From positions 1-64,000 of the forward strand of contig SHZF01000014.1 of assembly GCA_009692425.1 (NCBI GenBank): a stretch of DNA of 64,000 nucleotides, in the 5' to 3' direction. This stretch comes from Myxococcales bacterium (GTDB lineage Bacteria; Myxococcota_A; UBA9042). The notes below the pieces were generated by a model. That model ran no database searches and was not told the DNA's origin. It worked only from the letters and a program-made list of their open reading frames with translations. Positions 1 through 64,000 of the stretch are shown in pieces; position 1 is the stretch's first letter, and every line of letters starts with the position of its first letter. The position numbers and the translations under genes were made by a program.

Positions 1-228
1 GGCATCGCACGCCTTGCCCTCATCCTTCGCCGCAAACAAGCACTTTCCGGCCGCCGGCGCACACGCGTTCTGCAAGCAGGGCTTGTCGGCACTCGCGTCG
101 CACACCACGACCGTCGCCGGCGCAATCTTGCAGGCGTTGTCTGGCGCGCCGTCGCAGCTCTCGGTCTTGCAGACGTCGCCCTCGGTGCAGGCGTTGGCGT
201 CGTCGCATGGCGCCGCGCAGGTCCAGTG
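1..228 (-). pseudogene. Cysteine-rich MopE-type repeat protein, 5'-truncated fragment running off the window
   Basis: The minus-strand frame is open from the codon after a TGA (229-231) to the window edge: 76 codons with 11 cysteines. It contains CDDANACTEGDVC, the same kind of repeat unit as CDDKNACTGEDAC in the 705-aa protein at 52691. Cys-rich repeats of this type occur in secreted or surface lipoproteins of myxobacteria. There is no ATG, GTG or TTG upstream of the first repeat, no signal peptide and no Shine-Dalgarno. The repeat starts in mid-unit, 29 bases after the stop of the preceding gene. I infer a remnant whose 5' part was lost by deletion, recombination between repeats, or assembly error. 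The distal part lies outside the window, so its extent is unknown. Confidence 0.6.
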
Positions 229-257
229 TCAAACCAACTTGCGTACTTGTGCTTGGC

Positions 258-521
258 TCACGACGGCGGCGACGCGCTCCCCGGGCTGGGCGGAGTCGGC
301 GCCGTCTGCCCGGCCGTGTGCAGCCGCGCGTCGAGCAGCGTTGCGGCCTCGTCGAGCAGGCTGGCGGTGCTGCGCAGCAATGCGGCGTGGGTCTGCACGG
401 CGAGGCGTCCCGTCATCAGGCCGTAGCGGGCCCAGCCGAGGCCGACGTCGATCAGGGCATCGACCGCAGCAGGCGCGCTCGGAGTCGTGGGGGTGGCGGA
501 TGCGGTGAATGGGGATGTCAT
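258..521 (-). CDS. Small helical protein, function unknown (87 aa), cotranscribed with the RHH regulator
   Basis: The ATG at 521 follows a strong GGAGG with 7-8 nt spacing and lies 21 nt after the stop of the regulator gene upstream, so the two genes form one unit. The central part (about residues 20-70) reads as one long amphipathic helix rich in Ala, Leu and Thr, with little charge, flanked by Pro/Ser/Thr-rich ends. There is no signal peptide and no cysteine. The helix loosely resembles small phasin-like granule proteins, but that is an impression and not an assignment. The overlapping frame ending at 229 is a shadow. The gene is probably controlled by the operator at 1074-1110 through its upstream partner. 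Confidence 0.6.
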   Translation of the reverse strand: MTSPFTASATPTTPSAPAAVDALIDVGLGWARYGLMTGRLAVQTHAALLRSTASLLDEAATLLDARLHTAGQTAPTPPSPGSASPPS

Positions 522-542
522 GAGAATTCCTCCGGTTCTTGA

Positions 543-1064
543 TCACACAGACTCGACCTCAGCGCCGGGTACGCACCGTGCGCACACGAACAGCCGCGGT
601 CCTTCGCGTTCGGACAAGGCCAGCCAGGCATGGGCACCGGGCTGCAGCGGTGCCGTGCAGCGCGCACACGGTGCGGTCACGGCCATCACGAGCGGCTGGT
701 AGCCGTAGACACCGTCCAGCGGGTCGAGACGCGCGACGGCCCGCCGCATCCGCCCACGCTCGTCATTGACGCGTTCGGCCGCCGTGCGCAGTTCGCGCTC
801 CACGCGGTCGGTGGCGCGGTCGGCAACGGCGACGGCGTCTTCGAGGATCGTACGGACGAGGTTCGACACTGGCACGCGCATCGACTGGGCAAAGCGCTTC
901 AGTTCGGCCTCCAGCACGGCGGGCACGCGGGTGTGCAGGACGCGCTCCTTGCGCTCGCGTTCGTCGGCGGTCACCGCGTCGGGCACTTCGCCAGTGGCCA
1001 CGACCGGAGCCACGGCCGGAGCCACAGCGCTTGCGTTTGGAGTTCGGATCAGGTTCGCGCTCAT
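543..1064 (-). CDS. Ribbon-helix-helix-type regulator with C-terminal zinc ribbon
   Basis: The predicted protein has 173 aa. Residues ~40-75 (ERVLHTRVPAVLEAELKRFA, then VPVSNLVRTILEDA) fit an Arc/CopG-like fold: a beta strand, then two helices. A charged coiled-coil-like helix follows (~80-110), then a C-terminal zinc-ribbon-like pair of CARC motifs about 25 residues apart. ATG 1064 is preferred over the upstream GTG (1070) because GAGG lies 5 nt before it. Immediately upstream, four 7-bp half-sites with 10-bp pitch (1074-1110) are the kind of array RHH proteins bind, so autoregulation of this gene and of the 87-aa gene behind it is likely. The zinc ribbon could be a dimerisation or metal-sensing part; its role is not visible from sequence. 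Confidence 0.7.
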   Translation of the reverse strand: MSANLIRTPNASAVAPAVAPVVATGEVPDAVTADERERKERVLHTRVPAVLEAELKRFAQSMRVPVSNLVRTILEDAVAVADRATDRVERELRTAAERVNDERGRMRRAVARLDPLDGVYGYQPLVMAVTAPCARCTAPLQPGAHAWLALSEREGPRLFVCARCVPGAEVESV

Positions 1065-1073
1065 GAACACCTC

Positions 1074-1110
1074 GTATCACGACGGATCACAATGTATCAC
1101 GACGTGATAC
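1074..1110. promoter_or_regulatory. Four phased GTATCAC-type half-sites, likely operator of the RHH regulator
   Basis: GTATCAC (1074-1080), GGATCAC (1084-1090), GTATCAC (1094-1100) and the inverted GTGATAC (1104-1110) start exactly 10 bp apart. The last two make a perfect inverted repeat around GAC. The array begins at the Shine-Dalgarno of the minus-strand regulator and lies 87-123 bp in front of the plus-strand start at 1197, so bound protein could affect both directions. Tandem half-sites with 8-10 bp pitch are typical of MetJ/Arc/ParG-class binding sites. The binding itself is inferred. Confidence 0.65.
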
Positions 1111-1196
1111 GTTGTCAAGAGGCGCGACCGACACTATCCTTGTGCGCCGCGTGGTTCCGCTACATGCCAGCCCGCGCGCCGACCGAGGAACCGACC

Positions 1197-2759
1197 ATGA
1201 GCCGCCCCCATCTCCTGTTCCTGCGCCGTGCCGGCCTTGTCTGCATCGCCCTGCTGGGGTGCGACCTAGGCGACGGTGCGACGCCAGCCGCCGCAGCCGA
1301 CCCCTGTCGCGGCGTCACGTGGCCCGCAGCGAGCGGTGCCGTGACTCGCGTTGCCTCGTGCGGACGCGACACGGGCGATGGCTCGGCGGCGCGCCCCTAC
1401 CTGACGATCAGCGCCGCACTTGCCGTCGCCAAGCCTGGCTCCACCGTCGTCGTCGCCAAGGGGACCTACGCCGAAAGTCTCGCCGTGGCTGCGGGCGTCT
1501 CGCTCGCTGGCAGCGGCCTGCTGGAGGTCACGCTGGCGCCCCCGGGCAAGGCCGGCATCGTGATCACGGGCAAGGGGCATACACGCATCGCGGGCCTGCG
1601 GGTCACGGGTGCCGTCGGCGCAGGAGTCTCCGTGCAGGATTCCGCGGTAACGCTGGTCAGCGTGCGGATCGAGAAGACCAAGGCCGACACCACGCCCGGT
1701 AGCGGACACGGCGTGAGCGCCACGCAACCCGCAGCCCTCGTGCTCGAAGGCTGCCAACTGATCGACAACGAGGGCGTTGGTCTCGTCGCGGCCAGAGCCA
1801 GTGGCGCGGTGTCGATCGTCGATCCGCTTTTCCTGAAGGACCCGAAGGCGACCGCGCGCGGCAACGGCACCGTCGGCATCGTGGATCCGCTCTTTCTGCC
1901 GGCGAGCCTCGTCAAGGGCAACCTGTCTGGCGGCATCGCGATCGTGGACCCGCTTTTCGTCCCGACCCCGGGCGGCCCGCAAGCGCTGCGGCTGGCCGGC
2001 ACCGACGTGGCGGACAACGGCTTGTTCGGCGTCCAGCTCAACGGCGCGGGCGCTTCGATCGAGGCGACCGCCCTGCGCGGCACGAAGGCTGGCAAGCTCG
2101 GCGGCGGCGACGGCCTGCAGCTGGCGCTCGCGACGAAAGGGGCCACGCCCGCCGCCACCGTGCGGCTCGACGCGCGCTCCATAGTCACCGGGAACGCGCG
2201 GGCCGGCGTGGCCGTGTTCAGCGCCGCCGCAACCGTCGACGTCGAAGCCGAAGTGTCGTTGGCGGGCCGTGCCGGCGTCTGGGCCGAAGGCGCGCAGACC
2301 ACAATCCGGGTGTTGCAAGCAGCCCTTCTCGCCGACAACGGCCTGGTCGGGGTCGCCGTCAAGGCGGGCGCCACGCTCGAGATGAGCGGCGGCCGCATCT
2401 CCGGCACGCGGCCAGTCAAGGTCGCAGCAGCCAACGGCGGCGCGCCGTTCGAAATGGCTGACGGCATCGGCATCTACGGCCAGGCCCATGCCCGCATTTC
2501 CGGCGCCAAGCTCGACGCCAACCCGCGCGCCGGCATCCTCGCGCGCCAGTGCGCCGCCAACGGTCTCGGCCTGCCCGACGTCGAGGTGACGTCGACGTCG
2601 ATCAGCGGCAGCAAGTACGGCATCGTCGTCAACGGCACCTACAGCCAGAGCGACGAGGCGGCGGCGGCCCAGGCGGCGCCGAAAAGCGCCGGCAACAGCT
2701 ACGACGGGGTGGCCAGCGAGTCAGCCGATGACGAGTTGCCGGTGGCCGAAGGGTTGTAG
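1197..2759 (+). CDS. Right-handed beta-helix lipoprotein (DUF1565/pectate-lyase-like fold)
   Basis: ATG 1197 has GAGGAA 6 nt upstream and opens a lipoprotein signal ending in LLGC (Cys22), followed by Asp at +2. The mature part starts with a Cys-containing stretch and a DGSAARPYLTISAAL segment typical of the entry to parallel beta-helix domains (GDGSxxxPyxTIqaAl). It then consists of short Gly/Val/Ala turns repeated to the end (520 aa). Residues ~205-255 contain three copies of IVDPLF in otherwise different rungs. No catalytic residues of a pectate lyase can be pointed to, so a surface or matrix-binding role is as likely as an enzyme. The frame is open much further upstream, but that part is antisense to the regulator and lacks a signal peptide. 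Confidence 0.7.
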   Translation: MSRPHLLFLRRAGLVCIALLGCDLGDGATPAAAADPCRGVTWPAASGAVTRVASCGRDTGDGSAARPYLTISAALAVAKPGSTVVVAKGTYAESLAVAAGVSLAGSGLLEVTLAPPGKAGIVITGKGHTRIAGLRVTGAVGAGVSVQDSAVTLVSVRIEKTKADTTPGSGHGVSATQPAALVLEGCQLIDNEGVGLVAARASGAVSIVDPLFLKDPKATARGNGTVGIVDPLFLPASLVKGNLSGGIAIVDPLFVPTPGGPQALRLAGTDVADNGLFGVQLNGAGASIEATALRGTKAGKLGGGDGLQLALATKGATPAATVRLDARSIVTGNARAGVAVFSAAATVDVEAEVSLAGRAGVWAEGAQTTIRVLQAALLADNGLVGVAVKAGATLEMSGGRISGTRPVKVAAANGGAPFEMADGIGIYGQAHARISGAKLDANPRAGILARQCAANGLGLPDVEVTSTSISGSKYGIVVNGTYSQSDEAAAAQAAPKSAGNSYDGVASESADDELPVAEGL

Positions 2760-2780
2760 CCGCACGGGAGTGCAGCGCCG

Positions 2781-5700
2781 TCAGCGGCTGCTGTCGCGCC
2801 CCTGCGGCGGCACCATTCCCTTCAGCGTGTGGTGCGCCGCTTTCGCCTCGGCAGCCTGACCGGTGCGCTCTGCCGTTTCCAGCGCTTGGCGCGCGACCGT
2901 GCGGGCCTGCTCGGTCTGGCCAAGCGCGCGGTGGGCCAGCGCCATCAGCCGCAGCGTCTCGGCGAGAAAATCCATGCGGCCCATGCGGCGCAGCGTCTGT
3001 TCGGACTCGGCCAGCACGTCGAGTGCCTCGCGCGGGCGCCCGAGATCGACGAGCACCTGGCCGAGGTTGGTCTGCGCATTGGCGACGCCGATCGCCGCGT
3101 CGAGGGCGACGCAGCGTCGCGCGACCCGACGAAACACGACTTCGGCGTGGTCCAGTTGCCCGACCCGCCACGCCAGGTTGCCGAGCGACAACTCCGTCAT
3201 GGCAGCGGCGACATCGTCGCCCGCGTGGGCAAACGCATCGGCCCCGGCCTGGTAGTGCAGCGTCGCCTCGGCCTGCTCGCCCTTGCGAGCGGCGGCATGA
3301 CCCAGCCACGTGTGCAGCCGGCCGACACCGGCGGCCAGGTCCGGATGGCCAGCGAGCGGCTCCTCGGCACACTCGTCTAGCGCCCGGCGCGCGGTCGCTT
3401 CGGCCTCGGCCTGGCGCCCGGTGCGCAGCAGCACCATCGCGATCAGGCTGACGGCATACACTGACGCGTCGAAGCCATCGTCGAACGAGCGCGCATCGTC
3501 GACCGCCGCGCGCAAGGCCGCCAGCGCGTCTTCGGGCTGGCCGAGGCTGTCGAGCACCTGGCCGCGGATGCGCCGGGCCCGCACCCGCTCGGACCCGAGT
3601 TCGGGCCTCTGGAGCGCGAGCGCAATCGCGGCATCGGCGGACTGCAGTGCGGCGGCCACTTCGCCCACGACGAGGCCGGTCTCTGCGTGGCCGACAAGCG
3701 CACGGACGCGGTGCCAGCACGCGTCTTCGGTGGCCGAACCACCCGCATCCAGCCATCCCTGCGCGACGGCGGCGGCGAGCGCGTACGCCTCGAAGCCGTC
3801 GCGGTTGGCAAAGGCGTGCACGGCATCGACGGCGTTGCGCAGCAACTGACGCACGGCGACGTCGACGTCGCCCGCTTCGAGGTGGTGGTGGGCCAGGCGG
3901 GCCGCCAACGCGGGTGGCTGCGGCCCCGACCACAGTTTGAGCCAGGTCGCCGCGTGCTGATGCAGCGCCGCGCGCGCCGACCGCGGCATCGCATGGAGCA
4001 ACAGCGGCGTCAGGGCCTCGGGCCGCAGTTGCCACTCGCGGTGCCCGACAAATGGCTGGGTCCGCGACTCGCCAAGCAACCCCAACTGGCGGACGCGGTC
4101 GGTGTCAGCGGGCCCGACTTCGCGCTGCAACAGGGCCGACAGCATGCCGTGGGGCGCCGAGCCGCCCGCAGTGGCGACCGCTTCGAGCAGGGCGCGATCC
4201 GACGGTGACAGGCGGCCCACGCGCCGCATCAGCAGGTCCTGCAGCGAGCGGCGCAGCAGGGCGGTGACATCGTGAGACGGTTCGAGCAACCAGCCGTCTT
4301 CGGTCAGCAGCAGCGCGCCTTCGTCGATCAGCGTGTCGATGGCCTGCGCCACCCGCCCCGGCAAGCCGTCGCTGAAGCGGTGCACCTGCGTCGCCAGGCC
4401 GGCCGGGGGTTCGAGGCCATCGAGCAGTTCGCGCACGAGCACCTCGGTGTCGTCGGGGTCGAACGGTTCGACGGCCACGCTCACCATCCGCTGCGGCGCC
4501 AGGCGCAGTGCTTCGAGTACGGCGTCGGCGCGGTCCGAACGCAACGGCAGCACGAGACACAGCGGCACATCGTCGCATGCCGCCGCGATGCGGGCCAGCA
4601 GTTGCAGCATGACGGGGCGCGCGTAGTGCAGGTCCTCGACGACGAGGGCGACGGGTTGCAGCGAGCACAGGCCGCGCACGACGGCCGCCCAGGCTTCGAG
4701 CGCGGCGGTCACTTCGGACTCGGACGCGGGCCGCGGAGTCGCGTCGGGCGTCGAGGGCCGTTCCAGTCCGAGCATGCGCACCAAGGCCTGGACGCGGCGC
4801 ATGGCGCGCTCCGGGTCGCCGTCCTGCATGCCGGGCAGGCGCGACAGGCGCACTTGGGCATGGTCGGAGTCGGTCACCACCGCGTCGCGCACGAGGCCCG
4901 CAAATGGCTGCCACCCGGCGGGCAGATCGACCGGACTGCAGCGCACGAGTTCGAAGCGCCAGGACTCTCCGGATTCCTCTAGCGTCCTCAACACTTCGCC
5001 GACAAGCCGCGACTTGCCGACCTCTGCCGTGCCGGCCAGTGCCACGGCCATGAAGGCTCCGTCGCGCCGCGCCCGCCGCGCCGCCTTGAGCGCCAGCGTC
5101 AGTTCGGCGCCGCGCGCGACCAGGGGACGGGCCACGTCGCGCGACAGGTAATCCGACAGCGCCAGCGACGCGTCGCGACGCCGCAACACGCGGTGGGCCT
5201 TGCGGTTCGCATCGGCGCGCACTTCGAACACGCCGCGCACCTCGCGGTAGGCCTTGGCGCCGACGACCACCTGGCCGGCGCTGGCGAGACTGACGACCTT
5301 GCGCGCGTCTTCAACTGCCTCGCCGCCGCACAGTGCGAGGCCCCAACTGACGGCCGTGCCGTGGCTTTGCACGGTGCCCACTTCGACGGCCGCACGCACG
5401 CCGTCGCGAGCCGTGCCCGTTGCCCCCGGCGCGGCACCGACGATCGCAAGGCCCGCATTGACGGCACGCTCGACATCGCCGTCGCGAAACCCGCCAAGAC
5501 CGAACGCTGCCAGCGCTTCGCCACCACAGATCGCGAGCGTGCGGCCGCCCTCGCGCGCCACGATGGTCGCAAACGCTGCGGCAGCCTCGGCAAACGCCTC
5601 GACATCGGCGTAGGGGAGTCGCGCCACCAGCACGGCGGCGGCCGACTGCCGCACGGCGCCGACAAACGCCGCCGCAGTGGCGGGCCACGACAACAGCGAA

Positions 5701-6722
5701 GCCCCGCACGCATCGCAGGCGTAGCGCTCGCCGACGCGCTCGACCCCGCAGGCGACGCACGCCCGCATCGGCACGGCGCCACCACAGTTGCTGCAGAAGC
5801 CACCCGCGGGCGCCGGGCCGGCACACCCCGGACACGCCACGGCATCGGCAGCGGGCCGCGCGGTGTGCCGGCCCGCCGCCACGTCGAGGCATTGGGCAAA
5901 CGTGGTCGCGTCCGGGTGGCGATCGGCCGGGTCCTTGCTCAGCGCCCGTCGCAGTTCCCGCTCGACCAGCGCCGGTACGCCGCGCGCCAGGTCGGGCGGC
6001 AGCGGCGGCGGCTCGTGGAGCAGGTGCGCGATCAGCATCCCCTGGATCGTGTCGCGCTGGAACGGCAGTTGCCCCGTCAGCATCTGCCAGAACATCACGG
6101 CCAACGCATACAGGTCGCTGCGGCCATCGACCCGGTGGCCCTGGATCTGCTCGGGCGACATGTAGGCCGGCGTGCCGAGAATCGTCGCGGCACCGGTCAG
6201 CGCCACCGACACATCGCCTTGGAACGTGCGCGCCAGCCCGAAGTCGGCGACCTTGGCGAGCAGGCCGCCCGACGCGAGCGTGCGCACGAGCACATTGGCC
6301 GGCTTGACGTCGCGATGCACGATGCCGAGCGCGTGGGCTTCGGCCAGCCCCGCCGCCACCTGGCGCGTCAGTTCGAGCGCAAGGCCGAGGTCGAGCGGGC
6401 CGTCGCGCACTATCTGGTCGAGGCTTTTGCCCTCGACGTACTCCATGACGAGGTACCACGCGTCGCGGTGGCGCCCAAACGCATGGATGCCGACCACATT
6501 CGGGTGCAGCACGCGCGACAATGCGCGCGCCTCGCGCTTGAAGCGGGCCTCGGCGTCCTCGCTGGCGGCAAACTCCGCGTGCAGCAGCTTGATAGCGACC
6601 GGGCGGTCGAGGCGGACATCGCGCGCAAGGTACACGACGCCTATGCCGCCCGCGCCCAGCGAGCGTTCGACGGTCCACGTGTCGGCGACGACGTCGCCGG
6701 ATTCGAGCGTGGCGGCGGTCAT
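2781..6722 (-). CDS. Ser/Thr protein kinase fused to zinc ribbons, degenerate cyclase domain, AAA-like ATPase and TPRs
   Basis: The predicted protein has 1313 aa. The kinase domain covers ~15-280, with Gly loop GAGGIG, K45 (VAIK), HRD ending at D138, DFG at 160-162 and SPE at 189-191, so it should be active. Residues ~297-340 hold four CxxC pairs (double zinc ribbon). Residues ~350-510 resemble a class III nucleotide cyclase, but the metal-binding Asp motif GD is changed to GG in GRTLAICGGEALAAFG, so it is probably non-catalytic. From ~530 an AAA/STAND-like ATPase follows, with an imperfect P-loop GTAEVGKS (564-571), and the last ~450 residues are TPRs. ATG 6722 with GAAGG is chosen; the 63 codons upstream run into a repeat element. 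It is probably a cytoplasmic signalling protein whose partner is unknown. Confidence 0.85.
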   Translation of the reverse strand: MTAATLESGDVVADTWTVERSLGAGGIGVVYLARDVRLDRPVAIKLLHAEFAASEDAEARFKREARALSRVLHPNVVGIHAFGRHRDAWYLVMEYVEGKSLDQIVRDGPLDLGLALELTRQVAAGLAEAHALGIVHRDVKPANVLVRTLASGGLLAKVADFGLARTFQGDVSVALTGAATILGTPAYMSPEQIQGHRVDGRSDLYALAVMFWQMLTGQLPFQRDTIQGMLIAHLLHEPPPLPPDLARGVPALVERELRRALSKDPADRHPDATTFAQCLDVAAGRHTARPAADAVACPGCAGPAPAGGFCSNCGGAVPMRACVACGVERVGERYACDACGASLLSWPATAAAFVGAVRQSAAAVLVARLPYADVEAFAEAAAAFATIVAREGGRTLAICGGEALAAFGLGGFRDGDVERAVNAGLAIVGAAPGATGTARDGVRAAVEVGTVQSHGTAVSWGLALCGGEAVEDARKVVSLASAGQVVVGAKAYREVRGVFEVRADANRKAHRVLRRRDASLALSDYLSRDVARPLVARGAELTLALKAARRARRDGAFMAVALAGTAEVGKSRLVGEVLRTLEESGESWRFELVRCSPVDLPAGWQPFAGLVRDAVVTDSDHAQVRLSRLPGMQDGDPERAMRRVQALVRMLGLERPSTPDATPRPASESEVTAALEAWAAVVRGLCSLQPVALVVEDLHYARPVMLQLLARIAAACDDVPLCLVLPLRSDRADAVLEALRLAPQRMVSVAVEPFDPDDTEVLVRELLDGLEPPAGLATQVHRFSDGLPGRVAQAIDTLIDEGALLLTEDGWLLEPSHDVTALLRRSLQDLLMRRVGRLSPSDRALLEAVATAGGSAPHGMLSALLQREVGPADTDRVRQLGLLGESRTQPFVGHREWQLRPEALTPLLLHAMPRSARAALHQHAATWLKLWSGPQPPALAARLAHHHLEAGDVDVAVRQLLRNAVDAVHAFANRDGFEAYALAAAVAQGWLDAGGSATEDACWHRVRALVGHAETGLVVGEVAAALQSADAAIALALQRPELGSERVRARRIRGQVLDSLGQPEDALAALRAAVDDARSFDDGFDASVYAVSLIAMVLLRTGRQAEAEATARRALDECAEEPLAGHPDLAAGVGRLHTWLGHAAARKGEQAEATLHYQAGADAFAHAGDDVAAAMTELSLGNLAWRVGQLDHAEVVFRRVARRCVALDAAIGVANAQTNLGQVLVDLGRPREALDVLAESEQTLRRMGRMDFLAETLRLMALAHRALGQTEQARTVARQALETAERTGQAAEAKAAHHTLKGMVPPQGRDSSR

Positions 6723-6844
6723 CGGGCCTTCGGCAAGCGGGCGCGTCGGTGGATTGGCGCGGCGGTTCAGGGCACGGCAGCCAGCGTTGCACCCACCGGG
6801 ACGATAGGGGGCGCGGGCAGTGGGGTCAACGCGCGTTGCTGCCC

Positions 6845-6993
6845 GATCCGCCGCCTTCGGCGCAGCTCTGCGTTGTCGCTGCGGAATCGGCGTTCGAAGT
6901 ACCGGGTGCACGTCGTCACGCCGATTCCTTGCTCCGCCTTGATCTGCCTCCGAATTCGGCGGCCGGGGACGGGAGATCGGCGGTGAATCCTGG
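6845..6993 (-). repeat. Structured 3'-end repeat element, copy A
   Basis: This ~149-bp element begins 36 bp after the stop codon of the NAD-GDH gene, reading on the minus strand. It is shared with 13410-13550 and 14634-14778, and in diverged form with 38779-38928. Borders are GATCCGCCG on one side and a GGATCC-like block ending in CTGG on the other. The core is a 10-bp stem, GGAATCGGCG (6883-6892) with CGCCGATTCC (6919-6928), around a 26-nt loop. The palindrome CCGAATTCGG lies at 6950-6959 and a small CGCCG/CGGCG hairpin lies near 6850-6863. Confidence 0.8.
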
Positions 6994-7028
6994 GCTGGAT
7001 CTTGGCACGCTTCAAACCGCGTCCGCCG

Positions 7029-10000
7029 CTAGCGCAACCGCGCCCTCAGCCGCTCCGTCAGCACCACCAGCGCCGGAATCTGCACGACGGCTTCGGCCTG
7101 GATCTGGTTCGCCAGCTCCCACAGCGCGCCCAGCTTCAATTCGCCCTCCAGCACCGCGCGCACGTGTTCGAGCGTGGGCTGCTGAGCCTGGCGCATCTGC
7201 TGGGCCACGCGCACGGCGAGGCGGTACAGCGTGTACGCCATGCCCTGGCCGAGGCTCGACAGCGCCATGGCCTCCCAGCGGTTCTGCGGCGTCGCGTCCT
7301 GAATCTGCGCGAGCACCTCGTACAGGCCCGTCACCTGAGCCGTGGCGAAATACACGCCCGTGGCCGCCGGCGCCGCCAGCCCCGTTTCGCGCCCCAGTTG
7401 CCACACTGCGAACACGTGGCCCATCGCGGCGACGTCGCCAATCGCTTGCGCGAGATCGGCCGGCATCCCCGCCGCCCCCCACGCCGCCGTGCAGCGCTCG
7501 ACCTCGGCCTTGCGCCGGCCCGCGTGCGCCGCAGCCATCGTGCGACCCAGGCCACCGGCCCACGCCGCGATGGCGTCGCCTTGCGTCAACTGCTCGAGCA
7601 GCGCGTCGCCGGGGAACGTCGCCAACAGCCAGCGCGTCGCCTCGGTTGCCGTCTCTTCGAGCAGCGCGAGCGCCTCGTACTGGATCTTGGCGGGCAACTG
7701 GGCGTCGAGCGCGCAGATCGCCTTGCGCAGCGCGGGCACGCCGAGCAGTTCGAGGCTGAACGTGTGCGTCTGGCACAGGTCGGCGACGGAACGGCCATAC
7801 TCCATGGCCAGCTTCGGCAACGACAGCGCAGAGCCGAAGTCGACGAGCGCGTTCGTCCACAGCGTGCACACGATCTCGTGGCGCAGCATGTGCCGGTCGA
7901 TGGCCGCCGACCAATGAGCGCGCACCTCCGGTGCAAAGTAGTACGCCAGGTACGCGCGCGCCACCGGCGCCGATGAGCGCGGGTCGGCCACGAGTGCATC
8001 GTAGACCCACATCTTGGCAAACGCCGTGATGCGGGCCAGTTCCGGCCGCGTGAGCCCCAGCCCCGCCTTGCGCCGCTCTGCAATGACGACCTTCGACGGC
8101 AGCATCTGGACGGCTTGGTCGATCTTCTTGGCATCGACCAGGAAACGGATGGCATCGCCCCAGCCGCGAATCTCAGCCGCCGACCGCGCCTCGGCCACCG
8201 ACAGGCCGAGCGACTGCTGGTAGTTGTTGTACTGAACGAGGTCGCAGACCTGACTGTCGATGGCCACCAGCAGCGCATTGCGCTCATCGGCCGAAATGTC
8301 GCCCGACTGCAACAGCGGCGCGAACAGGATCTTGAGGTTGACCTCGTGGTCGCTCAGGTCGACGCCCGCTGAATTGTCGACGGCGTCGGTGTTGATGCGC
8401 CCGCCGCGCAACGCGAACTCGACACGCGCCGCCTGCGTGAAGCCGAGGTTGCCGCCCTCGCCGACCACCTTGCAGCGCAGCTCGCTGGCGTCGACGCGAA
8501 TGGCGTCGTTGCTGCGGTCGCCGGCATCGACGTGGCTCTCGTGGCTGGCCTTGACAAAGGTGCCGATGCCGCCGTTCCAGAACAGGTCGACCGGCAGCAG
8601 CAAGATGGCCCGCATCATCTCGTCGCCCGCCATCTCGCTGCGGTCGGTGCCGAACAGGTCCTGCATTTGCGGGCTCAGCGCAATCGCCTTGGCCGTGCGC
8701 GCGAAGATGCCGCCGCCCGCCGAGATCAGGGCCGGGTCGTAGCTCGACCAGTTCGTCCGCGGCGTATCGAACAACCGCTTGCGTTCGCGCCAGCTCGCCG
8801 CCGGATCCGGGTCCGGATCGATGAAGATGTGCCGGTGGTCGAACGCCGCCACCAGCTTGATGGTCTGCGACAGCAACAGCCCATTGCCGAACACGTCGCC
8901 CGACATGTCGCCGATGCCGCTGACCGTGAAGACGTCTTTCTGTGTATCGACGCCCATCTCGCGAAAGTGCCGCTGCACGCACACCCAGCCGCCCTTCGCC
9001 GTGATGCCGTACTTCTTGTGGTCGTAGCCCTGCGAGCCGCCCGAAGCAAACGCGTCGCCGAGCCAGAAGCCGCGCGTCAGCGAAATGCCGTTGGCGGTAT
9101 CGGAAAGGTGCGCCGTGCCCTTGTCGGCGGCGACGACGAGGTACGGGTCGCCTTCGTCGTACGCGATGACCTCGTCGGGGTAGACGGCGCGGCCCGACGC
9201 CAGGTTGTCGGTCACGTCGAGCAGGCCGTGGATGAACACCTGATACAGCTCATCGGCCTGCTTGCGGCGCGCGGCGTCGTCGCGGGCGGGCTTCTTGAGC
9301 ACGAAGCCGCCCTTGGAGCCGACCGGCACGATCAGCGTATTCTTGACCATCTGCGTCTGCATCAGGCCCAACACCTCGGTGCGAAAGTCGTCGATGCGGT
9401 CCGACCAGCGGATGCCGCCGCGCGCGATGCGACCGCCGCGCAGGTGCACGCCCTCGAGGTCGGGCGCGTATACGAAAATCTCGAACATGGGACGCGGCTC
9501 GGGCATCAGTTCGACGTCCTGGCAGCGGAACTTGAACGACAGCGCGCGCACGTCGTCGGGGCGCTGGTAGAAGTTCGTGCGCAGCGTCGCCGAAATGAAG
9601 TTGGCGAACATGCGCAGGACCTTGTCTTCCGTCGCGTCCTGGACGCCGCGCAACTGTTCGGCAAAGCGTTGCTGCACCGCGTGGACCTGCGCAAGGCGCC
9701 GGGGGTCGCGGCCACCGACCAGTGCGCCGGGCTCGCCGTCCAGGGTGAGTTGGAAGCGCGCGTTGAACAGGTCCATCAGCGTGCGCGCCAACTGCGGCTG
9801 GTTGAGCAGGACCTGCTGCACGAGCTGGGTGGGAAAGCTGGTGCCGAGCTGGCGCGCAAACGCCAGGTAGGCCCGCAGCGCCAGCAATTGGCGCCACGTC
9901 AGGCCCGCCGGGAGCAGCAGGCGGTTGAGCGCTGACGAGTTCATGCGATCGTCGCGCACGGCGTGCAGGGCGTCGATGAACGCTTGGCCGCGCGCGAGCA

Positions 10001-11945
10001 GGTGGGCGCCGTGGTCGCGGTCCGTCGCAATGCGGTACTGCTCGAAATAGAACGTGCGCCCGTCGGCGTCGGTGACCGGCTCGGTGTTCTCTCCCTGAAC
10101 GCGCAGGCCGAAGTGGTCGAGCGTGGGCAGGATGTCGGTCAGCGCGATGTCGACCGGCGTGTAGACGAGCAGGCGCACCGTGTTGGCGGCGGCGTCGCGG
10201 GCGTCCTGGCGCAGGCGGATCTGCACGCGGCCGCTGTCACGCAGCGCGTCGAAGCTCTGCAGGTCTTCGTACAGGTGGTCCGGTTCGATGCGGTGCGCAT
10301 ACGTAATGGGCAGCGCCTCGCCGTACAGCAGGCACAGCCGATCGACGTCCGCCTCGGGCACGTCGAGGCCACGCAGCACGTCGCGCATCGTCTCGAGCCA
10401 GGGCCGCACCATCGCGGCGACGGCAGCGTCGAGTGCGTCGGAGTCCGGCTTCACGAGCGGCCGGTCGTCGAAAAGCAGGAAGTCGAGCAGCACGGTGTCG
10501 GTCTTGCCGACGAGCATGCGAAAGCGGATCTCGGCCGCACCGAAACAAGCCTGCAGGTGGTCTTCGAGGTCCTGGCGCAGGGTGTCGCCGTAGCGCTCGT
10601 GCGGCAGCATCACGAAGACCTGGGCGCCGGTGCCGACGGCGTCGATGCGGTACGACGTGCGCGGCGCCCCACCGAAGTCGACGTCGATCGCGGTGTTGAC
10701 CAGTTGGCGCAGCGCGAGGTCCGACGCCGCAAATATGTAGGTCAGCGGCAAGCGGTCGAAAAAACTCAGGAACACCTTCATGCGGTGCGACGCCGGCACG
10801 AGGTCTTCGGCGGCGAGGATGCGCGACAGCCGCTCGCGCAGGAACGGCACCGTGCTCGCGCGGCCCATGACCGCTTTGTAGGTGAAGAGCCCGGTGTAGA
10901 CGACGCCGCCGTCCGGATTGCCGTCGGTGTCGAACTGGCGGATGCGCACCTCGACGAGCGGAGCGTCGCGGTGGACCGGCGACGGCACGCGCGACTGGTG
11001 GATGCTGACGAGCGACGCGTCGGGCGCGAACGCGTGGACCGCGGAGCCTTCGATCGACGGCGTGTCGATTGCATCGTAGCGACCGAGGCCAAGGCGTCCC
11101 GTGGAGCGGCCGCTCGCATCGAACCCGTAGGCGCCCATGAAGACGAAATTGTCGTCGTCGAGCCAGTCGCAGAACGCGACGGATTCGGCGAACCCGAGGC
11201 CCCTGCCGTTGCTGCGGTCGGCGCTGGCTTGCAACGTGGTGCCGAGGTCGCCCAACAGCTTGCGCATCGTGCGAAAATCGCCCGTGATCCGCGCCGCGCG
11301 CTCTAAGTGCCAGTGCACGCTGGCCCGCACGGCGTCGAGCCGGTCGCCGACGCTGGCTGGACCCAACAGGTGGCACGAGAACGACTCTGCGCTGGCGTCC
11401 GGGCTGTCGGTGCCGATGTCGATGAACTTGCCGTCGGCATCGCGCTCGACTGGCAGGATCATGTTGAGCGTGCCGAGCACGTGGACACCCATGCGGCGCA
11501 GCGCCATCTTGATGGTGTCGACGATGAAGGGCTGGTCTGCCATGCACGTCTCAAGCACCACGAGCGGCAGTTCATAGCCATGATCCGCGCGGTTCGGGCG
11601 GCAGCAGCCGACCAGCACGTCGTCGGGTTGGCGGGTGGCGACGGCGCGCAGGGCCCACTCGACATGGCCGGGGAACTGTTCGGCTGGGTGGCGGCTGACG
11701 AATTCGCCGTCGGCCCGGCGGATCACGGCATCGGCGACGTAGACGGCCTGACGCCGGGACTGTTCGGTGGTGAACTGATCCGAACTGCGCACCACCTCCA
11801 AGAAGCGGTTGCGGCGCCCGGAGCGCTCAAGGTCCGCCGTCGTCGGCGCGGCATAGCTGCCCGACACGCGCACTGGGCTCAGATGATTCTGGCTGGGGCG
11901 GGCCGGCACCGGGGCAGGTGCGGACGGGGGCAACAGCGTGGACAT
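7029..11945 (-). CDS. NAD-specific glutamate dehydrogenase, large (180-kDa class)
   Basis: The predicted protein has 1638 aa, close to the ~1600 aa usual for this family. It oxidatively deaminates glutamate to 2-oxoglutarate with NAD+, linking amino-acid catabolism to the TCA cycle in the cytoplasm. The N-terminal third holds the ACT-like regulatory regions (e.g. PFIVDTIKMALRRMGVHVLG). The catalytic part in the middle includes GGIRWSDRIDDFRTEVLGLM and the lysine segment VGSKGGFVLKKP, followed by EMAGDEMMRAI-type and FVKASHESHVDAGDRSNDAI segments and an all-helical C-terminus. ATG 11945 (MSTLLPP) is chosen because GAGG sits 6 nt upstream; earlier in-frame starts up to 12029 lack a ribosome site. 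A repeat element lies right after its stop. It stands alone, without an amino-acid operon. Confidence 0.93.
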   Translation of the reverse strand: MSTLLPPSAPAPVPARPSQNHLSPVRVSGSYAAPTTADLERSGRRNRFLEVVRSSDQFTTEQSRRQAVYVADAVIRRADGEFVSRHPAEQFPGHVEWALRAVATRQPDDVLVGCCRPNRADHGYELPLVVLETCMADQPFIVDTIKMALRRMGVHVLGTLNMILPVERDADGKFIDIGTDSPDASAESFSCHLLGPASVGDRLDAVRASVHWHLERAARITGDFRTMRKLLGDLGTTLQASADRSNGRGLGFAESVAFCDWLDDDNFVFMGAYGFDASGRSTGRLGLGRYDAIDTPSIEGSAVHAFAPDASLVSIHQSRVPSPVHRDAPLVEVRIRQFDTDGNPDGGVVYTGLFTYKAVMGRASTVPFLRERLSRILAAEDLVPASHRMKVFLSFFDRLPLTYIFAASDLALRQLVNTAIDVDFGGAPRTSYRIDAVGTGAQVFVMLPHERYGDTLRQDLEDHLQACFGAAEIRFRMLVGKTDTVLLDFLLFDDRPLVKPDSDALDAAVAAMVRPWLETMRDVLRGLDVPEADVDRLCLLYGEALPITYAHRIEPDHLYEDLQSFDALRDSGRVQIRLRQDARDAAANTVRLLVYTPVDIALTDILPTLDHFGLRVQGENTEPVTDADGRTFYFEQYRIATDRDHGAHLLARGQAFIDALHAVRDDRMNSSALNRLLLPAGLTWRQLLALRAYLAFARQLGTSFPTQLVQQVLLNQPQLARTLMDLFNARFQLTLDGEPGALVGGRDPRRLAQVHAVQQRFAEQLRGVQDATEDKVLRMFANFISATLRTNFYQRPDDVRALSFKFRCQDVELMPEPRPMFEIFVYAPDLEGVHLRGGRIARGGIRWSDRIDDFRTEVLGLMQTQMVKNTLIVPVGSKGGFVLKKPARDDAARRKQADELYQVFIHGLLDVTDNLASGRAVYPDEVIAYDEGDPYLVVAADKGTAHLSDTANGISLTRGFWLGDAFASGGSQGYDHKKYGITAKGGWVCVQRHFREMGVDTQKDVFTVSGIGDMSGDVFGNGLLLSQTIKLVAAFDHRHIFIDPDPDPAASWRERKRLFDTPRTNWSSYDPALISAGGGIFARTAKAIALSPQMQDLFGTDRSEMAGDEMMRAILLLPVDLFWNGGIGTFVKASHESHVDAGDRSNDAIRVDASELRCKVVGEGGNLGFTQAARVEFALRGGRINTDAVDNSAGVDLSDHEVNLKILFAPLLQSGDISADERNALLVAIDSQVCDLVQYNNYQQSLGLSVAEARSAAEIRGWGDAIRFLVDAKKIDQAVQMLPSKVVIAERRKAGLGLTRPELARITAFAKMWVYDALVADPRSSAPVARAYLAYYFAPEVRAHWSAAIDRHMLRHEIVCTLWTNALVDFGSALSLPKLAMEYGRSVADLCQTHTFSLELLGVPALRKAICALDAQLPAKIQYEALALLEETATEATRWLLATFPGDALLEQLTQGDAIAAWAGGLGRTMAAAHAGRRKAEVERCTAAWGAAGMPADLAQAIGDVAAMGHVFAVWQLGRETGLAAPAATGVYFATAQVTGLYEVLAQIQDATPQNRWEAMALSSLGQGMAYTLYRLAVRVAQQMRQAQQPTLEHVRAVLEGELKLGALWELANQIQAEAVVQIPALVVLTERLRARLR

Positions 11946-12196
11946 CGGCAACCTCGCGGACAACGGAAACATTATGGAAATGCTGCACAATTTTCCGGCG
12001 GCACGGCGGCGCCCACTGGGTGCGGCCACACCCGCTCGGGCGGGCCGCGCGGCTGTATACTCCCGCGTGCGGCGCAGGGTCTAGACGCGCTGCGTCACGG
12101 CCGTGTCGTGCTTGCGCGGCACAGACCTCGACCCGGCGGGCTTGGCGACGCCGCGTGGACGTCCTAGCTTGGGCGAGCGATCTGGAGGTCGCTTTC

Positions 12197-12763
12197 ATGC
12201 CCGAGCCCGAGCCCGCCGCAGTCGCTGCTCCGTCGCCTGTTGCACCCGCTGCGGGCCGCAAGCTGCCAGCCTGGCTCCACCGCGCCGCCCGCGAGGCGCG
12301 CTCGCTGCTGCTGTGGCTCGCGGTGGCGGCCCTCGTCGCGATGGTGCTGGGCTCGCTGCGCGGCGGCATCGACCTGCCTGCGATCGCACCGGAACTGCGC
12401 GCAGCGGACTTGGCCGGCCGGCCGGTCGCGCTGAGGGCCCTGCGCGGGCGGCCGGTCGTGTTGTATTTCTGGGCGACTTGGTGCACCGCGTGCAGCCTGA
12501 CGTCGCCGACGGTCGGTCAGTTCGCGCGCGCCCACCCCGACGTGGCGGTTCTCGGCGTCGCCATGGACGATGACGACGACGTGTGGCGGGAACTCGCTTC
12601 GACAGACAAGGGCTTCCGCGTCGTACGGCCGGCGGCGGACGTGACCGCGCTGTGGCCGGTGCGCGCGCTACCATCGACGGTGGTGGTCGACGCCGATGGC
12701 AAGGTGGTGTGGAGCCGCCAGGGCGTGCTGGTGCCGGGGGAACTGAACTGGCGGGTGCCTTGA
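12197..12763 (+). CDS. Membrane-anchored thioredoxin-like protein (TlpA/ResA type)
   Basis: The predicted protein has 188 aa. A GGAGG lies 8 nt before ATG 12197. Residues ~1-30 are a Pro/Ala-rich cytoplasmic end, ~38-58 form one transmembrane anchor, and the rest is a periplasmic thioredoxin fold. The active site reads FWATWCTACSLTSP (CTAC as CxxC), followed by an acidic MDDDDD stretch and the cis-proline segment VRALPSTVVVD. ResA/TlpA proteins reduce disulfides of apocytochromes or other exported proteins, but the substrate here is not evident. It is divergent from the GDH gene and converges on the cyclophilin gene, so it is probably monocistronic. Confidence 0.85.
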   Translation: MPEPEPAAVAAPSPVAPAAGRKLPAWLHRAAREARSLLLWLAVAALVAMVLGSLRGGIDLPAIAPELRAADLAGRPVALRALRGRPVVLYFWATWCTACSLTSPTVGQFARAHPDVAVLGVAMDDDDDVWRELASTDKGFRVVRPAADVTALWPVRALPSTVVVDADGKVVWSRQGVLVPGELNWRVP

Positions 12764-12806
12764 CGGCGCTGCCGCGGCGCCAACTGCAATCCTGGATCGG
12801 AATCCA

Positions 12807-13319
12807 TCAATCCTGGATCGTGATCTTGCGCACCTGCACCGGCACCGTCGGCCGCGACTGCACCGTCTGCGTGCGCTCAATCTTCTTCACGACATCGAGG
12901 CCGCCCGTGATCTTGCCGAACACGGGGTGACGCGACTGGCCCGAACTGAACCAGTCGAGGTAGGCGTTGTGGACCGTGTTGATGAAGAACTGCGAGCCGC
13001 CGGAGTTCGGCCGGCCCGTGTTCGCCATCGCCAGCGTACCCGGCTCGTTCGACAGCTTGTGCTGTGCCGGGTGCTCGTCGACGATCGTGCCGTGCGGCGG
13101 GCCACCGGTGCCTGCACGCGCGTCGTTCGGGTCGCGGCTGATCGGACAGCCGAACTGGATCATGAAGTCGGCAATCACCCGGTGGAAGTGCAGGCCGTCA
13201 TAGAACCCCGAGCGCGCGAGGTCGAGAAAGTTCGTCGCCGTCACCGGCATCTTGTCGAGGTAGATTTCGGCCACGAACGTGCCGAGGCTGGTTTCAAAAG
13301 TCGCGGTGGGATTGGGCAT
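12807..13319 (-). CDS. Cyclophilin-type peptidyl-prolyl cis-trans isomerase
   Basis: The predicted protein has 170 aa, the normal size for a cytoplasmic PpiB-like cyclophilin. The core motifs are intact: [15 protein letters not shown] with the catalytic Arg, [20 protein letters not shown], and [17 protein letters not shown]. No signal peptide is present, so it is predicted to be cytosolic, assisting proline isomerisation in protein folding. ATG 13319 has GAGG about 6 nt upstream. It stands alone on the minus strand, convergent with the thioredoxin-like gene. The intergenic repeat copy B lies about 90 bp upstream of its start. Confidence 0.92.
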
Positions 13320-13409
13320 GGGAACGCCTCAGGGCAAGGGCGCCGGGAGCGGCGCGGCGCGGGATTCTGCGTGGCCGGGGTGCCCGTGGCAAGGGCTCCG
13401 GTCAGCCCC

Positions 13410-13550
13410 GATCCGCCGCTTTCGGCGCATCTCTGCGTTGTCGCGGCGGATTCGGCGTTCGACGTGTACGCCTTCCCGCCGAATCCTTGCTCCGCCTTGA
13501 TCTGCATCCGAATTCGGCAGCGGGGGATGGGAGTCGGTGGTGGATCCTGG
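13410..13550 (-). repeat. Structured 3'-end repeat element, copy B
   Basis: This copy directly abuts the stop codon of the TatT-like gene (stop at 13551-13553). It has the same borders and CCGAATTCGG palindrome as copy A. The core stem is GGATTCGGCG (13448-13457) with CGCCGAATCC (13477-13486): the fourth base of the left arm differs from copy A (T for A) and its partner on the right arm differs to match (A for T), which is a compensatory pair. The loop is 19 nt instead of 26. Confidence 0.8.
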
Positions 13551-14546
13551 TCAGTCTCCCAGCGGCGGAAAGAATGTGTCGATTTCCTTCATGAGGTTTG
13601 CCGCCTTGCGCTGCTCGACCGCCTGCTCGGCCGCCAGTTCCGCGATCACTTCGGGCTTGCCGTCGATCACCGTCTTCAGGAGCTTCTCGAAAAACGCGCG
13701 GCACGGGTGGTACTTCGGCGCCGGCGCATCTTCGGCAATCTTGGGCCCGCCGACGACGCAGCGTTCGGTGCGCGGGTCGATGAGGCCCACCACGCGCGGC
13801 GCATACATCTCGGCCACCAGCACGTAGGTCGCGAAGTAGTTCTGATTGCCTTTCATCGACGCGCGGAAGAATGTGAACGCCAGCGGCAGATCGCCCTTCG
13901 GAAACGGCACCTTGGTGTAGTAGCCGCCGAGGTAGCGCTCGGGAGCGTAGTTGTAGAAGGCCGGGTTCAGGCGGCGCAACTGGTCCATGACGGCGAAGAT
14001 GAAGTCCTTGTTTGCGAGCACTTCGAGCAGGTCCTTCGCCAGACCATACTTGCCGAGGTGCGTCGAAAACCAGTAGGCCGGCGCCACCGAGGTCTTGTCG
14101 AGTGTCGCGGTCGTCTCCGGGATGCCGGCCGACGTGCACACCTTGCGCTTGAACGCCGGATTGACCTGGCCGAGTGCGAGGGCGGCGTGGGTCATCCCCT
14201 GCTCGAAGCCCGCGACCATGTCGTCGTCCTTTTCAGCCAGGCGGTTGTAGCCGTCGGCCACGAGGTACCACGCACGACTCGCCTTGATGCGCACGTCGGG
14301 CTGGGCCGGGTCCGCGGCGAGCGAGGCCTCGTAGGCGGCGATCGCCTCGCGCGCCTTGGCGGGGTCCCGGCGGAGCTCGAACGCCGCGTCGCCAGCCTCA
14401 CGTTGCTTTTTCGCTTCCTCGGGCGTACCGGCCGCCTTGGGCACTTCGCCGCACAACGCCTTCAGCGCAAGGGCGCTCAGCGCGTGGGCCGGCACGGCGA
14501 TGCTGGCGGCGGCGCAGGTGAGCAGGAGGGCGAGACGGCGGTGCAT
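13551..14546 (-). CDS. TRAP-associated TatT-like TPR protein, exported
   Basis: The predicted protein has 331 aa. ATG 14546 has GGAG 5 nt upstream and starts a signal peptide (MHRRLALLLTCAAASIAVP, cleavage near AHA). The mature part is all-helical, with repeated Ala-rich helices and the segments AYEASLAADPAQPDVRI, YGLAKDLLEVLANK and AFYNYAPERYLGGYYTKVP. These resemble TatT, the periplasmic TPR component that accompanies some TRAP transporters in spirochaetes and deltaproteobacterial lineages. No TRAP permease genes are in the window, so the partner is unknown and a generic periplasmic TPR scaffold is possible. The frame is open 60 codons further upstream, but that part reads into repeat copy C and has no ribosome site. 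Confidence 0.6.
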   Translation of the reverse strand: MHRRLALLLTCAAASIAVPAHALSALALKALCGEVPKAAGTPEEAKKQREAGDAAFELRRDPAKAREAIAAYEASLAADPAQPDVRIKASRAWYLVADGYNRLAEKDDDMVAGFEQGMTHAALALGQVNPAFKRKVCTSAGIPETTATLDKTSVAPAYWFSTHLGKYGLAKDLLEVLANKDFIFAVMDQLRRLNPAFYNYAPERYLGGYYTKVPFPKGDLPLAFTFFRASMKGNQNYFATYVLVAEMYAPRVVGLIDPRTERCVVGGPKIAEDAPAPKYHPCRAFFEKLLKTVIDGKPEVIAELAAEQAVEQRKAANLMKEIDTFFPPLGD

Positions 14547-14633
14547 GAGGGCTCCGGGCGCGCGGGGCGCAAGAATAAGGGCGTCGGCAGTGTAGCGCGT
14601 CGAATCCGGCCGGCAACCTGGCGCTGTGGCCTC

Positions 14634-14778
14634 GATCCGCCGCCTTCGGCGCATTTCGTCGTTGCCGTCGTCGGTTGGTGGCTCGAGGTGCCCGGTGTAC
14701 GCCTTCACCGCCAACCTCCTAGGCACCTAGAACTGCATCCGAATTCGGCATTCGGGGAAGGTTGGTTGGTGGACCCTG
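14634..14778 (-). repeat. Structured 3'-end repeat element, copy C
   Basis: This copy begins 12 bp after the stop of the HD-domain gene, in minus orientation. It keeps GATCCGCCGCCTTCGGCGCA and GCATCCGAATTCGGCA. The stem is now GGTTGGTGG (14673-14681) with CCGCCAACC (14708-14716), entirely different bases from copies A and B but still pairing with one G-T wobble. The 26-nt loop aligns base for base with that of copy A with about nine substitutions. Confidence 0.78.
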
Positions 14779-14790
14779 ATGTGGGCTGCA

Positions 14791-15339
14791 CTACGGGTAC
14801 GCGCGTCGCAACGCCGCCAGCAGGTCGCACAGCGCCGCATACAGCCACGGGTCGTCGACAATCAACGGCAGCACGCGCTGCGGTGTCTCGACCAGATACT
14901 TCGCCGTGATGTCCGCGCGCGGCCAGCGCAGGCACGAGCGCAAGTTGTCGATGCGGTCCGCGGCCTTGACCTGACGCACGGGCAACGGCGACTGTGCCAG
15001 CACGGTCCAGTACTGGTCATTCGTCTTTTTCGCGGCCTCGACCGCGCGGAGTTGCTTGGACAGCGCGCGCACCGCCCCGCACACATCGCCACCGAAGCGC
15101 GCGGTGATCGCGTCGGGGTGGACGTTGCAGTCTTCAAGCACGTCGTGCAGCAGCGCCACGGCCAGCAACCACGGGGCCTTGACGTCGGCGCCGGGGTGCT
15201 CGACTTCGAGCAGGGCCCGCACCGCGCGGGGGTGAACGATATACGGCACGGCGGGTGCGGTCGCGTCGCCCGTGTTGCGCGTCTGGCCGGCGTGGCTGGC
15301 GGCTGCGAAGGCATCGACGGCGGCGAGATCAACCTTCAC
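14791..15339 (-). CDS. HD-domain protein similar to small alarmone hydrolases (MESH1/SpoT-HD type)
   Basis: The predicted protein has 182 aa. The RelA/SpoT-type HD signature is present in order: SHAGQTR (His near 16), PYIVHPRAV, ALLHDVLEDCN (the HD plus ED pair) and VKAADRIDNLR. Stand-alone proteins of this size hydrolyse (p)ppGpp or NADPH in other organisms, and no synthetase domain is attached. The start is a GTG overlapping the stop of the upstream M16 gene (GTGA), so translation is probably coupled. It is the last gene of the ArsA-M16-M16-HD run, with repeat copy C following. The substrate is inferred from motif pattern only. Confidence 0.75.
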   Translation of the reverse strand: MKVDLAAVDAFAAASHAGQTRNTGDATAPAVPYIVHPRAVRALLEVEHPGADVKAPWLLAVALLHDVLEDCNVHPDAITARFGGDVCGAVRALSKQLRAVEAAKKTNDQYWTVLAQSPLPVRQVKAADRIDNLRSCLRWPRADITAKYLVETPQRVLPLIVDDPWLYAALCDLLAALRRAYP

Positions 15340-17072
15340 TTGTGCATCCCCTTGACAGGTTTCGCCGATTTGCCTGGTTTGGCCGATTCGCGTGTTTTCT
15401 TCGGTTGGCCCGACTGCGCTGGCTTGGCCGACGACCCCCTGCGCGGCGGGGCTCCGCTCGGACCCGGGACCGCTGGCTCCACGACTGCGTCCGCCGGCTC
15501 GTCGGGTGAGCCGGCCTCATCCGGAACGGCCTCAGGCGCGCCTTCTTCGGCCGGGCCCTCGAATTCGTCGCCTGCGTCGTCGTCGTCGGACGGCGGCGGC
15601 GCCTCCGGTTGCAGCGCGGGCAGGTTGGCAACGGCGGCGCCCTGTCCCGTGGTCGCCTCGGGCCGCCCGTCGGCCGGCATCTCCTCAACGGCAAACTGCG
15701 CCCGCAGCGCGCCCAGCTTGTCGCGCAGCGCCGCGGCCGGCCCCACGACGACGGCCACGAGGTGTTGCGTGGGCAGGTGCGTCTGCAGCGCGCGCAAGAT
15801 CGCCTTGGCATCGACGGCCTCGACGCGCCTGGCAAAGGTGTCGAGTTCGTCGGCGGGCAGTCCCAGCAGCGCGCCGCGCATCCGTTCGGCCAGTTCGCGG
15901 TCGGCGGATTCCAACGCAAGCCGGTGGGCGCCCTGGAGGTGATCCTTGGCAAAGCGAAGCTCTTTTGCGGTGATGCCGGTCTGGCGCAGCTCTTCGACGA
16001 TGCGGGTGGCGAGGTCGATGGCGGGTCCGACGTCGGCAAGTTCCGGGCCGAACCCCGCCTGCAGCACCTGGACGCCAGGACCCGTGCCGAGCGCCGACCA
16101 CACATGGTATGACCAGCCACGCTGCTCGCGCAGGTCGTGCACGAGCCGCGAGGTGAACGTGCCGCCGAGCACGACGTTGGCCACCTGCAGCGCGACGGCA
16201 TCCTTGTGCCCCGGCGGCGCGACCGGCAGCGCCAGCACGACCTGCGCTTGCGAGCGACGCGGCTGATCGACGAGCAGCAGGCGGCGGCCGGCAGCTTCGG
16301 GCCGGGGTGCCGGCAGGTCAGGCAAGGCGGTGCCCGCGCGCAGGCCGCTGAAGTGGGTCTGCACCAGAGCGCGCGCCCGGTTCGCATCGATCGGGCCCGC
16401 GAAGCCGATGCGCACGGTGGCCGCAGTCACGTGGCGTTGGTGCCATTGCCGCACGGCGTCGGCGCCCAGTTTCGCTAGCGACTCCGGTGTGCCTACCGTC
16501 GGCCGCCCCAGCCGCGTGCCGCGCCACAGGTAGCGCCCCATCGCCTCGAGCGCCAAGCTGGCGTCGTCGTCGCGCAGGTGGTCGAGGTCGGCACGCTGGA
16601 GCCCGCGCACCTTCTCGACCTCCGCAAGTTCGAACCGTGGCCTCTGCACGACGTCGGCCAGCAGCGCCACCAGGCCGTCGAGCCGGTCGGCGACCACGTC
16701 GGCGCGCCAACTGACTGCGAGCTTGTCGGCATCGGCCTGCACGCTCGCGCCCAAGGCATCGAATGCGGCCTGCAGGGCCTCGCGATCGCGGTCGCCGGCA
16801 CCGCGCAGCGAGGACTCCGCCGTCAGCAGCGCGAGCCCTTCCTGGCCGTCGGGGTCGCGCGAAGAGCCGGCACCGACCGTGACGCTCACCGTCACGAGCG
16901 GCGGCCACGGCCGTGGTACGACGACAATCTGTGGCACCGTGATCCTCCTCGGCTTGGCGAACGCGTCGGGCAACTGCCCGCAGCACACGACGATGGCGCA
17001 CACGCCAAGCCCGCCTGCAACCCCACCGGCGCGCACCCGCACGCACCGACGACCACCCGCTGTGTCAGCCAC
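15336..17072 (-). CDS. M16-family peptidase homologue without the zinc motif (partner subunit)
   Basis: The predicted protein has 578 aa. A GTG at 17072 with GGAG 6 nt upstream overlaps the stop of the preceding M16 gene. The first ~40 residues form a hydrophobic export signal with Cys residues. The body follows the M16 fold, but the position of HxxEH reads GLALLTAESSLRG, so the zinc site is missing. This is typical of the non-catalytic half of heterodimeric processing peptidases, as in the alpha subunit of mitochondrial processing peptidase. The C-terminal ~110 residues are acidic Pro/Ala/Glu-rich and end in a Lys/Ser/Pro-rich tail, which is unusual for the family. It probably pairs with the catalytic subunit encoded just upstream, in the periplasm or on the outer membrane. 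Confidence 0.85.
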   Translation of the reverse strand: MADTAGGRRCVRVRAGGVAGGLGVCAIVVCCGQLPDAFAKPRRITVPQIVVVPRPWPPLVTVSVTVGAGSSRDPDGQEGLALLTAESSLRGAGDRDREALQAAFDALGASVQADADKLAVSWRADVVADRLDGLVALLADVVQRPRFELAEVEKVRGLQRADLDHLRDDDASLALEAMGRYLWRGTRLGRPTVGTPESLAKLGADAVRQWHQRHVTAATVRIGFAGPIDANRARALVQTHFSGLRAGTALPDLPAPRPEAAGRRLLLVDQPRRSQAQVVLALPVAPPGHKDAVALQVANVVLGGTFTSRLVHDLREQRGWSYHVWSALGTGPGVQVLQAGFGPELADVGPAIDLATRIVEELRQTGITAKELRFAKDHLQGAHRLALESADRELAERMRGALLGLPADELDTFARRVEAVDAKAILRALQTHLPTQHLVAVVVGPAAALRDKLGALRAQFAVEEMPADGRPEATTGQGAAVANLPALQPEAPPPSDDDDAGDEFEGPAEEGAPEAVPDEAGSPDEPADAVVEPAVPGPSGAPPRRGSSAKPAQSGQPKKTRESAKPGKSAKPVKGMHK

Positions 17073-18630
17073 CTGTTGCTCCGCGCGTGCGCGCTCGGCC
17101 AACACGCACCGGGGCCACCTCGCCGCGCACGACGACCCTGCGCCCCGGCACCAGCCAGGTGCGCGCCACCCGCTGCACATCGTCTGCCGTCGTGCGCTCC
17201 ACGCCCTGCCAGAACGCCGCGTCCGCGGCCAGCCCTCCGAACGTTGCGAGCGCGTGGCCGATCGCATCGGCCCGGCCGTCGGCGGTTGCGTGCTCGCGAA
17301 AGTGGTCGGTCAGCAAACGGGCGCGCGCACCATCGACCTCAGCGGCAGTGGGCGGGTCGCCGGCGACCAGCGCCGCCAGCACCGCATCGACTTCGCGCTC
17401 TGCCGTCGCGGCCTGCTCGCCGGGCTGCAGCACGACGCGCACCTCGACCATGCCGGTCCAACGCGGCGCAACGGCCGTGACTTCGACGTGACTGGCCAGG
17501 GGGCGCGCGTGGACGAGTCGCCGGACGAGGCGGGTCGATTCGGCATTGCCCAGCACTTCGGCCAGCACGGCCAGCGCGGGCTGGTCGGGGTGAGTGCCCA
17601 CGACCGTGCGCCACGCGATCGACAGCCGCTCCGCGCGCGCCCGCAACTTCACCGTGCGCGTCGCCGGACCCTCGGGCACCCGCGGCTCTGGGGCGGCCGG
17701 GTTCGCGGTTCCGGCGGGCAAGCGGCCGTGGTGGGCAACCAGCGCACGCAAGGCGGTTTCGACATCGACGGCACCGGCCATCACGACGAGCAGGCGGCGC
17801 GCGGCGTAGTGCTGACGGAAGAACGCGACCGCATCTTCGCGCGTGACGCGGTCGAGGTCGGTGTCCGTGCCGAGCACGGGATGCCCGTACGGGTGGGCAC
17901 CATAGAGCGCGTCGAGCACCGCCTCTTCGATCTGGCCGTCCGGGTCGTTGTCGACATGCTCGCGCCGTTCGTTGCGCACGACGGTATGCTCGCTGCGAAA
18001 GGCGACCTGCGACAGCTTGAGATCGGCAAAACGGTCCGCCTCCATCGCGATGACTTCGCCCAGCAACGTCGGCGGCACGGCCTCGTGGTACATGGTCCAA
18101 TCGGTCCACGTCGCCGCGTTGGCTCCGGCGCCACCCTGCTCGAGCACGCGGTCGAACGCGCCAGCCGGATGCGCCTTGGTGCCTTTGAACAGCAGGTGTT
18201 CGAGCAGGTGGGCGATGCCCGTGCGGCCCGGCGGCTCGTCCGCAGAACCCGACGGCACCCAGGTGTGCAGGGCCACCGTCGGGGCCCACGCATCCGGCGC
18301 CAGCGCCACCCGCATGCCGTTGCCCAGCCGCCACAGTTGGACGACGCCGGCGCCGAACGCCTCGACGGACTCGAAGCGCGGCGGGTCGACCAGGTCGGCG
18401 AGACGGGCGGCGACCGCGTAGGCTTGGACCGCGCTGGCCGCGGCGGAGATCGGGCTCCCGGCAAGCCCCGGGGCGGCAACAGCAGGCATCGCAGGCTCCA
18501 GTCCGCCGGCAACTGAAGATCGCGCCGGCTGCGGTTGGGCGGCAACCGGCACGGCGGCGGCAGCGATGGCGACGAGCGCAGCCCACGCAGCCCACGCAGA
18601 GTACACGGCCCGGGGCCGCCACGCGCTCAT
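17065..18630 (-). CDS. M16-family zinc metallopeptidase (catalytic)
   Basis: The predicted protein has 521 aa. It has a Sec signal of about 31 residues (to VPVAAQ), a linker to ~80, and then an M16 domain with the inverted zinc motif HLLEH at 141-145. Downstream lies the NERREHVDNDPDGQIEEAV segment carrying the third ligand Glu, and YGAHPYGHPVLGTDTDLDRV, which is conserved in PqqL/processing-peptidase-like proteins. The C-terminal half is the second M16 lobe. ATG 18630 overlaps the ArsA stop codon as ATGA, and the 3' end overlaps the non-catalytic partner by 8 nt, so the two subunits are probably made in fixed ratio. The substrate is unknown; periplasmic peptide degradation or processing is likely. 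Confidence 0.9.
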   Translation of the reverse strand: MSAWRPRAVYSAWAAWAALVAIAAAAVPVAAQPQPARSSVAGGLEPAMPAVAAPGLAGSPISAAASAVQAYAVAARLADLVDPPRFESVEAFGAGVVQLWRLGNGMRVALAPDAWAPTVALHTWVPSGSADEPPGRTGIAHLLEHLLFKGTKAHPAGAFDRVLEQGGAGANAATWTDWTMYHEAVPPTLLGEVIAMEADRFADLKLSQVAFRSEHTVVRNERREHVDNDPDGQIEEAVLDALYGAHPYGHPVLGTDTDLDRVTREDAVAFFRQHYAARRLLVVMAGAVDVETALRALVAHHGRLPAGTANPAAPEPRVPEGPATRTVKLRARAERLSIAWRTVVGTHPDQPALAVLAEVLGNAESTRLVRRLVHARPLASHVEVTAVAPRWTGMVEVRVVLQPGEQAATAEREVDAVLAALVAGDPPTAAEVDGARARLLTDHFREHATADGRADAIGHALATFGGLAADAAFWQGVERTTADDVQRVARTWLVPGRRVVVRGEVAPVRVGRARTRGATGG

Positions 18631-19607
18631 GCGATTGCCTCGGTGCCCGAACGGTGCACGTCGGCCGCCTGCATCCCGGCCTCCGCTAGGTCGCCCAGCC
18701 GTTCGATGGCGGCGCGGTCGATGGGAGCAAACAGGTGAGGCAGTTCGACAAGCGGCAGCGGGGCTTGGCGCTTGAGGCGCTGGAGTTGGACCTGCTGGGC
18801 CGCGCGCCAGTGTTCGTAGGCCAGCGCGTTGCGCACGAGGTCGCGCTCGGCGGCGTTCTCGGCGCGGTCAGCGATCTCGCGCAGCAGGCGGCGGTCGCTC
18901 TCACCCTGCACACGAGGCAACATCATGTTTACAAACAGATAACCAGTGGGAACGCTGAGGACCGAGCGCGCCTGTTCGCACAATTCCAGCGCCTCGTTGA
19001 CGGGGAGTTCCTGCGGCAAAGTCACCACATGCAGCGCGGTGCGGCGCGGGTCGGCCAGCAGGTCGCGCATCGCGCGGGCATCGTCCGCCATCGGACCGAA
19101 CGGCACGGCGTCGAGAATCGCCTGCGGCAAGCGCAAAAGCGACACGCCGTGACCGGTTGCCGGCGCGTCGATGACGAGCAGGTCCCACGTCGGACGCCCG
19201 CTGGCGTCCTTGTCGGCAGCCTCCATGTGCCACGCCTTGCCGAGCATCAGCATTTCGTTCATGCCGGGCACCATGCGCAAAAGCCGCCGCATGACGTCGT
19301 TCTCGAACACCAGGTTGTGCAGCGCGCGGAACCGCAGCTTCATCTCACCGTATTCGCGCAGCGCCTCGGGCGGGCGCAGCGTGCAGCCGTAGAGCGGCAG
19401 ATCGGGCAGCAGGCGCACCGGGTGGTAGCAGTCGGAACTGGCACCGACCATGCGCCCGAGGTCGTCGCGGGCGTTGAGTTGGACGATGCAGGTCTTGAGC
19501 CCGTAGCGCGCGGCGACCCAGCCCAGCGCGGCGGCCACGGTCGATCGCCCGACGCCGCCCTTGCCGGACACGATCGCGAACCGGCGCTGGAAAAGCTCGC
19601 TGCGCAC
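18627..19607 (-). CDS. ArsA/Get3-like ATPase with altered P-loop
   Basis: The predicted protein has 326 aa. N-terminal deviant Walker A reads SGKGGVGRST instead of GKGGVGKST: the signature Lys is kept, but the second (phosphate-binding) Lys is Arg. The switch region is WDLLVIDAPATGHGVSLLRLP, and LNARDDLGRMVG matches the family's second strand. ArsA-family proteins drive arsenite export or tail-anchored protein targeting; in bacteria lacking ArsB nearby, as here, the role is generally unknown. The start GTG at 19607 has GGGGGAG almost touching it, so the exact start is uncertain. It is the first gene of the overlapping run with the M16 pair, which suggests an envelope-related function. Confidence 0.8.
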   Translation of the reverse strand: MRSELFQRRFAIVSGKGGVGRSTVAAALGWVAARYGLKTCIVQLNARDDLGRMVGASSDCYHPVRLLPDLPLYGCTLRPPEALREYGEMKLRFRALHNLVFENDVMRRLLRMVPGMNEMLMLGKAWHMEAADKDASGRPTWDLLVIDAPATGHGVSLLRLPQAILDAVPFGPMADDARAMRDLLADPRRTALHVVTLPQELPVNEALELCEQARSVLSVPTGYLFVNMMLPRVQGESDRRLLREIADRAENAAERDLVRNALAYEHWRAAQQVQLQRLKRQAPLPLVELPHLFAPIDRAAIERLGDLAEAGMQAADVHRSGTEAIA

Positions 19608-19908
19608 TCTCCCCCGGCAGGGCCGCGGACGGCAGGCGCGGCGGCGAGGGATGGTGGCGGTGGCAGGCGGGGATGTCCAGCCGGCGCCGCTTCCACAGTT
19701 CGGCGGGCGACGCGCGAATTTCGACGAAGTCTTCTGCCGTCGTCGCCAGGCCGAGGTGCGCGAGAATCCGTTTCACGACCCGGTGTAGCTTGCCGCTGAG
19801 TTGGCAGGCCCGCGCTGCGTTGTACAGGGCTCGGCGCATCGCCTTGTCCCGCTTCCAGATTTCGAGCAAGAGTTCGCCCGCTGGTGAGGTTTCGTCTGCA
19901 CGACGCCA
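19345..19908 (-). pseudogene. Helical protein fragment upstream of the ArsA gene, no proper start or stop
   Basis: Between ~19908 and ~19640 the minus strand reads convincingly as protein (LLLEIWKRDKAMRRALYNAA, then LSGKLHRVVKRILAHLGL), a basic amphipathic helix resembling the N-termini of some granule-associated or coiled-coil proteins. The frame opens directly after a TGA (19909-19911) without ATG or GTG; the only candidate start is a TTG at 19869 with no ribosome site. After ~19640 the reading becomes Pro/His-rich and only stops at 19345, deep inside the ArsA gene. A 260-bp overlap of two real genes is unlikely, so I call a decayed or frameshifted gene. The coding part is about 270 bp. Confidence 0.4.
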
Positions 19909-20021
19909 TCACGATCCGCTTGAAGTTCAATAGCAACGGGGCGCTTCGTCGATTTCTTGGGGTGATTCCAGGGATTGCCAACCGTCCACGCCACGGCTAC
20001 CTTCGCCATCTGGAGGTCGGA

Positions 20022-21653
20022 ATGCCCACCGGTCACACCCCACCGTCACTTCTAGACACCCGCGTCGCGGCTTCGCCCCTGTCGGCAAGTGGCCGTGCCT
20101 TGGCGCTGGCGTTGGCCTTGGTGGTCGGCACGCTCGCCGTTGCGCCAGCGCGCGCGCAAGGTCGACCGACGGCCAGCGCGCCGGCCCCCGAGCTTGCGGG
20201 ACCGGCGGGGCCCGCCAGTGCGAACCTCCCTCCGACGGGTTCGCCAGCCGGCCCCGTGCCCTGGCTCCTCACCGTGCGCCTGCACGACGCCTACGCTGAC
20301 CACCCCGTCGTCGCCGACGTCGCGCGCGTCGGCTACCTGACCGTCGAGACGCGCGACCGCCTGTTGCGCAAGGGCACGCCGTCGGACCGCGCGCTGGCCA
20401 TTGCCGACGCGATGGGCGCGGGTGCCGGGGCCCAAGCGATGGACCGCTTCGTTACGCTGGCCGTGCAAACCCAGCTCAGCATCGGTCCCAGCGGTTCGGT
20501 GCGGAAGGCGGAACTGACCCTCGACAAGCTCGACGCGCGCGCGGCACTGGCGCTCGGGTGGACGCGGGCGCTGGCCAACGCCGGCAACCCCGCTGCGCTC
20601 GGGCGCAAGGCCGCGCGCATCGACGAGGCCGGTGCCCTGCAGTTGCTCGAAAAGGCCGTTGCGCTGGCCCCGGACCACCAGGCACCGCGGGTCGCGTTGG
20701 CGCTGGCCGCGGCGGCGGCCGACCTCGCGCAGCAGAAGAAACTGTGCGCCCGGGCCGTGCAGTTGCAGCTGTCGGCGCGCGCCGGCGGCAAAGAGCCCAT
20801 CCGGCTCGCGGCGGCCGAACGGGTGGTCGCGCTCGCCGCCGAAATGGGCAAGGCGTGCAAGGGCAAGGAACTCGCTGCGTTTGCGGGCGCGCTGCAACTG
20901 CCCGCCCCGGTCGCTGAGACGGTGGCGCCGCTGGGAGGTGGACACGGCGAGCGGCCGACAGCGGGGGCGAGCGCGGCGTTTCACCCGTTCCGCGACGCAT
21001 TCGTCGTGACGGCGCCCGTGTTCAAGGGCTGGATCAAGGACCCGCTCGTGCAAAAGGTGTTCCTGCCGGGCGGCCGCTGCGACGAGGTCGCGGTGGCCGA
21101 GGCGCTGCAGAGCGACCCAACGGGAGACCGGGCGATCGCACTGCTCAACGCGTCCCTGTTGTCGAGCAAGCTCAGCCAGGAGGACAACGCCGACGTCGCC
21201 TGGTGGGCCATCGCGCGGCGGCATGGGGCGATCGACAGCAAGGACAAGCAAAGGACCATCAAGGTCAAGGACCTGACCGGTGCCGAGGCCATGGCATACG
21301 GCTACGCGCGGGCGGCAGCGAGCCTCGGTTTCGCGCCCGGTGTGCCGGACGGGCCGGCGATGGATGCGGGTGCGGCGGAACTGTTCATGCACGGCAAGGC
21401 GCTGATCCCGGCGAACGCGCTGCTGGGGCCGATCTTGTTCCTCGGCCAACAGATCGACGCGGACCGCAAGGCGGACCCTTGCCGGGCGCGCACCCGGGCA
21501 GACGGCGCACGCTTCGTGGTGCAGAAGTCGGCGCTCCCTGAGCCCGCCAAGGCCGCCCTGCTCGAAGCGTTCGCGACCATCGACGCCGGCTGCCCGAGCC
21601 CCGCTGCCCCGGCGTCTGTGCCGCCGCCGGCAGGCGCTCCCGCGCCGAAGTGA
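20022..21653 (+). CDS. Exported protein of unknown function (543 aa)
   Basis: ATG 20022 follows TGGAGG with about 6 nt spacing. The signal peptide lies at ~20-45 (ALALALALVVGTLAVAPARA), preceded by an unusually long 20-residue n-region. The mature protein has a Pro/Ala-rich linker, then WLLTVRLHDAYADHPVVADV, followed by Ala-rich helical repeats (~200-320) that could be TPR-like (LLEKAVALAPDHQAPRVALA). A second half contains four scattered cysteines and ends in a Pro/Ala tail. I do not recognise a family. The following gene overlaps its stop or starts 15 nt after it, so the two are cotranscribed and may act together at the envelope. Confidence 0.7.
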   Translation: MPTGHTPPSLLDTRVAASPLSASGRALALALALVVGTLAVAPARAQGRPTASAPAPELAGPAGPASANLPPTGSPAGPVPWLLTVRLHDAYADHPVVADVARVGYLTVETRDRLLRKGTPSDRALAIADAMGAGAGAQAMDRFVTLAVQTQLSIGPSGSVRKAELTLDKLDARAALALGWTRALANAGNPAALGRKAARIDEAGALQLLEKAVALAPDHQAPRVALALAAAAADLAQQKKLCARAVQLQLSARAGGKEPIRLAAAERVVALAAEMGKACKGKELAAFAGALQLPAPVAETVAPLGGGHGERPTAGASAAFHPFRDAFVVTAPVFKGWIKDPLVQKVFLPGGRCDEVAVAEALQSDPTGDRAIALLNASLLSSKLSQEDNADVAWWAIARRHGAIDSKDKQRTIKVKDLTGAEAMAYGYARAAASLGFAPGVPDGPAMDAGAAELFMHGKALIPANALLGPILFLGQQIDADRKADPCRARTRADGARFVVQKSALPEPAKAALLEAFATIDAGCPSPAAPASVPPPAGAPAPK

Positions 21654-21667
21654 CGAGGTCGAGTCTC

Positions 21668-22738
21668 GTGCCGATCAAGCGCCCCGACCTGCCGCCCCCG
21701 ATGCCCAGCGATGACGACGGGCCGGAGCACACGATGATCCAAGGATCGGCAGGTGACCGCTCGCCGCAACTGCCCGACGATCTGCTGGAAGATCTGCCCG
21801 GGGACCTCCCACACGGTCGCGACTTCGAGCCGCGCGCGGGAACAGGCGAGCAGATGATGCACGCGTTCGACGAGGGCGACCTCGCGGCGGCGCCGCCGCC
21901 TAACCTGCGCAAGGCCTTGGAGCGTCGCATGCCGGCGCCGCGCGGCCAGCGCCCGACGTTGCTCCCGGCGGGCTTCGAGATGCCGCCCAAGCTGCCTGGC
22001 GCGCCGAAGACGGGCGACCCCGCGCTCGTGCGCCCGATGCGCCCTGGCATTGATGCGTCCAAGCAGAACGTCGGCCAGCCACGGGAATCGTCTGACATCA
22101 TCGCAATGTTTGCGGTCGACGGTCCCAAGTCCGTGCCCACGCCGATGCAAAACCGCGGCGGGCCCGTGTCGCGACCGCCGCCGGCCGCGCCGCCGCCGGC
22201 CGCCGGTCGCCTGATTCGGCGCCCTGCGCATCCGCCGCAGCAACCGGCGGCGCCGACGGCGTTGCCCGGTGGGGCCGCCGCGCCGCAGTTCATGTCCAAT
22301 GGACCGCAGTTCATGTCCAACGCGCCGCAGTTCATGTCCAACGCGCCGCAGTTCATGTCCAACGGGCCGCAGTTCATGTCCAACGGGCCGCAGTTCATGG
22401 CCAATGGGCCGCAATTGCTGCCCTTGCACGCAGATCGGGTCTATGCGCTGGTGGGCGAACACCGTTCGCGGTTGGCGCTGCTCGACTTGTGGGCGCGCGG
22501 CCTCGAGATCGGTGCCGGCCTGCTGGGCACGGTCGCGCTGGCCGTGCTGATCGCGTCGCTCGTCACGATCCTGATGGGCCGGGGCGGCGATTTCGTCGGG
22601 GGCGCCACCGCGATCGTCGCATCGTGCGGCGCCCTGGCGCTGACCGCCGTGATGGTGGCCTTGTCCACGACGTTGCGGCACGTGGCGCACGTCAGCGCCC
22701 AGGTCGCGGCGTTGCTGGATGCGCTCAGCGGCCGGTAG
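21668..22738 (+). CDS. Pro-rich membrane protein with heptapeptide PQFMSNG repeats
   Basis: The predicted protein has 356 aa. The first ~200 residues are Pro/Ala-rich and acidic, with no signal peptide. Then come six near-identical copies of PQFMSN(G/A) (21 bp each, 22280-22420) plus a partial seventh, and two transmembrane helices (~270-300 and ~310-335) with a short C-terminus. This suggests a cytoplasmic disordered N-tail tethered to the inner membrane. The start is ambiguous: GTG 21650 overlaps the previous stop as GTGA, while GTG 21668 has GAGG 9 nt upstream and is used here. I do not recognise a family. The identical repeats with few silent changes point to recent expansion. Confidence 0.65.
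   Translation: MPIKRPDLPPPMPSDDDGPEHTMIQGSAGDRSPQLPDDLLEDLPGDLPHGRDFEPRAGTGEQMMHAFDEGDLAAAPPPNLRKALERRMPAPRGQRPTLLPAGFEMPPKLPGAPKTGDPALVRPMRPGIDASKQNVGQPRESSDIIAMFAVDGPKSVPTPMQNRGGPVSRPPPAAPPPAAGRLIRRPAHPPQQPAAPTALPGGAAAPQFMSNGPQFMSNAPQFMSNAPQFMSNGPQFMSNGPQFMANGPQLLPLHADRVYALVGEHRSRLALLDLWARGLEIGAGLLGTVALAVLIASLVTILMGRGGDFVGGATAIVASCGALALTAVMVALSTTLRHVAHVSAQVAALLDALSGR
22283..22429 (+). repeat. In-frame 21-bp tandem repeats (seven units) encoding PQFMSNG
   Basis: Units of 21 bp starting CCGCAGTTCATGTCCAAC differ at only a few positions; the sixth has GCC for TCC and the seventh degrades to PQLLPL. They lie inside the plus-strand membrane protein gene, just before the transmembrane segments. 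Copy number is expected to vary between strains. Confidence 0.85.
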
Positions 22739-22819
22739 GCCGCGCCCCTCGGCACACTCGGCCGGCAGGCCGCGCCCCTCGGCACACTCGGCCGGTAGGC
22801 CGCGCCCCTCGACGCAATC
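22730..22819. repeat. Three 30-bp tandem repeats between convergent genes
   Basis: The unit GGCCGGTAGGCCGCGCCCCT plus ten more bases is repeated at 22730-22759, 22760-22789 and 22790-22819, with one change in the second copy and three or four near the end of the third. The first copy carries the TAG stop of the plus-strand gene and the third reaches the TGA of the minus-strand gene. Each unit contains GGCCGG-AGGCC, which can form a small hairpin, so a bidirectional terminator role is possible. Confidence 0.8.
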
Positions 22820-24197
22820 AGGGGCCCGCAAACCTGCCCAGCCCGCTGCGCCACCGCCAGAGCGCACACACCGATCCGAGCGCCAACAGCAGCAGGGTGG
22901 CCCACGACGACCGCGCACCGGCACGCACGGCGGGACGAGCCGCGCAACCTGGCTCGACCGCATGGCCTTCGGGCTGGTCGAGGAACACCGGCGACGCCCC
23001 TTCCCACAGCGGTGGCGGATCGCCCGGCTCCTTGCGCGCGCCGTGTCCGGAGCGGAACGACCACGACACCGGCAAGTCCAGACGCGCTCCGTCCTCGAAG
23101 CGCAGCCCGGCCTTGAGGTTCGCGATAAAGGTGCGGCCGACCTGGGCATCGGCGCTCGGCACGAACCGCAGGGTGCGGCCGACGCGCGGTGCCGGGGCCG
23201 GCTCGACGGTCATGGCCCAGGTGCGAGCGAGGTCGTCGCGCACGACGACTGCACCGCTGCCGACATCCTGTGACCGCACCGCGCGGGCCAGCACGACCCC
23301 CAGCACGCCTGCCGCATCATCGCGCGCGACCGGATGCCCGGCGCCGCCATCGGACGGCACGACGGCGAGCACGGCGTGGTGTGGGTCAGGCTTGCCGAGC
23401 GCGATCTCGTCCCACGTCGCCTGCCACGACGCCGCGACGACGCGCGCCTGCATCTGCGGCCCTCCGGCGGTAAACGGGTCAAACAGGTGGCCGGCAATCC
23501 ACGGATAACGGGCGGTCGCCTGAGCGCGCACGCCGGGGTCCGCACCGCGGTTGGCCGCTGCGCCCAGGCCCGTGCCGCGTGCCGCATCAAGGTCGGCTTC
23601 GAGCGCCGCGGCCGACACGTCGAGTCCGAGGTCGGCATGGGCGGCGGCGAGGTCGACCGCAGGCAGCCACGCGCCCGGCACGGGCGATGGGCCGCGGATG
23701 CCGATCAGCATCGCGTCGGCAGCGGCTGTGGGCGAGTGCTCTGGCACGGTGGACCACCCCTTCTTGTCGAAGCGTGCAGCCGCCCACAGGAAAAAGCCGA
23801 CGAACACCTCGTCGGCAATGCCGTGGCTCTGCAAACCCAGCACGAACGCCAACGTGCGCGCGCCCTCGGGGTCGAGCGACGGCTTGGGCCAACGTGTCCG
23901 CATTCGCTTGGCCAAGGCGCGCACGAGGGCGTCGGACCCCTCCGCATCGGCGTGCGCCCGCCCCAAAGCGGCGGCCCCGTCGGGCAACAACGCGCCGCAC
24001 AGCAACGCGTCGCGCACATCGGCGCGGTCGAGAAAGGTGCGCAGCGGACCCGGTTGGACGTGGTCGATCGCCTTGAGCGCGACGAATATCTGGGTGTGCG
24101 GCCCACCGGCCCAGGCGGGCACGGGCGCTGCGAACGCGAGGCACAGCAGCGCCCGGAGCGCACGCGGCGCGACCCACGACCCTGGAGCGCGTGCCAT
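22818..24197 (-). CDS. Exported zinc-dependent phospholipase C-like protein with MYXO-CTERM-like tail
   Basis: The predicted protein has 459 aa. ATG 24197 has GGAGAGG upstream and starts a signal peptide (cleavage near AWAGG). The N-terminal half has the order seen in zinc-dependent phospholipase C/S1-P1-like helical domains: GGPHTQIF, ALLCGALLPDGAAALGRAHA and LQSHGIADEVFVGFF, i.e. spaced His/Asp ligands. The C-terminal half is beta-rich. The end is EPGC, a ~16-residue hydrophobic stretch, then WRWRSG, which fits a MYXO-CTERM sorting tail (Cys, membrane span, Arg-rich end). It is likely delivered to the cell surface. The enzymatic call is tentative. It follows the OPT transporter gene by 18 bp. 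Confidence 0.55.
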   Translation of the reverse strand: MARAPGSWVAPRALRALLCLAFAAPVPAWAGGPHTQIFVALKAIDHVQPGPLRTFLDRADVRDALLCGALLPDGAAALGRAHADAEGSDALVRALAKRMRTRWPKPSLDPEGARTLAFVLGLQSHGIADEVFVGFFLWAAARFDKKGWSTVPEHSPTAAADAMLIGIRGPSPVPGAWLPAVDLAAAHADLGLDVSAAALEADLDAARGTGLGAAANRGADPGVRAQATARYPWIAGHLFDPFTAGGPQMQARVVAASWQATWDEIALGKPDPHHAVLAVVPSDGGAGHPVARDDAAGVLGVVLARAVRSQDVGSGAVVVRDDLARTWAMTVEPAPAPRVGRTLRFVPSADAQVGRTFIANLKAGLRFEDGARLDLPVSWSFRSGHGARKEPGDPPPLWEGASPVFLDQPEGHAVEPGCAARPAVRAGARSSWATLLLLALGSVCALWRWRSGLGRFAGP

Positions 24198-24215
24198 CGG
24201 ACCTCTCCTGCCTAC

Positions 24216-26081
24216 CTACTTGGCCAGCACGCCGAACGCGATCAGCATCGCAACGAGGATGCCCATCAGGCTCTCCCCGGCAACAAACCCTGAACTGACG
24301 CCGATGACCGCGCGCTCGTGCAGCGCCGGCTTCCAGCGCCGCAGGCCCTCGGCGATGGCGGCGCCAGTGAACATCGACACGGCATTGAAGCCCGGCATCA
24401 CGAAGGCGATGCCCAGCCCATTCGGCGACGGCAGCCAGGGTTGCAGGCGGCGCGGCCCGTGGCGTTCGAGCAAGGTCAGCCCGATCCCGACCGCGGCGCC
24501 CACCAGTGCGGCCCACCGCTTCGTTTCGTCGAGCCCCGCGATGCCGTCGGCCAGCACCTTGCTGACACCCGCCCACACCTGCACCGACGGGGCGGGAAAC
24601 TGGTCGGACCCGAGCACGCTCGCGTCGGGCACCAGCAGGTTGAACGCCGGCACGACGGCGGCGGCGCCCGCGAACACGCCGAAAAACTGCGCATAGAACT
24701 GTTGGCGCGGGTTGGCGCCGAGCAGGTAGCCGCTCTTCAGGTCGGTGAGCAGGTCGGCCGCGTGCAGGCCGACGCCGCCAGTCACGTTGGCGCTCATCAC
24801 GTTCGCTGTGACGTTGCCCGGCAACAGGATGCCGTAGGTCAACTGCGTCACGGGACCGAGCGCCTTGGTCGGCGTCACGTCAGTCTCGCCGGTGACACGC
24901 GCGGCGATCACGCCCATCACGACCGCCAGCGGCAGCGCGATCAGACCCGCCCACACCGGCACGCCGTACAGGTACCCGAGCATCGCGACCACGCACGGAC
25001 CGAGCACGGCGAACCCGGCGGGGAACCACCACTGCGGGCATTCGACGGCCGCAAGCGGGTCGTCTTCGGCCGCCTTGGGCCCGCCCAGCCCGATGAACGC
25101 GCCAAGGCCCGCGAACGCCTTGGCGACGCTGCGCCACTGGTATGCGAACGACAGCAGCCCCGCCGAGACGAGCAGCGCTGCGCCTGGCCATAGCGTCCAC
25201 GTGACCATCTGCTTGAACTTCGGCCCCGCAACCAGGCCGCGCGCCAACAGTTCGGGCGCCAAGACGCCGTATGCGACGAGTGCGCCCAGCAGCAGCGACC
25301 AACCGGTCTTCCAACTCATCAGGGCGCCGCCGCCGACGAGCAGCAGGCTGCCTTCCATGGCGAGCGTGTACTTCGCCGCGCCGGCGCCGAACACGGGCAG
25401 GGTCGCGGGCAGGTTGAACGGCATCCACGCGACCTTGGCATCGCGCAGCCACGCGAACACGGCGCCGATGGCCCCGGCCCCGATCAGCCAGTTCGCCTTG
25501 CCGGCACCACCTTGGGTGTGGTGCAGCGACTTGAGCGTCTCCGCGGTGGCGATGCCGGTGGGGAATGCGACCTGCTCGACGTTGATCAACTGCCGTTTGA
25601 TCGGGATCGCCGCGAACACGCCGAGCCACGCGATCACGGCGAACCACAGCACCATCCAGAACGGCTCGGGGCGAAAACCGGTCAGCAGCAGCAGCGCTGG
25701 AACCGCCGCCATGTTGCCACCGCCGGTCATGTAGCCACCGGCCGACGCGACGGAACTCATTGCGTTGTTTTCGAGCACGGTGAACGGCGTGCGCGACAGG
25801 CCGAGTGCCTGGACGACGCGAAACAGCACAAAGGCGAGCACGCACGCCGTGATCGTCACGCCCATCGACCAACCCGTCTTCAGCACGACGTACAGGTTCG
25901 ACAAGCACAGCACGGCGCCCAGCACCATGCCGGTCAGCACCGCGCGCACCGTCAACTGGCGCGCGCCGGGCTGGTACGTGTGTTCGAGCCAGTATCGCTC
26001 GGGGTCCAGCGCAACGGTGCTGGGCGACGCGGGGTTCTGTGCTGCCGTGGGGCTCGGCGCGGCCCCCGCAGCGCGGCTCAC
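24216..26081 (-). CDS. OPT-family oligopeptide transporter
   Basis: The predicted protein has 621 aa with about 15 hydrophobic spans. Recognisable family stretches are LTVRAVLTGMVLGAVLCLSN near the N-terminus, SVASAGGYMTGGG, INVEQVAFPTGIATAETLKS, and, near the C-terminus, GLGIAFVMPGFNAVSMFTGA and ERAVIGVSSGFVAGESLMGI. OPT proteins import peptides or metal chelates with protons across the inner membrane. The start is a GTG that overlaps the stop of the DUF2330 gene (GTGA), implying coupled translation, and the phospholipase-like gene follows. Bacterial OPT members are poorly characterised and the substrate cannot be read from sequence. Confidence 0.92.
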   Translation of the reverse strand: MSRAAGAAPSPTAAQNPASPSTVALDPERYWLEHTYQPGARQLTVRAVLTGMVLGAVLCLSNLYVVLKTGWSMGVTITACVLAFVLFRVVQALGLSRTPFTVLENNAMSSVASAGGYMTGGGNMAAVPALLLLTGFRPEPFWMVLWFAVIAWLGVFAAIPIKRQLINVEQVAFPTGIATAETLKSLHHTQGGAGKANWLIGAGAIGAVFAWLRDAKVAWMPFNLPATLPVFGAGAAKYTLAMEGSLLLVGGGALMSWKTGWSLLLGALVAYGVLAPELLARGLVAGPKFKQMVTWTLWPGAALLVSAGLLSFAYQWRSVAKAFAGLGAFIGLGGPKAAEDDPLAAVECPQWWFPAGFAVLGPCVVAMLGYLYGVPVWAGLIALPLAVVMGVIAARVTGETDVTPTKALGPVTQLTYGILLPGNVTANVMSANVTGGVGLHAADLLTDLKSGYLLGANPRQQFYAQFFGVFAGAAAVVPAFNLLVPDASVLGSDQFPAPSVQVWAGVSKVLADGIAGLDETKRWAALVGAAVGIGLTLLERHGPRRLQPWLPSPNGLGIAFVMPGFNAVSMFTGAAIAEGLRRWKPALHERAVIGVSSGFVAGESLMGILVAMLIAFGVLAK

Positions 26082-28105
26082 GCGCCCGCCCGATCACGCC
26101 GCGCCCGATCACGCCGCGCCCGCACGGCCACGACCGCTACGGCCGCGAGCGCCCAGGCCAGCCAGGCCGCGGAGCCTGGGGTCGAACGCGCCGCCGAACA
26201 CAAGCCGCCGCTCGACTTGGCAGTCCCGCCCGCAGCAGCCGGCTTTGGTGCCGCACCGACCGCGTCAGTGGCGTCTGTAGCTGCCGGGGCAGAGCCCGCG
26301 TCAGTGGCGTCTGTAGCTGCCGGGGCAGAGCCCGCGTCAGTGGCGTCTGTAGCTGCCGGGGCAGAGCCCGCGTCCGCAGTGCCCGCCCCGGCGTCGGCAC
26401 CGCCGGCAGTGCCGCCGACTTTTGTGGGATTCCAGCCGCTCGCCGCCTTGAGCCCCTGCTTGAACGCCGCCGACAGGCTCGGCTTGCCCACCTGCGCGTT
26501 GTTCAACTCCGCGTCGACCTTGTCGGCATCGTCTGGGTGGATGTCGAGCGGCGCCCCCGACTCGTCCATCACCTGGACTTTGCGGGCCGGTTGACCGCCT
26601 GCGTCGTTCAGCGGTCCCGCGCCCTTGCCGAAGCCGACCTGCCCGGGCCCGAAGCCCCAGCAGAGACCCTGATCCTTCGGCACCGGCACCGTCAGCGTCT
26701 GGCCGTTGGCGAACGTCAGCTTGACCTCGTGGGCCTGCTTGACGCCCGGCGCGCAGATCGGCTCGGCCTTCGCCTTGCGCACCCGCTCGACTTCGGGCAG
26801 GTCGGGGTTGAACGCGAAGATCGGATCCTTGTCCATCTCGGCCGGCGACAGCGTCGTGTACAGGCGCGTCATCCACTTGGCGGCCTTCCAGGCGGCATCG
26901 ACTTCTTGCAGCGGCTTGATGATCAACTGATCGACTTCGGCCGCGAACTTCGCCGCATCGAAGGGCTGGGCGGCGACGGCGGTCTTGTAGTCAGCGCACG
27001 GCGTCTGCGTGCAGTCGTCGCACTGGAGGCAATTGTAGAATTCCTGATCCGTCGCCTTGCCGAACGCCTTGGGCTTGGGCACGTGTTTGCGGATCAGGCT
27101 CTGCATCTGGCTCGAGCGTGGGTACTGGTGCTGCATCATGTACTGCAGGAACTTGCCGGCGCTGCCCTGTTTGGCGAGCTCAGCCGTGTTCCACCCCGGT
27201 TGGGCAAACGGAATCGCGGCCTTGGCCGTGGGCGCCGCCTGTTCGGTCAGCCAGGCGTGGCCGGAGCCCTGGTCGACGGCCTTCGACACGACAGTCTTGT
27301 AGTTGCCGCCGCCCGTCATCCAGTCGAACACAGCGTCGTTGAGCTCCACGTGTAGGAAGTTCTTGGGGATCGCGCGCGCCGCCCCCAGCACCCACGCCAC
27401 GATCGGCATGTCGGGCGCCGCCGCGATCGAGGTCAGCCGGATCGGCAGGCACGGCGCCACTTCGTCGAGCGTGACGACGATCGGCGCCAGATCGCCGGTG
27501 CCCTTGTCCTTGGTCAGCTTGAGCGCGAGGAACACGTACTTCTGATCCACGTACACCTTGAGCAGCGGCTCGGTCGACTTTGGCTGCTGGTAGCCGTTCT
27601 TGTTGAGCCAGTCGATGACCGCCGCGGCGGTTTGGCCCTGGATGACGACCGTGTCGTAGGGGCCGACGGTCTCCTGGGCCAACACGGTGACGCCGTCGAA
27701 GTTGCCGCCGCCCCCGCTGCCGGCGACTGCGTCTTCGAGGCACTGCCCGCCACCCCAACAATCGGCCTTGTTCTGCCAGTCGAGTTGGAATGCCGGCGAC
27801 GTGTACTGTTCGAGCAGTTGGAACACGGTATCGGAGCCGATGCCCAGCTTCGGCAACTTCTGCAGCGGCAGCACCCACGAAAACTGTTTGTCGTCACCGG
27901 TGTAGCTGATCTGGATATGCACCGACAGCTTGCCCGGACCGGTCTGCACGTAGAGGATGCGCTCGGCACTCTGGTCAACGGGCTGGGTGAAGCAGAAGAA
28001 CCCGCCGCATGCCCAGGCCGGCACCGCGGGCAACGACAGTGCTCCGCAGGTGAACAGGCTGGCGACGAACAGGCGGGCGGACGGGAACGGGCGGTTGCGC
28101 TGCAT
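26078..28105 (-). CDS. DUF2330 exported protein with MYXO-CTERM-like tail
   Basis: The predicted protein has 675 aa. GGAGG lies 4 nt before ATG 28105. After the signal peptide the mature N-terminus is ACGGFFC, the hallmark of DUF2330 proteins, followed by family stretches such as QISYTGDDKQFSWVLPL and YQQPKSTEPLLKVYVDQKYVFL. A Cys-rich NCLQCDDCTQTPC segment occurs in the middle. Near the C-terminus a 12-residue Ala/Thr/Asp/Pro unit is repeated three times, and the protein ends GGLCSAARSTPGSAAW, a hydrophobic span and an Arg-rich tail: a MYXO-CTERM-like sorting signal. The function of DUF2330 is unknown. Overlap with the OPT gene suggests a shared surface/uptake role. Confidence 0.9.
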   Translation of the reverse strand: MQRNRPFPSARLFVASLFTCGALSLPAVPAWACGGFFCFTQPVDQSAERILYVQTGPGKLSVHIQISYTGDDKQFSWVLPLQKLPKLGIGSDTVFQLLEQYTSPAFQLDWQNKADCWGGGQCLEDAVAGSGGGGNFDGVTVLAQETVGPYDTVVIQGQTAAAVIDWLNKNGYQQPKSTEPLLKVYVDQKYVFLALKLTKDKGTGDLAPIVVTLDEVAPCLPIRLTSIAAAPDMPIVAWVLGAARAIPKNFLHVELNDAVFDWMTGGGNYKTVVSKAVDQGSGHAWLTEQAAPTAKAAIPFAQPGWNTAELAKQGSAGKFLQYMMQHQYPRSSQMQSLIRKHVPKPKAFGKATDQEFYNCLQCDDCTQTPCADYKTAVAAQPFDAAKFAAEVDQLIIKPLQEVDAAWKAAKWMTRLYTTLSPAEMDKDPIFAFNPDLPEVERVRKAKAEPICAPGVKQAHEVKLTFANGQTLTVPVPKDQGLCWGFGPGQVGFGKGAGPLNDAGGQPARKVQVMDESGAPLDIHPDDADKVDAELNNAQVGKPSLSAAFKQGLKAASGWNPTKVGGTAGGADAGAGTADAGSAPAATDATDAGSAPAATDATDAGSAPAATDATDAVGAAPKPAAAGGTAKSSGGLCSAARSTPGSAAWLAWALAAVAVVAVRARRDRARRDRAGA
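26262..26369. repeat. Three exact 36-bp tandem repeats inside the DUF2330 gene
   Basis: The unit GCGTCAGTGGCGTCTGTAGC plus 16 bases is present at 26262-26297, 26298-26333 and 26334-26369 without any difference. On the coding (minus) strand it encodes a 12-residue Ala/Thr/Asp/Gly/Ser/Pro spacer just before the sorting tail. Perfect identity means recent slippage, and length polymorphism is likely. Confidence 0.88.
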
Positions 28106-28195
28106 CGAGCCTCCAGCCGGGCGCGCGGGAATCGACGACGCGCTGGCGGCACGAAGACTCTACGCCGTGGCCGACACCCGTTCAACCGCGAACGA

Positions 28196-29662
28196 TCAAT
28201 GTCCGGTCCCGGTCTTCGGAAACTTCTCCTGGAACTTCTTGACCCACCCATCGACCGTCGCGTCGTCGGCGATGTCGGCGCCCAGAGGCGACATCTGCAG
28301 GTCCATCGTCGTCGCACCGTGGGGCGTGGTCACCGCATCGTCCAACTGCATCGACACGAGTTGCATCCGGGCGCGCGTGCTGGCGAGTTGACCCTCCATC
28401 ATCTTGCGGGTCTCGTCGTTCAACTGCAGCGGCGAGTCGGGCTTGTTGGCGCCGTCGAGTTGGGCCTGCAGGCTCATGACCTGTTGGGCGAGCAGTGCGC
28501 GCTCAGACATCAGCGACGCCTTGAGCTTGGCCGGGAACACGTTGCGCTTGTCGGCGCGCACCTCGAATTTGAGCTCGCCCAGGTACTTGCCCTTCGTGTA
28601 GGCATCGGCCCACCAGGCATTGCCCATGCGTGTCAGTTGGTTCGACAGCTCCATGTCGGTCGAGCCCAGCGCGAGCGTGATGCCCTTGACGGCGGTCAGT
28701 ACGCGCTCGAGTTCCATCCGCCGCAATTGGGTCAGCGCGATGATGACGTCGCAGTCCTGGGCCTGCAGTTCCGCCACGACCTCGCGCGCGGCGGTGCCGG
28801 GAGCGCGGAGTTCGAGGCCCTGGTCAACGACGTACTTGCCGAGTTCCGGCGGGGAATCGGACATCAGGCCGAACAGACCAATCTTCAGCGGCCCGACCTG
28901 CTTGACGATCGAACGCGCAAACGCGGGCTTGCCCGTTTTGCTGTCGAACAGGTTCGCCGAGAGCAGAGCGACCTTGTGGGCCTTCGTCAACCGGCGCAGG
29001 TCGGCGATGCCCAGGGCGAGGTCGTTGAGCCCGACGTTCAGCGCAGTGTAGCCGAGGTGGTCGTACGTCTTGAGCAACACCTCGGCGCGGGCGACGGCTT
29101 CACCCGGCCGTTCCGTCGGAGCCATCGGGTTGACAGTGAAAAGCGCGCCAGTGTCGACCAGCAACGTGTGCGGCCGCTTGCCGTGTTTGTCTTGCCACCA
29201 TGTCGAGCGCCGGGCCAGACCGCCCAGCGGAGCGCGCGCTCAACCGCACGGATCGGTCTCACCGATCACGTTGCCGGTAAACCCGACGACGACTTCCATC
29301 TCGGCGGCGACCGGCGGCTGCGGCGGGTCGGTGGCGTCGGCAGGGCTCGGCTCGGGCAGGCTGGCGAGCGTTCCGGCGACGCCCACGGGCGGCATCGTCG
29401 CGGGCGGCGGCAGCGCTTCGGCGGCGGCGAGCAGGCGGGCGTGCACGGCGGCGGCGGCCTGGGCTCCCGACGTCGGCGCTTGCGGGGTGGCAGCGACCGG
29501 TGGTGAGGCGGCTTGGGCAGCGATCCCTGCGGGCACCGGCGCGGCGACTCCTTGGGCAGCGCCGGCATTGCGACCGTGCAGCAGCCACAGACCGACAGCG
29601 GCCGGCACGGCGATCGCGATGACGGCGACGACGGTCTTGCGCAGGTTCATGGGCAGGTTCAT
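28196..29662 (-). CDS. UshA-like (5'-nucleotidase-related) protein, predicted selenoprotein with in-frame UGA
   Basis: Two open stretches, 29662-29243 and 29239-28196, share one reading frame and are separated only by TGA at 29240-29242 (codon 141). Translation reads FTGNVIGETDPCG, TGA, ARAPLGGLARRSTWW and then LLVDTGALF. Cys homologues of this family, as I recall them, read PCGC...LGGLARRA at this place, so UGA replaces the second Cys. A hairpin with GGUCUG loop follows (see 29208-29229). The whole is 488 residues: N-terminal anchor (~8-28), Ala/Pro linker, then a 5'-nucleotidase-like fold whose metal ligands (DxH, GNHE) are not conserved, so it is probably not a nucleotidase. The DUF2330 gene follows 90 bp later. 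No sel genes are in the window. The alternative is a pseudogene with a nonsense mutation. Confidence 0.8.
29208..29229 (-). promoter_or_regulatory. Bacterial SECIS-like hairpin downstream of in-frame UGA
   Basis: Counting from the base after UGA, positions 11-18 (CGCUGGGC) pair with 25-32 (GCCCGGCG) over eight base pairs with one G-U, enclosing the hexaloop GGUCUG (19-24). As I remember it, the Escherichia coli fdhF element also has GGUCUG starting 18 nt after its UGA. SelB recognises the G-rich apical loop in bacterial elements. The hairpin lies within the coding sequence, as is usual for bacteria. Confidence 0.75.
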
Positions 29663-29803
29663 GGGCAGGGTCCGAAGCGGGCTCGTGAACGGCCACGCGC
29701 CGGGTCAAGGTAGCAGCGGCGGGCGCCATTGACCAGATCGCAGCCCGGGCCGTAGGGTACCCGTCCCGGGGGCGCCGCCCCGCCCGATGCGGGCCTGCTG
29801 CCC

Positions 29804-31360
29804 ATGCCCCTGCCGCGCCTGTTCCCGGATCGCCCGTCGCGCCTGCGCGCGCTCGCCGTCGCGTGCGTCGTGGCGGCTGTGTACGCGGGTTTCTCGTGGA
29901 ATTGGTTGCTCGCGCCGTCGCGCCATTTCCACTTCATCGACATGGCCTGGGGTATGCTGCACGGCCGCCTCGATACCGACACCCCGCGCCGTGCGCCGGG
30001 GATTCCGCCCAAGCCCGACGACCCGCCCGGCTTGCAGGAAGCGATCGATCGGCACTTGCTCGACGCCAACGGCAAGAACCTGGGCTGGAACGACTGGGCG
30101 TCCTACCGCAAGCTCGTCTTGAAGGGTGGCCAGCACGTGCGCGGCGTGTTCCCGTGGAAGGACGACGCCGGCACGCGCAACCGCGACTTCTTCGCGACTG
30201 ACGGCCGCACCTACGTCATCGACATCGCCAAGGATCTCCAGACCGGCTGTGACCCGGCGCGCGCCTGGGCGGCGTGCGACGAGGTGGTGCACCAGGTGTC
30301 GTTCCCGCCGTTGCCAGCCGTGCTGATGGCGCCGCTCGTCGCGCTCGTCGGCTACCGGGTCCACGACGTGCTGTTCACCTTGGCGTTTGCGGTGTTGTCT
30401 GCCGTGCTCGCGTTGGCCTGGATCGAGCGGATGGGCCGCGCGGGCCTGCACGCCCACGGTGCGCGCGACCGACTGTGGCTTGTGGCCCTGTTCGCATTCT
30501 CGTCGGTGGCGCTGTACTGCTCGATCCGGGGCGAGGTGTGGTTCACGGCGCTGGTCATGGGCGTCACGTTCCACTTTGCCTATGTGTTTGCCGCTGAAGG
30601 GGGGCGCCGTCCCCTGCTGGCGGGCCTGCTTTTCGGCCTCGGCGTGGCGACGCGCACGCCCCTGTTGTTTGCCGGGGCGTTTTTTCCCCTTGAAGTGTTA
30701 TGGCCTGGGCGCCGCGTGCTGGGCGGCGCCGGCATTGCGGGACTGCGCGGCGCAATCCGACCGCTGGTGTTGTTCGCGCTGCCCGCCGTCGGCATCGGTG
30801 TGCTGCTGGCGTGGTACAACTGGGTGCGGTGGGAGAATCCATTCGAATTCGGACACTTCTACCTGCTCGAAGGCACGCGCGGGCCGACGCGCGAGCACGG
30901 CCTGTTCAGCTTCTGGTTCCTGAACCACAATCTCGGCACGGCTCTGCTGAACCTGCCGCAGTTCCTGCTCGAGCCGCCGTTCGTGCTCGTGACGCGCCAT
31001 GGGCTCGGCTTGTTCGCGTGCACGCCGGCCTTGCTGGCCCTGCTGGGCACGCCGCCACAGCCACCATCCGGAACTCCTCTGCCAGACCCCGCGCTCGCCG
31101 AGCGCCGCGCCGGACTGGCGCGCAACCTGATGCTCACGGTGGCCGCGGTGGCGATTCCGGGCGTGCTGTACCAGAATGACGGGTGGCAGCAGTTCGGCTA
31201 TCGGTTTGCGCTCGATTTTTGGCCACCGTTGCTCGGCGTCGTTGCGCTGCGCCTGCCGTACCTGACGCGGCGGTGGAAGGCGCTCGTGGTGCTCGGCATC
31301 GTCGTGCAGGCGTTCGGCGCCGTGACGTTCGGTCGCATGGAAGGGTTCTACTACGATTGA
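29804..31360 (+). CDS. Multi-pass membrane protein, GT-C glycosyltransferase-like
   Basis: The predicted protein has 518 aa with about ten transmembrane spans. The first loop after TM1 contains FHFIDMAWGMLHGRLDTD, which resembles the HFVYLAxAxLxGRLD segment of lipid-linked-sugar-dependent (GT-C) glycosyltransferases, and a ~130-residue periplasmic loop follows before the next span (SFPPLPAVLMAPLVAL). Other polar motifs are YNWVRWENPFEFG and YQNDGWQQFGYRFALDFWP, both typical of GT-C proteins. The sugar donor and acceptor cannot be inferred. ATG 29804 lacks a good Shine-Dalgarno but is the first codon before the N-terminal span. It diverges from the selenoprotein gene and precedes the glutamate-cysteine ligase gene by 48 bp. 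Confidence 0.65.
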   Translation: MPLPRLFPDRPSRLRALAVACVVAAVYAGFSWNWLLAPSRHFHFIDMAWGMLHGRLDTDTPRRAPGIPPKPDDPPGLQEAIDRHLLDANGKNLGWNDWASYRKLVLKGGQHVRGVFPWKDDAGTRNRDFFATDGRTYVIDIAKDLQTGCDPARAWAACDEVVHQVSFPPLPAVLMAPLVALVGYRVHDVLFTLAFAVLSAVLALAWIERMGRAGLHAHGARDRLWLVALFAFSSVALYCSIRGEVWFTALVMGVTFHFAYVFAAEGGRRPLLAGLLFGLGVATRTPLLFAGAFFPLEVLWPGRRVLGGAGIAGLRGAIRPLVLFALPAVGIGVLLAWYNWVRWENPFEFGHFYLLEGTRGPTREHGLFSFWFLNHNLGTALLNLPQFLLEPPFVLVTRHGLGLFACTPALLALLGTPPQPPSGTPLPDPALAERRAGLARNLMLTVAAVAIPGVLYQNDGWQQFGYRFALDFWPPLLGVVALRLPYLTRRWKALVVLGIVVQAFGAVTFGRMEGFYYD

Positions 31361-31408
31361 GTGGGCGGGCGCGGCGCGGCCACGGCATCTATCGGGCGGG
31401 AGACGGGC

Positions 31409-32761
31409 ATGGGACAAGCATCGGAGCCTCTGGAGTCATTGCGGGCGTGCACCGATTGGGTCGTGTCGGGCTGCAAGCCGCGCAAGGCCTTTCGCATCGG
31501 CACGGAGTACGAGCGTTTCGCGGTCGATGTGGCCGGCAACATGCTGCCGTACGACGGCGCGATCAGCATCCACACGCTGTTCGAGCGCCTGCAGGCCCGC
31601 GGCTGGCAGCCCTACCTCGAAGGCGGCAGGCCCATCGCGCTGTTCCGCGACGGTGCGTCGATTTCGTTGGAGCCGGCGGGGCAGTTCGAGCTGTCGGGCG
31701 CGCCGCAGCCGTCCATCACGGCAATGCGCCAAGAACTGGTCGATCACCTCGCCGAAATGAAGGCGGTCGCCCACGACCTTCGCGTGTCTCTGATCCACGT
31801 CGGCCTGAATCCGCGCGACACGGTCGATGCCGTGCCGAACATGCCCAAGGGCCGCTACGGCGTGATGCGGGCGTGGATGCCGACGGTCGGTTCGCTCGGC
31901 CTCGACATGATGCACCTGACGTGTACGGTGCAGGCAAACCTCGACTTCGAGACGCCCGAGGAGGCGATCGAACTCGTGCGGCTCGGCTTCCTGCTGGGGC
32001 CGGTGCTCATCGCGCTGTTTGCCAACTCGCCACGTCGCCACGGCTTCGATTCCGGCTACGCGACCTTTCGCGCCCACATCTGGACCGATGTGGACCGCGC
32101 CCGCTGCGATGCGAGCCGCTTCGCCTACGACCCGGCCGCGACCATCCAAGACTACGTCGATTGGGCGCTCGACGTGCCGGTCTACTTTCTCGATGTGCTC
32201 AACCCGGACGGCAGCCACGGCTACCGGGGCATGGACGGCAAGACGACGTTTCGCGACTTCTTCGAGCGCGGCATCGACGGTCGGCGGCCGACGCTGGCAG
32301 ACTGGGAACTGCACGCATCGACCCTGTTTCCCGACGTGCGGCTCAAGCGCTACGTCGAAGTGCGCCAGGCCGACTGCGTGCCGCCCGAGGCGCTGCCGGC
32401 GCTGCCGGCCCTGTGCAAGGGCCTGTTCTACGACGTGACCGCGCGACGCGACACGTTGGCGCTGCTGCGCGACGGCGATCGCGGGCTGGATCGGGCGGCC
32501 TTGCGCGAACTGGCGTGCCGCTCCGCGCTCGATGGGCGCATGGGCGACGTAGACCTGCGCCAGTGGGCGCGCGGCGTGTTGGCCTTGGCTCGCCAAGGGC
32601 TGGCGCGGCTCGAAGCGGAGATGGGCCCCGACCCGGCCGCAGCGCCCGCGCTCGACGTGCTCGACGCGATCGTGGCCAAGCAGCGCCTGCCGTTCTGGCA
32701 GGAGACAAGCCTCGTGTTGGGCGAGCGACTGAGCCTGGCCAGCCTGCCGGGCGGCTGGTAG
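31409..32761 (+). CDS. gshA: Glutamate-cysteine ligase (plant/alphaproteobacterial type)
   Basis: The predicted protein has 450 aa, matching the ~450 aa of GCS2-type ligases. ATP-dependent joining of glutamate and cysteine gives gamma-glutamylcysteine, the first step of glutathione synthesis (the related EgtA makes it for ergothioneine). Family blocks are FRIGTEYERFAVD near the start, ISLEPAGQFELSGAP, MRAWMPTVGSLGLDMMHLTC (metal/ATP region), FANSPRRHGFDSGYATFRAH and the closing LPFWQETSLVLGE. ATG 31409 has GGGAGA 5 nt upstream; the frame is open 16 codons earlier without a better start. No gshB or egtB is nearby in this window, so glutathione is the more conservative but not proven end product. 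Confidence 0.88.
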   Translation: MGQASEPLESLRACTDWVVSGCKPRKAFRIGTEYERFAVDVAGNMLPYDGAISIHTLFERLQARGWQPYLEGGRPIALFRDGASISLEPAGQFELSGAPQPSITAMRQELVDHLAEMKAVAHDLRVSLIHVGLNPRDTVDAVPNMPKGRYGVMRAWMPTVGSLGLDMMHLTCTVQANLDFETPEEAIELVRLGFLLGPVLIALFANSPRRHGFDSGYATFRAHIWTDVDRARCDASRFAYDPAATIQDYVDWALDVPVYFLDVLNPDGSHGYRGMDGKTTFRDFFERGIDGRRPTLADWELHASTLFPDVRLKRYVEVRQADCVPPEALPALPALCKGLFYDVTARRDTLALLRDGDRGLDRAALRELACRSALDGRMGDVDLRQWARGVLALARQGLARLEAEMGPDPAAAPALDVLDAIVAKQRLPFWQETSLVLGERLSLASLPGGW

Positions 32762-32828
32762 CCCGGGCGCAACACCGGCACCGATCGGCTGGTACCTGCC
32801 GTCTGAAGTTCGCTCCGGGTCGCAGGCG

Positions 32829-33434
32829 CTAGCGCTGCGCGAGCACGTCGGGCACGCGCGCCAGGCCATCGGCAAACTGCGTCAAGCGCGCCACGTCGGG
32901 CGGGTCCGACGCCAACCGGACGCCATTGCGCGCGGCTTGGACCGAGGTGTCCGCCGGGTCTGGCACTTGACCGCCCGCGTGGGCACCGGCGCCGAACCCG
33001 ATCGCGCCGTAGTCGTGCAGCAACCGCAGCGCCGACATCACCTCCCACGCGGAACGCTGCAGCGATGCCGCGATCGACAGCACGTCGAGCGCCTTCTGGC
33101 GGTGGCGGGCCGCGAGCAGCAGGTAGAGCGCGCGCGCTGCCGTCTTCTCGAACTGGCCCTGGGCCGCGAGTGTCCACAGGTTCTGCAACTCGGCCGCGTG
33201 CACCGGCTGGATCGGCACGCCGGGCTGTAGGAAGGCCGCCGCCGCATTGCGCCCGATCAGCACGTGCACGTCGCGCTCGTGGCCGAACTGCTGGGCGCGC
33301 TGCACGACGTCCATCGCGACCTGCACCATTTCCTGGCGGCCAACCCCCTGGACCGGGTAGGCATAGCCACCGTAGCCGCCCTGCGCGTCCAACACATTGA
33401 CTTCGATGAATTGTCCATTCAACCAGACCTGCAT
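32829..33434 (-). CDS. Conserved-looking hypothetical protein downstream of adenylate cyclase
   Basis: The predicted protein has 201 aa. ATG 33434 lies 16 nt after the cyclase stop, with GGGGAAG upstream, so it is cotranscribed with the cyclase. It starts MQVWLNGQFIEVNVLDAQGG, a beta-rich stretch rich in Gly/Tyr (GGYGGYAYPVQGV), and is otherwise helical and soluble, without signal peptide, cysteines or membrane spans. I do not recognise a family. Its position suggests a modulator or effector of the cyclase, but this is only context. Confidence 0.65.
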   Translation of the reverse strand: MQVWLNGQFIEVNVLDAQGGYGGYAYPVQGVGRQEMVQVAMDVVQRAQQFGHERDVHVLIGRNAAAAFLQPGVPIQPVHAAELQNLWTLAAQGQFEKTAARALYLLLAARHRQKALDVLSIAASLQRSAWEVMSALRLLHDYGAIGFGAGAHAGGQVPDPADTSVQAARNGVRLASDPPDVARLTQFADGLARVPDVLAQR

Positions 33435-33450
33435 GGCTTCCCCTTGCCCG

Positions 33451-35715
33451 TTACAGGGCGTCGTCTCCGTCGCACGGCACGGCGTACATGTCCACCTTGC
33501 CGGCGCGGCCCTTCACTTCGATGTGGCCGAGCGGAATCGTCCGCCAGTCGTGCGTCAGGCGGCCGCGCGTCTCGGCACTGATCAGCACCGGGTGGCCGTG
33601 CACTTTCGTCAGCGCTTCGAGGCGCGCGGCCACGTTCACGGCGTCGCCGATGACGGTGTAGTTCATGCGCCGCGCACTCCCGATGTTGCCCATCACGACG
33701 GTGCCGGTGTTCACGCCGACGCCGATGTCGATCCAGGCCAGGCCGACCACCTTGCGCGTCAGGTTCAGCCGCGTGCGGCGCCGCACCATCGCGACTGCCG
33801 CCTGCACCGCCCGCTGTGCGTCGTCGTCCCGCGGCCGGCCGGGGTCGCCAAACACCGCCATGACGGCGTCGCCGATGAACTTGTCGATAGTACCGCCTCG
33901 CTGCACGATCTCGTCGGTCATCGCCTCGAAGTGCTCGTTCAGCAACGCGACCACCTCGTGCGGCCCGAGACTCTCGGTCAGGTGGGTAAAGCCGCGGATG
34001 TCGCTGAACAAGATCGTCGCGTCCTGCTCTACGTTCTCGGCCAGCCGGCGTGGACCGCGGGCGAGCAGGCGCGAGACGATCTTGGGCTCCATGTAGCGGT
34101 TCAGCACATTCTGCGCGGCGTGGCGTTCGCGAATCTGTGCCGCGTGGGCAGAAATGTGGTTGAGCAGGTGCACCGACCCGGTCGGCTCGGCCAGCGCCTG
34201 GGCGGCGGCGAGGTCCCGCAGCGCGTCGTCGACACGCCCGGCATCGGCGCGCGACTCGGCACGGGAGTCGAGCAGTTCGGCCCGCACGATGCGGTTGGCG
34301 TCGAAGTTCACGAGGTCGATGGCGCGCTGGAAGCAGTCTTCAGCGATGTCGAAGTCGTCGCGCACGGCGGCGATCTGCCCCATGTGCTTGACGACGCGTG
34401 CCAGTCGCAGCGAGTCGCCGAGCGCTTCGTAGGCCGCCATCGCCTCGGCCGCGTAGCGTTCGGCGCCGCGGGTGTCGCCCGCGAGAAAACACGCCTCCAT
34501 CTGCTCGCCATCGATGCGCGCCACTTCCCAGCGGCTGCCGATCGCGGTCGCCAGGGTACGCGCTTCGTCATAGTACGCAGCGGCCGCGGCCATGCCCCCG
34601 GTCTGGCGCTCGACGTTGCCGAGACTCGCCAGCGCCATCGCCTCGCCGAGCCGGTCGCCGACGCTGCGCCGCACCGCCATGCACTGGGCCAACGCCGTGC
34701 GCGCGTGCTCCCACTCGCCGCAGAAACCGTGCGCGTCGCCGAGCCATTCCAGCGCGCGAGCCTGCAGCAGCGGCAGTTCCTGCGTCTCGCCGAGCCGCGC
34801 AGCTCGGCGGTATTCGGCCTTGGCTTCGGCGAACCGCCCGATGACGAAAAGCGTCAGCCCATGCAGCAGGAGCACCGCGAGCAACAGGTCGGCCCGCAAA
34901 ACGGCCGTGCTCTGCAGCATCGCGTCGCAGCGCCACGCCGCGGCCGTGAGGTCGGCCCGCTCGAAGTCGATGCACGCGCGCAGCAGGTCGGCGCAGCCCA
35001 CGGACTCGAACTCGCGGTGCACGACGAACTCGCGGCGGGCGTCGTCGACCAAGGTGCCCGCTGCGTCGATGTCGCGCCGCGCAAACGCGACCCACGCGCG
35101 GTAGTACGCGAGTCTGGCGTGGGCGAGCGTCTCCGACGTGTCGAGCGCGCTCTCTGCCGCATCGAGCACGGCGTCGGCTTCTGAGTTCAGGCCCTCGTGC
35201 ACGAGCGCGTAGACGAGGTCATAGTGGCCGCCGACGTGGTTCTGGCGCGTGTGGCCGCCGCCTTCGAGGCCTTGGCGCAGGCTGGCGATCGCATCGCTGT
35301 AGCGACCCTGCGAAATGTGGGTGCGGCCGAGTTGCAGCAGCGCCCGCCGACCCAGATCATCGGGCAACTGCGTGCCGGCCAACGTCTGCCGGAACAGCAC
35401 CTCGGCATCGCCATTGCGCCGTGCGCGCAGACACGCCCGGCCGCGCTGGTAGTCGATCTCGCGGCGGCCTTGCGGAGTCTCGGCAGCGGCGCGGGCTTCG
35501 TCGAGCGCGGCCATGGCGGAGTCGGTGCGGCCGGCCCCCATGTCGATGCCGGCCTTTTCAACCAGCAGGGCAATGCGCTCCGCTCGCGCCAGCACGGCAC
35601 CCAGACGCACGGCGATCTCGACGTAGCGCAACTGCCTCGGTTCGTCGAGCCAGACGCGGTCGGCGACCGGAAGACGTCGCTTGATACCGTACGGCTGAAA
35701 GTAGCGGCTGAACAC
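33451..35715 (-). CDS. TPR-containing class III adenylate cyclase
   Basis: The predicted protein has 754 aa. Residues ~30-500 are TPRs (for example ALLQLGRTHISQGRYSDAIA), and ~566-754 form a complete class III catalytic domain. Metal Asp residues lie in FSDIRGF (572) and KFIGDAVMAVFGD (616). The adenine-specifying Lys is at 612 and the Asp in VIGDAVNVAAR at 691, with transition-state Asn694 and Arg698. All residues needed for a homodimer are present, so it should make cAMP. There is no membrane span, so it is cytosolic, regulated through the TPRs. GTG 35715 with GGAGG 9 nt upstream is chosen because the longer frame runs into the tRNA. A 201-aa gene follows. Confidence 0.9.
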   Translation of the reverse strand: MFSRYFQPYGIKRRLPVADRVWLDEPRQLRYVEIAVRLGAVLARAERIALLVEKAGIDMGAGRTDSAMAALDEARAAAETPQGRREIDYQRGRACLRARRNGDAEVLFRQTLAGTQLPDDLGRRALLQLGRTHISQGRYSDAIASLRQGLEGGGHTRQNHVGGHYDLVYALVHEGLNSEADAVLDAAESALDTSETLAHARLAYYRAWVAFARRDIDAAGTLVDDARREFVVHREFESVGCADLLRACIDFERADLTAAAWRCDAMLQSTAVLRADLLLAVLLLHGLTLFVIGRFAEAKAEYRRAARLGETQELPLLQARALEWLGDAHGFCGEWEHARTALAQCMAVRRSVGDRLGEAMALASLGNVERQTGGMAAAAAYYDEARTLATAIGSRWEVARIDGEQMEACFLAGDTRGAERYAAEAMAAYEALGDSLRLARVVKHMGQIAAVRDDFDIAEDCFQRAIDLVNFDANRIVRAELLDSRAESRADAGRVDDALRDLAAAQALAEPTGSVHLLNHISAHAAQIRERHAAQNVLNRYMEPKIVSRLLARGPRRLAENVEQDATILFSDIRGFTHLTESLGPHEVVALLNEHFEAMTDEIVQRGGTIDKFIGDAVMAVFGDPGRPRDDDAQRAVQAAVAMVRRRTRLNLTRKVVGLAWIDIGVGVNTGTVVMGNIGSARRMNYTVIGDAVNVAARLEALTKVHGHPVLISAETRGRLTHDWRTIPLGHIEVKGRAGKVDMYAVPCDGDDAL

Positions 35716-35809
35716 GCCGGCGGTCCTCCGCAACCCAGCGCGCGGGCGGCGGGGCTGCGTGAATCTGGGAAACCCTCGCCTGGCGGCGGGGGCGTCTCGG
35801 ACGGTCGGA

Positions 35810-35880
<71 letters not shown>

Positions 35881-35955
35881 ATGCCAGAATCCCCCGTGCG
35901 CCAGAAGCGTGTGCGGGGCGATGGGCCTTGTCAACCGCGACGACGGGGCGTACGC

Positions 35956-36501
35956 CTACTTGACCGTGACCTGCAGCGCCAGCGCCTCGTTGCGCAGCAT
36001 GAAGCATTGCTCGGCATTGCAGATCGAGAAATTGCCCGTCACCACGATCGTGCCTGCTCCCGCCGCAACGCCCGCCAGCGGGATCGTCACGACGCCGTCG
36101 GTGCCCGAGATTTTCACGTCGCCATCCTTGAGCGTGAGCTTCTCCTTCGTGGCGCGCGCAAACGGGGTGGCCGCGACCGTGAACTTCGACGGGTACTCCT
36201 TGTTGAACTTAAATCCTTTCGTCGGCTTGATGGTCAGCGTCGCCGTGCCGTTGGCACCAGACTTCAGATCGACGTGTGCGGCATCGACGGCGTACTGCTT
36301 GCCTTCGCTGGTCGGCGTTGCGGCGGGCGCTGCGCCGCGCACGTCCGGGGGTGCCGCGGGCGCAACGGCCGCGACGGTGGCCACGGTGGGGACGGTGACC
36401 ACGGTGGGGACGGCGGCCTGGCCCCCCGCTGGTGCCGCGCGCGACACTACGACGAACGCGGCGGCAGCCAGAACAGGAACGATCACGAGAAACTTGCGCA
36501 T
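35956..36501 (-). CDS. Exported beta-sandwich protein resembling the DsbD N-terminal domain
   Basis: The predicted protein has 181 aa. AAAGG lies before ATG 36501. N-terminal hydrophobic signal/anchor (~4-22), a Val/Ala/Pro linker with several VPTVVTV-like repeats, then a ~115-residue beta domain. Its end, GNFSICNAEQCFMLRNEALA, holds two cysteines four residues apart in the same setting as nDsbD-like and thiol-disulfide interchange domains (FSVCNxxxCLPPxxE). No membrane domain or thioredoxin is fused, so it would be a free periplasmic redox or binding domain. This is a weak similarity from memory. It is upstream of the tRNA on the minus strand and divergent from the TPR gene at 36700. Confidence 0.6.
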   Translation of the reverse strand: MRKFLVIVPVLAAAAFVVVSRAAPAGGQAAVPTVVTVPTVATVAAVAPAAPPDVRGAAPAATPTSEGKQYAVDAAHVDLKSGANGTATLTIKPTKGFKFNKEYPSKFTVAATPFARATKEKLTLKDGDVKISGTDGVVTIPLAGVAAGAGTIVVTGNFSICNAEQCFMLRNEALALQVTVK

Positions 36502-36699
36502 GGTGCCTTTTCGGGGTGTCCGATGCCCCGCCTGAGAGGAACCGGCCCAGTTTTGCGGCGGCGTGCGCGACTGTCAACGCAAGACGCGCCGCGGAGCGCC
36601 CGGCCTAGGGCTGCAACGCGCGAACCCTGCCGCCGATTCCCCCTCACTTCTCCGGGCCGAAAGGTGCCCAGCTTGACGCAGCGGTCCCGCAGCGCGACC

Positions 36700-37698
36700 A
36701 TGATCCGCGTGTGCCTTCGCAGTGCCAATCCCCGCTTGCCCACCACGCATCTGGCTGCGCCGCGTGGTGCAGCTTGGTCGCCGCTGGGCGCGCTCGTAAG
36801 CGCGACGGCCCTGTGCGCCGCGGTTGCAAGCGCGGGCCTGCTGTCGTCCAGTGCGTGGGCCCAGTCCGTGAGTGCGGCCGACCTGAAGAAAGGCGAGGCA
36901 AAGGCCGAAGAAGCAAAGTCCTACTTCAAGTCGGGCCTGTTCTCCGAAGCGGCCGACGCGTTCATGGAGGCGTACGCCAACAGCAAGCGGCCCGACATGA
37001 TCTACAATGCCGCGCGCGCCCTGGAAGAGGCCAAGGCCCACGCCAAGGCGCTCGCGCTGTTTGCACGCTATGAAGGCCTGGCAGCCGCACCCGAAGATGG
37101 CCGCAAGGACGCGCGCCAACGCATTGCCCGACTGCAGCCGCTCGTCGAGGAGCAGCGCGCCGAAGCTGCCAATCCACCTGCAGCCGCGGTGCCAGCCCAG
37201 CCGCCGCCCGTCGCGGTCCAGCCCGCTCCCGCCGCGATCCAATCCGCTCCCACCGCTGCGCCGACGGCGCCGGCACCCGGGTTCCGCGTTACCCCGACGG
37301 CGCTGTCGTCAGCAAAGCAGTCGGCCTCCGTCGCCGTGCCGCCCCCCCGCTGGGCGAGTTGGACGCTTTTCGGGAGCGGTCTGGTCTTGGTACTCACGGG
37401 CCTCGGCGGCGTCGGCTCAGCCAACGACGATATCGACAAGATCAGCGCGACTTTTCGATATGTTGCGTACCATGGCGCCGTCGACAAGGGCGTCACGGAC
37501 TACCGCGCCCAAGTCAAATCGCACGAACAACTGGCTGCGATGGGCAGCATCGTCGCGCTCGGCGGTCTGGCGCTTGCTGGCTGGGGCGGCTGGCGCCTGT
37601 GGGGGCCGCAACCCGCAGTATCGACAGCCCGTTCACTGCGCGTCGTGCCAACCTTCTCCGCTGCGGGTTCCGCGGTCGCTCTGGAGGCCGCGTGGTGA
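36700..37698 (+). CDS. Exported TPR protein with C-terminal membrane segments
   Basis: The predicted protein has 332 aa. A long n-region is followed by signal ALVSATALCAAVASAGLL with cleavage near AWAQ. Residues ~55-150 form a TPR-like helical unit (YFKSGLFSEAADAFMEAYAN, then DMIYNAARALEEAKAHAKAL) common in myxobacterial periplasmic TPR proteins. A Pro/Ala/Val linker follows, then two hydrophobic spans (~225-245 and ~285-303). ATG 36700 has no clear Shine-Dalgarno, so a slightly later GTG is possible; the open frame extends far upstream but without a signal. The next gene overlaps its stop by 4 nt, so they are one unit. Confidence 0.7.
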   Translation: MIRVCLRSANPRLPTTHLAAPRGAAWSPLGALVSATALCAAVASAGLLSSSAWAQSVSAADLKKGEAKAEEAKSYFKSGLFSEAADAFMEAYANSKRPDMIYNAARALEEAKAHAKALALFARYEGLAAAPEDGRKDARQRIARLQPLVEEQRAEAANPPAAAVPAQPPPVAVQPAPAAIQSAPTAAPTAPAPGFRVTPTALSSAKQSASVAVPPPRWASWTLFGSGLVLVLTGLGGVGSANDDIDKISATFRYVAYHGAVDKGVTDYRAQVKSHEQLAAMGSIVALGGLALAGWGGWRLWGPQPAVSTARSLRVVPTFSAAGSAVALEAAW

Positions 37699-38744
37699 AG
37701 GCGCGGGTGCTAACCTTGCTCGCGTTGGCGAGTTGGAGTGCGGGCGTTGCGTGCAGTTCCGCTCTCTCGGATGCCGAAGTCCGCAAGCGGATCGACATCG
37801 CAGATGCCGTCGCGGGCGGATCTGGCGACGGCGCCGGAGCGACGGACGTTGCCGGAGCCTCCGACACGGTCGCAGCGGGCCCCGGTTGCGGCGACAAGAT
37901 CACGCAGACGAACCTGGGCGAGCAGTGCGACGACGGCAACGAGAACGCCTGCGACGGCTGCGACAATTGCAAGCTACGCAAGGCGTTGAAGATCACGGAC
38001 TACAAGTCGCTCGCGCGCGCCGATTCTGCGAAATTCCTGCCCAAGCTGCCGGGGAGCCTGTCGGCCTGGTTCCGCCCCGACGAGCCGAGCGCGCCCGGCA
38101 CCACTGCATTTGCCGTGTTGTCCGTCTCGACTCCGACCGACAAGACGCTCGTGTTCGGGCTGGCTCTGACGCGTCACGCGGACGACACGCTGGCGGCCAC
38201 GTGCGTCGTCGGCTCACCGGGTCAAGAGGCAGGCCTGCTGCTCGTCGATGCCGGCACGGTCACCAAGAAGTCGTGGCACCACCTGCGCTGCACATTGCAA
38301 CAGCAAGGCCAGGGTGCCCAGACCAAGCTTGAACTGCGCGCCTCGCTCGACGGCGGGAAGTACGTGACGAAGTCGGAGGGCATGCACCCCAGCTTTGCAG
38401 CCTCGCAGACCGCCAACAGGGAGGCGGCCATCAACATCGGAGCCTTGTTTTTCCCGATCAAGGGGCTGCCGGGAACGTACCAGGGGCTGATCGACGAAGT
38501 GCACCTGATGGCCGATGCCGTCGCAGCACCGGAGGAGGCGGCTCTGGAACATGTCGCCGACGGTACGAAAAACACGGTCGCGCTCTACCACATGGATCAG
38601 CCCGGGCCCGACAAGGTCGCGATCGATGCCGGCAATCCCAACGCGAACGCGCTGCAGATGACATTTGCGCCGGGCACCGTCAACACGCCCAAGATCGCCG
38701 ACGCGGACCTGCTGTTCGTGTCGGACGATTGCCGCAAGCCGTAG
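37695..38744 (+). CDS. Lipoprotein with myxococcal Cys-rich motif and LamG-like domain
   Basis: The predicted protein has 349 aa. GTG 37695 overlaps the previous stop and has GGAGG 7 nt upstream. The lipobox is GVAC (Cys20). Residues ~55-95 contain CGDKITQTNLGEQCDDGNEN and CDGCDNC, the Cys-rich CDDGN type repeat seen in many Myxococcus proteins. The remainder is a concanavalin/LamG-like beta sandwich (SLSAWFRPDEPSAPGT, WHHLRCTLQQQ, YQGLIDEVHLMADA, VALYHMDQP). LamG domains bind glycans or proteins, so this is probably a surface-attached adhesion or scaffold protein. Repeat copy D begins 34 bp after its stop. Confidence 0.78.
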   Translation: MKARVLTLLALASWSAGVACSSALSDAEVRKRIDIADAVAGGSGDGAGATDVAGASDTVAAGPGCGDKITQTNLGEQCDDGNENACDGCDNCKLRKALKITDYKSLARADSAKFLPKLPGSLSAWFRPDEPSAPGTTAFAVLSVSTPTDKTLVFGLALTRHADDTLAATCVVGSPGQEAGLLLVDAGTVTKKSWHHLRCTLQQQGQGAQTKLELRASLDGGKYVTKSEGMHPSFAASQTANREAAINIGALFFPIKGLPGTYQGLIDEVHLMADAVAAPEEAALEHVADGTKNTVALYHMDQPGPDKVAIDAGNPNANALQMTFAPGTVNTPKIADADLLFVSDDCRKP

Positions 38745-38778
38745 TTCGGGCCAGAACGCAAGCGATCAGCCCGTCCCG

Positions 38779-38928
38779 GATCCGCCGATACGGGCCCACC
38801 TCCATCGTTGTCGCTGCGGGCTTGGTGCTCGATCGACCTGATGTCCTATCGAGCCCCAAGTCCTCCCTCTGCCGAGGAGTTGGACCCGTCTCGACGGCCC
38901 GGAGAGGTTTCAGGGTGGCGGATCCTGG
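38779..38928 (-). repeat. Structured 3'-end repeat element, diverged copy D
   Basis: The borders GGATCCGCC and GGCGGATCCTGG form an inverted terminal repeat better than in the other copies. The internal ATCGTTGTCGCTGCGG matches the TGCGTTGTCGCTGCGG of copy A. The central stem pairs 38818-38833 with 38848-38863 in 15 of 16 positions (one wobble, one mismatch) but with a new sequence and a 14-nt loop. It overlaps the last ~27 codons of ybeY, unlike copies A-C, which start after a stop. The palindrome CCGAATTCGG is absent, so membership in the family is less sure. Confidence 0.6.
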
Positions 38929-39463
38929 CCGTACGCACCCCATGTTCGGAGCGGTCCGGGGCGTGGATGTCCAGCGTGGTCACGTCAGCGAGCAGGCGGC
39001 GCTCCCACTGCTCCATCACTTCGGCCTGCTCCGCCTCGACGTGGTCATGGCCCAGCAGGTGCAGCACGCCGTGGGTCGCCAGGAACATCGCCTCCAACGT
39101 GACGCCATAGCCGCGCACGGCGCGCTCGGCCGCACCCAGTTGGCGTGCCGACTCGCGCACCAGGCGGGCCTGGCGGCGCGCGGCATCGAGCGACACGACG
39201 ATTTCGCCGAGCAGATCGACGGGTCCGTGCGGCCCCAGATCGGGCGCACCGCCTTCTTGCAGGGCGAAGCTCAGGACGTCGGTGGCCCGGTCGACGCCGC
39301 GCCAGTCCCGATTCAGCCGCCGCATCGCGCGATCCGTCACGAGGCGGACGTCGACATGGGCGCGGCCACGGTCGAGGACCCGCAATACGCCGCGCAGGTG
39401 CCGGGCCAGGCGCTGCAGGCCGACTCGCTGGCTCGGGTGATCGTTGCGTACGTCGACGCTCAT
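38846..39463 (-). CDS. ybeY: Endoribonuclease YbeY with C-terminal extension from a repeat element
   Basis: The predicted protein has 205 aa; the family is usually ~150-170. YbeY is a zinc-dependent RNase needed for 16S rRNA maturation and ribosome quality control. The signature HGVLHLLGHDH (three zinc His) and upstream RDWRGVDRATDVLSFAL and LGEIVVSLDAARRQA are intact. GGGAG precedes ATG 39463. The last ~27 residues (Ser/Gly/Arg-rich) are encoded inside repeat copy D, which supplies the stop codon, so insertion of the element seems to have extended the protein. It is the last gene of phoH > 7TM-HD > ybeY, 177 bp after the HD gene. Confidence 0.92.
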   Translation of the reverse strand: MSVDVRNDHPSQRVGLQRLARHLRGVLRVLDRGRAHVDVRLVTDRAMRRLNRDWRGVDRATDVLSFALQEGGAPDLGPHGPVDLLGEIVVSLDAARRQARLVRESARQLGAAERAVRGYGVTLEAMFLATHGVLHLLGHDHVEAEQAEVMEQWERRLLADVTTLDIHAPDRSEHGVRTARIRHPETSPGRRDGSNSSAEGGLGAR

Positions 39464-39639
39464 GGTACTCCCGGCCCGTTTAGGGCGCGTGGAAAAACAA
39501 GTCGATCGCCTTCGCATCGCCGTGAGTCGGCTTCAGCCGCGAACTTGGCGACCCAACCAGCGACAAGGGACCGTGCCGAATGACTTTCACGATCCAACTC
39601 GCAGAAAGGCAGTCGATTCGGTAATTCTTTCACGGGCCC

Positions 39640-42393
39640 TTACGCTTCGGCCGACGGCTTGACGACCGCACGGCTCGACACGACGGCCGTGGGCGACGTG
39701 ACGCCATCGCCGTCGGACTCCCCCGCGCCGTTCGCGTGCGTGCCGGCGGGGCCCGGGTCCGTGCGCGTCGCTGCCCGCAGGTTCGGGTCGGTCTGCGTGA
39801 ACTTCCCCTTCGGCTGCGGGGGCCGCACCCCCACGCCGCCATCGGCCATCAGCGCCACCCGCCGCACGTCGTCGGACACGGCGGCACGCCCACCGGGGGC
39901 CGGCCCGAGCGCCTCGCCCAGTTGCCCGATAGCCGGCGCGTGCCCCGGCGCCGGCAGGTAGAGCGGGCGCGTGTGGCGCATCCCGATGACGGTGCGCACA
40001 AAGGCCTGCTCGACGGCGGCCAATTCGCGCAGCGTGAGGTCACATTCGTCGAACTGCCCGTCTTCGAGCTTGCCCGCGATGATCTTCTTGACGAGTGCTT
40101 GGACGCGCAGCGGATTTGGCTCCGGCAGCGCCTTGGCGGCGGCTTCGACGGCGTCGGCCAGCATGAGCACCGCCGTCTCGCGCCGCTGGGGCCTGGGCCC
40201 TGGATAACGAAAGTCGGCGTCGTTGACGCCGTCGCCCGCCTCGAGGCCGGCCCGCACCGCGCGGTGATAGAAGTGCGCGATCAAGCTCGTGCCGTGGTGC
40301 TGGGGCACGAAATCGATGATCTCGTCGGGCAGGCCGAAGTCCTTGAGCAGCTTGATCCCGTCCTTCACATGGCTCTTGATGATCAACGCAGACAGGTGCG
40401 GCTTGAGCTTGTCGTGGGGGTTCTCGCCCGACTGGTTCTCCGCGAAATAGCGGGGAGCCCGCGTCTTGCCGACGTCGTGATAGTAGGCACCGACGCGGGC
40501 CAGCAGGCCGTTGGCGCCGATCGCGTCGCAGCCGGCCTGGGCCAGGTTGCCGACCATGACGGAGTGCGTGAACGTGCCCGGCGTCTCGGTCGCCAACAGC
40601 CGCAGCGCGGGGTGATTCATCGAGGTCAGTTCGAGCAGCTTGATGTCGGTGAGGCGATTGAAGCCGCTCTCGAAAATCGGCGTCAGTGCGGACAACAGCA
40701 GGTAGCAGGCCACGCCGGACGCCAGACCCGCAGTGAGCAGCAGGCCGTTTTGCGGGTCGAGCCACTCTGTGCCGATCGGTTGGGTGTACAGGGCCACGGC
40801 GAGCGCACAGGTCGCCGCCACTGCCGCGATCGTCACGCCGGCCCGCACCAGATCGGAGCGTTGTCGAAAGTGGCGCGCCGCGTGCACGCCCGCCAGGCCC
40901 AGCACCAGCGATTCGAGCGTGACGAGCAGCGCCATGGTCTGGTTCTGGCGCAACAACGCGGCGTTCTGCGCCATCAGGCCGGCGACGGTGGCGCACAGCA
41001 CGACAAACGGCGCCGCCGTGAAGGGGCGCAGGAAAAGTGTTGCCAGCGTCGGCCCCAACGCGTACGGCAGCGCGACCAGCCACATCTCGGCCGTGATCGG
41101 ACCGCCGGGCACCACGACGACCGGCGCCAGCGCCACCATGGCACGCAGCGCGATCGTGTGCACGAGCAGGATGGCGCCGAGCAGGTGCGCGTCGCGCGGC
41201 CGGTAGCGGAAGTGGTGCAGGTGCCGGCTCGCAAACCCGGCGAACAGCCCGACGGCGAGGGCCAGCAAGATGGCCGTGGCCAGCCACGCGCGCGGCGTAT
41301 GGTCGTCGCCGAGGCCGTCGAACATGCGGGCGACGCGCCGCTGCAGGTCCGCCGTGACGATCTCGCCGCGCGGTAGGAGCCGCTCGCCACGCGCGAACTT
41401 CTGGTAGCGGCGCTGGGGCACCTGGGTGCGGGCGTGGTGTTCGGCGGCCTCGGTTGCGGCCATGTCGCGCTGCAGCGTGGGCGCCACCATCGCGCGCGCC
41501 AGGGCCCGCATCGCGGCGTGCAGCAACGGATCGTCAAAGCGCGACGGCTTTTTCTGCTTGACGAACTCGCCGACGTAGACTTCGGCCTGACGCAGCGCAC
41601 CCTCGACGTCGATCGCCTTGCCGCGGGCCGACGCGCGGTCGTAACGCTGGCCAGCGCCCACGTCGAACACGCCGCGCGCCAGGTCGTCGGCAAAGCGGTC
41701 CATGTCGCGCACGATGCGCTGACTCAGCAGCACGCCCGCCACGTCCGCCACGAGGAGTTCGATGTCTTCGGCAAACCCATGCTTCTTTAATGCGGGGAAC
41801 ACCTCGCCGTGCAGTTCCGTCGTCCGGACCGCCACCATGGATTCGAATTCCTGACGCAGCCGCGACAATTCCTCGTCGATCGCCGCATCCAGGGCGGTGA
41901 CGTGGGCCTGCACGATCACGTCGGGCGTGGTAGGCGGGCCCGTTTCGGGCTTGGCGCGGCGCGGCTCGGACGCCTTGGTGGGCTCGCTCTCGGCCACCAA
42001 CCGTCCCCGATCGGCGAGGTACAGGCGCCACCGTGGCCGCACGAGCCGGAACGCCGCGTGGATCGCATCGGCCCGGCGACGCACGGCGTCTGCGTCAAAC
42101 GCATAATGGACGGGAACGGCCGCCGCCGCGCGCTCCTGCAGCACCGCCAGATCGGGCACGGGCTCGATGTCATCGAAGTCACGCAGCGCCACGATGTCGC
42201 GCTCGGCAGGTCCGAGTGGCGGCGGTTCCTCGAAGGTGCGCGTCGGCCCGACCAGGACGGTTAGCGCCGCAAGCCCGACCAGCGTGAGCAACGCGTTGCC
42301 GATGCGTTGCCGCGCGAGCGCCTGCCGCTCGCGGGCGTGCTGCATCTCGCCCGGCAGACCGCCCGGCAACGGCCCACGGCGGTGCATGTTCAC
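39640..42393 (-). CDS. 7TM-HD domain phosphodiesterase (PgpH-like c-di-AMP hydrolase type)
   Basis: The predicted protein has 917 aa, near the ~700-900 usual. After a short cytoplasmic end, TM1 (~30-50), a large extracytoplasmic 7TMR-HDED region (~60-400), seven TM helices (~425-640), and a cytosolic HD domain. HD ligands: [46 protein letters not shown] and [14 protein letters not shown]. Firmicute PgpH hydrolyses c-di-AMP; in other phyla the nucleotide is less certain. The C-terminal ~90 residues are a Pro/Gly/Thr-rich tail not normally present. GTG 42393 overlaps the phoH stop and has AAGGG 6 nt before it; ATG 42387 is the alternative. Confidence 0.9.
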
Positions 42394-43412
42394 GGGTGGC
42401 CCTTCGGCTGCGAGGTTGCCTGGCCGCGCGTCCCTTGCGTGCGGCGGGCACGGTCGGCGTCGTAGGCTTCGATGATGCGACCGACCAGGGGATGGCGCAC
42501 GACATCCTCGATGCCGAGGCGAACTACCGCGACACCCTCGGTGCCTTCGAGCACGCCGACGGCGTGCGACAGCCCTTGCTCGACGTGTCCTGGCAGATCG
42601 GACTGGCTCGGGTCGCCCGTCACAATCACCTTGCTGTGCTCGCCCAGTCGAGTCAGCACCATCCGCATCTGGTCGATGGTGCAGTTCTGGGCTTCGTCGA
42701 GGATCACGAAGCTGTTGGCCAGCGTGCGGCCACGCAAGAACCCAAGCGGCGCCACTTCGACACTGCCGCGCTCGGTCAGCCGCACGAAGCGGTCTTCGTC
42801 GACGAGGTCGCGCAGGGCGTCGTACAGCGGGCGCAAGTACGGGCTCACCTTCTCGGTCAGGTCGCCGGGCAGGAAGCCGAGCCGCTCGCCCGCCTCGACG
42901 GCCGGCCGCGTCAACACCAGCCGCTTGACCTCGCGGCGCTGCAACGCCTGAAGCGCGCACGCCATCGCGAGGAAGGTCTTGCCCGAGCCCGCCGGCCCCA
43001 GGCCGAACATGACGTCGTGCGCCGCAATCGCGTCGACATAGCGGCGCTGGCCGGGCGTGCGGGCCAGCACCGTGCCGCCAGCGGGGTCGGCATCGTCAGC
43101 ACGGCGCGGCGTTCGCGCCCGGTGCGCGTCGAGGCTCGCGACGGGCTGCCCGCGGGCATCGACAGCCCGATCCAGCGCGGCAAAATCGACGACGCCGCCG
43201 GCCCGCGCCCGGGCAAACAAGGAATGCAGCACGTCAGCCGCGAGCGCCACCTCTTCGCTGCCCCCGTGAAGGTGCAGGTCGTGGCCGCGCGGGATGACCT
43301 GTACGTTCAGTCGGGCCTCCAGGCGCCGCAGGTTCGCGTCGCGCTCACCGCAGAGAGCGCGCAGCCCCTCAGAATCCTGAAAACCTACCGTCAACCTTCG
43401 GGTTTCTGGCAT
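42390..43412 (-). CDS. phoH: PhoH-family ATPase
   Basis: The predicted protein has 340 aa, typical for PhoH/YbeZ. An N-terminal KH-like part ([20 protein letters not shown]) is followed by the P-loop ATPase: Walker [43 protein letters not shown] (Walker B) and [12 protein letters not shown]. It acts with YbeY in RNA metabolism and ribosome maturation, which the phoH > 7TM-HD > ybeY order here supports. ATG 43412 has GGGA 4 nt upstream. The gene is divergent from ssb, with 156 bp between the starts; the unit's promoter should lie there, but no clear -35/-10 pair was found. Confidence 0.95.
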
Positions 43413-43568
43413 CGTGTCCCGCGCAGGCAATCCAGCCGGAACGCGGCGCGCAGGGGACGAGCCTAGCCCATTGCGGCGCCCTGCGCCACAGCTTAGCATT
43501 GGCGCCGACTGCAGCCTCCGATCGCGCGACGGAATCGGGTCCCGCGCCGCTGCAGAGCGGGGAATGTC

Positions 43569-44093
43569 ATGGCGAACGTCAACAAGGTCATCCTGATCGG
43601 CCGACTCGGCAACCAACCGGAACTGCGCTACACGCCGGCCAACCGTGCGGTCACCGAGTTGCGGATGGCGGTCAACCACGTGTGGACCGACCGCAGCGGC
43701 CAGCGCCAAGAGAAGACCGACTGGTTTTCGGTCGACGTGTGGGACAAGCAGGCCGAAACAGCGGAGCGCTACCTGCAGAAGGGCCGCGAGGTCTACATCG
43801 AAGGGCGCCTGACGAACGACGATTGGGTCGACAAGGATGGGCAGAAGCGGTCGCGGACGAAGATCGTCTGCGAGCGGATGCAGTTCATCGGCGATCGGCG
43901 CGACGGCGAGCGCGGCCCGGGCGAAGGACGGCCGGCGCGGCCGGCGGCAGCGGGTGGCGGCGGCTCCTTTGCCGGCTCGAACACACCAGGCGGATCGGAC
44001 GCCCCGGGCGGCGGCGCAGGCCCGGCGCCGGGCATGGGCCACGACGGGCCGACAGACTACGGTCCGCCGCCAGACGACGACATTCCGTTCTAG
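43569..44093 (+). CDS. ssb: Single-stranded DNA-binding protein
   Basis: The predicted protein has 174 aa. OB-fold residues 1-110 begin [20 protein letters not shown], with [20 protein letters not shown] and [21 protein letters not shown] Gly/Pro-rich disordered linker follows, and the C-terminal tip is DDDIPF, the acidic tail that recruits replication and repair proteins. It forms a tetramer on ssDNA. GGGGAA precedes ATG 43569 by 5 nt. A small gene for a dimeric alpha/beta-barrel protein follows after 41 bp. Confidence 0.97.
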
Positions 44094-44134
44094 TGCACGG
44101 CAAGGCGGCGGCGCCGCGGCACCTCGGGAGCAGC

Positions 44135-44467
44135 ATGGCGCGACTCGGCGAATTCGTGATGCAGCACCGTTACCGCGTGGCGCCGACCGATCGCGAGCGG
44201 TTGCTGCCGCTGCTGGGACAGATCCGGGCGTATGCGCTCGATCTGGGCGTCGCGACCTTCGACGTGTGGCAAGACGATGGCGATGCCTGGCAGTGGACGG
44301 AGTTGCACGGCTACGATTCGTGGAGCCACGCGCAGCGCCTTGCCAAGAAGCCGATGCCGGCCGAGATGCATGAGGTCTATCGGTCGCTGGAGCGGTTGGT
44401 GGAAGGCGGCGCGGAGGGTGTCGAGACCGTGACGTGGAACGTGGCGGACTTACCGGACGTGAAATAG
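44135..44467 (+). CDS. Small dimeric alpha/beta-barrel-like protein (monooxygenase/NIPSNAP-like fold)
   Basis: The predicted protein has 110 aa. GGGAG lies 4 nt before ATG 44135. The pattern fits a ferredoxin-like beta-alpha-beta fold of ABM/EthD proteins: [40 protein letters not shown], then [20 protein letters not shown] and a last strand [11 protein letters not shown]. Proteins with this fold bind small hydrophobic molecules or act as cofactor-less oxygenases; no function can be assigned. It probably shares the ssb transcript, and a T-rich hairpin follows its stop. Confidence 0.6.
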
Positions 44468-44469
44468 AC

Positions 44470-44491
44470 GGCCAGCTTGGCTTCGTTTTTT
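44470..44491 (+). terminator. Weak intrinsic terminator-like hairpin with T6 tract
   Basis: GCCA-GCT-TGGC is followed after TTCG by six Ts, just after the stop of the 110-aa gene. The stem is only 4-5 bp, but a T6 run is rare in this GC-rich DNA, and the site separates the ssb unit from the gap operon. Confidence 0.4.
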
Positions 44492-44576
44492 CCTCCATTG
44501 ACGGCCCCCGCTTCGATCCCTACCATCGCGCCCCCTTCCGGCCTGGCCGATCCCCGGCCGCCGCGCCGGCGCCGCC

Positions 44577-45626
44577 ATGAGCCACGCACGCCCCTTCAGT
44601 GAAAGTCCCCGCCCCCGGGTTGCCATCAATGGACTCGGCCGCATCGGTCGCGCCCTGTTGCGCATCGCCGCCGAGGACGCGAACTGTCCGTTCGACATCG
44701 TCGCAGCCAACGACCTCGCCGATGTCGGTGTGCTCGCCTGGCTGACGCGGCGCGATACCGTGCACGGCGGCGCCAAGGTCCCCGTCCACGCCGACGGCGA
44801 CGCCATCGTGGCGGGGCGCCACCGCGTCGTACTTTCGTCGATCACGGACCCGACGGCCCTGCCGTGGTCGGCACTCGGCGTTGACGTCGTGGTGGAATCG
44901 ACAGGCCGCTTTCGCACGCGCGCCCAGGCCGCTGCCCACCTGAAGGCTGGTGCGCGCCGCGTCGTGATTTCCGCACCGGGCGAGAGCAAGGACCCACCGG
45001 ACGCGACGGTCGTCATGGGCATCAATCACGGCGTTTTGCGACCTGAACATACCGTTATTTCAGCGGCTTCGTGCACGACAACCTGTCTGGCTCCCGTCGC
45101 CCACGCCCTGCACGCCGCGTTCGGGATCGTGCAAGGAACGATGACGACCGTCCACGCCTACACCGCCGATCAGGCCCTCGTCGATACGGCGCACAAGAAG
45201 GAATGGCGCCGCGGCCGTAGCGCCGCCCAGAACATCGTGCCGACCTCGACCGGGGCGGCGGCGGCGATCGGCCTCGTGTTGCCCGAACTCCAGGGGCGGC
45301 TGCACGGCATCGCGCTGCGCGTTCCGGTGCCCGACGTGTCGCTGGTCGATCTCGTGGCTCAGGTGGAGCGACCTGCGACGATCGCGTCCGTCAACCAGGT
45401 GCTGCGCACGGCGGCGGCGGCAGCGAGCCCCGGCACGCTGCGGATCGAAGACGAGCCGGTCGTGTCGTCCGACCTGATCGGCGAGGTCCATGGCTCCGTT
45501 GTCGACAGCGCGCTGACCCATGTGCAGGGCGATCGCTTGGTCAAGGTCGTCGCTTGGTACGACAACGAAGGCGGCTACGCAAACCGGCTCTATGCGCTGG
45601 TGCAACACTACGCGGCGCTGACGTAG
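44577..45626 (+). CDS. gap: Glyceraldehyde-3-phosphate dehydrogenase
   Basis: The predicted protein has 349 aa. It oxidises glyceraldehyde-3-phosphate to 1,3-bisphosphoglycerate. Motifs: Rossmann VAINGLGRIGRALLR, ANDL (Asp position typical of NAD preference), VVVESTGRF, catalytic Cys166 in ISAASCTTTCLAPV, His in TTVHAYTADQ, PTSTGAAAAIG and VAWYDNEGGY. The active-site loop is unusual: most GAPDHs read SNASCTTNCLAP, while here both Asn are replaced (SAASCTTTC). It is first in gap-pgk-tpiA-secG-dapD, with 22 bp to pgk. No Shine-Dalgarno is visible before ATG 44577, so the true start may be slightly downstream. Confidence 0.93.
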   Translation: MSHARPFSESPRPRVAINGLGRIGRALLRIAAEDANCPFDIVAANDLADVGVLAWLTRRDTVHGGAKVPVHADGDAIVAGRHRVVLSSITDPTALPWSALGVDVVVESTGRFRTRAQAAAHLKAGARRVVISAPGESKDPPDATVVMGINHGVLRPEHTVISAASCTTTCLAPVAHALHAAFGIVQGTMTTVHAYTADQALVDTAHKKEWRRGRSAAQNIVPTSTGAAAAIGLVLPELQGRLHGIALRVPVPDVSLVDLVAQVERPATIASVNQVLRTAAAAASPGTLRIEDEPVVSSDLIGEVHGSVVDSALTHVQGDRLVKVVAWYDNEGGYANRLYALVQHYAALT

Positions 45627-45648
45627 CGCTCCGGAGCAGCAAGCGGCC

Positions 45649-46893
45649 ATGGAACCCGGCGCGATCCTCAAGGAACTGAACATCCGCACGCTCAAGGAGT
45701 TGAGCTTGGCGAACCGGCGCGTGCTGGTGCGGGCCGACTTCAATGTGCCGATGGACGCCGAAGGCCGCATCACCGACGACACGCGACTGCGCGGCACGCT
45801 GCCGACGATCGAATTCGTGCGCAAGGCCGAGGGGCGGCTGATCCTGGCGTCGCACCTGGGCCGGCCGAAGGGCAAGAAGTCGCCGAAGGATTCGTTGGAG
45901 GTCGTGGGACGCTGGCTGGCCGAAGCGCTGAGCAGCGACGTGTTGGTGCCCGACGATTGCATCGGCGACGCGGCGGCCCACCTTGTGCAGAACCAGCGAC
46001 CGGGCCAGGTGATCCTGCTGGAAAATCTGCGCCACCACGCTGGCGAGGAAGAGAACAGCGAAGATTTCGCGCGCAAACTCGCAGACCTGTGCGACGTTTA
46101 CGTCAACGACGCGTTCGGCACCGTGCACCGCGCCCACGGCTCGGTCGTCGCGTTGCCGCGGCTGGTCCCGTCCCGGGGCGCGGGGCTCCTGCTGGAACGC
46201 GAAGTCGAGATGCTGTCGCGCCTCGTGCAGAGCCCTGATCAGCCGTACTTCGCGCTGCTCGGGGGCGCGAAGGTCAGCGACAAGATCGAGGTCATCGAAA
46301 GTCTGATCCCGCTCGTCTCGGGCCTCGTGATCGGGGGCGCGATGGCGTGCACGTTCCTCGCCGCCCAGGGCCACGATCTGGGCAAGTCGAAGGTCGAAAA
46401 GGATCACGAGGGCCTGGTGCGCCACCTGCTCAAGCGGTGTGCGGAGCGGGGCGTGCTCGTGCTGCTGCCGCTCGACCATGTGGTGGTCAAGGCGCTGACG
46501 CCCGCTGCACCGCACCGGGTGGTGCGCAACGGCGAATTCGAACCGGACGACATGGCGGTCGACATCGGTCCCGCAACGATCGAACTTTTCACGAACGCGC
46601 TCGCTGGCCGCGTCCCGGGTCAGACGACGGCGCCGCGCACCGTGCTGTGGAACGGGCCGATGGGCGTGTTCGAGATGGACGCGTTTGCCACCGGCACGAC
46701 GGCGGTCGCGCGGGCAGTCGGCCAGTCGGCAGCGGTCAGCGTGATCGGCGGAGGCGATTCGGCGGCGGCGATCAAGAAGGCGGGCGTCACGCCCCTGGTC
46801 ACGCACGTCTCGACGGGTGGCGGCGCGAGCCTCGAATTCCTTTCGGGTCGGTCGATGCCGGGCATCCAAGCCCTGCGCGGCGGCCGGCGCTAG
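45649..46893 (+). CDS. pgk: Phosphoglycerate kinase
   Basis: The predicted protein has 414 aa, standard length. It transfers phosphate from 1,3-bisphosphoglycerate to ADP. Motifs: RRVLVRADFNVPMD near the start, TLPTIEFV, ASHLGRPKG, VILLENLRHHAGEE, YVNDAFGTVHRAHGS, FALLGGAKVSDKI, and the nucleotide site VLWNGPMGVFEMDAFATGT, VIGGGDSAAAI and HVSTGGGASLEFLSG. It lies between gap and tpiA with gaps of 22 and 18 bp, so it is a lower-glycolysis operon. The ribosome site before ATG 45649 is weak (GGAG ~12 nt upstream). Confidence 0.97.
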   Translation: MEPGAILKELNIRTLKELSLANRRVLVRADFNVPMDAEGRITDDTRLRGTLPTIEFVRKAEGRLILASHLGRPKGKKSPKDSLEVVGRWLAEALSSDVLVPDDCIGDAAAHLVQNQRPGQVILLENLRHHAGEEENSEDFARKLADLCDVYVNDAFGTVHRAHGSVVALPRLVPSRGAGLLLEREVEMLSRLVQSPDQPYFALLGGAKVSDKIEVIESLIPLVSGLVIGGAMACTFLAAQGHDLGKSKVEKDHEGLVRHLLKRCAERGVLVLLPLDHVVVKALTPAAPHRVVRNGEFEPDDMAVDIGPATIELFTNALAGRVPGQTTAPRTVLWNGPMGVFEMDAFATGTTAVARAVGQSAAVSVIGGGDSAAAIKKAGVTPLVTHVSTGGGASLEFLSGRSMPGIQALRGGRR

Positions 46894-46911
46894 CGCCAGC
46901 AGGAGCGAACG

Positions 46912-47676
46912 ATGCCTCGTACGCCCATCGTCGGCGGGAACTGGAAGATGAACACGGACCTCGCGCAGGCCGGCACGCTGGCCGCTGAGGTGCGCCACCG
47001 GCTCGGTTCGCAGCGCGGCTGTGACGTGGTCGTCTTCCCACCGTTTCCGTTCCTGCGCCCAGTCACGGAACGCCTGGACGGTTGTCGGGTCGAAGTCGGC
47101 GCCCAAGACGTGGCCACCGAGGCCAAGGGAGCGTTCACGGGCGCGGTGGCCGGTGCCATGATCGCGTCGTGCGGTGCGTCGTGGGTACTCATCGGTCACA
47201 GCGAGCGGCGCAGCGTGTTCGGCGACAGTGACGCAGTCGTAGCCAAGAAGTTGAGCGCGGCCCTGGCCGTCGGGCTCAAGCCGGTGTTGTGTGTGGGCGA
47301 GAGCCGGTCCGAACGAGAGGCGGGCCAGACGTTTGCGGTCGTGCGGCGGCAGTTGGAGTCCGCGCTGGCGGGCCTCGCCACCGACACGTTGCGAGCGCTC
47401 GTCATCGCGTACGAACCTGTCTGGGCGATCGGTACCGGCCTCGTGGCGACGCCCGCCCAAGCCCAGGAAGTCCACGCCTTCGTGCGCGGCACCGTCGCCG
47501 ACTTGCTGGGCCGCGCATTCGCCGACGCGGTCCGCCTGCAGTACGGTGGCAGCGTCAAGGCCGACAACGCCGCCGGCCTGTGGGCCCAACCCGACATCGA
47601 CGGCTTTCTCGTCGGCGGCGCCAGCCTCGAAGCCGAGGGCTTCGCCGCAATCGTGCGGGCCCGCCGCGCCGATTAG
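46912..47676 (+). CDS. tpiA: Triosephosphate isomerase
   Basis: The predicted protein has 254 aa. It interconverts dihydroxyacetone phosphate and glyceraldehyde-3-phosphate. Catalytic residues are intact: Lys in GGNWKMN, His in VLIGHSERR, Glu in YEPVWAIGTG, and the phosphate-binding VRLQYGGSVK and FLVGGASL. AGGAG lies 6 nt before ATG 46912. Third gene of the gap-pgk-tpiA block, followed after 45 bp by secG, the common bacterial tpiA-secG order. Confidence 0.97.
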   Translation: MPRTPIVGGNWKMNTDLAQAGTLAAEVRHRLGSQRGCDVVVFPPFPFLRPVTERLDGCRVEVGAQDVATEAKGAFTGAVAGAMIASCGASWVLIGHSERRSVFGDSDAVVAKKLSAALAVGLKPVLCVGESRSEREAGQTFAVVRRQLESALAGLATDTLRALVIAYEPVWAIGTGLVATPAQAQEVHAFVRGTVADLLGRAFADAVRLQYGGSVKADNAAGLWAQPDIDGFLVGGASLEAEGFAAIVRARRAD

Positions 47677-47721
47677 TCTCCATCCACTCGCCCGCAACCT
47701 GCCCCGCAAAGGTCACACGCC

Positions 47722-48186
47722 ATGCTCTACGCCCTCGCCGTCACGGTCTACGTGATCGTCAGCCTGTTCCTCATCGTCGTCGTCCTGTTGCAGCCGGGCC
47801 AGATGCGCGGCCGCGGCGGCACCTTCGGCGGCGGTTCGTCAACGGGCTCGGCGTTCGGGGGCCGCGGCGTCTCGCCGATCATGAAGCGGATCACGACGGG
47901 GGCGGCGGCAACCTTCATGATCCTGTCGATCGTGCTCGCCCGCGCCGGCAGTGATTCGTCGGCCGTCGACGGCACCAAGTTGCCGGAAGCGGCCGCGGTC
48001 GGTGCACCCGCTGCGCCCGAAAAGCCGGACGACAAGGCCGCAACGCCCGTCGTGCCCGTCGTGCCCGTCGTGCCCGCCGCCGCTCCGTCAGAGCCAACTG
48101 CCGTTCCGTCCGTGCCGGCAGCCGCCGCAGCCGTACCTGCGCCCGCAGCGCCCGCCGCCCCGGCCGCCACGCCCGCCACACCGTAG
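47722..48186 (+). CDS. secG: Preprotein translocase subunit SecG with long Pro/Ala tail
   Basis: The predicted protein has 154 aa; typical SecG is 75-110. Two transmembrane helices, ~3-24 (VTVYVIVSLFLIVVVLLQPG) and ~55-73, with the loop GGTFGGGSSTGSAFGGRG characteristic of SecG. It stabilises the SecYEG channel. Residues ~80-154 are an Ala/Pro/Val-rich tail with VVPVVPVVP and repeated APAAPAA units, probably disordered. AAAGG lies 9 nt before ATG 47722. It is next to tpiA as in many bacteria, and dapD follows 21 bp later. Confidence 0.93.
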   Translation: MLYALAVTVYVIVSLFLIVVVLLQPGQMRGRGGTFGGGSSTGSAFGGRGVSPIMKRITTGAAATFMILSIVLARAGSDSSAVDGTKLPEAAAVGAPAAPEKPDDKAATPVVPVVPVVPAAAPSEPTAVPSVPAAAAAVPAPAAPAAPAATPATP

Positions 48187-48207
48187 TCTCCTGCCCAAAG
48201 GAACCTG

Positions 48208-49026
48208 ATGCCCCACGCTCTCGAACCGCTGGTCCGCGCGGCATTTTTGGATCGCTCCCTGCTGGCCGATCGCCGCCATGCCGGTGCGGTACTCGACGTG
48301 GTCGCCGCGCTCGACCGTGGCACGCTGCGGGTTGCCGAGCCGACGCCTGCGGGATGGATCGTGCACGACTGGGTCAAGCAGGCGATCCTGTTGTATTTCC
48401 AGGTCGCCACGATGACGGTCCACGAGGTCGGACCGTTCGAGTTCCACGACAAGATCCCGCTCAAGCACAACCTGTCGGCCCAGGGCGTGCGCGTTGTGCC
48501 GCCCGGGGTCGCCCGCTTCGGCAGCTTTCTGGAGCCCGGCGCAATCCTGATGCCCGCCTATGTCAACATCGGCGCCCGCGTCGGGGCCCGCACGATGATC
48601 GACACCTGGGCGACGGTCGGCAGTTGTGCGCAGATCGGCGCAGACGTGCACATTGCGGGCGGCGTCGGCGTCGGCGGCGTGCTCGAACCGCCGGCGGCAC
48701 GCCCCGTGATCATCGAAGACGGCTGCTTCATCGGCTCGCGCTGCATTGTCGTCGAGGGCGTCCACGTGGAGCAGGAGGCCGTGCTCGGCGCCAACGTCGT
48801 GCTGACGGCATCGACGGCGATTCTCGACGTCACCGGCGCTGAGGTCGTCGAGTATCGCGGCCGGGTGCCCGCACGCTCGGTGGTGATTCCAGGCACGCGG
48901 CCCAAGCGCTTCGCGGCCGGCGAGTACGGCGTGCCGTGCGCGCTCATCATCGGCCTGCGCAGCGAGGCGACCGACCGCAAGGTGTCGCTAAACGCGGCGC
49001 TGCGCGATTTTCAGGTGGCAGCCTAG
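48208..49026 (+). CDS. dapD: 2,3,4,5-tetrahydropyridine-2,6-dicarboxylate N-succinyltransferase
   Basis: The predicted protein has 272 aa, the family's normal size. It uses succinyl-CoA in the diaminopimelate/lysine pathway. A helical N-terminal domain with GWIVHDWVKQAILLYFQ, then the left-handed beta helix of hexapeptide repeats: RFGSFLEPGAILMPAYVNIG, TMIDTWATVGSCAQIG, VHIAGGVGVGGVLEP, and IEDGCFIGSRCIVVEGV, ending with a C-terminal strand. AAAGGAA lies 5 nt before ATG 48208. It closes the glycolytic operon and converges on serS with 18 bp between stops. Confidence 0.95.
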   Translation: MPHALEPLVRAAFLDRSLLADRRHAGAVLDVVAALDRGTLRVAEPTPAGWIVHDWVKQAILLYFQVATMTVHEVGPFEFHDKIPLKHNLSAQGVRVVPPGVARFGSFLEPGAILMPAYVNIGARVGARTMIDTWATVGSCAQIGADVHIAGGVGVGGVLEPPAARPVIIEDGCFIGSRCIVVEGVHVEQEAVLGANVVLTASTAILDVTGAEVVEYRGRVPARSVVIPGTRPKRFAAGEYGVPCALIIGLRSEATDRKVSLNAALRDFQVAA

Positions 49027-49044
49027 TTCGAATACGCGGACAAG

Positions 49045-50406
49045 TCAGCGTGACCACGCCGGAATCTGTGCAAACGGCAGGTACGGCAGCAGCGCGGCCG
49101 GCAGCGCGACTGAGCCGTCTTCGCGTTGGTGGTTCTCCAGCACCGCGATCAGTGCACGTGATACGGCGACGGCGGTCCCGTTCAACGTATGGACGAAGCG
49201 CGGCTTCTGGCCCTCGCCGGGCTTGACGCGAATGCCGAGACGGCGTGCCTGGAAGTCCGTGCAGTTCGATGCCGACGTCACTTCGCCCCACACGCCGCGC
49301 CCGGGCAGCCACGCCTCGACGTCGAACTTGCGCCACGCCGGCGCCCCGAGATCGCCCGCCGCAATGTCCAGCACGCGGTACGGCACCTCGAGCGCTTGGA
49401 AGATTTCCTCCTCGATCGCGAGCAGTTCGGCGTGGTGGGCATCCGATGTGGCGAGTTCGCCATCGCAGAACACGAACATCTCGACCTTGGTGAACTGGTG
49501 CACACGGTACAGCCCGCGCGACTCGCGGCCGCCCGCACCGGCCTCGGTCCGGAAGCAATGCGACAGGCCTGCAATCCGCAAGGGCAACCGCTCCGCATCG
49601 ATCACGTCGCCCGCCAACATGCCGCCGATCGGGATTTCAGCGGTGCCGACCAGGCACAGGTCGTGGCCTTCGATGTAATAGACCTGCGATTCCGGTCCGC
49701 GCGGCGCGAAGCCAATGCCCTCGAGCACGGCTGGCCGCGCGAGGTCTGGCGTAATCACGGGCCGGAATCCCCGTTTCACCAGCAGTTCCAGGGCAAATCG
49801 CTGGAGCGCCAGGTCGAGGAATACGAGTTCTTCGCGCAGGAAGTAGAATTTCTGCCCCGCGACCTTGGCGCCCGCCTCGAAGTCGACGAGCCCGTGGGCC
49901 TCCGCCAGCTCCACGTGGTCCTTGGGCCGAAAACCGAATGCACGCGGAGTGCCCCAGGTTTTCAGCACACGGTGATCGGTGTCGGCGGCGCCTGCCGGTA
50001 CATCGGGATGCGTCAGATTGGGCAGGCTGCGGTTGCGGGCGTCGAGTTCGGCGTCGAGGGCTTCGACGCGGGCGCGGAGTTCAGGCTCGAGCGTCTTGCA
50101 GCGCTTGCCTGCGCCGACCAGCCACGCACGGTCCTTGGCAAAGGCGTGGGAGTCGGCAGGCATCCCGATTTCCGCGTGCAGCCACGGCGCCAGCGCGGTG
50201 CGCAGTCCGCCGCCATCCAGATCGAGGCGTCCCGTCTGGCGGGCGAGCACGTTCGCTCCGTGCCGCAACTCTTCCAGGCGCACAAGCGTCCGGTTGCGCT
50301 CAGCGTAAGCAGCGGCGATCGCGGCGACATCGACATCGACGTGGCGGCGGATGCAATTGGCCTGGACCGCTTCGACGTTCGCGGCGACGTGGCGGAGATC
50401 GAGCAT
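49045..50406 (-). CDS. serS: Serine-tRNA ligase
   Basis: The predicted protein has 453 aa. N-terminal coiled-coil arm (residues ~30-115) that grips tRNA-Ser, then the class II catalytic core: motif 2 HCFRTEAGAGGRESRGLYRV and HQFTKVEMFVFC, the GEVTSASNCTDFQARRLGIR serine/ATP segment and motif 3 LNGTAVAVSRALIAVLENHQ. ATG 50406 has GGAAGG 8 nt upstream. The arm has SLPNLTHPDVPAGAADTDHR at its return, typical for the family. Single gene convergent with dapD; the alpha/beta hydrolase-like gene upstream on the same strand ends 37 bp before it. Confidence 0.97.
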   Translation of the reverse strand: MLDLRHVAANVEAVQANCIRRHVDVDVAAIAAAYAERNRTLVRLEELRHGANVLARQTGRLDLDGGGLRTALAPWLHAEIGMPADSHAFAKDRAWLVGAGKRCKTLEPELRARVEALDAELDARNRSLPNLTHPDVPAGAADTDHRVLKTWGTPRAFGFRPKDHVELAEAHGLVDFEAGAKVAGQKFYFLREELVFLDLALQRFALELLVKRGFRPVITPDLARPAVLEGIGFAPRGPESQVYYIEGHDLCLVGTAEIPIGGMLAGDVIDAERLPLRIAGLSHCFRTEAGAGGRESRGLYRVHQFTKVEMFVFCDGELATSDAHHAELLAIEEEIFQALEVPYRVLDIAAGDLGAPAWRKFDVEAWLPGRGVWGEVTSASNCTDFQARRLGIRVKPGEGQKPRFVHTLNGTAVAVSRALIAVLENHQREDGSVALPAALLPYLPFAQIPAWSR

Positions 50407-50443
50407 GGGCGCCGCCTTCCGGCATTCGCCGGGGTCCGCCAGT

Positions 50444-51331
50444 CTAGTACGCGACGGGCGTCGAATCGAGGGGCGGCGCGGCCACCGGTGCCCGTGCGAG
50501 CACCGGCCCGAGCGCCGCGTAGAGCCAGCCGACAAGGTCGCCGCGCAGGGTGGGCAGGCTCAGCAGTGCGATGCCACTATGCAGGCCCGGCACGACGACG
50601 GCGCGGCGATTCAGGAGGCGCGCCAACAATTCCCGGCCGGCGTCGGCGCTCTCCGACTTGTCGGCAAAGGCCACGAAGACCTGCCGCCGCGCGATCGACT
50701 CCACCGCGTCCCGAACATCGAGGTCCGGGACGTCGATAGCAGCCGAGAGCGCCACCAGCGCGCTGACCTCGTCGTGCCCGGCGGCGTACAGCAGGACGGC
50801 GGTTGCGGCGTCGTCGGCAGCGAGCACTGCAATGGGTGCCGGCGCAGCCCCCGGCCGCACGCGCAGGGCGGCCAGCGCGGCCGCCAGGAGCAAGGCCTGC
50901 TCGCGCACGCGTGCCGTCCGATCGGCGATAGGCGGCGCGCCGGCCACGCCCTCGAGGGTTGCCACGGCGGCGTCGCGGTGGGCGCGCAGCGTCTCCAGCA
51001 CAGGCAGCCACGCCGGAACGTCGGCAGCATCCGCAGCGGCCGCCACCACGAGCGGAGCGCCGGCCTCGCGCGACGGCCACAGTCGCACATCGAGCGTGCG
51101 CCCGTCGGGCAGCGGCACGGCAATTCGCCTGCCGGGACCCAGCGGAGCCACGCGGCGGGGCCGGGGCACCTCTGTCTGCGGGGCGCCGAGCGTGCGGTCG
51201 TCGGCCGACGCGATGGGGCGCTGCGGCATCGGTGCCGTCGGGTCCGGGTCGACCACCGCGAAGTGCCCGACGATCAAGGCCGTCAGGACAGCCAGCAAGG
51301 CGAGCAATGCCCAGGCTTGGCGCGTCTGCAT
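50444..51331 (-). CDS. Membrane-anchored alpha/beta-hydrolase-like protein
   Basis: The predicted protein has 295 aa. N-terminal membrane anchor or signal (~5-25, WALLALLAVLTALIVGHFAV), a short Pro-rich linker, then a domain with alternating strands and helices resembling dienelactone-hydrolase-type folds (GAPLVVAAAADAADVPAWLP, PIAVLAADDAATAVLLYAAG, RQVFVAFADKSESADAGREL, VVVPGLHSGIALLS). The nucleophile position reads AADDAA rather than GxSxG, so a classical serine hydrolase is doubtful, although Asp and the final His (LHSGI) are plausibly placed. Periplasmic face is expected. Located upstream of serS on the same strand; ATG 51331 has only a weak ribosome site. Confidence 0.6.
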   Translation of the reverse strand: MQTRQAWALLALLAVLTALIVGHFAVVDPDPTAPMPQRPIASADDRTLGAPQTEVPRPRRVAPLGPGRRIAVPLPDGRTLDVRLWPSREAGAPLVVAAAADAADVPAWLPVLETLRAHRDAAVATLEGVAGAPPIADRTARVREQALLLAAALAALRVRPGAAPAPIAVLAADDAATAVLLYAAGHDEVSALVALSAAIDVPDLDVRDAVESIARRQVFVAFADKSESADAGRELLARLLNRRAVVVPGLHSGIALLSLPTLRGDLVGWLYAALGPVLARAPVAAPPLDSTPVAY

Positions 51332-51504
51332 CCGTTCGCCGCCGCCGGCAAGAAGGGAGCCGACCCGGGCGTTGTAGCGTCGGGCCGCGCGGTCGGCAAC
51401 TCGGAGCGGTGGCGCGCCGCATCGCCACGCGCACCGTCGATGTGGTCGCACCCCGCCGCGTGCGGTACCGTACGGAGCCTGCCCGCGGCAGGCTTCGGGT
51501 CTGG

Positions 51505-52290
51505 ATGCACGGCCTCGCCGCGATGCTGCTGTTCCTGTTCGCTTGCGGCTGCGCCACACGGACGCTGGCGGTTTCCGTCGGGCCTGCCGCTGCCGGGTCC
51601 ACACGCTCCAGCGACGCGACCGCCGAGCAGGACTCCCCTGCAGGAGGATCAGACGCCGCCGGCGCGGCCGAGTCGCGGACCTCGATCGCGAACGTGGGCC
51701 AGAATCCTGCGGCATCCTGCGGCACAGGCAAGCCGCCTGGCCCGGACGCCTTCGTTGCAGACGTGCCGCCGCCGCCCGCCACCTGCCCGGCAGCGCCGTC
51801 GCCCCTCTTCGCCGAAGAGGCGGCACCACCGCCGACGCTGGCTGTCGAACTTGGCATCGCCGCTCCGCCCGACGGTGCATTCGCCCTCCTGGCGCCGGGC
51901 ACGTGGCGCCCCATCGATCACGGCGTCCAGGGTGGCATGCACGTGGCGGTCGGCATCCGGGTGGGCCTTCCCGGCGAAAAGGCGGCAAAGCTGCTGGCCC
52001 AGATTCACGCCACGGCAGCGCTGTCGTGCGATCCCGTGGCGGCAACCTCGATCCCGGCCCGTTGGCTCGTCCAGGCGGCGGGCGCGGCAGATGCCTACAC
52101 GGACGTCATCCCGAGCGGGCCTCCGCTGTGGCTCATCTTTCCAGAGCCCGGCACACAATCTGCCAAGTATTGCGGCCGATGGCTGCGCCTCCACGTGCAG
52201 GTCCGCATCAAGGGCACGGCGCTGTGGGGCGAGACGACCCTCGCGGTTCGTCTGTACGACGGGCTGGTCGCGGGCCGGGAGGCCCCCTGA
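51505..52290 (+). CDS. Lipoprotein of unknown function
   Basis: The predicted protein has 261 aa. ATG 51505 begins a lipoprotein signal (MHGLAAMLLFLFAC, lipid Cys14, or Cys16 in ACGC). A Ser/Ala/Thr/Pro-rich linker of ~100 residues precedes a ~140-residue beta-rich domain starting VELGIAAPPDGAFALLAPGT and ending WGETTLAVRLYDGLVAG. Three cysteines lie in the mature part. I do not recognise a family. The frame is open upstream, but the signal peptide fixes the start; a ribosome site is not obvious. Followed by 400 bp without a gene. Confidence 0.6.
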   Translation: MHGLAAMLLFLFACGCATRTLAVSVGPAAAGSTRSSDATAEQDSPAGGSDAAGAAESRTSIANVGQNPAASCGTGKPPGPDAFVADVPPPPATCPAAPSPLFAEEAAPPPTLAVELGIAAPPDGAFALLAPGTWRPIDHGVQGGMHVAVGIRVGLPGEKAAKLLAQIHATAALSCDPVAATSIPARWLVQAAGAADAYTDVIPSGPPLWLIFPEPGTQSAKYCGRWLRLHVQVRIKGTALWGETTLAVRLYDGLVAGREAP

Positions 52291-52690
52291 GGGACCCCTT
52301 GCGATCGCGCAACGAGCCTCAGCAGCAAGGGGCTGGCGCTGCACCATTTTTCTGGCCAAGCTGCGGCCGGCGCGGGCAATTGACACTCGTAGCGGCCGAA
52401 TGGTAGGTTGTCTAACCGTAAGAACCGCACCGGCGAGGCCTGCGCTCAGGTTCGCCTGCTCGGCGGGTCTCCCCCGCATCGGCACGTCGGTCGGTTTGAA
52501 CGGGCACGCCGCCCAAAGAGTCCAGCGCGCTGGACTTGACGCTGTGTTGCTGCTAGGAGTGTTGTCGCGACGCGCCAGCTTGGCTCCCACGCGGGAGCCT
52601 CGGGCGGAGGCACTTCAGACGAGTGCTATAGCATTGAGGAACCATCGGCTGCGGCAGGGAAGAACCATGGGCAGCAGAACGGAGGAAATG
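52291..52690 (+). promoter_or_regulatory. 400-bp leader/promoter region with palindromes before the Cys-rich lipoprotein
   Basis: No credible gene is seen here. It contains an 18-bp perfect palindrome centred on GTCCAGCGCGCTGGAC (52519-52536), followed immediately by TTGAC. A GGCTCCC-ACGC-GGGAGCC hairpin lies at 52582-52599 and the palindrome TGCTATAGCA near 52624-52633. GGAGG at 52681 is the ribosome site of the next gene. The AT-richer TATAGC and TTGAC could be promoter pieces, but their spacing is not canonical. I could not match it to a known riboswitch. Confidence 0.4.
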
Positions 52691-54808
52691 ATGTCTCGCC
52701 TGATCGACCGTGCTTGGCTACGTGCCGCCCCCGTTGCCGTACTCGGCGTCGTCGTGCTCGGCTTGGGCGCGTGCGCTGAGGACGTGCCCACCGCTGGCGG
52801 TGAGAAGACCGACGTCGCCGAATCGGATTCGCAAGGCGCGACGGGTGAGGTGGCTACAACGCCCGACACGACCGCGGCTCCTGACGTGACCGTGACGCCC
52901 GATGTCCCCGTGACGCCCGATGTCCCCGTTTCGCCCGACGTGGCCCCTGAGCCCGACGTGGTTCCGATCGACACCTCCGAGGTGAAGACGAATCTGTGCC
53001 CAGGCGGCGCGAACTGCGACTGCAAGGACTCGAAGGAATGCGACACGGGGCTCTGCCTCGAGACGCCCGACGGCAAGAAGTGCGGCCAGAAGTGCTCCGA
53101 TGCGGCGTGCTCGGCCGGCTACGGCTGCAAGGTTGTCGATACCGGCGGCGGCGATCCCGTGAGCTTCTGCGTGCCCCTCGCGCTGGCCACGTGTTCGCCG
53201 TGCCAGGTCAACAAGGACTGTCAGGTGCAGGGCCTCACCGACGCGCTGTGCATCGCGTACGGCGGCGCCGGCAAGTTCTGCGGCTCGGCGTGCACGAAGG
53301 ACGAGGAGTGCCCGGGCAAGGAGTACGGCTGCGTCAACATCACCGACGAAGGCACAGGCAAGACGTCGAAGCAGTGCAAATTGAAGACGAAGCCCGGCAC
53401 CGGCGCCGACTGCAGCAAGGACGCCAAGGTGTGTGGCACCGGCGAAGTGTGCGACGCGGGCAAGTGCGCGATCCAGCCGGCGTGTGCTTGCTCAGCGTGG
53501 GCCAAGCAGTCGGGCCTGAAGACGACCTGTAGCGCGGCCGATTTCGGCAAGAGCTGCACGGCGGAGCGCAAGTGTGGACCGAACGGCCTCGAGGACTGCA
53601 CGGCCAAGGTCGTGCCGTGCTCGGTCAAGGGCTTCAAGGACGGCACGAACAAAGCGTGCACGACGAACGCCGAATGCACAGACAAGGGCGAAGAGTGCAA
53701 CGCCGGCAAGTGCGCGGTCCTGATCGGCGAATGCAAGGGCGAGCCGGCGTGCGGCAGCACGGCCAGCTGTGCCAAGATCGACCCGCCGGTGGCCGAAACC
53801 TGCGACGCCAAGGACAACGACTGCGACGGCGCAACCGACGAGGAGTTCACCTGGAAGAACCCGGTGGACGGCGCCGAACTGAAGTGGGGCGCCAGTTGCG
53901 GCGCCGGACCGTGCGCGGGCGGCTCCGTCGTTTGCGAGACGAACATCAAGGCGGCGTGCTCCACGGCTGCGAAGGCGAAGGCGACCGAGGACTGCAACAA
54001 CGTCGACGACGACTGCAATGGCAAGCTCGACGACCTGACCTGCGACGACAAGAACGAGTGCACGGACAATGCGTGCGCTTCGACGACCTCGACCTGCACG
54101 AATCCGCCGAATTCCTCGAAGTGCGACGACAAGAATGCGTGCACTGGCGAAGACGCTTGCGACGGCAAGGGCGCCTGCATCGGCAAGGTCAAGGACTGCG
54201 GCGACGCCAAGCAGTGCACCAAGGACGAGTGCGACCCGACGAACGGGAAGTGCGCGAACCCGAACCTGGTCGGCTCATGCGACGATGCGAATGCGTGCTC
54301 GATCGGCGACAGCTGCGGCGACAACAAGGGCGTGTACGAGTGCCTGCCCGGCAAGGACCCGCTCAAGTGCGACGATGCAAACGCGTGCACCGACGACGTG
54401 TGCGACACGCTCAAGGGCTGCCAGTCCAAGCCGAACGCCGGCACGTTCTCGTGCTACTCTGGCGACGAGAAGTCCAAGGGCGTCGGCGTCTGCAAGGAGG
54501 GCGTCAAGAAGTGCGACCCGGCGACGGGCAAGATCCTGGACAAGTGCGAGAATGAAGTGGTGCCGTCGAAGTCCGAGGCCTGCGACGGCAAGGACGACAC
54601 CTGCGACGGCAAGACGGACGAGGGCTGCAAACCGACGTCGGTCGCGATCACGTTCTCTTCGGCTTATGTGCAGGGCAAGTCGGGCGACAAGCAGCTCCAG
54701 ATGCTGGTCGGCCCGTCGGGGCCGGTCGGCAAGGCCAAGGGCACGGGCAAGTACGAGGTCGACTTCGGCTTCCTGGCTTGGCTCAAGGCGCTCGTGGGCG
54801 GCAAGTAA
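52691..54808 (+). CDS. Large Cys-rich lipoprotein with MopE-type repeats
   Basis: The predicted protein has 705 aa. Lipobox LGAC (Cys28), then a Thr/Pro/Asp/Val-rich stalk with PDVxVTPDVPV repeats to ~85, and about 600 residues with dozens of cysteines. Repeat types include CDDKNACTGEDACDGKGAC and three MopE-like units (CDAKDNDCDGATDE, CNNVDDDCNGKLDD, CDGKDDTCDGKTDEGC) whose Asp/Asn residues suggest Ca or Cu binding, as in methanotroph MopE. It is probably a disulfide-rich surface protein. The second of two ATGs (52691) is taken because GGAGG is 5 nt from it. The fragment at 1-228 is a relative. Function is not known for the myxobacterial members. Confidence 0.85.
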   Translation: MSRLIDRAWLRAAPVAVLGVVVLGLGACAEDVPTAGGEKTDVAESDSQGATGEVATTPDTTAAPDVTVTPDVPVTPDVPVSPDVAPEPDVVPIDTSEVKTNLCPGGANCDCKDSKECDTGLCLETPDGKKCGQKCSDAACSAGYGCKVVDTGGGDPVSFCVPLALATCSPCQVNKDCQVQGLTDALCIAYGGAGKFCGSACTKDEECPGKEYGCVNITDEGTGKTSKQCKLKTKPGTGADCSKDAKVCGTGEVCDAGKCAIQPACACSAWAKQSGLKTTCSAADFGKSCTAERKCGPNGLEDCTAKVVPCSVKGFKDGTNKACTTNAECTDKGEECNAGKCAVLIGECKGEPACGSTASCAKIDPPVAETCDAKDNDCDGATDEEFTWKNPVDGAELKWGASCGAGPCAGGSVVCETNIKAACSTAAKAKATEDCNNVDDDCNGKLDDLTCDDKNECTDNACASTTSTCTNPPNSSKCDDKNACTGEDACDGKGACIGKVKDCGDAKQCTKDECDPTNGKCANPNLVGSCDDANACSIGDSCGDNKGVYECLPGKDPLKCDDANACTDDVCDTLKGCQSKPNAGTFSCYSGDEKSKGVGVCKEGVKKCDPATGKILDKCENEVVPSKSEACDGKDDTCDGKTDEGCKPTSVAITFSSAYVQGKSGDKQLQMLVGPSGPVGKAKGTGKYEVDFGFLAWLKALVGGK

Positions 54809-54855
54809 GACAACGGGCGGGCAGCGGCAGTTTCTTCCGCCCGGCGGCGCGCGAT

Positions 54856-56706
54856 TTGTGGGCAGCAGACCAGCTTCGGACGCTCCTCGATGAGCGTGTG
54901 ATCGTGCTCGACGGCGCGATGGGCACGCAGCTCTACGACGCCGGCTTCAGCTACGAGCGTGCGTTCGACGGCCTGAACCTCAGCCACCCGCAGGTCGTGC
55001 GCCGCGTGCATCGCGACTACGTGGATGCCGGCGCGCACATCGTGACCACGAATACGTTCGGAGCCAACCGCCTGCGGTTGCAGCGCACGCACCTGGGCGA
55101 GCAGGTGGCAGCGATCAATGCGGCCGGCGTTCGGCTGGCCCGCGAGGCGGTCCACGCGCGGCCGCCGCACAACCGTCCCCTGGTGGGCGCAAGCGTCGGG
55201 CCGCTCGGGCAGCCGTTGGCACCGATCGGCCGACTGACGCGCGAATTGGCGGCTGAGGCGTTTCGCGAGCAGTTGCAAGCGTTGGCTGATGCCGACCCGG
55301 ACCTGTTCCTGCTGGAGACGTTTTCGGACCTCGACGAATTGCGCCTGTGTGCCCACGTGCTGGCCGAGGTGGCGCCGGGTGTCGCGTTCCTGGCGTTTGC
55401 GACGTTCACCGAAGAGGGCAAGACGATCTACGGCCACAAGCCCGAGGAGATCGCGCGCGGCCTACTCGCCGAAGGAGCCGCCGCGGTGGGCGCGAATTGC
55501 TCGACGGGTCCCCAGGCGCTCGACACGGTCGTCGAACGCATGGGGCGCGTCCCGCACGCGCGCCTCGCCTTGTCGCCCAACGCCGGGCTGCCCCGCCTGG
55601 TCGATGGCCGCTACGTCTACGTGGCCTCTCCAGACTACTTCGCCGAGTGGGCCGTGCGCATGGCCGACGCCGGCGTGCGCGCGATCGGCGGCTGTTGCGG
55701 CACCGGACCGGGCCACGTCGCCAAGATGGTCACGGCCGTCGGCGTGCGGTCGCCGCAGGTGCGGGTGGTCGCCAACGAAGCACTGCCGGAGGCCCGCGAC
55801 ACGGACGCTCCCGTCCCGCAGGCGAGCGGGCGCGTCGGTTCGGACTTCGAGCGCAAGTTGGCTGCGGGCGCGTTCGTGGTCAGCGTCGAACTCGACCCGC
55901 CACGTGGCATCGACTGCGAGCGGCTGATTCATGGAGCCGTCGCGCTGCGGCAGGCGGGAGTCGACGCGATCAACATCGCCGATTCCCCACTCGCGACGGC
56001 GCGCATGAGCCCGTTGGCCTTGGCGGTGCTGATCCGCCAACAGGTGGACATCGAAATCTTGCTGCACATGTCCTGCCGAGACCGCAACTTGTTGGGCTTG
56101 CTGGGAGAGTCGATGGGGTCACACGCGCTGGGCGTGCGCCACCTGTTGTGCGTCACGGGCGATCCGCCTTCTGTCGGCGACTACCCCGGCACGCGCGGCG
56201 TGTTTGAGGTCGACTCGATCGGCTTGCTCGCGACATTGGCGCGCCTCAACCGCGGCCAGGACGCGAACGGCAAAGCGCTGAACTACCGCACTGATTTTCG
56301 CCTGTCGTGCGCCGTGAATCCGACGGCGCCAGACCTCGATCGGGAGGTCGAGCGCTTTCACCGCAAGGTCGATGCCGGAGCCACGTACGCGTTGACGCAG
56401 CCGCTGTACGATCCGGTCGATCTGGAGCGATTCATCGAACGCGCGCGCCCGCCCATCCCGATCCTGGTGGGCGTGCTGCCGCTGCGCAATGCGCGCCACG
56501 CCCACTTCATCCACCACGAAGTCCCGGGCATGGCGATCCCGCTGTCGATTCGGGAGCGCATGCGGCAGGCAGGGGAGCGCGGACCCGACGAGGGTGTCGC
56601 GATTGGCCGCGAGTTCCTGGCCGCCGTGAAACCGCTGGTTGCCGGCACGTACCTGATGCCGCCGTTCAACAAATTTGAAATGGCGATCGAGATGTTGGCT
56701 GACTAA
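54856..56706 (+). CDS. Bifunctional homocysteine S-methyltransferase / 5,10-methylenetetrahydrofolate reductase
   Basis: The predicted protein has 616 aa, matching the ~610 of this fused family. N-terminal homocysteine methyltransferase barrel: VIVLDGAMGTQLYDAGFSYE, TNTFGANRLRL, VGANCSTGP and IGGCCGTGPGHV, whose three Cys bind zinc. C-terminal MTHFR barrel with FAD: FVVSVELDPPRG, ILLHMSCRDRNLLGLLG, LCVTGDPPSVGDYP and YALTQPLYDPVDLERF. It would couple methyl-THF formation to methionine synthesis without cobalamin domains. No ATG is available in frame; TTG 54856 is the start that fits the domain best, while TTG 54778 would overlap the previous gene. No Shine-Dalgarno is seen, so the start is uncertain. 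Confidence 0.88.
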   Translation: MWAADQLRTLLDERVIVLDGAMGTQLYDAGFSYERAFDGLNLSHPQVVRRVHRDYVDAGAHIVTTNTFGANRLRLQRTHLGEQVAAINAAGVRLAREAVHARPPHNRPLVGASVGPLGQPLAPIGRLTRELAAEAFREQLQALADADPDLFLLETFSDLDELRLCAHVLAEVAPGVAFLAFATFTEEGKTIYGHKPEEIARGLLAEGAAAVGANCSTGPQALDTVVERMGRVPHARLALSPNAGLPRLVDGRYVYVASPDYFAEWAVRMADAGVRAIGGCCGTGPGHVAKMVTAVGVRSPQVRVVANEALPEARDTDAPVPQASGRVGSDFERKLAAGAFVVSVELDPPRGIDCERLIHGAVALRQAGVDAINIADSPLATARMSPLALAVLIRQQVDIEILLHMSCRDRNLLGLLGESMGSHALGVRHLLCVTGDPPSVGDYPGTRGVFEVDSIGLLATLARLNRGQDANGKALNYRTDFRLSCAVNPTAPDLDREVERFHRKVDAGATYALTQPLYDPVDLERFIERARPPIPILVGVLPLRNARHAHFIHHEVPGMAIPLSIRERMRQAGERGPDEGVAIGREFLAAVKPLVAGTYLMPPFNKFEMAIEMLAD

Positions 56707-56787
56707 TACCAAATCCCTTGAATTCTGCTCGGTACTCGCTCGCCGCGTTCGTCGCGAGCCCTCGATCCGATTCGGCGGGCTTGGGTA
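56707..56787. repeat. Long imperfect hairpin element after the methyltransferase gene
   Basis: TACCAAATCCC starts one base after the stop codon and pairs with GGGCTTGGGTA (56777-56787) in nine of eleven positions. Inside, GAAT pairs with ATTC and GCTCGC with GCGAGC. Bounded by near-inverted ends and placed at a 3' end, it resembles a REP/MITE-like element or terminator, but only one copy is in the window. Confidence 0.4.
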
Positions 56788-56846
56788 TCATCACGCCGCG
56801 CCAAAGTCCCGCGCAGCGGGCGCCTATGCGGCCAGGCCAGCAACGC

Positions 56847-57719
56847 CTACAACTCGATCACTTCGCCTTCCCGCACGAACGCCGCATTCGGGTGCATATC
56901 GCGCAAGGCGATGGCGATCTCATCGAGTTGTCCGTCCTCGCGCGCGGGCTCGTGGTGGAAAAGCAGCACGCGCTTGGCTCCCGCTGCCTTGGCGTGCCGC
57001 AGCGCCGCTTCGTGCGTGGCGTGGCCCCAGCCCCGGCGCGGCGGACCCGCGCGGCCGTGGTATTCGTCTTCGGTATAGGTCGCATCGACGGACAGCACAT
57101 CGCAGTCGCGCGCCAGTTCCAGGAATACGGGGTCGAGTTCTCCGTCTGCCGGGTGCTCCCAGTCCGATGCGTGCACGAACGAGCGGCCATCGCACTCGAA
57201 CCGGTACCCCACCACACCGCCTGGGTGGTGCAGGCGGCGCGTATGGATGTGGAGTGGGCCGAACTGGAGGGAATCGCCCATCGTCAGCCGCTTGAAGGTG
57301 ATGGTGGCGCTCAGGTCGTCCATCGAGATCGGGAACGCGGGCTGGGCAAAGAGGGCGCGCAGGACATCCTCTACGGCAGAGCCATTGTGCAGGGCAGAGT
57401 AGACGTCGAACGTGTTGCCGGGCACGAGGAACGGGACGAAGAACGGAAAGCCCTGAACATGATCCAGGTGCAGGTGCGTCATGAAAAAGGTGACGTTCAC
57501 CGGCGCGCGCTTCATCAGCGAGTTGCCGAACAGGCGTACGCCCGTGCCCCCGTCGATACCAAAGGTCTGGTCGCCCGCGACGAGTTCGAGGCTGGTCGTG
57601 TTGCCGCCGTAGCGCACGGTGTCGGGACCCGGGGCCGGGATGCTGCCGCGAACTCCCCAATACTTCACGCGGAACGGCACACGGGCATTGGTCGGCGCGC
57701 CGGGAGTCGATTCGGTCAC
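56847..57719 (-). CDS. Metallo-beta-lactamase-fold hydrolase
   Basis: The predicted protein has 290 aa. It starts VKYWGVRGSIPAPGPDTVRY and GGNTTSLEL, the N-terminal pattern of the MBL proteins related to PhnP/RNase Z and cyclic-nucleotide phosphodiesterases. Zinc ligands: HLHLDH (TFFMTHLHLDHVQGFPFF), HHPGG, FVHASDWEH and LLFHHEP. The substrate cannot be read: cyclic nucleotide or phosphodiester hydrolysis is likely from subfamily memory. GTG 57719 with AGGTGG 5 nt upstream is preferred to GTG 57728. Convergent with the methyltransferase gene across the hairpin element. Confidence 0.88.
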   Translation of the reverse strand: MTESTPGAPTNARVPFRVKYWGVRGSIPAPGPDTVRYGGNTTSLELVAGDQTFGIDGGTGVRLFGNSLMKRAPVNVTFFMTHLHLDHVQGFPFFVPFLVPGNTFDVYSALHNGSAVEDVLRALFAQPAFPISMDDLSATITFKRLTMGDSLQFGPLHIHTRRLHHPGGVVGYRFECDGRSFVHASDWEHPADGELDPVFLELARDCDVLSVDATYTEDEYHGRAGPPRRGWGHATHEAALRHAKAAGAKRVLLFHHEPAREDGQLDEIAIALRDMHPNAAFVREGEVIEL

Positions 57720-57900
57720 GAAGTCCACCTGGCCGAAGGACCGGGGTCGGATTGCCCGGCTGCCACCGCATGGCGGCAGCGCGACGTCGTGCGCACCGCA
57801 CCGCCAGAGTTCCTCCGTTGCCCGTCAGGCCAGGTCCTCCAGCACCGCAGGCGAATGTACACGCAAGTCCGGGCTTGCGGCAAGATTTCTGCCGGAGCCA

Positions 57901-58482
57901 TCAGGGTTGGGCCGCCGGTCGCTGAATCGGAATGCGCACGCGGGTCGATTCTCCGGCCCGTCCGAGGTCGAGGTCGAGTGAGTTCGCTGCGGCAACCTTG
58001 GCAAATGCGGTCACGAGATCGTCGGGCGTCACGATACGCACTCCATTAATCGCACGAAGAATGTCCCCTGGTCGTACCCCGCTGCGCGCCACGCGCGGGT
58101 CGCCATTCCACAGGCTAACGATCCGAAAACCGATCAATTGGCGGCGCGCGTCGAGCACCGGCTCCAGCGGCACGTCGCGCAACAGCCAACCGGGCCCCCG
58201 CTGGAGCACCCGGTCGAGTTGGGCGACGGGGATCGTCAGAGGCTCCTGCAGCCCGTCCGCATCGATGCGTCGCGCGCCGCTGGCAGCCACCGCTCCACTG
58301 GCCACGGTGCGGGCGGCAGTGCCTTCTGTGCTGGGCGCAGGGTTCACATTGGCGGGCTCTGCGTGCCCCGACTCTGCGTTGCTTGCCGCGCCACAGGCCA
58401 CCGTGCCGAAAGACACTGAGCCGACGCCGGCGGCCAGGACGGCCGCCAACCGCATGACCGTCCAGCGCGGCCACACGGTCAT
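57901..58482 (-). CDS. PDZ-domain lipoprotein (GspC-like PDZ)
   Basis: The predicted protein has 193 aa. ATG 58482 overlaps the previous stop as ATGA. Signal with TVAC (Cys30), a Ser/Ala/Asn linker, and a C-terminal PDZ at ~115-190: FRIVSLWNGDPRVARSGVRP, GDILRAINGVRIVTPDDLVT, then LDLGRAGESTRVRIPI. The segment before it (LTIPVAQLDRVLQRGPGWLL) resembles the region before the PDZ of type II secretion protein GspC and DegP-like scaffolds, but no other secretion genes are present. Last of four overlapping genes behind eno; likely a periplasmic scaffold. Confidence 0.75.
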   Translation of the reverse strand: MTVWPRWTVMRLAAVLAAGVGSVSFGTVACGAASNAESGHAEPANVNPAPSTEGTAARTVASGAVAASGARRIDADGLQEPLTIPVAQLDRVLQRGPGWLLRDVPLEPVLDARRQLIGFRIVSLWNGDPRVARSGVRPGDILRAINGVRIVTPDDLVTAFAKVAAANSLDLDLGRAGESTRVRIPIQRPAAQP

Positions 58483-58849
58483 GGGGCTGCGCCGCAGAAG
58501 GAGTGGGTGGCCGCTTCGAGCCGGTCGGGCTTGCCGAGCAGGTCGGATCGACACACGAGACCCTCGCGGCACCCGTCCTCGGCGCTGCACGATCGCATGC
58601 ACGCCCGCACATCTGCCCCGAAATCGACGCAAATGGCCTCCGGAGGGCACTCACCGGGGCGGCAGGGCGTACGCAGGCAATAGCCCTGTGGCAGCGTGGT
58701 GTCGCACGTGAGCGTGGTGCCGCACTGGCTGTCGGCGGCGCACTCATCGCCCACGGTGGGACCGCACGCGACCAACCCGAGGCAGGCGAACGCAAGGCGG
58801 ACGCACGCGCCCGCGAAGGTACGGCAACGCGCGCGGCAGGGCAGGCGGG

Positions 58850-58853
<4 letters not shown>
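58479..58853 (-). CDS. Small Cys-rich lipoprotein
   Basis: The predicted protein has 124 aa. ATG 58853 overlaps the previous gene's stop. A signal with several Cys ends in LVAC (Cys30); the mature ~95 residues contain twelve cysteines in CxxDSQCGTTLTC and CRPGECPPEAIC patterns, resembling the Cys-rich exported proteins common in myxobacteria. These would be disulfide-bonded outside the cytoplasm. No enzymatic motif is seen. Both ends overlap neighbours by 4 nt, so it is made together with the eno transcript. Confidence 0.75.
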
Positions 58854-62810
<3,957 letters not shown>

Positions 62811-62904
62811 TGCTTGCCGGGTTGTGTCGAGGCGTGGACGCGGCGAGCCCCGCGTCCTACCCTGCGCGACCCCGAGCGGAATGCAGCCCGCCGATTGGAG
62901 AGCC

Positions 62905-63867
62905 ATGCACAAGGTCGTCATCCTCGGTTCCGGCCCGGCCGGCCTGACCGCCGCCATCTACACCGGCCGCGCGCTCCTCGAACCTGTTGTTTTCGAGGGC
63001 GGTTTCCACGACACGGGCGAACTGATGACGCCCGGCGGCCAGTTGATGATTACGACGGAAGTGGAGAATTTTCCGGGATTTCCCGAGGGAGTCACCGGCC
63101 CGGAACTCGTCGAACGCTGCCGCAAGCAGGCCCAGCGGTTCGGCGCCGTGCACCGCGACGAAGTCATCGAAGAGGTCGACTTCTCCGGATTCCCGCTGCG
63201 GCTGCGTGCCAGCGACGGATGGGTCGAGGCCGCCACCGTGATCGTGGCGACCGGAGCCAACGCGCGCTGGCTGGGCTGCAAGGGAGAAACCGAGTACCAG
63301 AACCGCGGCGTGAGCGCGTGCGCGACATGTGATGGGGCTTTTTTCAAGGACATGGAGGTCGTCGTAGTCGGCGGCGGCGACACGGCGATGGAGGAGGCGA
63401 ACTTCCTGACCCGCTACTGCCCGCGCGTCACGATCGTCCACCGCCGCGACAGTTTTCGGGCGTCGAAGACGATGGCGCAGCGCTCGCTGCAGAACCCGCG
63501 CATTTCCGTGCAGTGGAACGCCGTCGTCGACGAGGTCGTCGGTGATGGTCGCCGTGTCACCGGCGTGCGCCTGCGCTCGACCGCCGACGACAGCGTGCGC
63601 GACTTCGCGTGCCAGGGCGTGTTCGCGGCGATCGGGCACGAGCCAAACACGAAGGTGTTTCGCGGCCACCTCGACCTGCATGACGACGGCTACGTCCGCG
63701 TCGGGCCGCGGCTGACGACGAACGTGGCGGGCGTTTTTGCCGCTGGGGACGTGTGCGACAAGCGCTACCGCCAGGCGATCACGGCGGCGGGCATGGGGTG
63801 CATGGCGGCGCTCGAGGCGGAGAAGCACCTCGACGAACTCGTCGCCGCCGGGCGCATCGGCCATTGA
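62905..63867 (+). CDS. trxB: Thioredoxin reductase
   Basis: The predicted protein has 320 aa, the usual length. NADPH-dependent flavoenzyme reducing thioredoxin. FAD motif KVVILGSGPAGLTAAIYTGR at the N-terminus, redox pair in VSACATCDGAFF (CATC), NADPH motif EVVVVGGGDTAMEEANFLTR, HRRDSFRASK, and C-terminal FAD segment GVFAAGDVCDKRYRQAITA. GGAG lies 4 nt before ATG 62905; the frame upstream is antisense or non-coding. Cytoplasmic; likely partner for the thiol proteins in this region, though no trxA is in the window. Confidence 0.96.
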   Translation: MHKVVILGSGPAGLTAAIYTGRALLEPVVFEGGFHDTGELMTPGGQLMITTEVENFPGFPEGVTGPELVERCRKQAQRFGAVHRDEVIEEVDFSGFPLRLRASDGWVEAATVIVATGANARWLGCKGETEYQNRGVSACATCDGAFFKDMEVVVVGGGDTAMEEANFLTRYCPRVTIVHRRDSFRASKTMAQRSLQNPRISVQWNAVVDEVVGDGRRVTGVRLRSTADDSVRDFACQGVFAAIGHEPNTKVFRGHLDLHDDGYVRVGPRLTTNVAGVFAAGDVCDKRYRQAITAAGMGCMAALEAEKHLDELVAAGRIGH

Positions 63868-63870
63868 TCG

Positions 63871-64000
63871 CTACAGATCGACCACGCAGGCGTCGGCGGA
63901 CGCGACGTCAAAGAACAGGCCGCCGACGCGCAAGAACCGATCGAGCGAGTCGGTGGCGCACAGTTGCGTTGCGCCCGGCCGGTCCGGCAACGCGGGGGCG
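63871..64000 (-). CDS. C-terminal end of an unidentified gene entering from the right
   Basis: The last 42 codons before a TAG (63871-63873) are open to the window edge on the minus strand and read as plausible protein (LDRFLRVGGLFFDVASADAC, then VVDL). It has two cysteines. Convergent with trxB, 3 bp between the stops. Too short to identify, and the frame might be fortuitous; the compact convergent placement supports a real gene. Confidence 0.45.
   Translation of the reverse strand, partial: APALPDRPGATQLCATDSLDRFLRVGGLFFDVASADACVVDL

Follow-up and report, generated by a model that had tools for sequence, protein, structure and literature searches.

The omega (ParB) protein of pSM19035 acts as RHH dimers that bind rows of 7-bp sites irrespective of their orientation (PMC9499535). 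CdbA and CdbB of Myxococcus xanthus are RHH proteins of 67 and 86 aa that bind c-di-GMP; their site is a direct repeat with 4 bp between the arms, and hundreds of such sites lie across the genome (PMC7156744). Other regulators are encoded together with a protein that coats storage bodies or droplets. In the haloarchaeal PhaRP system, the phaRP promoter of H. mediterranei carries four tandem repeats (PMC9049629). In Rhodococcus jostii, MLDSR and MLDS form an autoregulated operon of a regulator and a droplet protein, in which the droplets sequester the regulator (PMC5504291).

The locus described here lies near one end of a 64,000-nt stretch of Myxococcales DNA (contig SHZF01000014.1), hereafter the window. 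A row of short sites spaced one helical turn apart precedes the gene of an RHH protein with a zinc-finger-like C-terminus. Compared at the sequence level with its homologues, this row is a genuine operator array, and the RHH regulator to which it belongs is widespread, unnamed and probably autoregulated. GTRNYAC every 10 bp would constitute a precise operator code for a regulator family found across Myxococcota (84 of 282 sampled genomes). The work also identifies the partner that usually accompanies the regulator, and it suggests a second target gene.

The array and its promoter

On the strand of the regulator gene (minus), the region reads TTGACAAC GTATCAC GTC GTGATAC ATT GTGATCC GTC GTGATAC GAGGTG TTC ATG (Table 1). 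The four heptamers of the earlier note (GTATCAC, GGATCAC, GTATCAC and GTGATAC on the forward strand, that is from site 4 to site 1) are all present at these positions, and the array does adjoin the Shine-Dalgarno of the regulator gene between two divergent genes, as had been stated. The promoter within which the sites lie appears to be sigma-70-like: a promoter scan scored TTGACA-16-TACATT as a 10/12 match, where shuffled sequence of the region gave a mean of 0.0 such matches. Sites 1 and 2 occupy its spacer and -10.

Table 1. Features of the regulator locus in the window
Feature	Position	Strand	Remark
Operon partner gene, 87 aa	258..521	-	starts 21 nt after regulator stop
RHH / zinc-finger-like regulator gene, 173 aa	543..1064	-	ATG 1064-1062, stop 545-543
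Shine-Dalgarno-like GAGGTG of regulator gene	1068..1073	-	read from sequence
Site 4, GTGATAC	1074..1080	-	directly upstream of Shine-Dalgarno
Site 3, GTGATCC	1084..1090	-	1 base off consensus; at expected transcription start
-10 hexamer TACATT	1091..1096	-	16-nt spacer, TG before hexamer
Site 2, GTGATAC	1094..1100	-	overlaps -10 hexamer
Site 1, GTATCAC (GTRNYAC dyad)	1104..1110	-	within -35/-10 spacer
-35 hexamer TTGACA	1113..1118	-	adjoins site 1
Promoter-like match 9/12 toward divergent gene	1112..1140	+	consensus match only
Divergent gene, beta-helix lipoprotein-like, 520 aa	1197..2759	+	

The first hexamer of the promoter-like match on the opposite strand adjoins the end of the array. The gene on the divergent side is not the same in the nearest relatives, and since this neighbour is not conserved, the lipoprotein-like gene probably stands outside the regulator module. 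It contains three near-repeats encoding IVDPLF (window about 1810-1965, plus strand). At the contig end (window 1-230, minus strand), a cysteine-rich reading frame looks, by eye, similar to the repeat protein of the DGNPCT type that lies downstream in L033.

A scan of named genomes gave 171 confirmed loci, of which the best 80 were compared with the window; by title almost all are MAGs of Myxococcota or Deltaproteobacteria, and the cultured Minicystis rosea (CP016211.1) is among them. Seventy-nine of the window and these 80 loci had the full 350-nt upstream stretch, and 72 were left after near-copies were removed; 379 control segments were taken from the same loci. GTATCAC-N3-GTGATAC, with at most one mismatch per arm, occurs upstream in 55/72 loci and in 0/379 control segments, and in 200 shuffled sets it was met in at most one locus per set. 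Homologues lacking such sites upstream would have refuted the earlier note; for the most part they carry them. With the centre of the heptamer left free, pairs of GT...AC at 10 bp were found in 59/72 loci and in 1/379 controls. Of 151 array sites, 143 have R.Y at the centre, versus 54 of 281 control sites; the unit is therefore GTRNYAC, itself a dyad, and what had been called half-sites keep their positions and their 10-bp pitch but are each better read as a whole site.

Exact GTRNYAC chains of at least two at 10-bp pitch occur in 55/72 loci (two sites in 52, three in one and four in two) against 0/379 controls. Two exact sites in succession are missing from 17 of the 72 loci, a single exact site being counted in 16 and none in one, and spacings of 9, 12, 19 and 22 bp are present too in some loci. 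A TTGAC lies a short way ahead of a site in 49/72 loci, and when 260 nt from five loci, those of the window and of the four relatives nearest to it, were aligned, the stretch from TTGAC to ATG was the sole strongly conserved block. The homologous loci thereby support the original proposal of an operator array, on one DNA face, beside the gene of its own RHH-type regulator. In L041, L073 and L076 the start codon judged most likely, a GTG, falls inside the last operator site, so that operator and translation start overlap.

The heptamer GTATCAC occurs four times in the window against 1.6 expected, and because this is near chance frequency, single heptamers prove nothing. In the genome of the window (assembly of 4.94 Mb, 96% complete), GTRNYAC-N3-GTRNYAC is found at one place only, against three for a backward-pattern control, and GTATCAC-N3-GTGATAC with at most one mismatch has no second place. 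A search for further GTATCAC arrays had been proposed as a way to define a regulon; none was found in this genome, and the array is unique there.

The regulator and its operon partner

A search with the single regulator protein gave a match in 28 of 89 genomes at E 0.01, the genome of the window included and some of the matches weak. With an alignment, the search matched the 84 genomes given above at E 0.001; in four the match was weaker than E 1e-10. The regulator is mostly present in one copy per genome. In six loci (L091, L093, L094, L096, L099 and L101) it lies between signal peptidase II-like and DUF2062-like genes, a stable order within one lineage. In L015 and L031, a KDRLIQ-like subgroup of regulators is found beside an unrelated small protein (..TTVEEIHRAIADMPL..); L015 also has an alpha/beta-hydrolase-like gene near the regulator, and its upstream sites are GTAATAC-like. 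At the level of titles and abstract beginnings, mostly outside subscription journals, no literature on this regulator family was found.

An AlphaFold2 monomer of the regulator (68 rows; mean pLDDT 82.7, pTM 0.45) shows low confidence for residues 1-40, helices at 49-62 and 66-111, and a confident small beta domain at 119-161. The strand at 41-46 is unassigned in this model; all 68 rows carry K39, E40, R41, V42, H44, T45 and R46 (KERVxHTR) in the strand presumed to contact DNA. As predicted, the chain of strand, helix and helix is that of the RHH superfamily. VIA-align, whose Z values here are modest and show no function, aligned residues 41-102 with 7etr_A (Z 6.1 over 61 residues), which belongs to the SO_1444-SO_1445 complex, and the RHH part with CopASO (Z 4.6) and CopG (Z 4.0). 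For the C-terminal domain it returned, on fold only, an atypical C1 domain, that of MgcRacGAP, at Z 5.4 over 46 residues, and PARP zinc fingers (Z 5.0). By sequence, the regulator reaches 17 bits with Pfam RHH_5, below the gathering score of 26, and some relatives match RHH_3 at E 2.7e-5. A PDB sequence search with the regulator profile gave nothing below E 0.077, and its PHROGs matches are weak (best E 0.013). The PhaR DNA-binding domain, which we take to be a Pfam PHB/PHA accumulation regulator entry, was not matched by the regulator up to E 5 in Pfam.

The earlier note joined an RHH-like domain to a C-terminal CxxC ribbon that could sense metal or redox state. Both parts are present in the window protein, which carries CARC...CARC in its confidently predicted C-terminal domain. 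The ribbon does not hold for the family: CxxC...CxxC is complete in 47 of 80 relatives, reduced to one CxxC in 14 and absent in 19, so the four ligands of a zinc ribbon or zinc finger are not conserved across it. Three of the 19 (L098, L108 and L110) seem to be truncated or to carry a frameshift, and L102 is interrupted by the end of its contig. Because the pattern is incomplete in 33 of the 80, while most of these keep the other motifs of the domain, metal or redox sensing is unsupported as a conserved role. A switch in which zinc, or oxidation of the CxxC pairs, alters DNA binding is consistent with the four cysteines of the window protein and with zinc-finger folds as structural neighbours of the domain, but the same counts make it unlikely. 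It could be real in the four-cysteine lineages. On the regulator tree, which has few resolved branches, there are only three changes between the four-cysteine and other states, so the cysteine losses may be few events.

The small protein encoded behind the regulator is predicted as one 56-residue helix (residues 16-71; mean pLDDT 85.6). A profile built on 12 seeds matched it in 66 of 81 loci, a count that includes the seeds, and did not find it in 15; in four of the 66 it lies upstream of the regulator. In the 282 genomes the profile matched 36, of which 33 strongly, and 32 of the 33 strong matches lie beside the regulator. None of 62 partners has a transmembrane-like stretch. Pfam yielded no convincing family, and no phasin is among the 24 families matched by 49 partners; one divergent partner reached Phasin_2 at E 0.03, below the cut-off. 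A fold search found no PDB match up to E 10, and a PDB sequence search with the partner profile returned mostly coiled-coil or designed-helix matches. A conserved operon partner of this kind, predicted to form a single long helix and belonging to no known family, is new here.

A HARIPESLD-like subgroup of regulators (L103, L105, L106, L107 and L112; further L013, L014, L016, L017 and L022) has a different gene behind the regulator, whose product begins with a helical-looking stretch. In L105, which was scanned in full, this gene has an ABC1/UbiB-like kinase domain, and such a gene seems to replace the small partner in the subgroup.

Models of the array and its further targets

Autorepression is the best reading of the array, because the sites extend over the promoter's -35/-10 spacer, its -10 and its start. 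Judged from the sequence, the array is probably the operator of an autorepressor that controls the regulator and its partner. We infer that the regulator binds as one dimer per GTRNYAC dyad and that it represses. Such dimers would occupy successive major grooves on one DNA face, 10 bp apart, from the -35/-10 spacer across the -10 to the start point. Once bound, the array would shut off both the regulator gene and the gene of the small helical protein behind it. If some signal titrated or altered the regulator, both genes would be on until it builds up again.

Two small, often overlapping genes (the partner start overlaps the regulator stop by 4 nt in 17/62) would also fit a type II toxin-antitoxin system, in which an RHH antitoxin followed by a small toxin would be autoregulated via the array, and the closest RHH structures of the regulator include antitoxins. 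This is nevertheless very unlikely: PADLOC gave no defence-system match, toxin-family matches of the partner are single, weak and at chance level, the regulator is mostly single-copy with its partner upstream in four loci, and other genomes have separate hydrolase targets. It is likewise highly improbable that the dimers act as activators, recruiting RNA polymerase from beside the -35. That element is near consensus, left free and directly next to site 1, but the -10, the start region and the stretch leading up to the ribosome site all lie under sites 2 to 4, and a protein bound over any of these usually blocks.

A centromere-like site for a partition or nucleoid protein, as in pSM19035 omega, is a most improbable identity for the array. 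It shares with omega an RHH protein and repeats in either orientation that contain ATCAC, letters that are presumably those of the omega heptads as well, but the sites stand in promoter register, their pitch is 10 and not 7 bp, and ParA is absent from the 25 neighbour families listed as most frequent. Chance repeats, to which the near-chance frequency of the lone heptamer in the window might point, are refuted by the exact chains in 55/72 loci against 0/379 controls.

Beyond the autorepressed operon, arrays were found before other genes in relatives. TTGAC-N(1-4)-GTRNYAC-N3-GTRNYAC gave 18 matches in 16/282 genomes, all 16 of which carry the regulator, and 16 of the 18 lie just upstream of it. 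Of the remaining two, one stands before an alpha/beta hydrolase (L136) and the other before small ORFs (L122). In L122 (1582-2179) the array has no regulator gene and is followed by three small ORFs and then a CoA-transferase III gene; two of the three ORFs look by eye like the helical partner. A three-site pattern, with matches in 14 genomes and its backward control in 8, added two arrays before the same alpha/beta-hydrolase family (L138 and L145). Matches in L139, L147 and L148 were set aside as not convincing after their genes were inspected, and those in L149, L150 and L156 as low-complexity-like.

A homology search for the hydrolase in 55 chosen regulator-bearing genomes returned 28 matches, spread over 23 genomes. 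An exact 10-bp pair stands upstream in the four closest homologues (G056, G245, G134 and G277), that of G134 coming from orthology and picked up by neither pattern. The other 24 of the 28 lack an exact pair; imperfect sites are visible by eye in G172, G168, G084 and G264, and the rest have a single site or none. In the genome of the window no hydrolase of that family was found at E 1e-30. The same array before one alpha/beta-hydrolase family in four other genomes is new here, and some relatives seem to use it for this lipase-like enzyme too.

A link to lipids is favoured by the hydrolase targets, a CoA-transferase and the phylum-wide association with WS/DGAT, which is found in 64/84 regulator-bearing and 52/198 other genomes (odds ratio 9; 4.2 when stratified by family, z 2.7). 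It is disfavoured by the genome of the window, which has no match for WS/DGAT or for PHA synthase, by the window's own family and by the rarity of PHA synthase. With WS/DGAT in 0/5 regulator-bearing genomes of that family, a neutral-lipid reading was set aside. PhaC_N matched in 14/282 genomes, only two of them over most of the profile, and is not associated with the regulator (6/84 versus 8/198 genomes, p 0.37); a PHA-phasin reading was rejected.

By analogy with PhaR-PhaP and MLDSR-MLDS, it is possible, if doubtful, that the partner is a coat protein of lipid-like bodies and that the C-terminal domain, with zinc or not, is where the body, its lipid or the partner relieves repression. More speculatively, the regulator might sense storage bodies throughout the myxobacterial phylum and be unrelated to PhaR or MLDSR. 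The C1-like domain of the RHH repressor would then bind the body, its lipid or free coat protein, and body formation would free the repressor from the array, inducing the long-helix coat protein, together with the hydrolase lipase in some lineages; zinc would be a mere structural aid, missing in part of the family.

Comparison with known systems

RHH autorepressors of the CopG and CopASO type resemble the regulator in their RHH part, by structure, and in having the operator in their own promoter. The protein described here adds the long helix 66-111 and a C-terminal zinc-finger-like domain, its sites are GTRNYAC at 10-bp pitch, and its partner has no known family. Whereas the repeats of omega are contiguous heptads, those of the present array are separated by 3-bp gaps, giving the 10-bp pitch. 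CdbA and CdbB are like the regulator in being RHH proteins of the same phylum with contacts one helical turn apart (PMC7156744). In contrast to proteins of 67-86 aa and a direct repeat with a 4-bp gap, the regulator is 173 aa long and its sites are dyads every 10 bp.

The best analogy is with regulator and coat-protein pairs such as PhaR-PhaP or MLDSR-MLDS. PhaR-PhaP and haloarchaeal PhaRP likewise combine an autoregulated repressor with a coat-protein-like partner (PMC9049629). Their DNA-binding domain differs from the one described here, and PHA synthase is rare in the Myxococcota sampled, which is the phylum context for the coat-protein reading. MLDSR is an HTH regulator and MLDS a droplet protein, whereas the present regulator is of the RHH type and its partner only a candidate coat protein. 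If this partner does coat lipid bodies, the module would represent another, unrelated way of coupling coat-protein supply to storage.

Follow-up and report, generated by a model that had tools for sequence, protein, structure and literature searches.

Two open reading frames on the minus strand of the window (the whole stretch of 64,000 nucleotides that was analysed), located at positions 29240-29662 (140 aa) and 28196-29164 (the downstream piece, with a TTG start), raise the question of whether they are separate genes or parts of a single gene containing a UGA codon read as selenocysteine (Sec). The two ORFs constitute one frame, and the sole break within 488 codons is a TGA at 29242-29240 (minus strand), in the context GETDPCG-TGA-ARAPLGGLARR. 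An earlier sequence-only reading of this DNA had claimed one frame with a single TGA; the frame, the coordinates and the codon were found to be exactly as it gave them. It had also taken the sequence past the UGA to be of coding quality, in agreement with the 37-52% identity observed there in the Sec-encoding relatives from the same taxonomic family. The conserved domain begins only about 17 residues before the UGA, because approximately 120 of the 140 preceding residues form the signal peptide and a variable linker. Inspection of the sequences of several orthologues revealed a lipoprotein-type box (Cys) at the N terminus. The features of the locus are summarized in Table 1.

Table 1. Predicted features of the selenoprotein locus and its divergent neighbours
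Feature	Position	Strand	Remarks
Predicted heme-less UshA-like (PCGU) selenoprotein gene	28196..29662	minus	488 residues with Sec141; genuine stop is TGA
In-frame UGA, probably read as selenocysteine (Cys139-Gly140-Sec141)	29240..29242	minus	Homologue codons: 26 TGA, 4 Cys
Putative N-terminal signal peptide or membrane anchor	29540..29662	minus	Sequence inspection
SECIS-type hairpin of the bacterial kind, with an 8-bp stem and, 18 nt past the UGA, the apical loop GGUCUG	29208..29229	minus	
Predicted UshA/5'-nucleotidase-type metallophosphoesterase fold with helical hairpin tail	28199..29290	minus	AlphaFold, Foldseek, ligand table
Membrane protein, weak similarity to LA_3751/LA_3752 putative glycosyltransferases	29804..31360	plus	Divergent neighbour
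Glutamate-cysteine ligase (GCS2, plant-type)	31361..32761	plus	Second divergent neighbour

Codons at the UGA position in homologous genes

We searched 52 genomes of the class to which the window belongs and extracted 30 homologous loci. The joined product was aligned with these homologues, as the sequence-only reading had proposed, and the position of the UGA was found to be occupied by either Sec or Cys (26 TGA and 4 Cys codons, n=30). Three of the Cys forms contain the motif PCGC (L031, L035 and L049) and the fourth DCGC (L044). Among relatives from the same family, the Sec forms share 37-52% and the Cys forms 31-46% identity with the window protein. The CxU motif (Cys beside Sec) is near-invariant among the homologues, and PCGU is followed by an invariant GGL in those that were aligned. 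One Sec homologue, L048 of genome G029, carries PSG-UGA, with Ser replacing the partner Cys, and would be devoid of a resolving thiol at this site. A scan of genome contigs performed with the single protein revealed no relatives; the same scan with an alignment detected 15, all from uncultured MAGs, most of them titled Myxococcales or Deltaproteobacteria.

The Sec/Cys label appears to have changed about 3-4 times on the tree, and at least three times. The strongest single test of the predicted Sec decoding is offered by one genus (g4), in which the codon is TGA in three genomes (G033, G034 and G036) and a Cys codon in two others (G035, TGT; G037, TGC). In the Cys genes of G035 and G037 the stem of the hairpin has decayed to 3 and 2 pairs, respectively, and the loop in G037 is GGATTG. 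Both genomes retain tRNA-Sec, which indicates that selection on the hairpin tracked the codon and not the machinery.

SECIS-type hairpin and selenocysteine machinery

The hairpin downstream of the UGA is composed of (i) a 5' arm, CGCTGGGC (29229-29222), (ii) the loop GGTCTG (29221-29216) and (iii) a 3' arm, GCCCGGCG (29215-29208), all on the minus strand; one of the 8 pairs of the stem is U-G. The loop, the length of the stem and the distance of 18 nt from the UGA had been described in the same way in the sequence-only reading, whose comparison with the Escherichia coli fdhF element was also accurate: within a 44-nt stretch of fdhF, GGTCTG is located 18 nt after the TGA in 5388 of 5426 E. coli genomes. 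In 200,000 synonymous resamplings based on the codon usage of the gene itself, an 8-bp stem at this site combined with a GGTCT loop arose by chance in 0.95% of cases. The folding energy of the hairpin was ordinary when compared with synonymous shuffles (z -0.1), and was therefore left out of the evidence. Given this chance rate of about 1% and the ordinary energy, the hairpin of one GC-rich gene is by itself suggestive, but modest, evidence.

Unlike the hairpin of a single gene, the comparative evidence is decisive and strongly supports the decoding of the UGA as Sec. Across the Sec genes, 94% of the stem cells are paired; shuffles reach 84%, and slid versions do not exceed 44%. The number of stem cells altered on both sides is 11, versus 2.6 in shuffles. 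The compensatory changes convert G-C to U-A at two positions of the stem. The glycine codon of the loop is GGT in all 26 Sec genes, whereas approximately 4.8 would be expected from codon usage. In two Sec genes (L030 and L034; the genomes are G033 and G034), the pair that closes the loop is a C-C mismatch, the remainder of the stem being intact. An Rfam scan of the window at gathering thresholds identified one tRNA and no match to a bacterial SECIS family. When the genome was searched for further selenoproteins using the SECIS model of the gene itself, only this gene was retrieved; the model is not a general one, since it contains the PLGGLARR codons.

The genome containing the window (G000; 4.9 Mb, 137 contigs, 96% complete) encodes (i) selA (contig C80, 457 bits), (ii) selB (C32, 253 bits), (iii) two selD genes (C50, 367 bits; C84, 226 bits) and (iv) two tRNA-Sec genes with the anticodon UCA (C68 and C7), so that each of the components to be looked for according to the sequence-only reading was found. 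A tRNA-Sec gene was detected in 24 of 27 UGA-form genomes versus 13 of 25 others, a comparison uncorrected for phylogeny; the UGA-form genomes in which it was not detected (G003, G019 and G024) are incomplete MAGs.

The two tRNA-Sec(UCA) genes of G000 (C68:6545-6637 and C7:4466-4558; L001 and L002) differ from each other, being 86% identical, whereas the 36 other genomes of the class that are tRNA-Sec-positive have one such gene apiece at the same threshold. The sequences flanking the C7 gene match those of relatives; those flanking the C68 gene mostly do not, and the latter may therefore be a genuine second copy or come from a contaminating contig. One of the selD genes (C84:922-1839; L019) is located behind a fused NADH-dehydrogenase-like domain (judged by eye) and encodes Cys in the motif PCGGCGAK; the other (L018) is stand-alone.

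Two other readings of the UGA were considered. It could be a real stop, created by pseudogenization or a sequencing error, or separating two genes, as might be supposed from the stop in the sequence as such and from the possible TTG start at 29164. The same UGA is, however, spread over 26 genomes of many genera, with sequence conserved on both sides and Cys in its place in other genomes, and the downstream piece alone would contain neither the conserved DPCG nor the first strand. Judged by comparison of the homologous sequences, this reading is refuted, and we consider its probability negligible. UGA recoding occurs in some bacteria, and a change of the code throughout the genome, or generic suppression, might likewise place Trp, Cys or a different standard residue at this codon. 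The gene itself terminates at TGA, which indicates that this codon is still a stop outside the SECIS context and that the code has not changed genome-wide; moreover, the Sec machinery is complete, and the SECIS-type hairpin is kept together with the UGA and decays in the Cys forms. A standard residue at this position is consequently just as improbable as a real stop. The homologue codons, the comparison of hairpins and the Sec machinery all support the sequence-only reading: the sel genes are present, the homologues carry Cys or Sec at this site, and the coding signal persists beyond it. Sec is almost certainly inserted at 29240-29242.

Fold and possible role of the protein

A Pfam search with the window protein gave nothing above threshold. 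The AlphaFold model of the domain has a mean pLDDT of 89.5, and the predicted fold was matched by Foldseek to UshA, CD73 and SoxB (E about 1e-18 to 1e-20). The overall fold is retained, while all five dimetal ligand motifs of 5'-nucleotidase/calcineurin-like metallophosphoesterases are substituted: (i) D-x-H by N-x-I, (ii) GD by GA, (iii) GNH by GLN, (iv) the His of motif IV by Gln and (v) GHxH by GSTDM. A loss of the metal ligands relative to UshA-type enzymes had been proposed from the sequence and is thus confirmed for every motif. GD and the His of motif IV are retained in most of the more distant homologues. According to the alignment, Cys-Gly-Sec is placed a few residues past the first strand, where the old metal site was.

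The most probable course of events may be outlined as follows. On reaching the UGA, the ribosome would be supplied with Sec-tRNA-Sec by SelB bound to the GGUCUG hairpin, and translation would then run on to the second, genuine TGA stop. The product would be exported and would adopt the fold of the UshA-type catalytic domain without its dimetal site, presenting Cys-Gly-Sec where the active site used to be, on the loop that follows the first strand. The Cys/Sec pair would most probably cycle between the selenenyl-sulfide and the thiol/selenol forms, the protein being a thiol-selenol oxidoreductase of the envelope. The motif of the canonical relatives, which bear heme, would exchange electrons with the attached tetraheme module; in the heme-less branch, this role would have to fall to some other redox partner or to a soluble thiol. 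A redox role of Cys-Gly-Sec in the cell envelope, suggested by the CxU motif and by the heme-fused relatives, is in our opinion reasonably probable.

Near the gene, neither the window nor the fetched loci of the relatives contain an ORF with at least two CxxCH motifs, so that no electron partner of the heme-less clade is obvious there. Of the 13 relatives whose flanking sequence is long enough, 12 have the divergent membrane-protein gene next to the selenogene, and 11 have the glutamate-cysteine ligase gene as well; one contig ends after the membrane-protein gene. The ligase was recognized by PF04107 (183 bits) and by TIGR01436 (330 bits, under its cut-off of 463 bits). Glutamate-cysteine ligase makes the glutathione precursor, and the gene order is a weak hint at a connection with a glutathione-type thiol. 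No sigma-70-type site was identified when the intergenic stretch between the divergent genes was scanned for promoters. The DUF2330 gene (26078-28105, minus) and the downstream OPT transporter (24216-26081) were rejected as functional clues, since neither is conserved beside the selenogene in relatives. The TDAGSAPAATDA units are short coding repeats close to the C-terminal end of the DUF2330 protein; another ORF (21650-22738, plus) contains the short coding repeats QFMSNGP/QFMSNAP.

The main rival to the redox reading is one in which Sec is incorporated and Cys-Gly-Sec acts chiefly as a ligand of a soft metal or a cofactor (in binding, sensing or detoxification of a metal). CxU is a motif characteristic of thiol redox proteins, Sec and Cys have been swapped across the tree as in redox selenoproteins, and the canonical branch has multiheme cytochromes as fusion partners, all of which argue against a ligand role. 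In its favour, the motif lies at the ancestral metal site, PCGU is rigidly kept with the invariant GGL behind it, and the UshA-like family was among the few without an established Cys-based redox motif in the 2008 survey (PMC2398784). We regard a ligand role as possible, but unlikely. That the protein is still a working 5'-nucleotidase or phosphoesterase, with Sec being incidental, might be supposed from the predicted fold matching UshA and CD73 and from the NCBIfam similarity to UshA; the substitution of all the ligand motifs makes this very improbable. Returning to the redox reading, its most detailed version assumes that in the heme-less branch a dead 5'-nucleotidase site was turned into a selenium-based envelope redox enzyme, which uses a low-molecular-weight thiol produced by the divergently encoded glutamate-cysteine ligase and operates beside a heme-bearing Cys paralogue retained in the same genomes. 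Taken as a whole, this scenario is doubtful.

Relationship to known UshA-like selenoproteins

The window protein matches the NCBIfam model NF041198 (UshA_like_PCGU, "UshA-like (seleno)protein") over residues 120-484 with 182 bits, the cut-off being 275; the alignment covers model positions 20-381 of 519, and the PCG[UC] motif of the model is present in the UshA-like domain. This score, which is under the curated cut-off, makes it plausible that ordinary annotation splits the gene. The protein contains no CxxCH heme motif, and no heme-less member of its taxonomic family reached at least 275 bits among the matches listed. A survey of 284 genomes of the phylum revealed two architectures: canonical members span model positions ~20-518, while the clade of the window covers positions ~20-385 only and carries no CxxCH. 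Among the best 12 canonical members, 11 (all Sec) contain four CxxCH motifs and one Cys form contains three.

An UshA-like family (COG0737) with CxU was reported in the 2008 ocean survey (PMC2398784), and a 2026 review lists NF041198 with CxU and NF049981 with CxxU (PMC13188914). Because the family is already catalogued, Sec at this locus does not define a new one; on the basis of sequence, the window protein is a shortened, heme-less variant of a known selenoprotein family. In the literature searched, we came across no account of the heme-less, sub-threshold clade as a group of its own, and the 2008 survey may include some of its members.

Among the matches listed, most relatives from the taxonomic family of the window keep a heme-bearing paralogue of canonical architecture. 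In G000, the paralogue of this architecture is a Cys form (L022; C129:76842-78290, plus strand) that contains PCGC and ends in a heme module of the cytochrome c554 type. It shares its contig with the selenogene, at a distance of approximately 48 kb; comparable gene pairs, about 30 kb apart on one contig, are present in G033, G035, G036 and G037.

These results add a clade whose members are probable selenoproteins; it is distributed across the class of the window, falls under the cut-off of the NCBI model and may therefore be annotated as truncated pairs. They also indicate that the Sec motif of the UshA-like family can exist without the heme module, so that the chemistry of the Sec site would be separable from cytochrome electron transfer, and the heme-less form provides a smaller target for learning what UshA-like selenoproteins do. 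The Sec/Cys swaps within one genus, accompanied by decay of the hairpin, constitute a clean natural test of SECIS function.

Compared with known systems, the window protein shares its predicted fold with the UshA/CD73 5'-nucleotidases and SoxB, but differs from them in the loss of the metal ligands, the addition of Cys-Gly-Sec and the lack of the C-terminal substrate-binding domain. With the SECIS element of E. coli fdhF the gene has in common a GGUCUG loop starting 18 nt past the UGA, although the host protein and the stem sequence are different. The sequence around the Sec site is related to that of NF049981 ("UshA-like (seleno)protein family 2"; 52 bits), but the score is far under the cut-off of 140 bits, and the motif is CxU rather than CxxU. 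The window protein lacks the C-terminal multiheme (cytochrome c554-type) tetraheme module of the canonical NF041198 members, but shares with them the UshA-type fold, PCGU with the UGA at the same codon and PLGGL behind it, and a SECIS element that is identically placed and in most cases has the GGUCU loop too.
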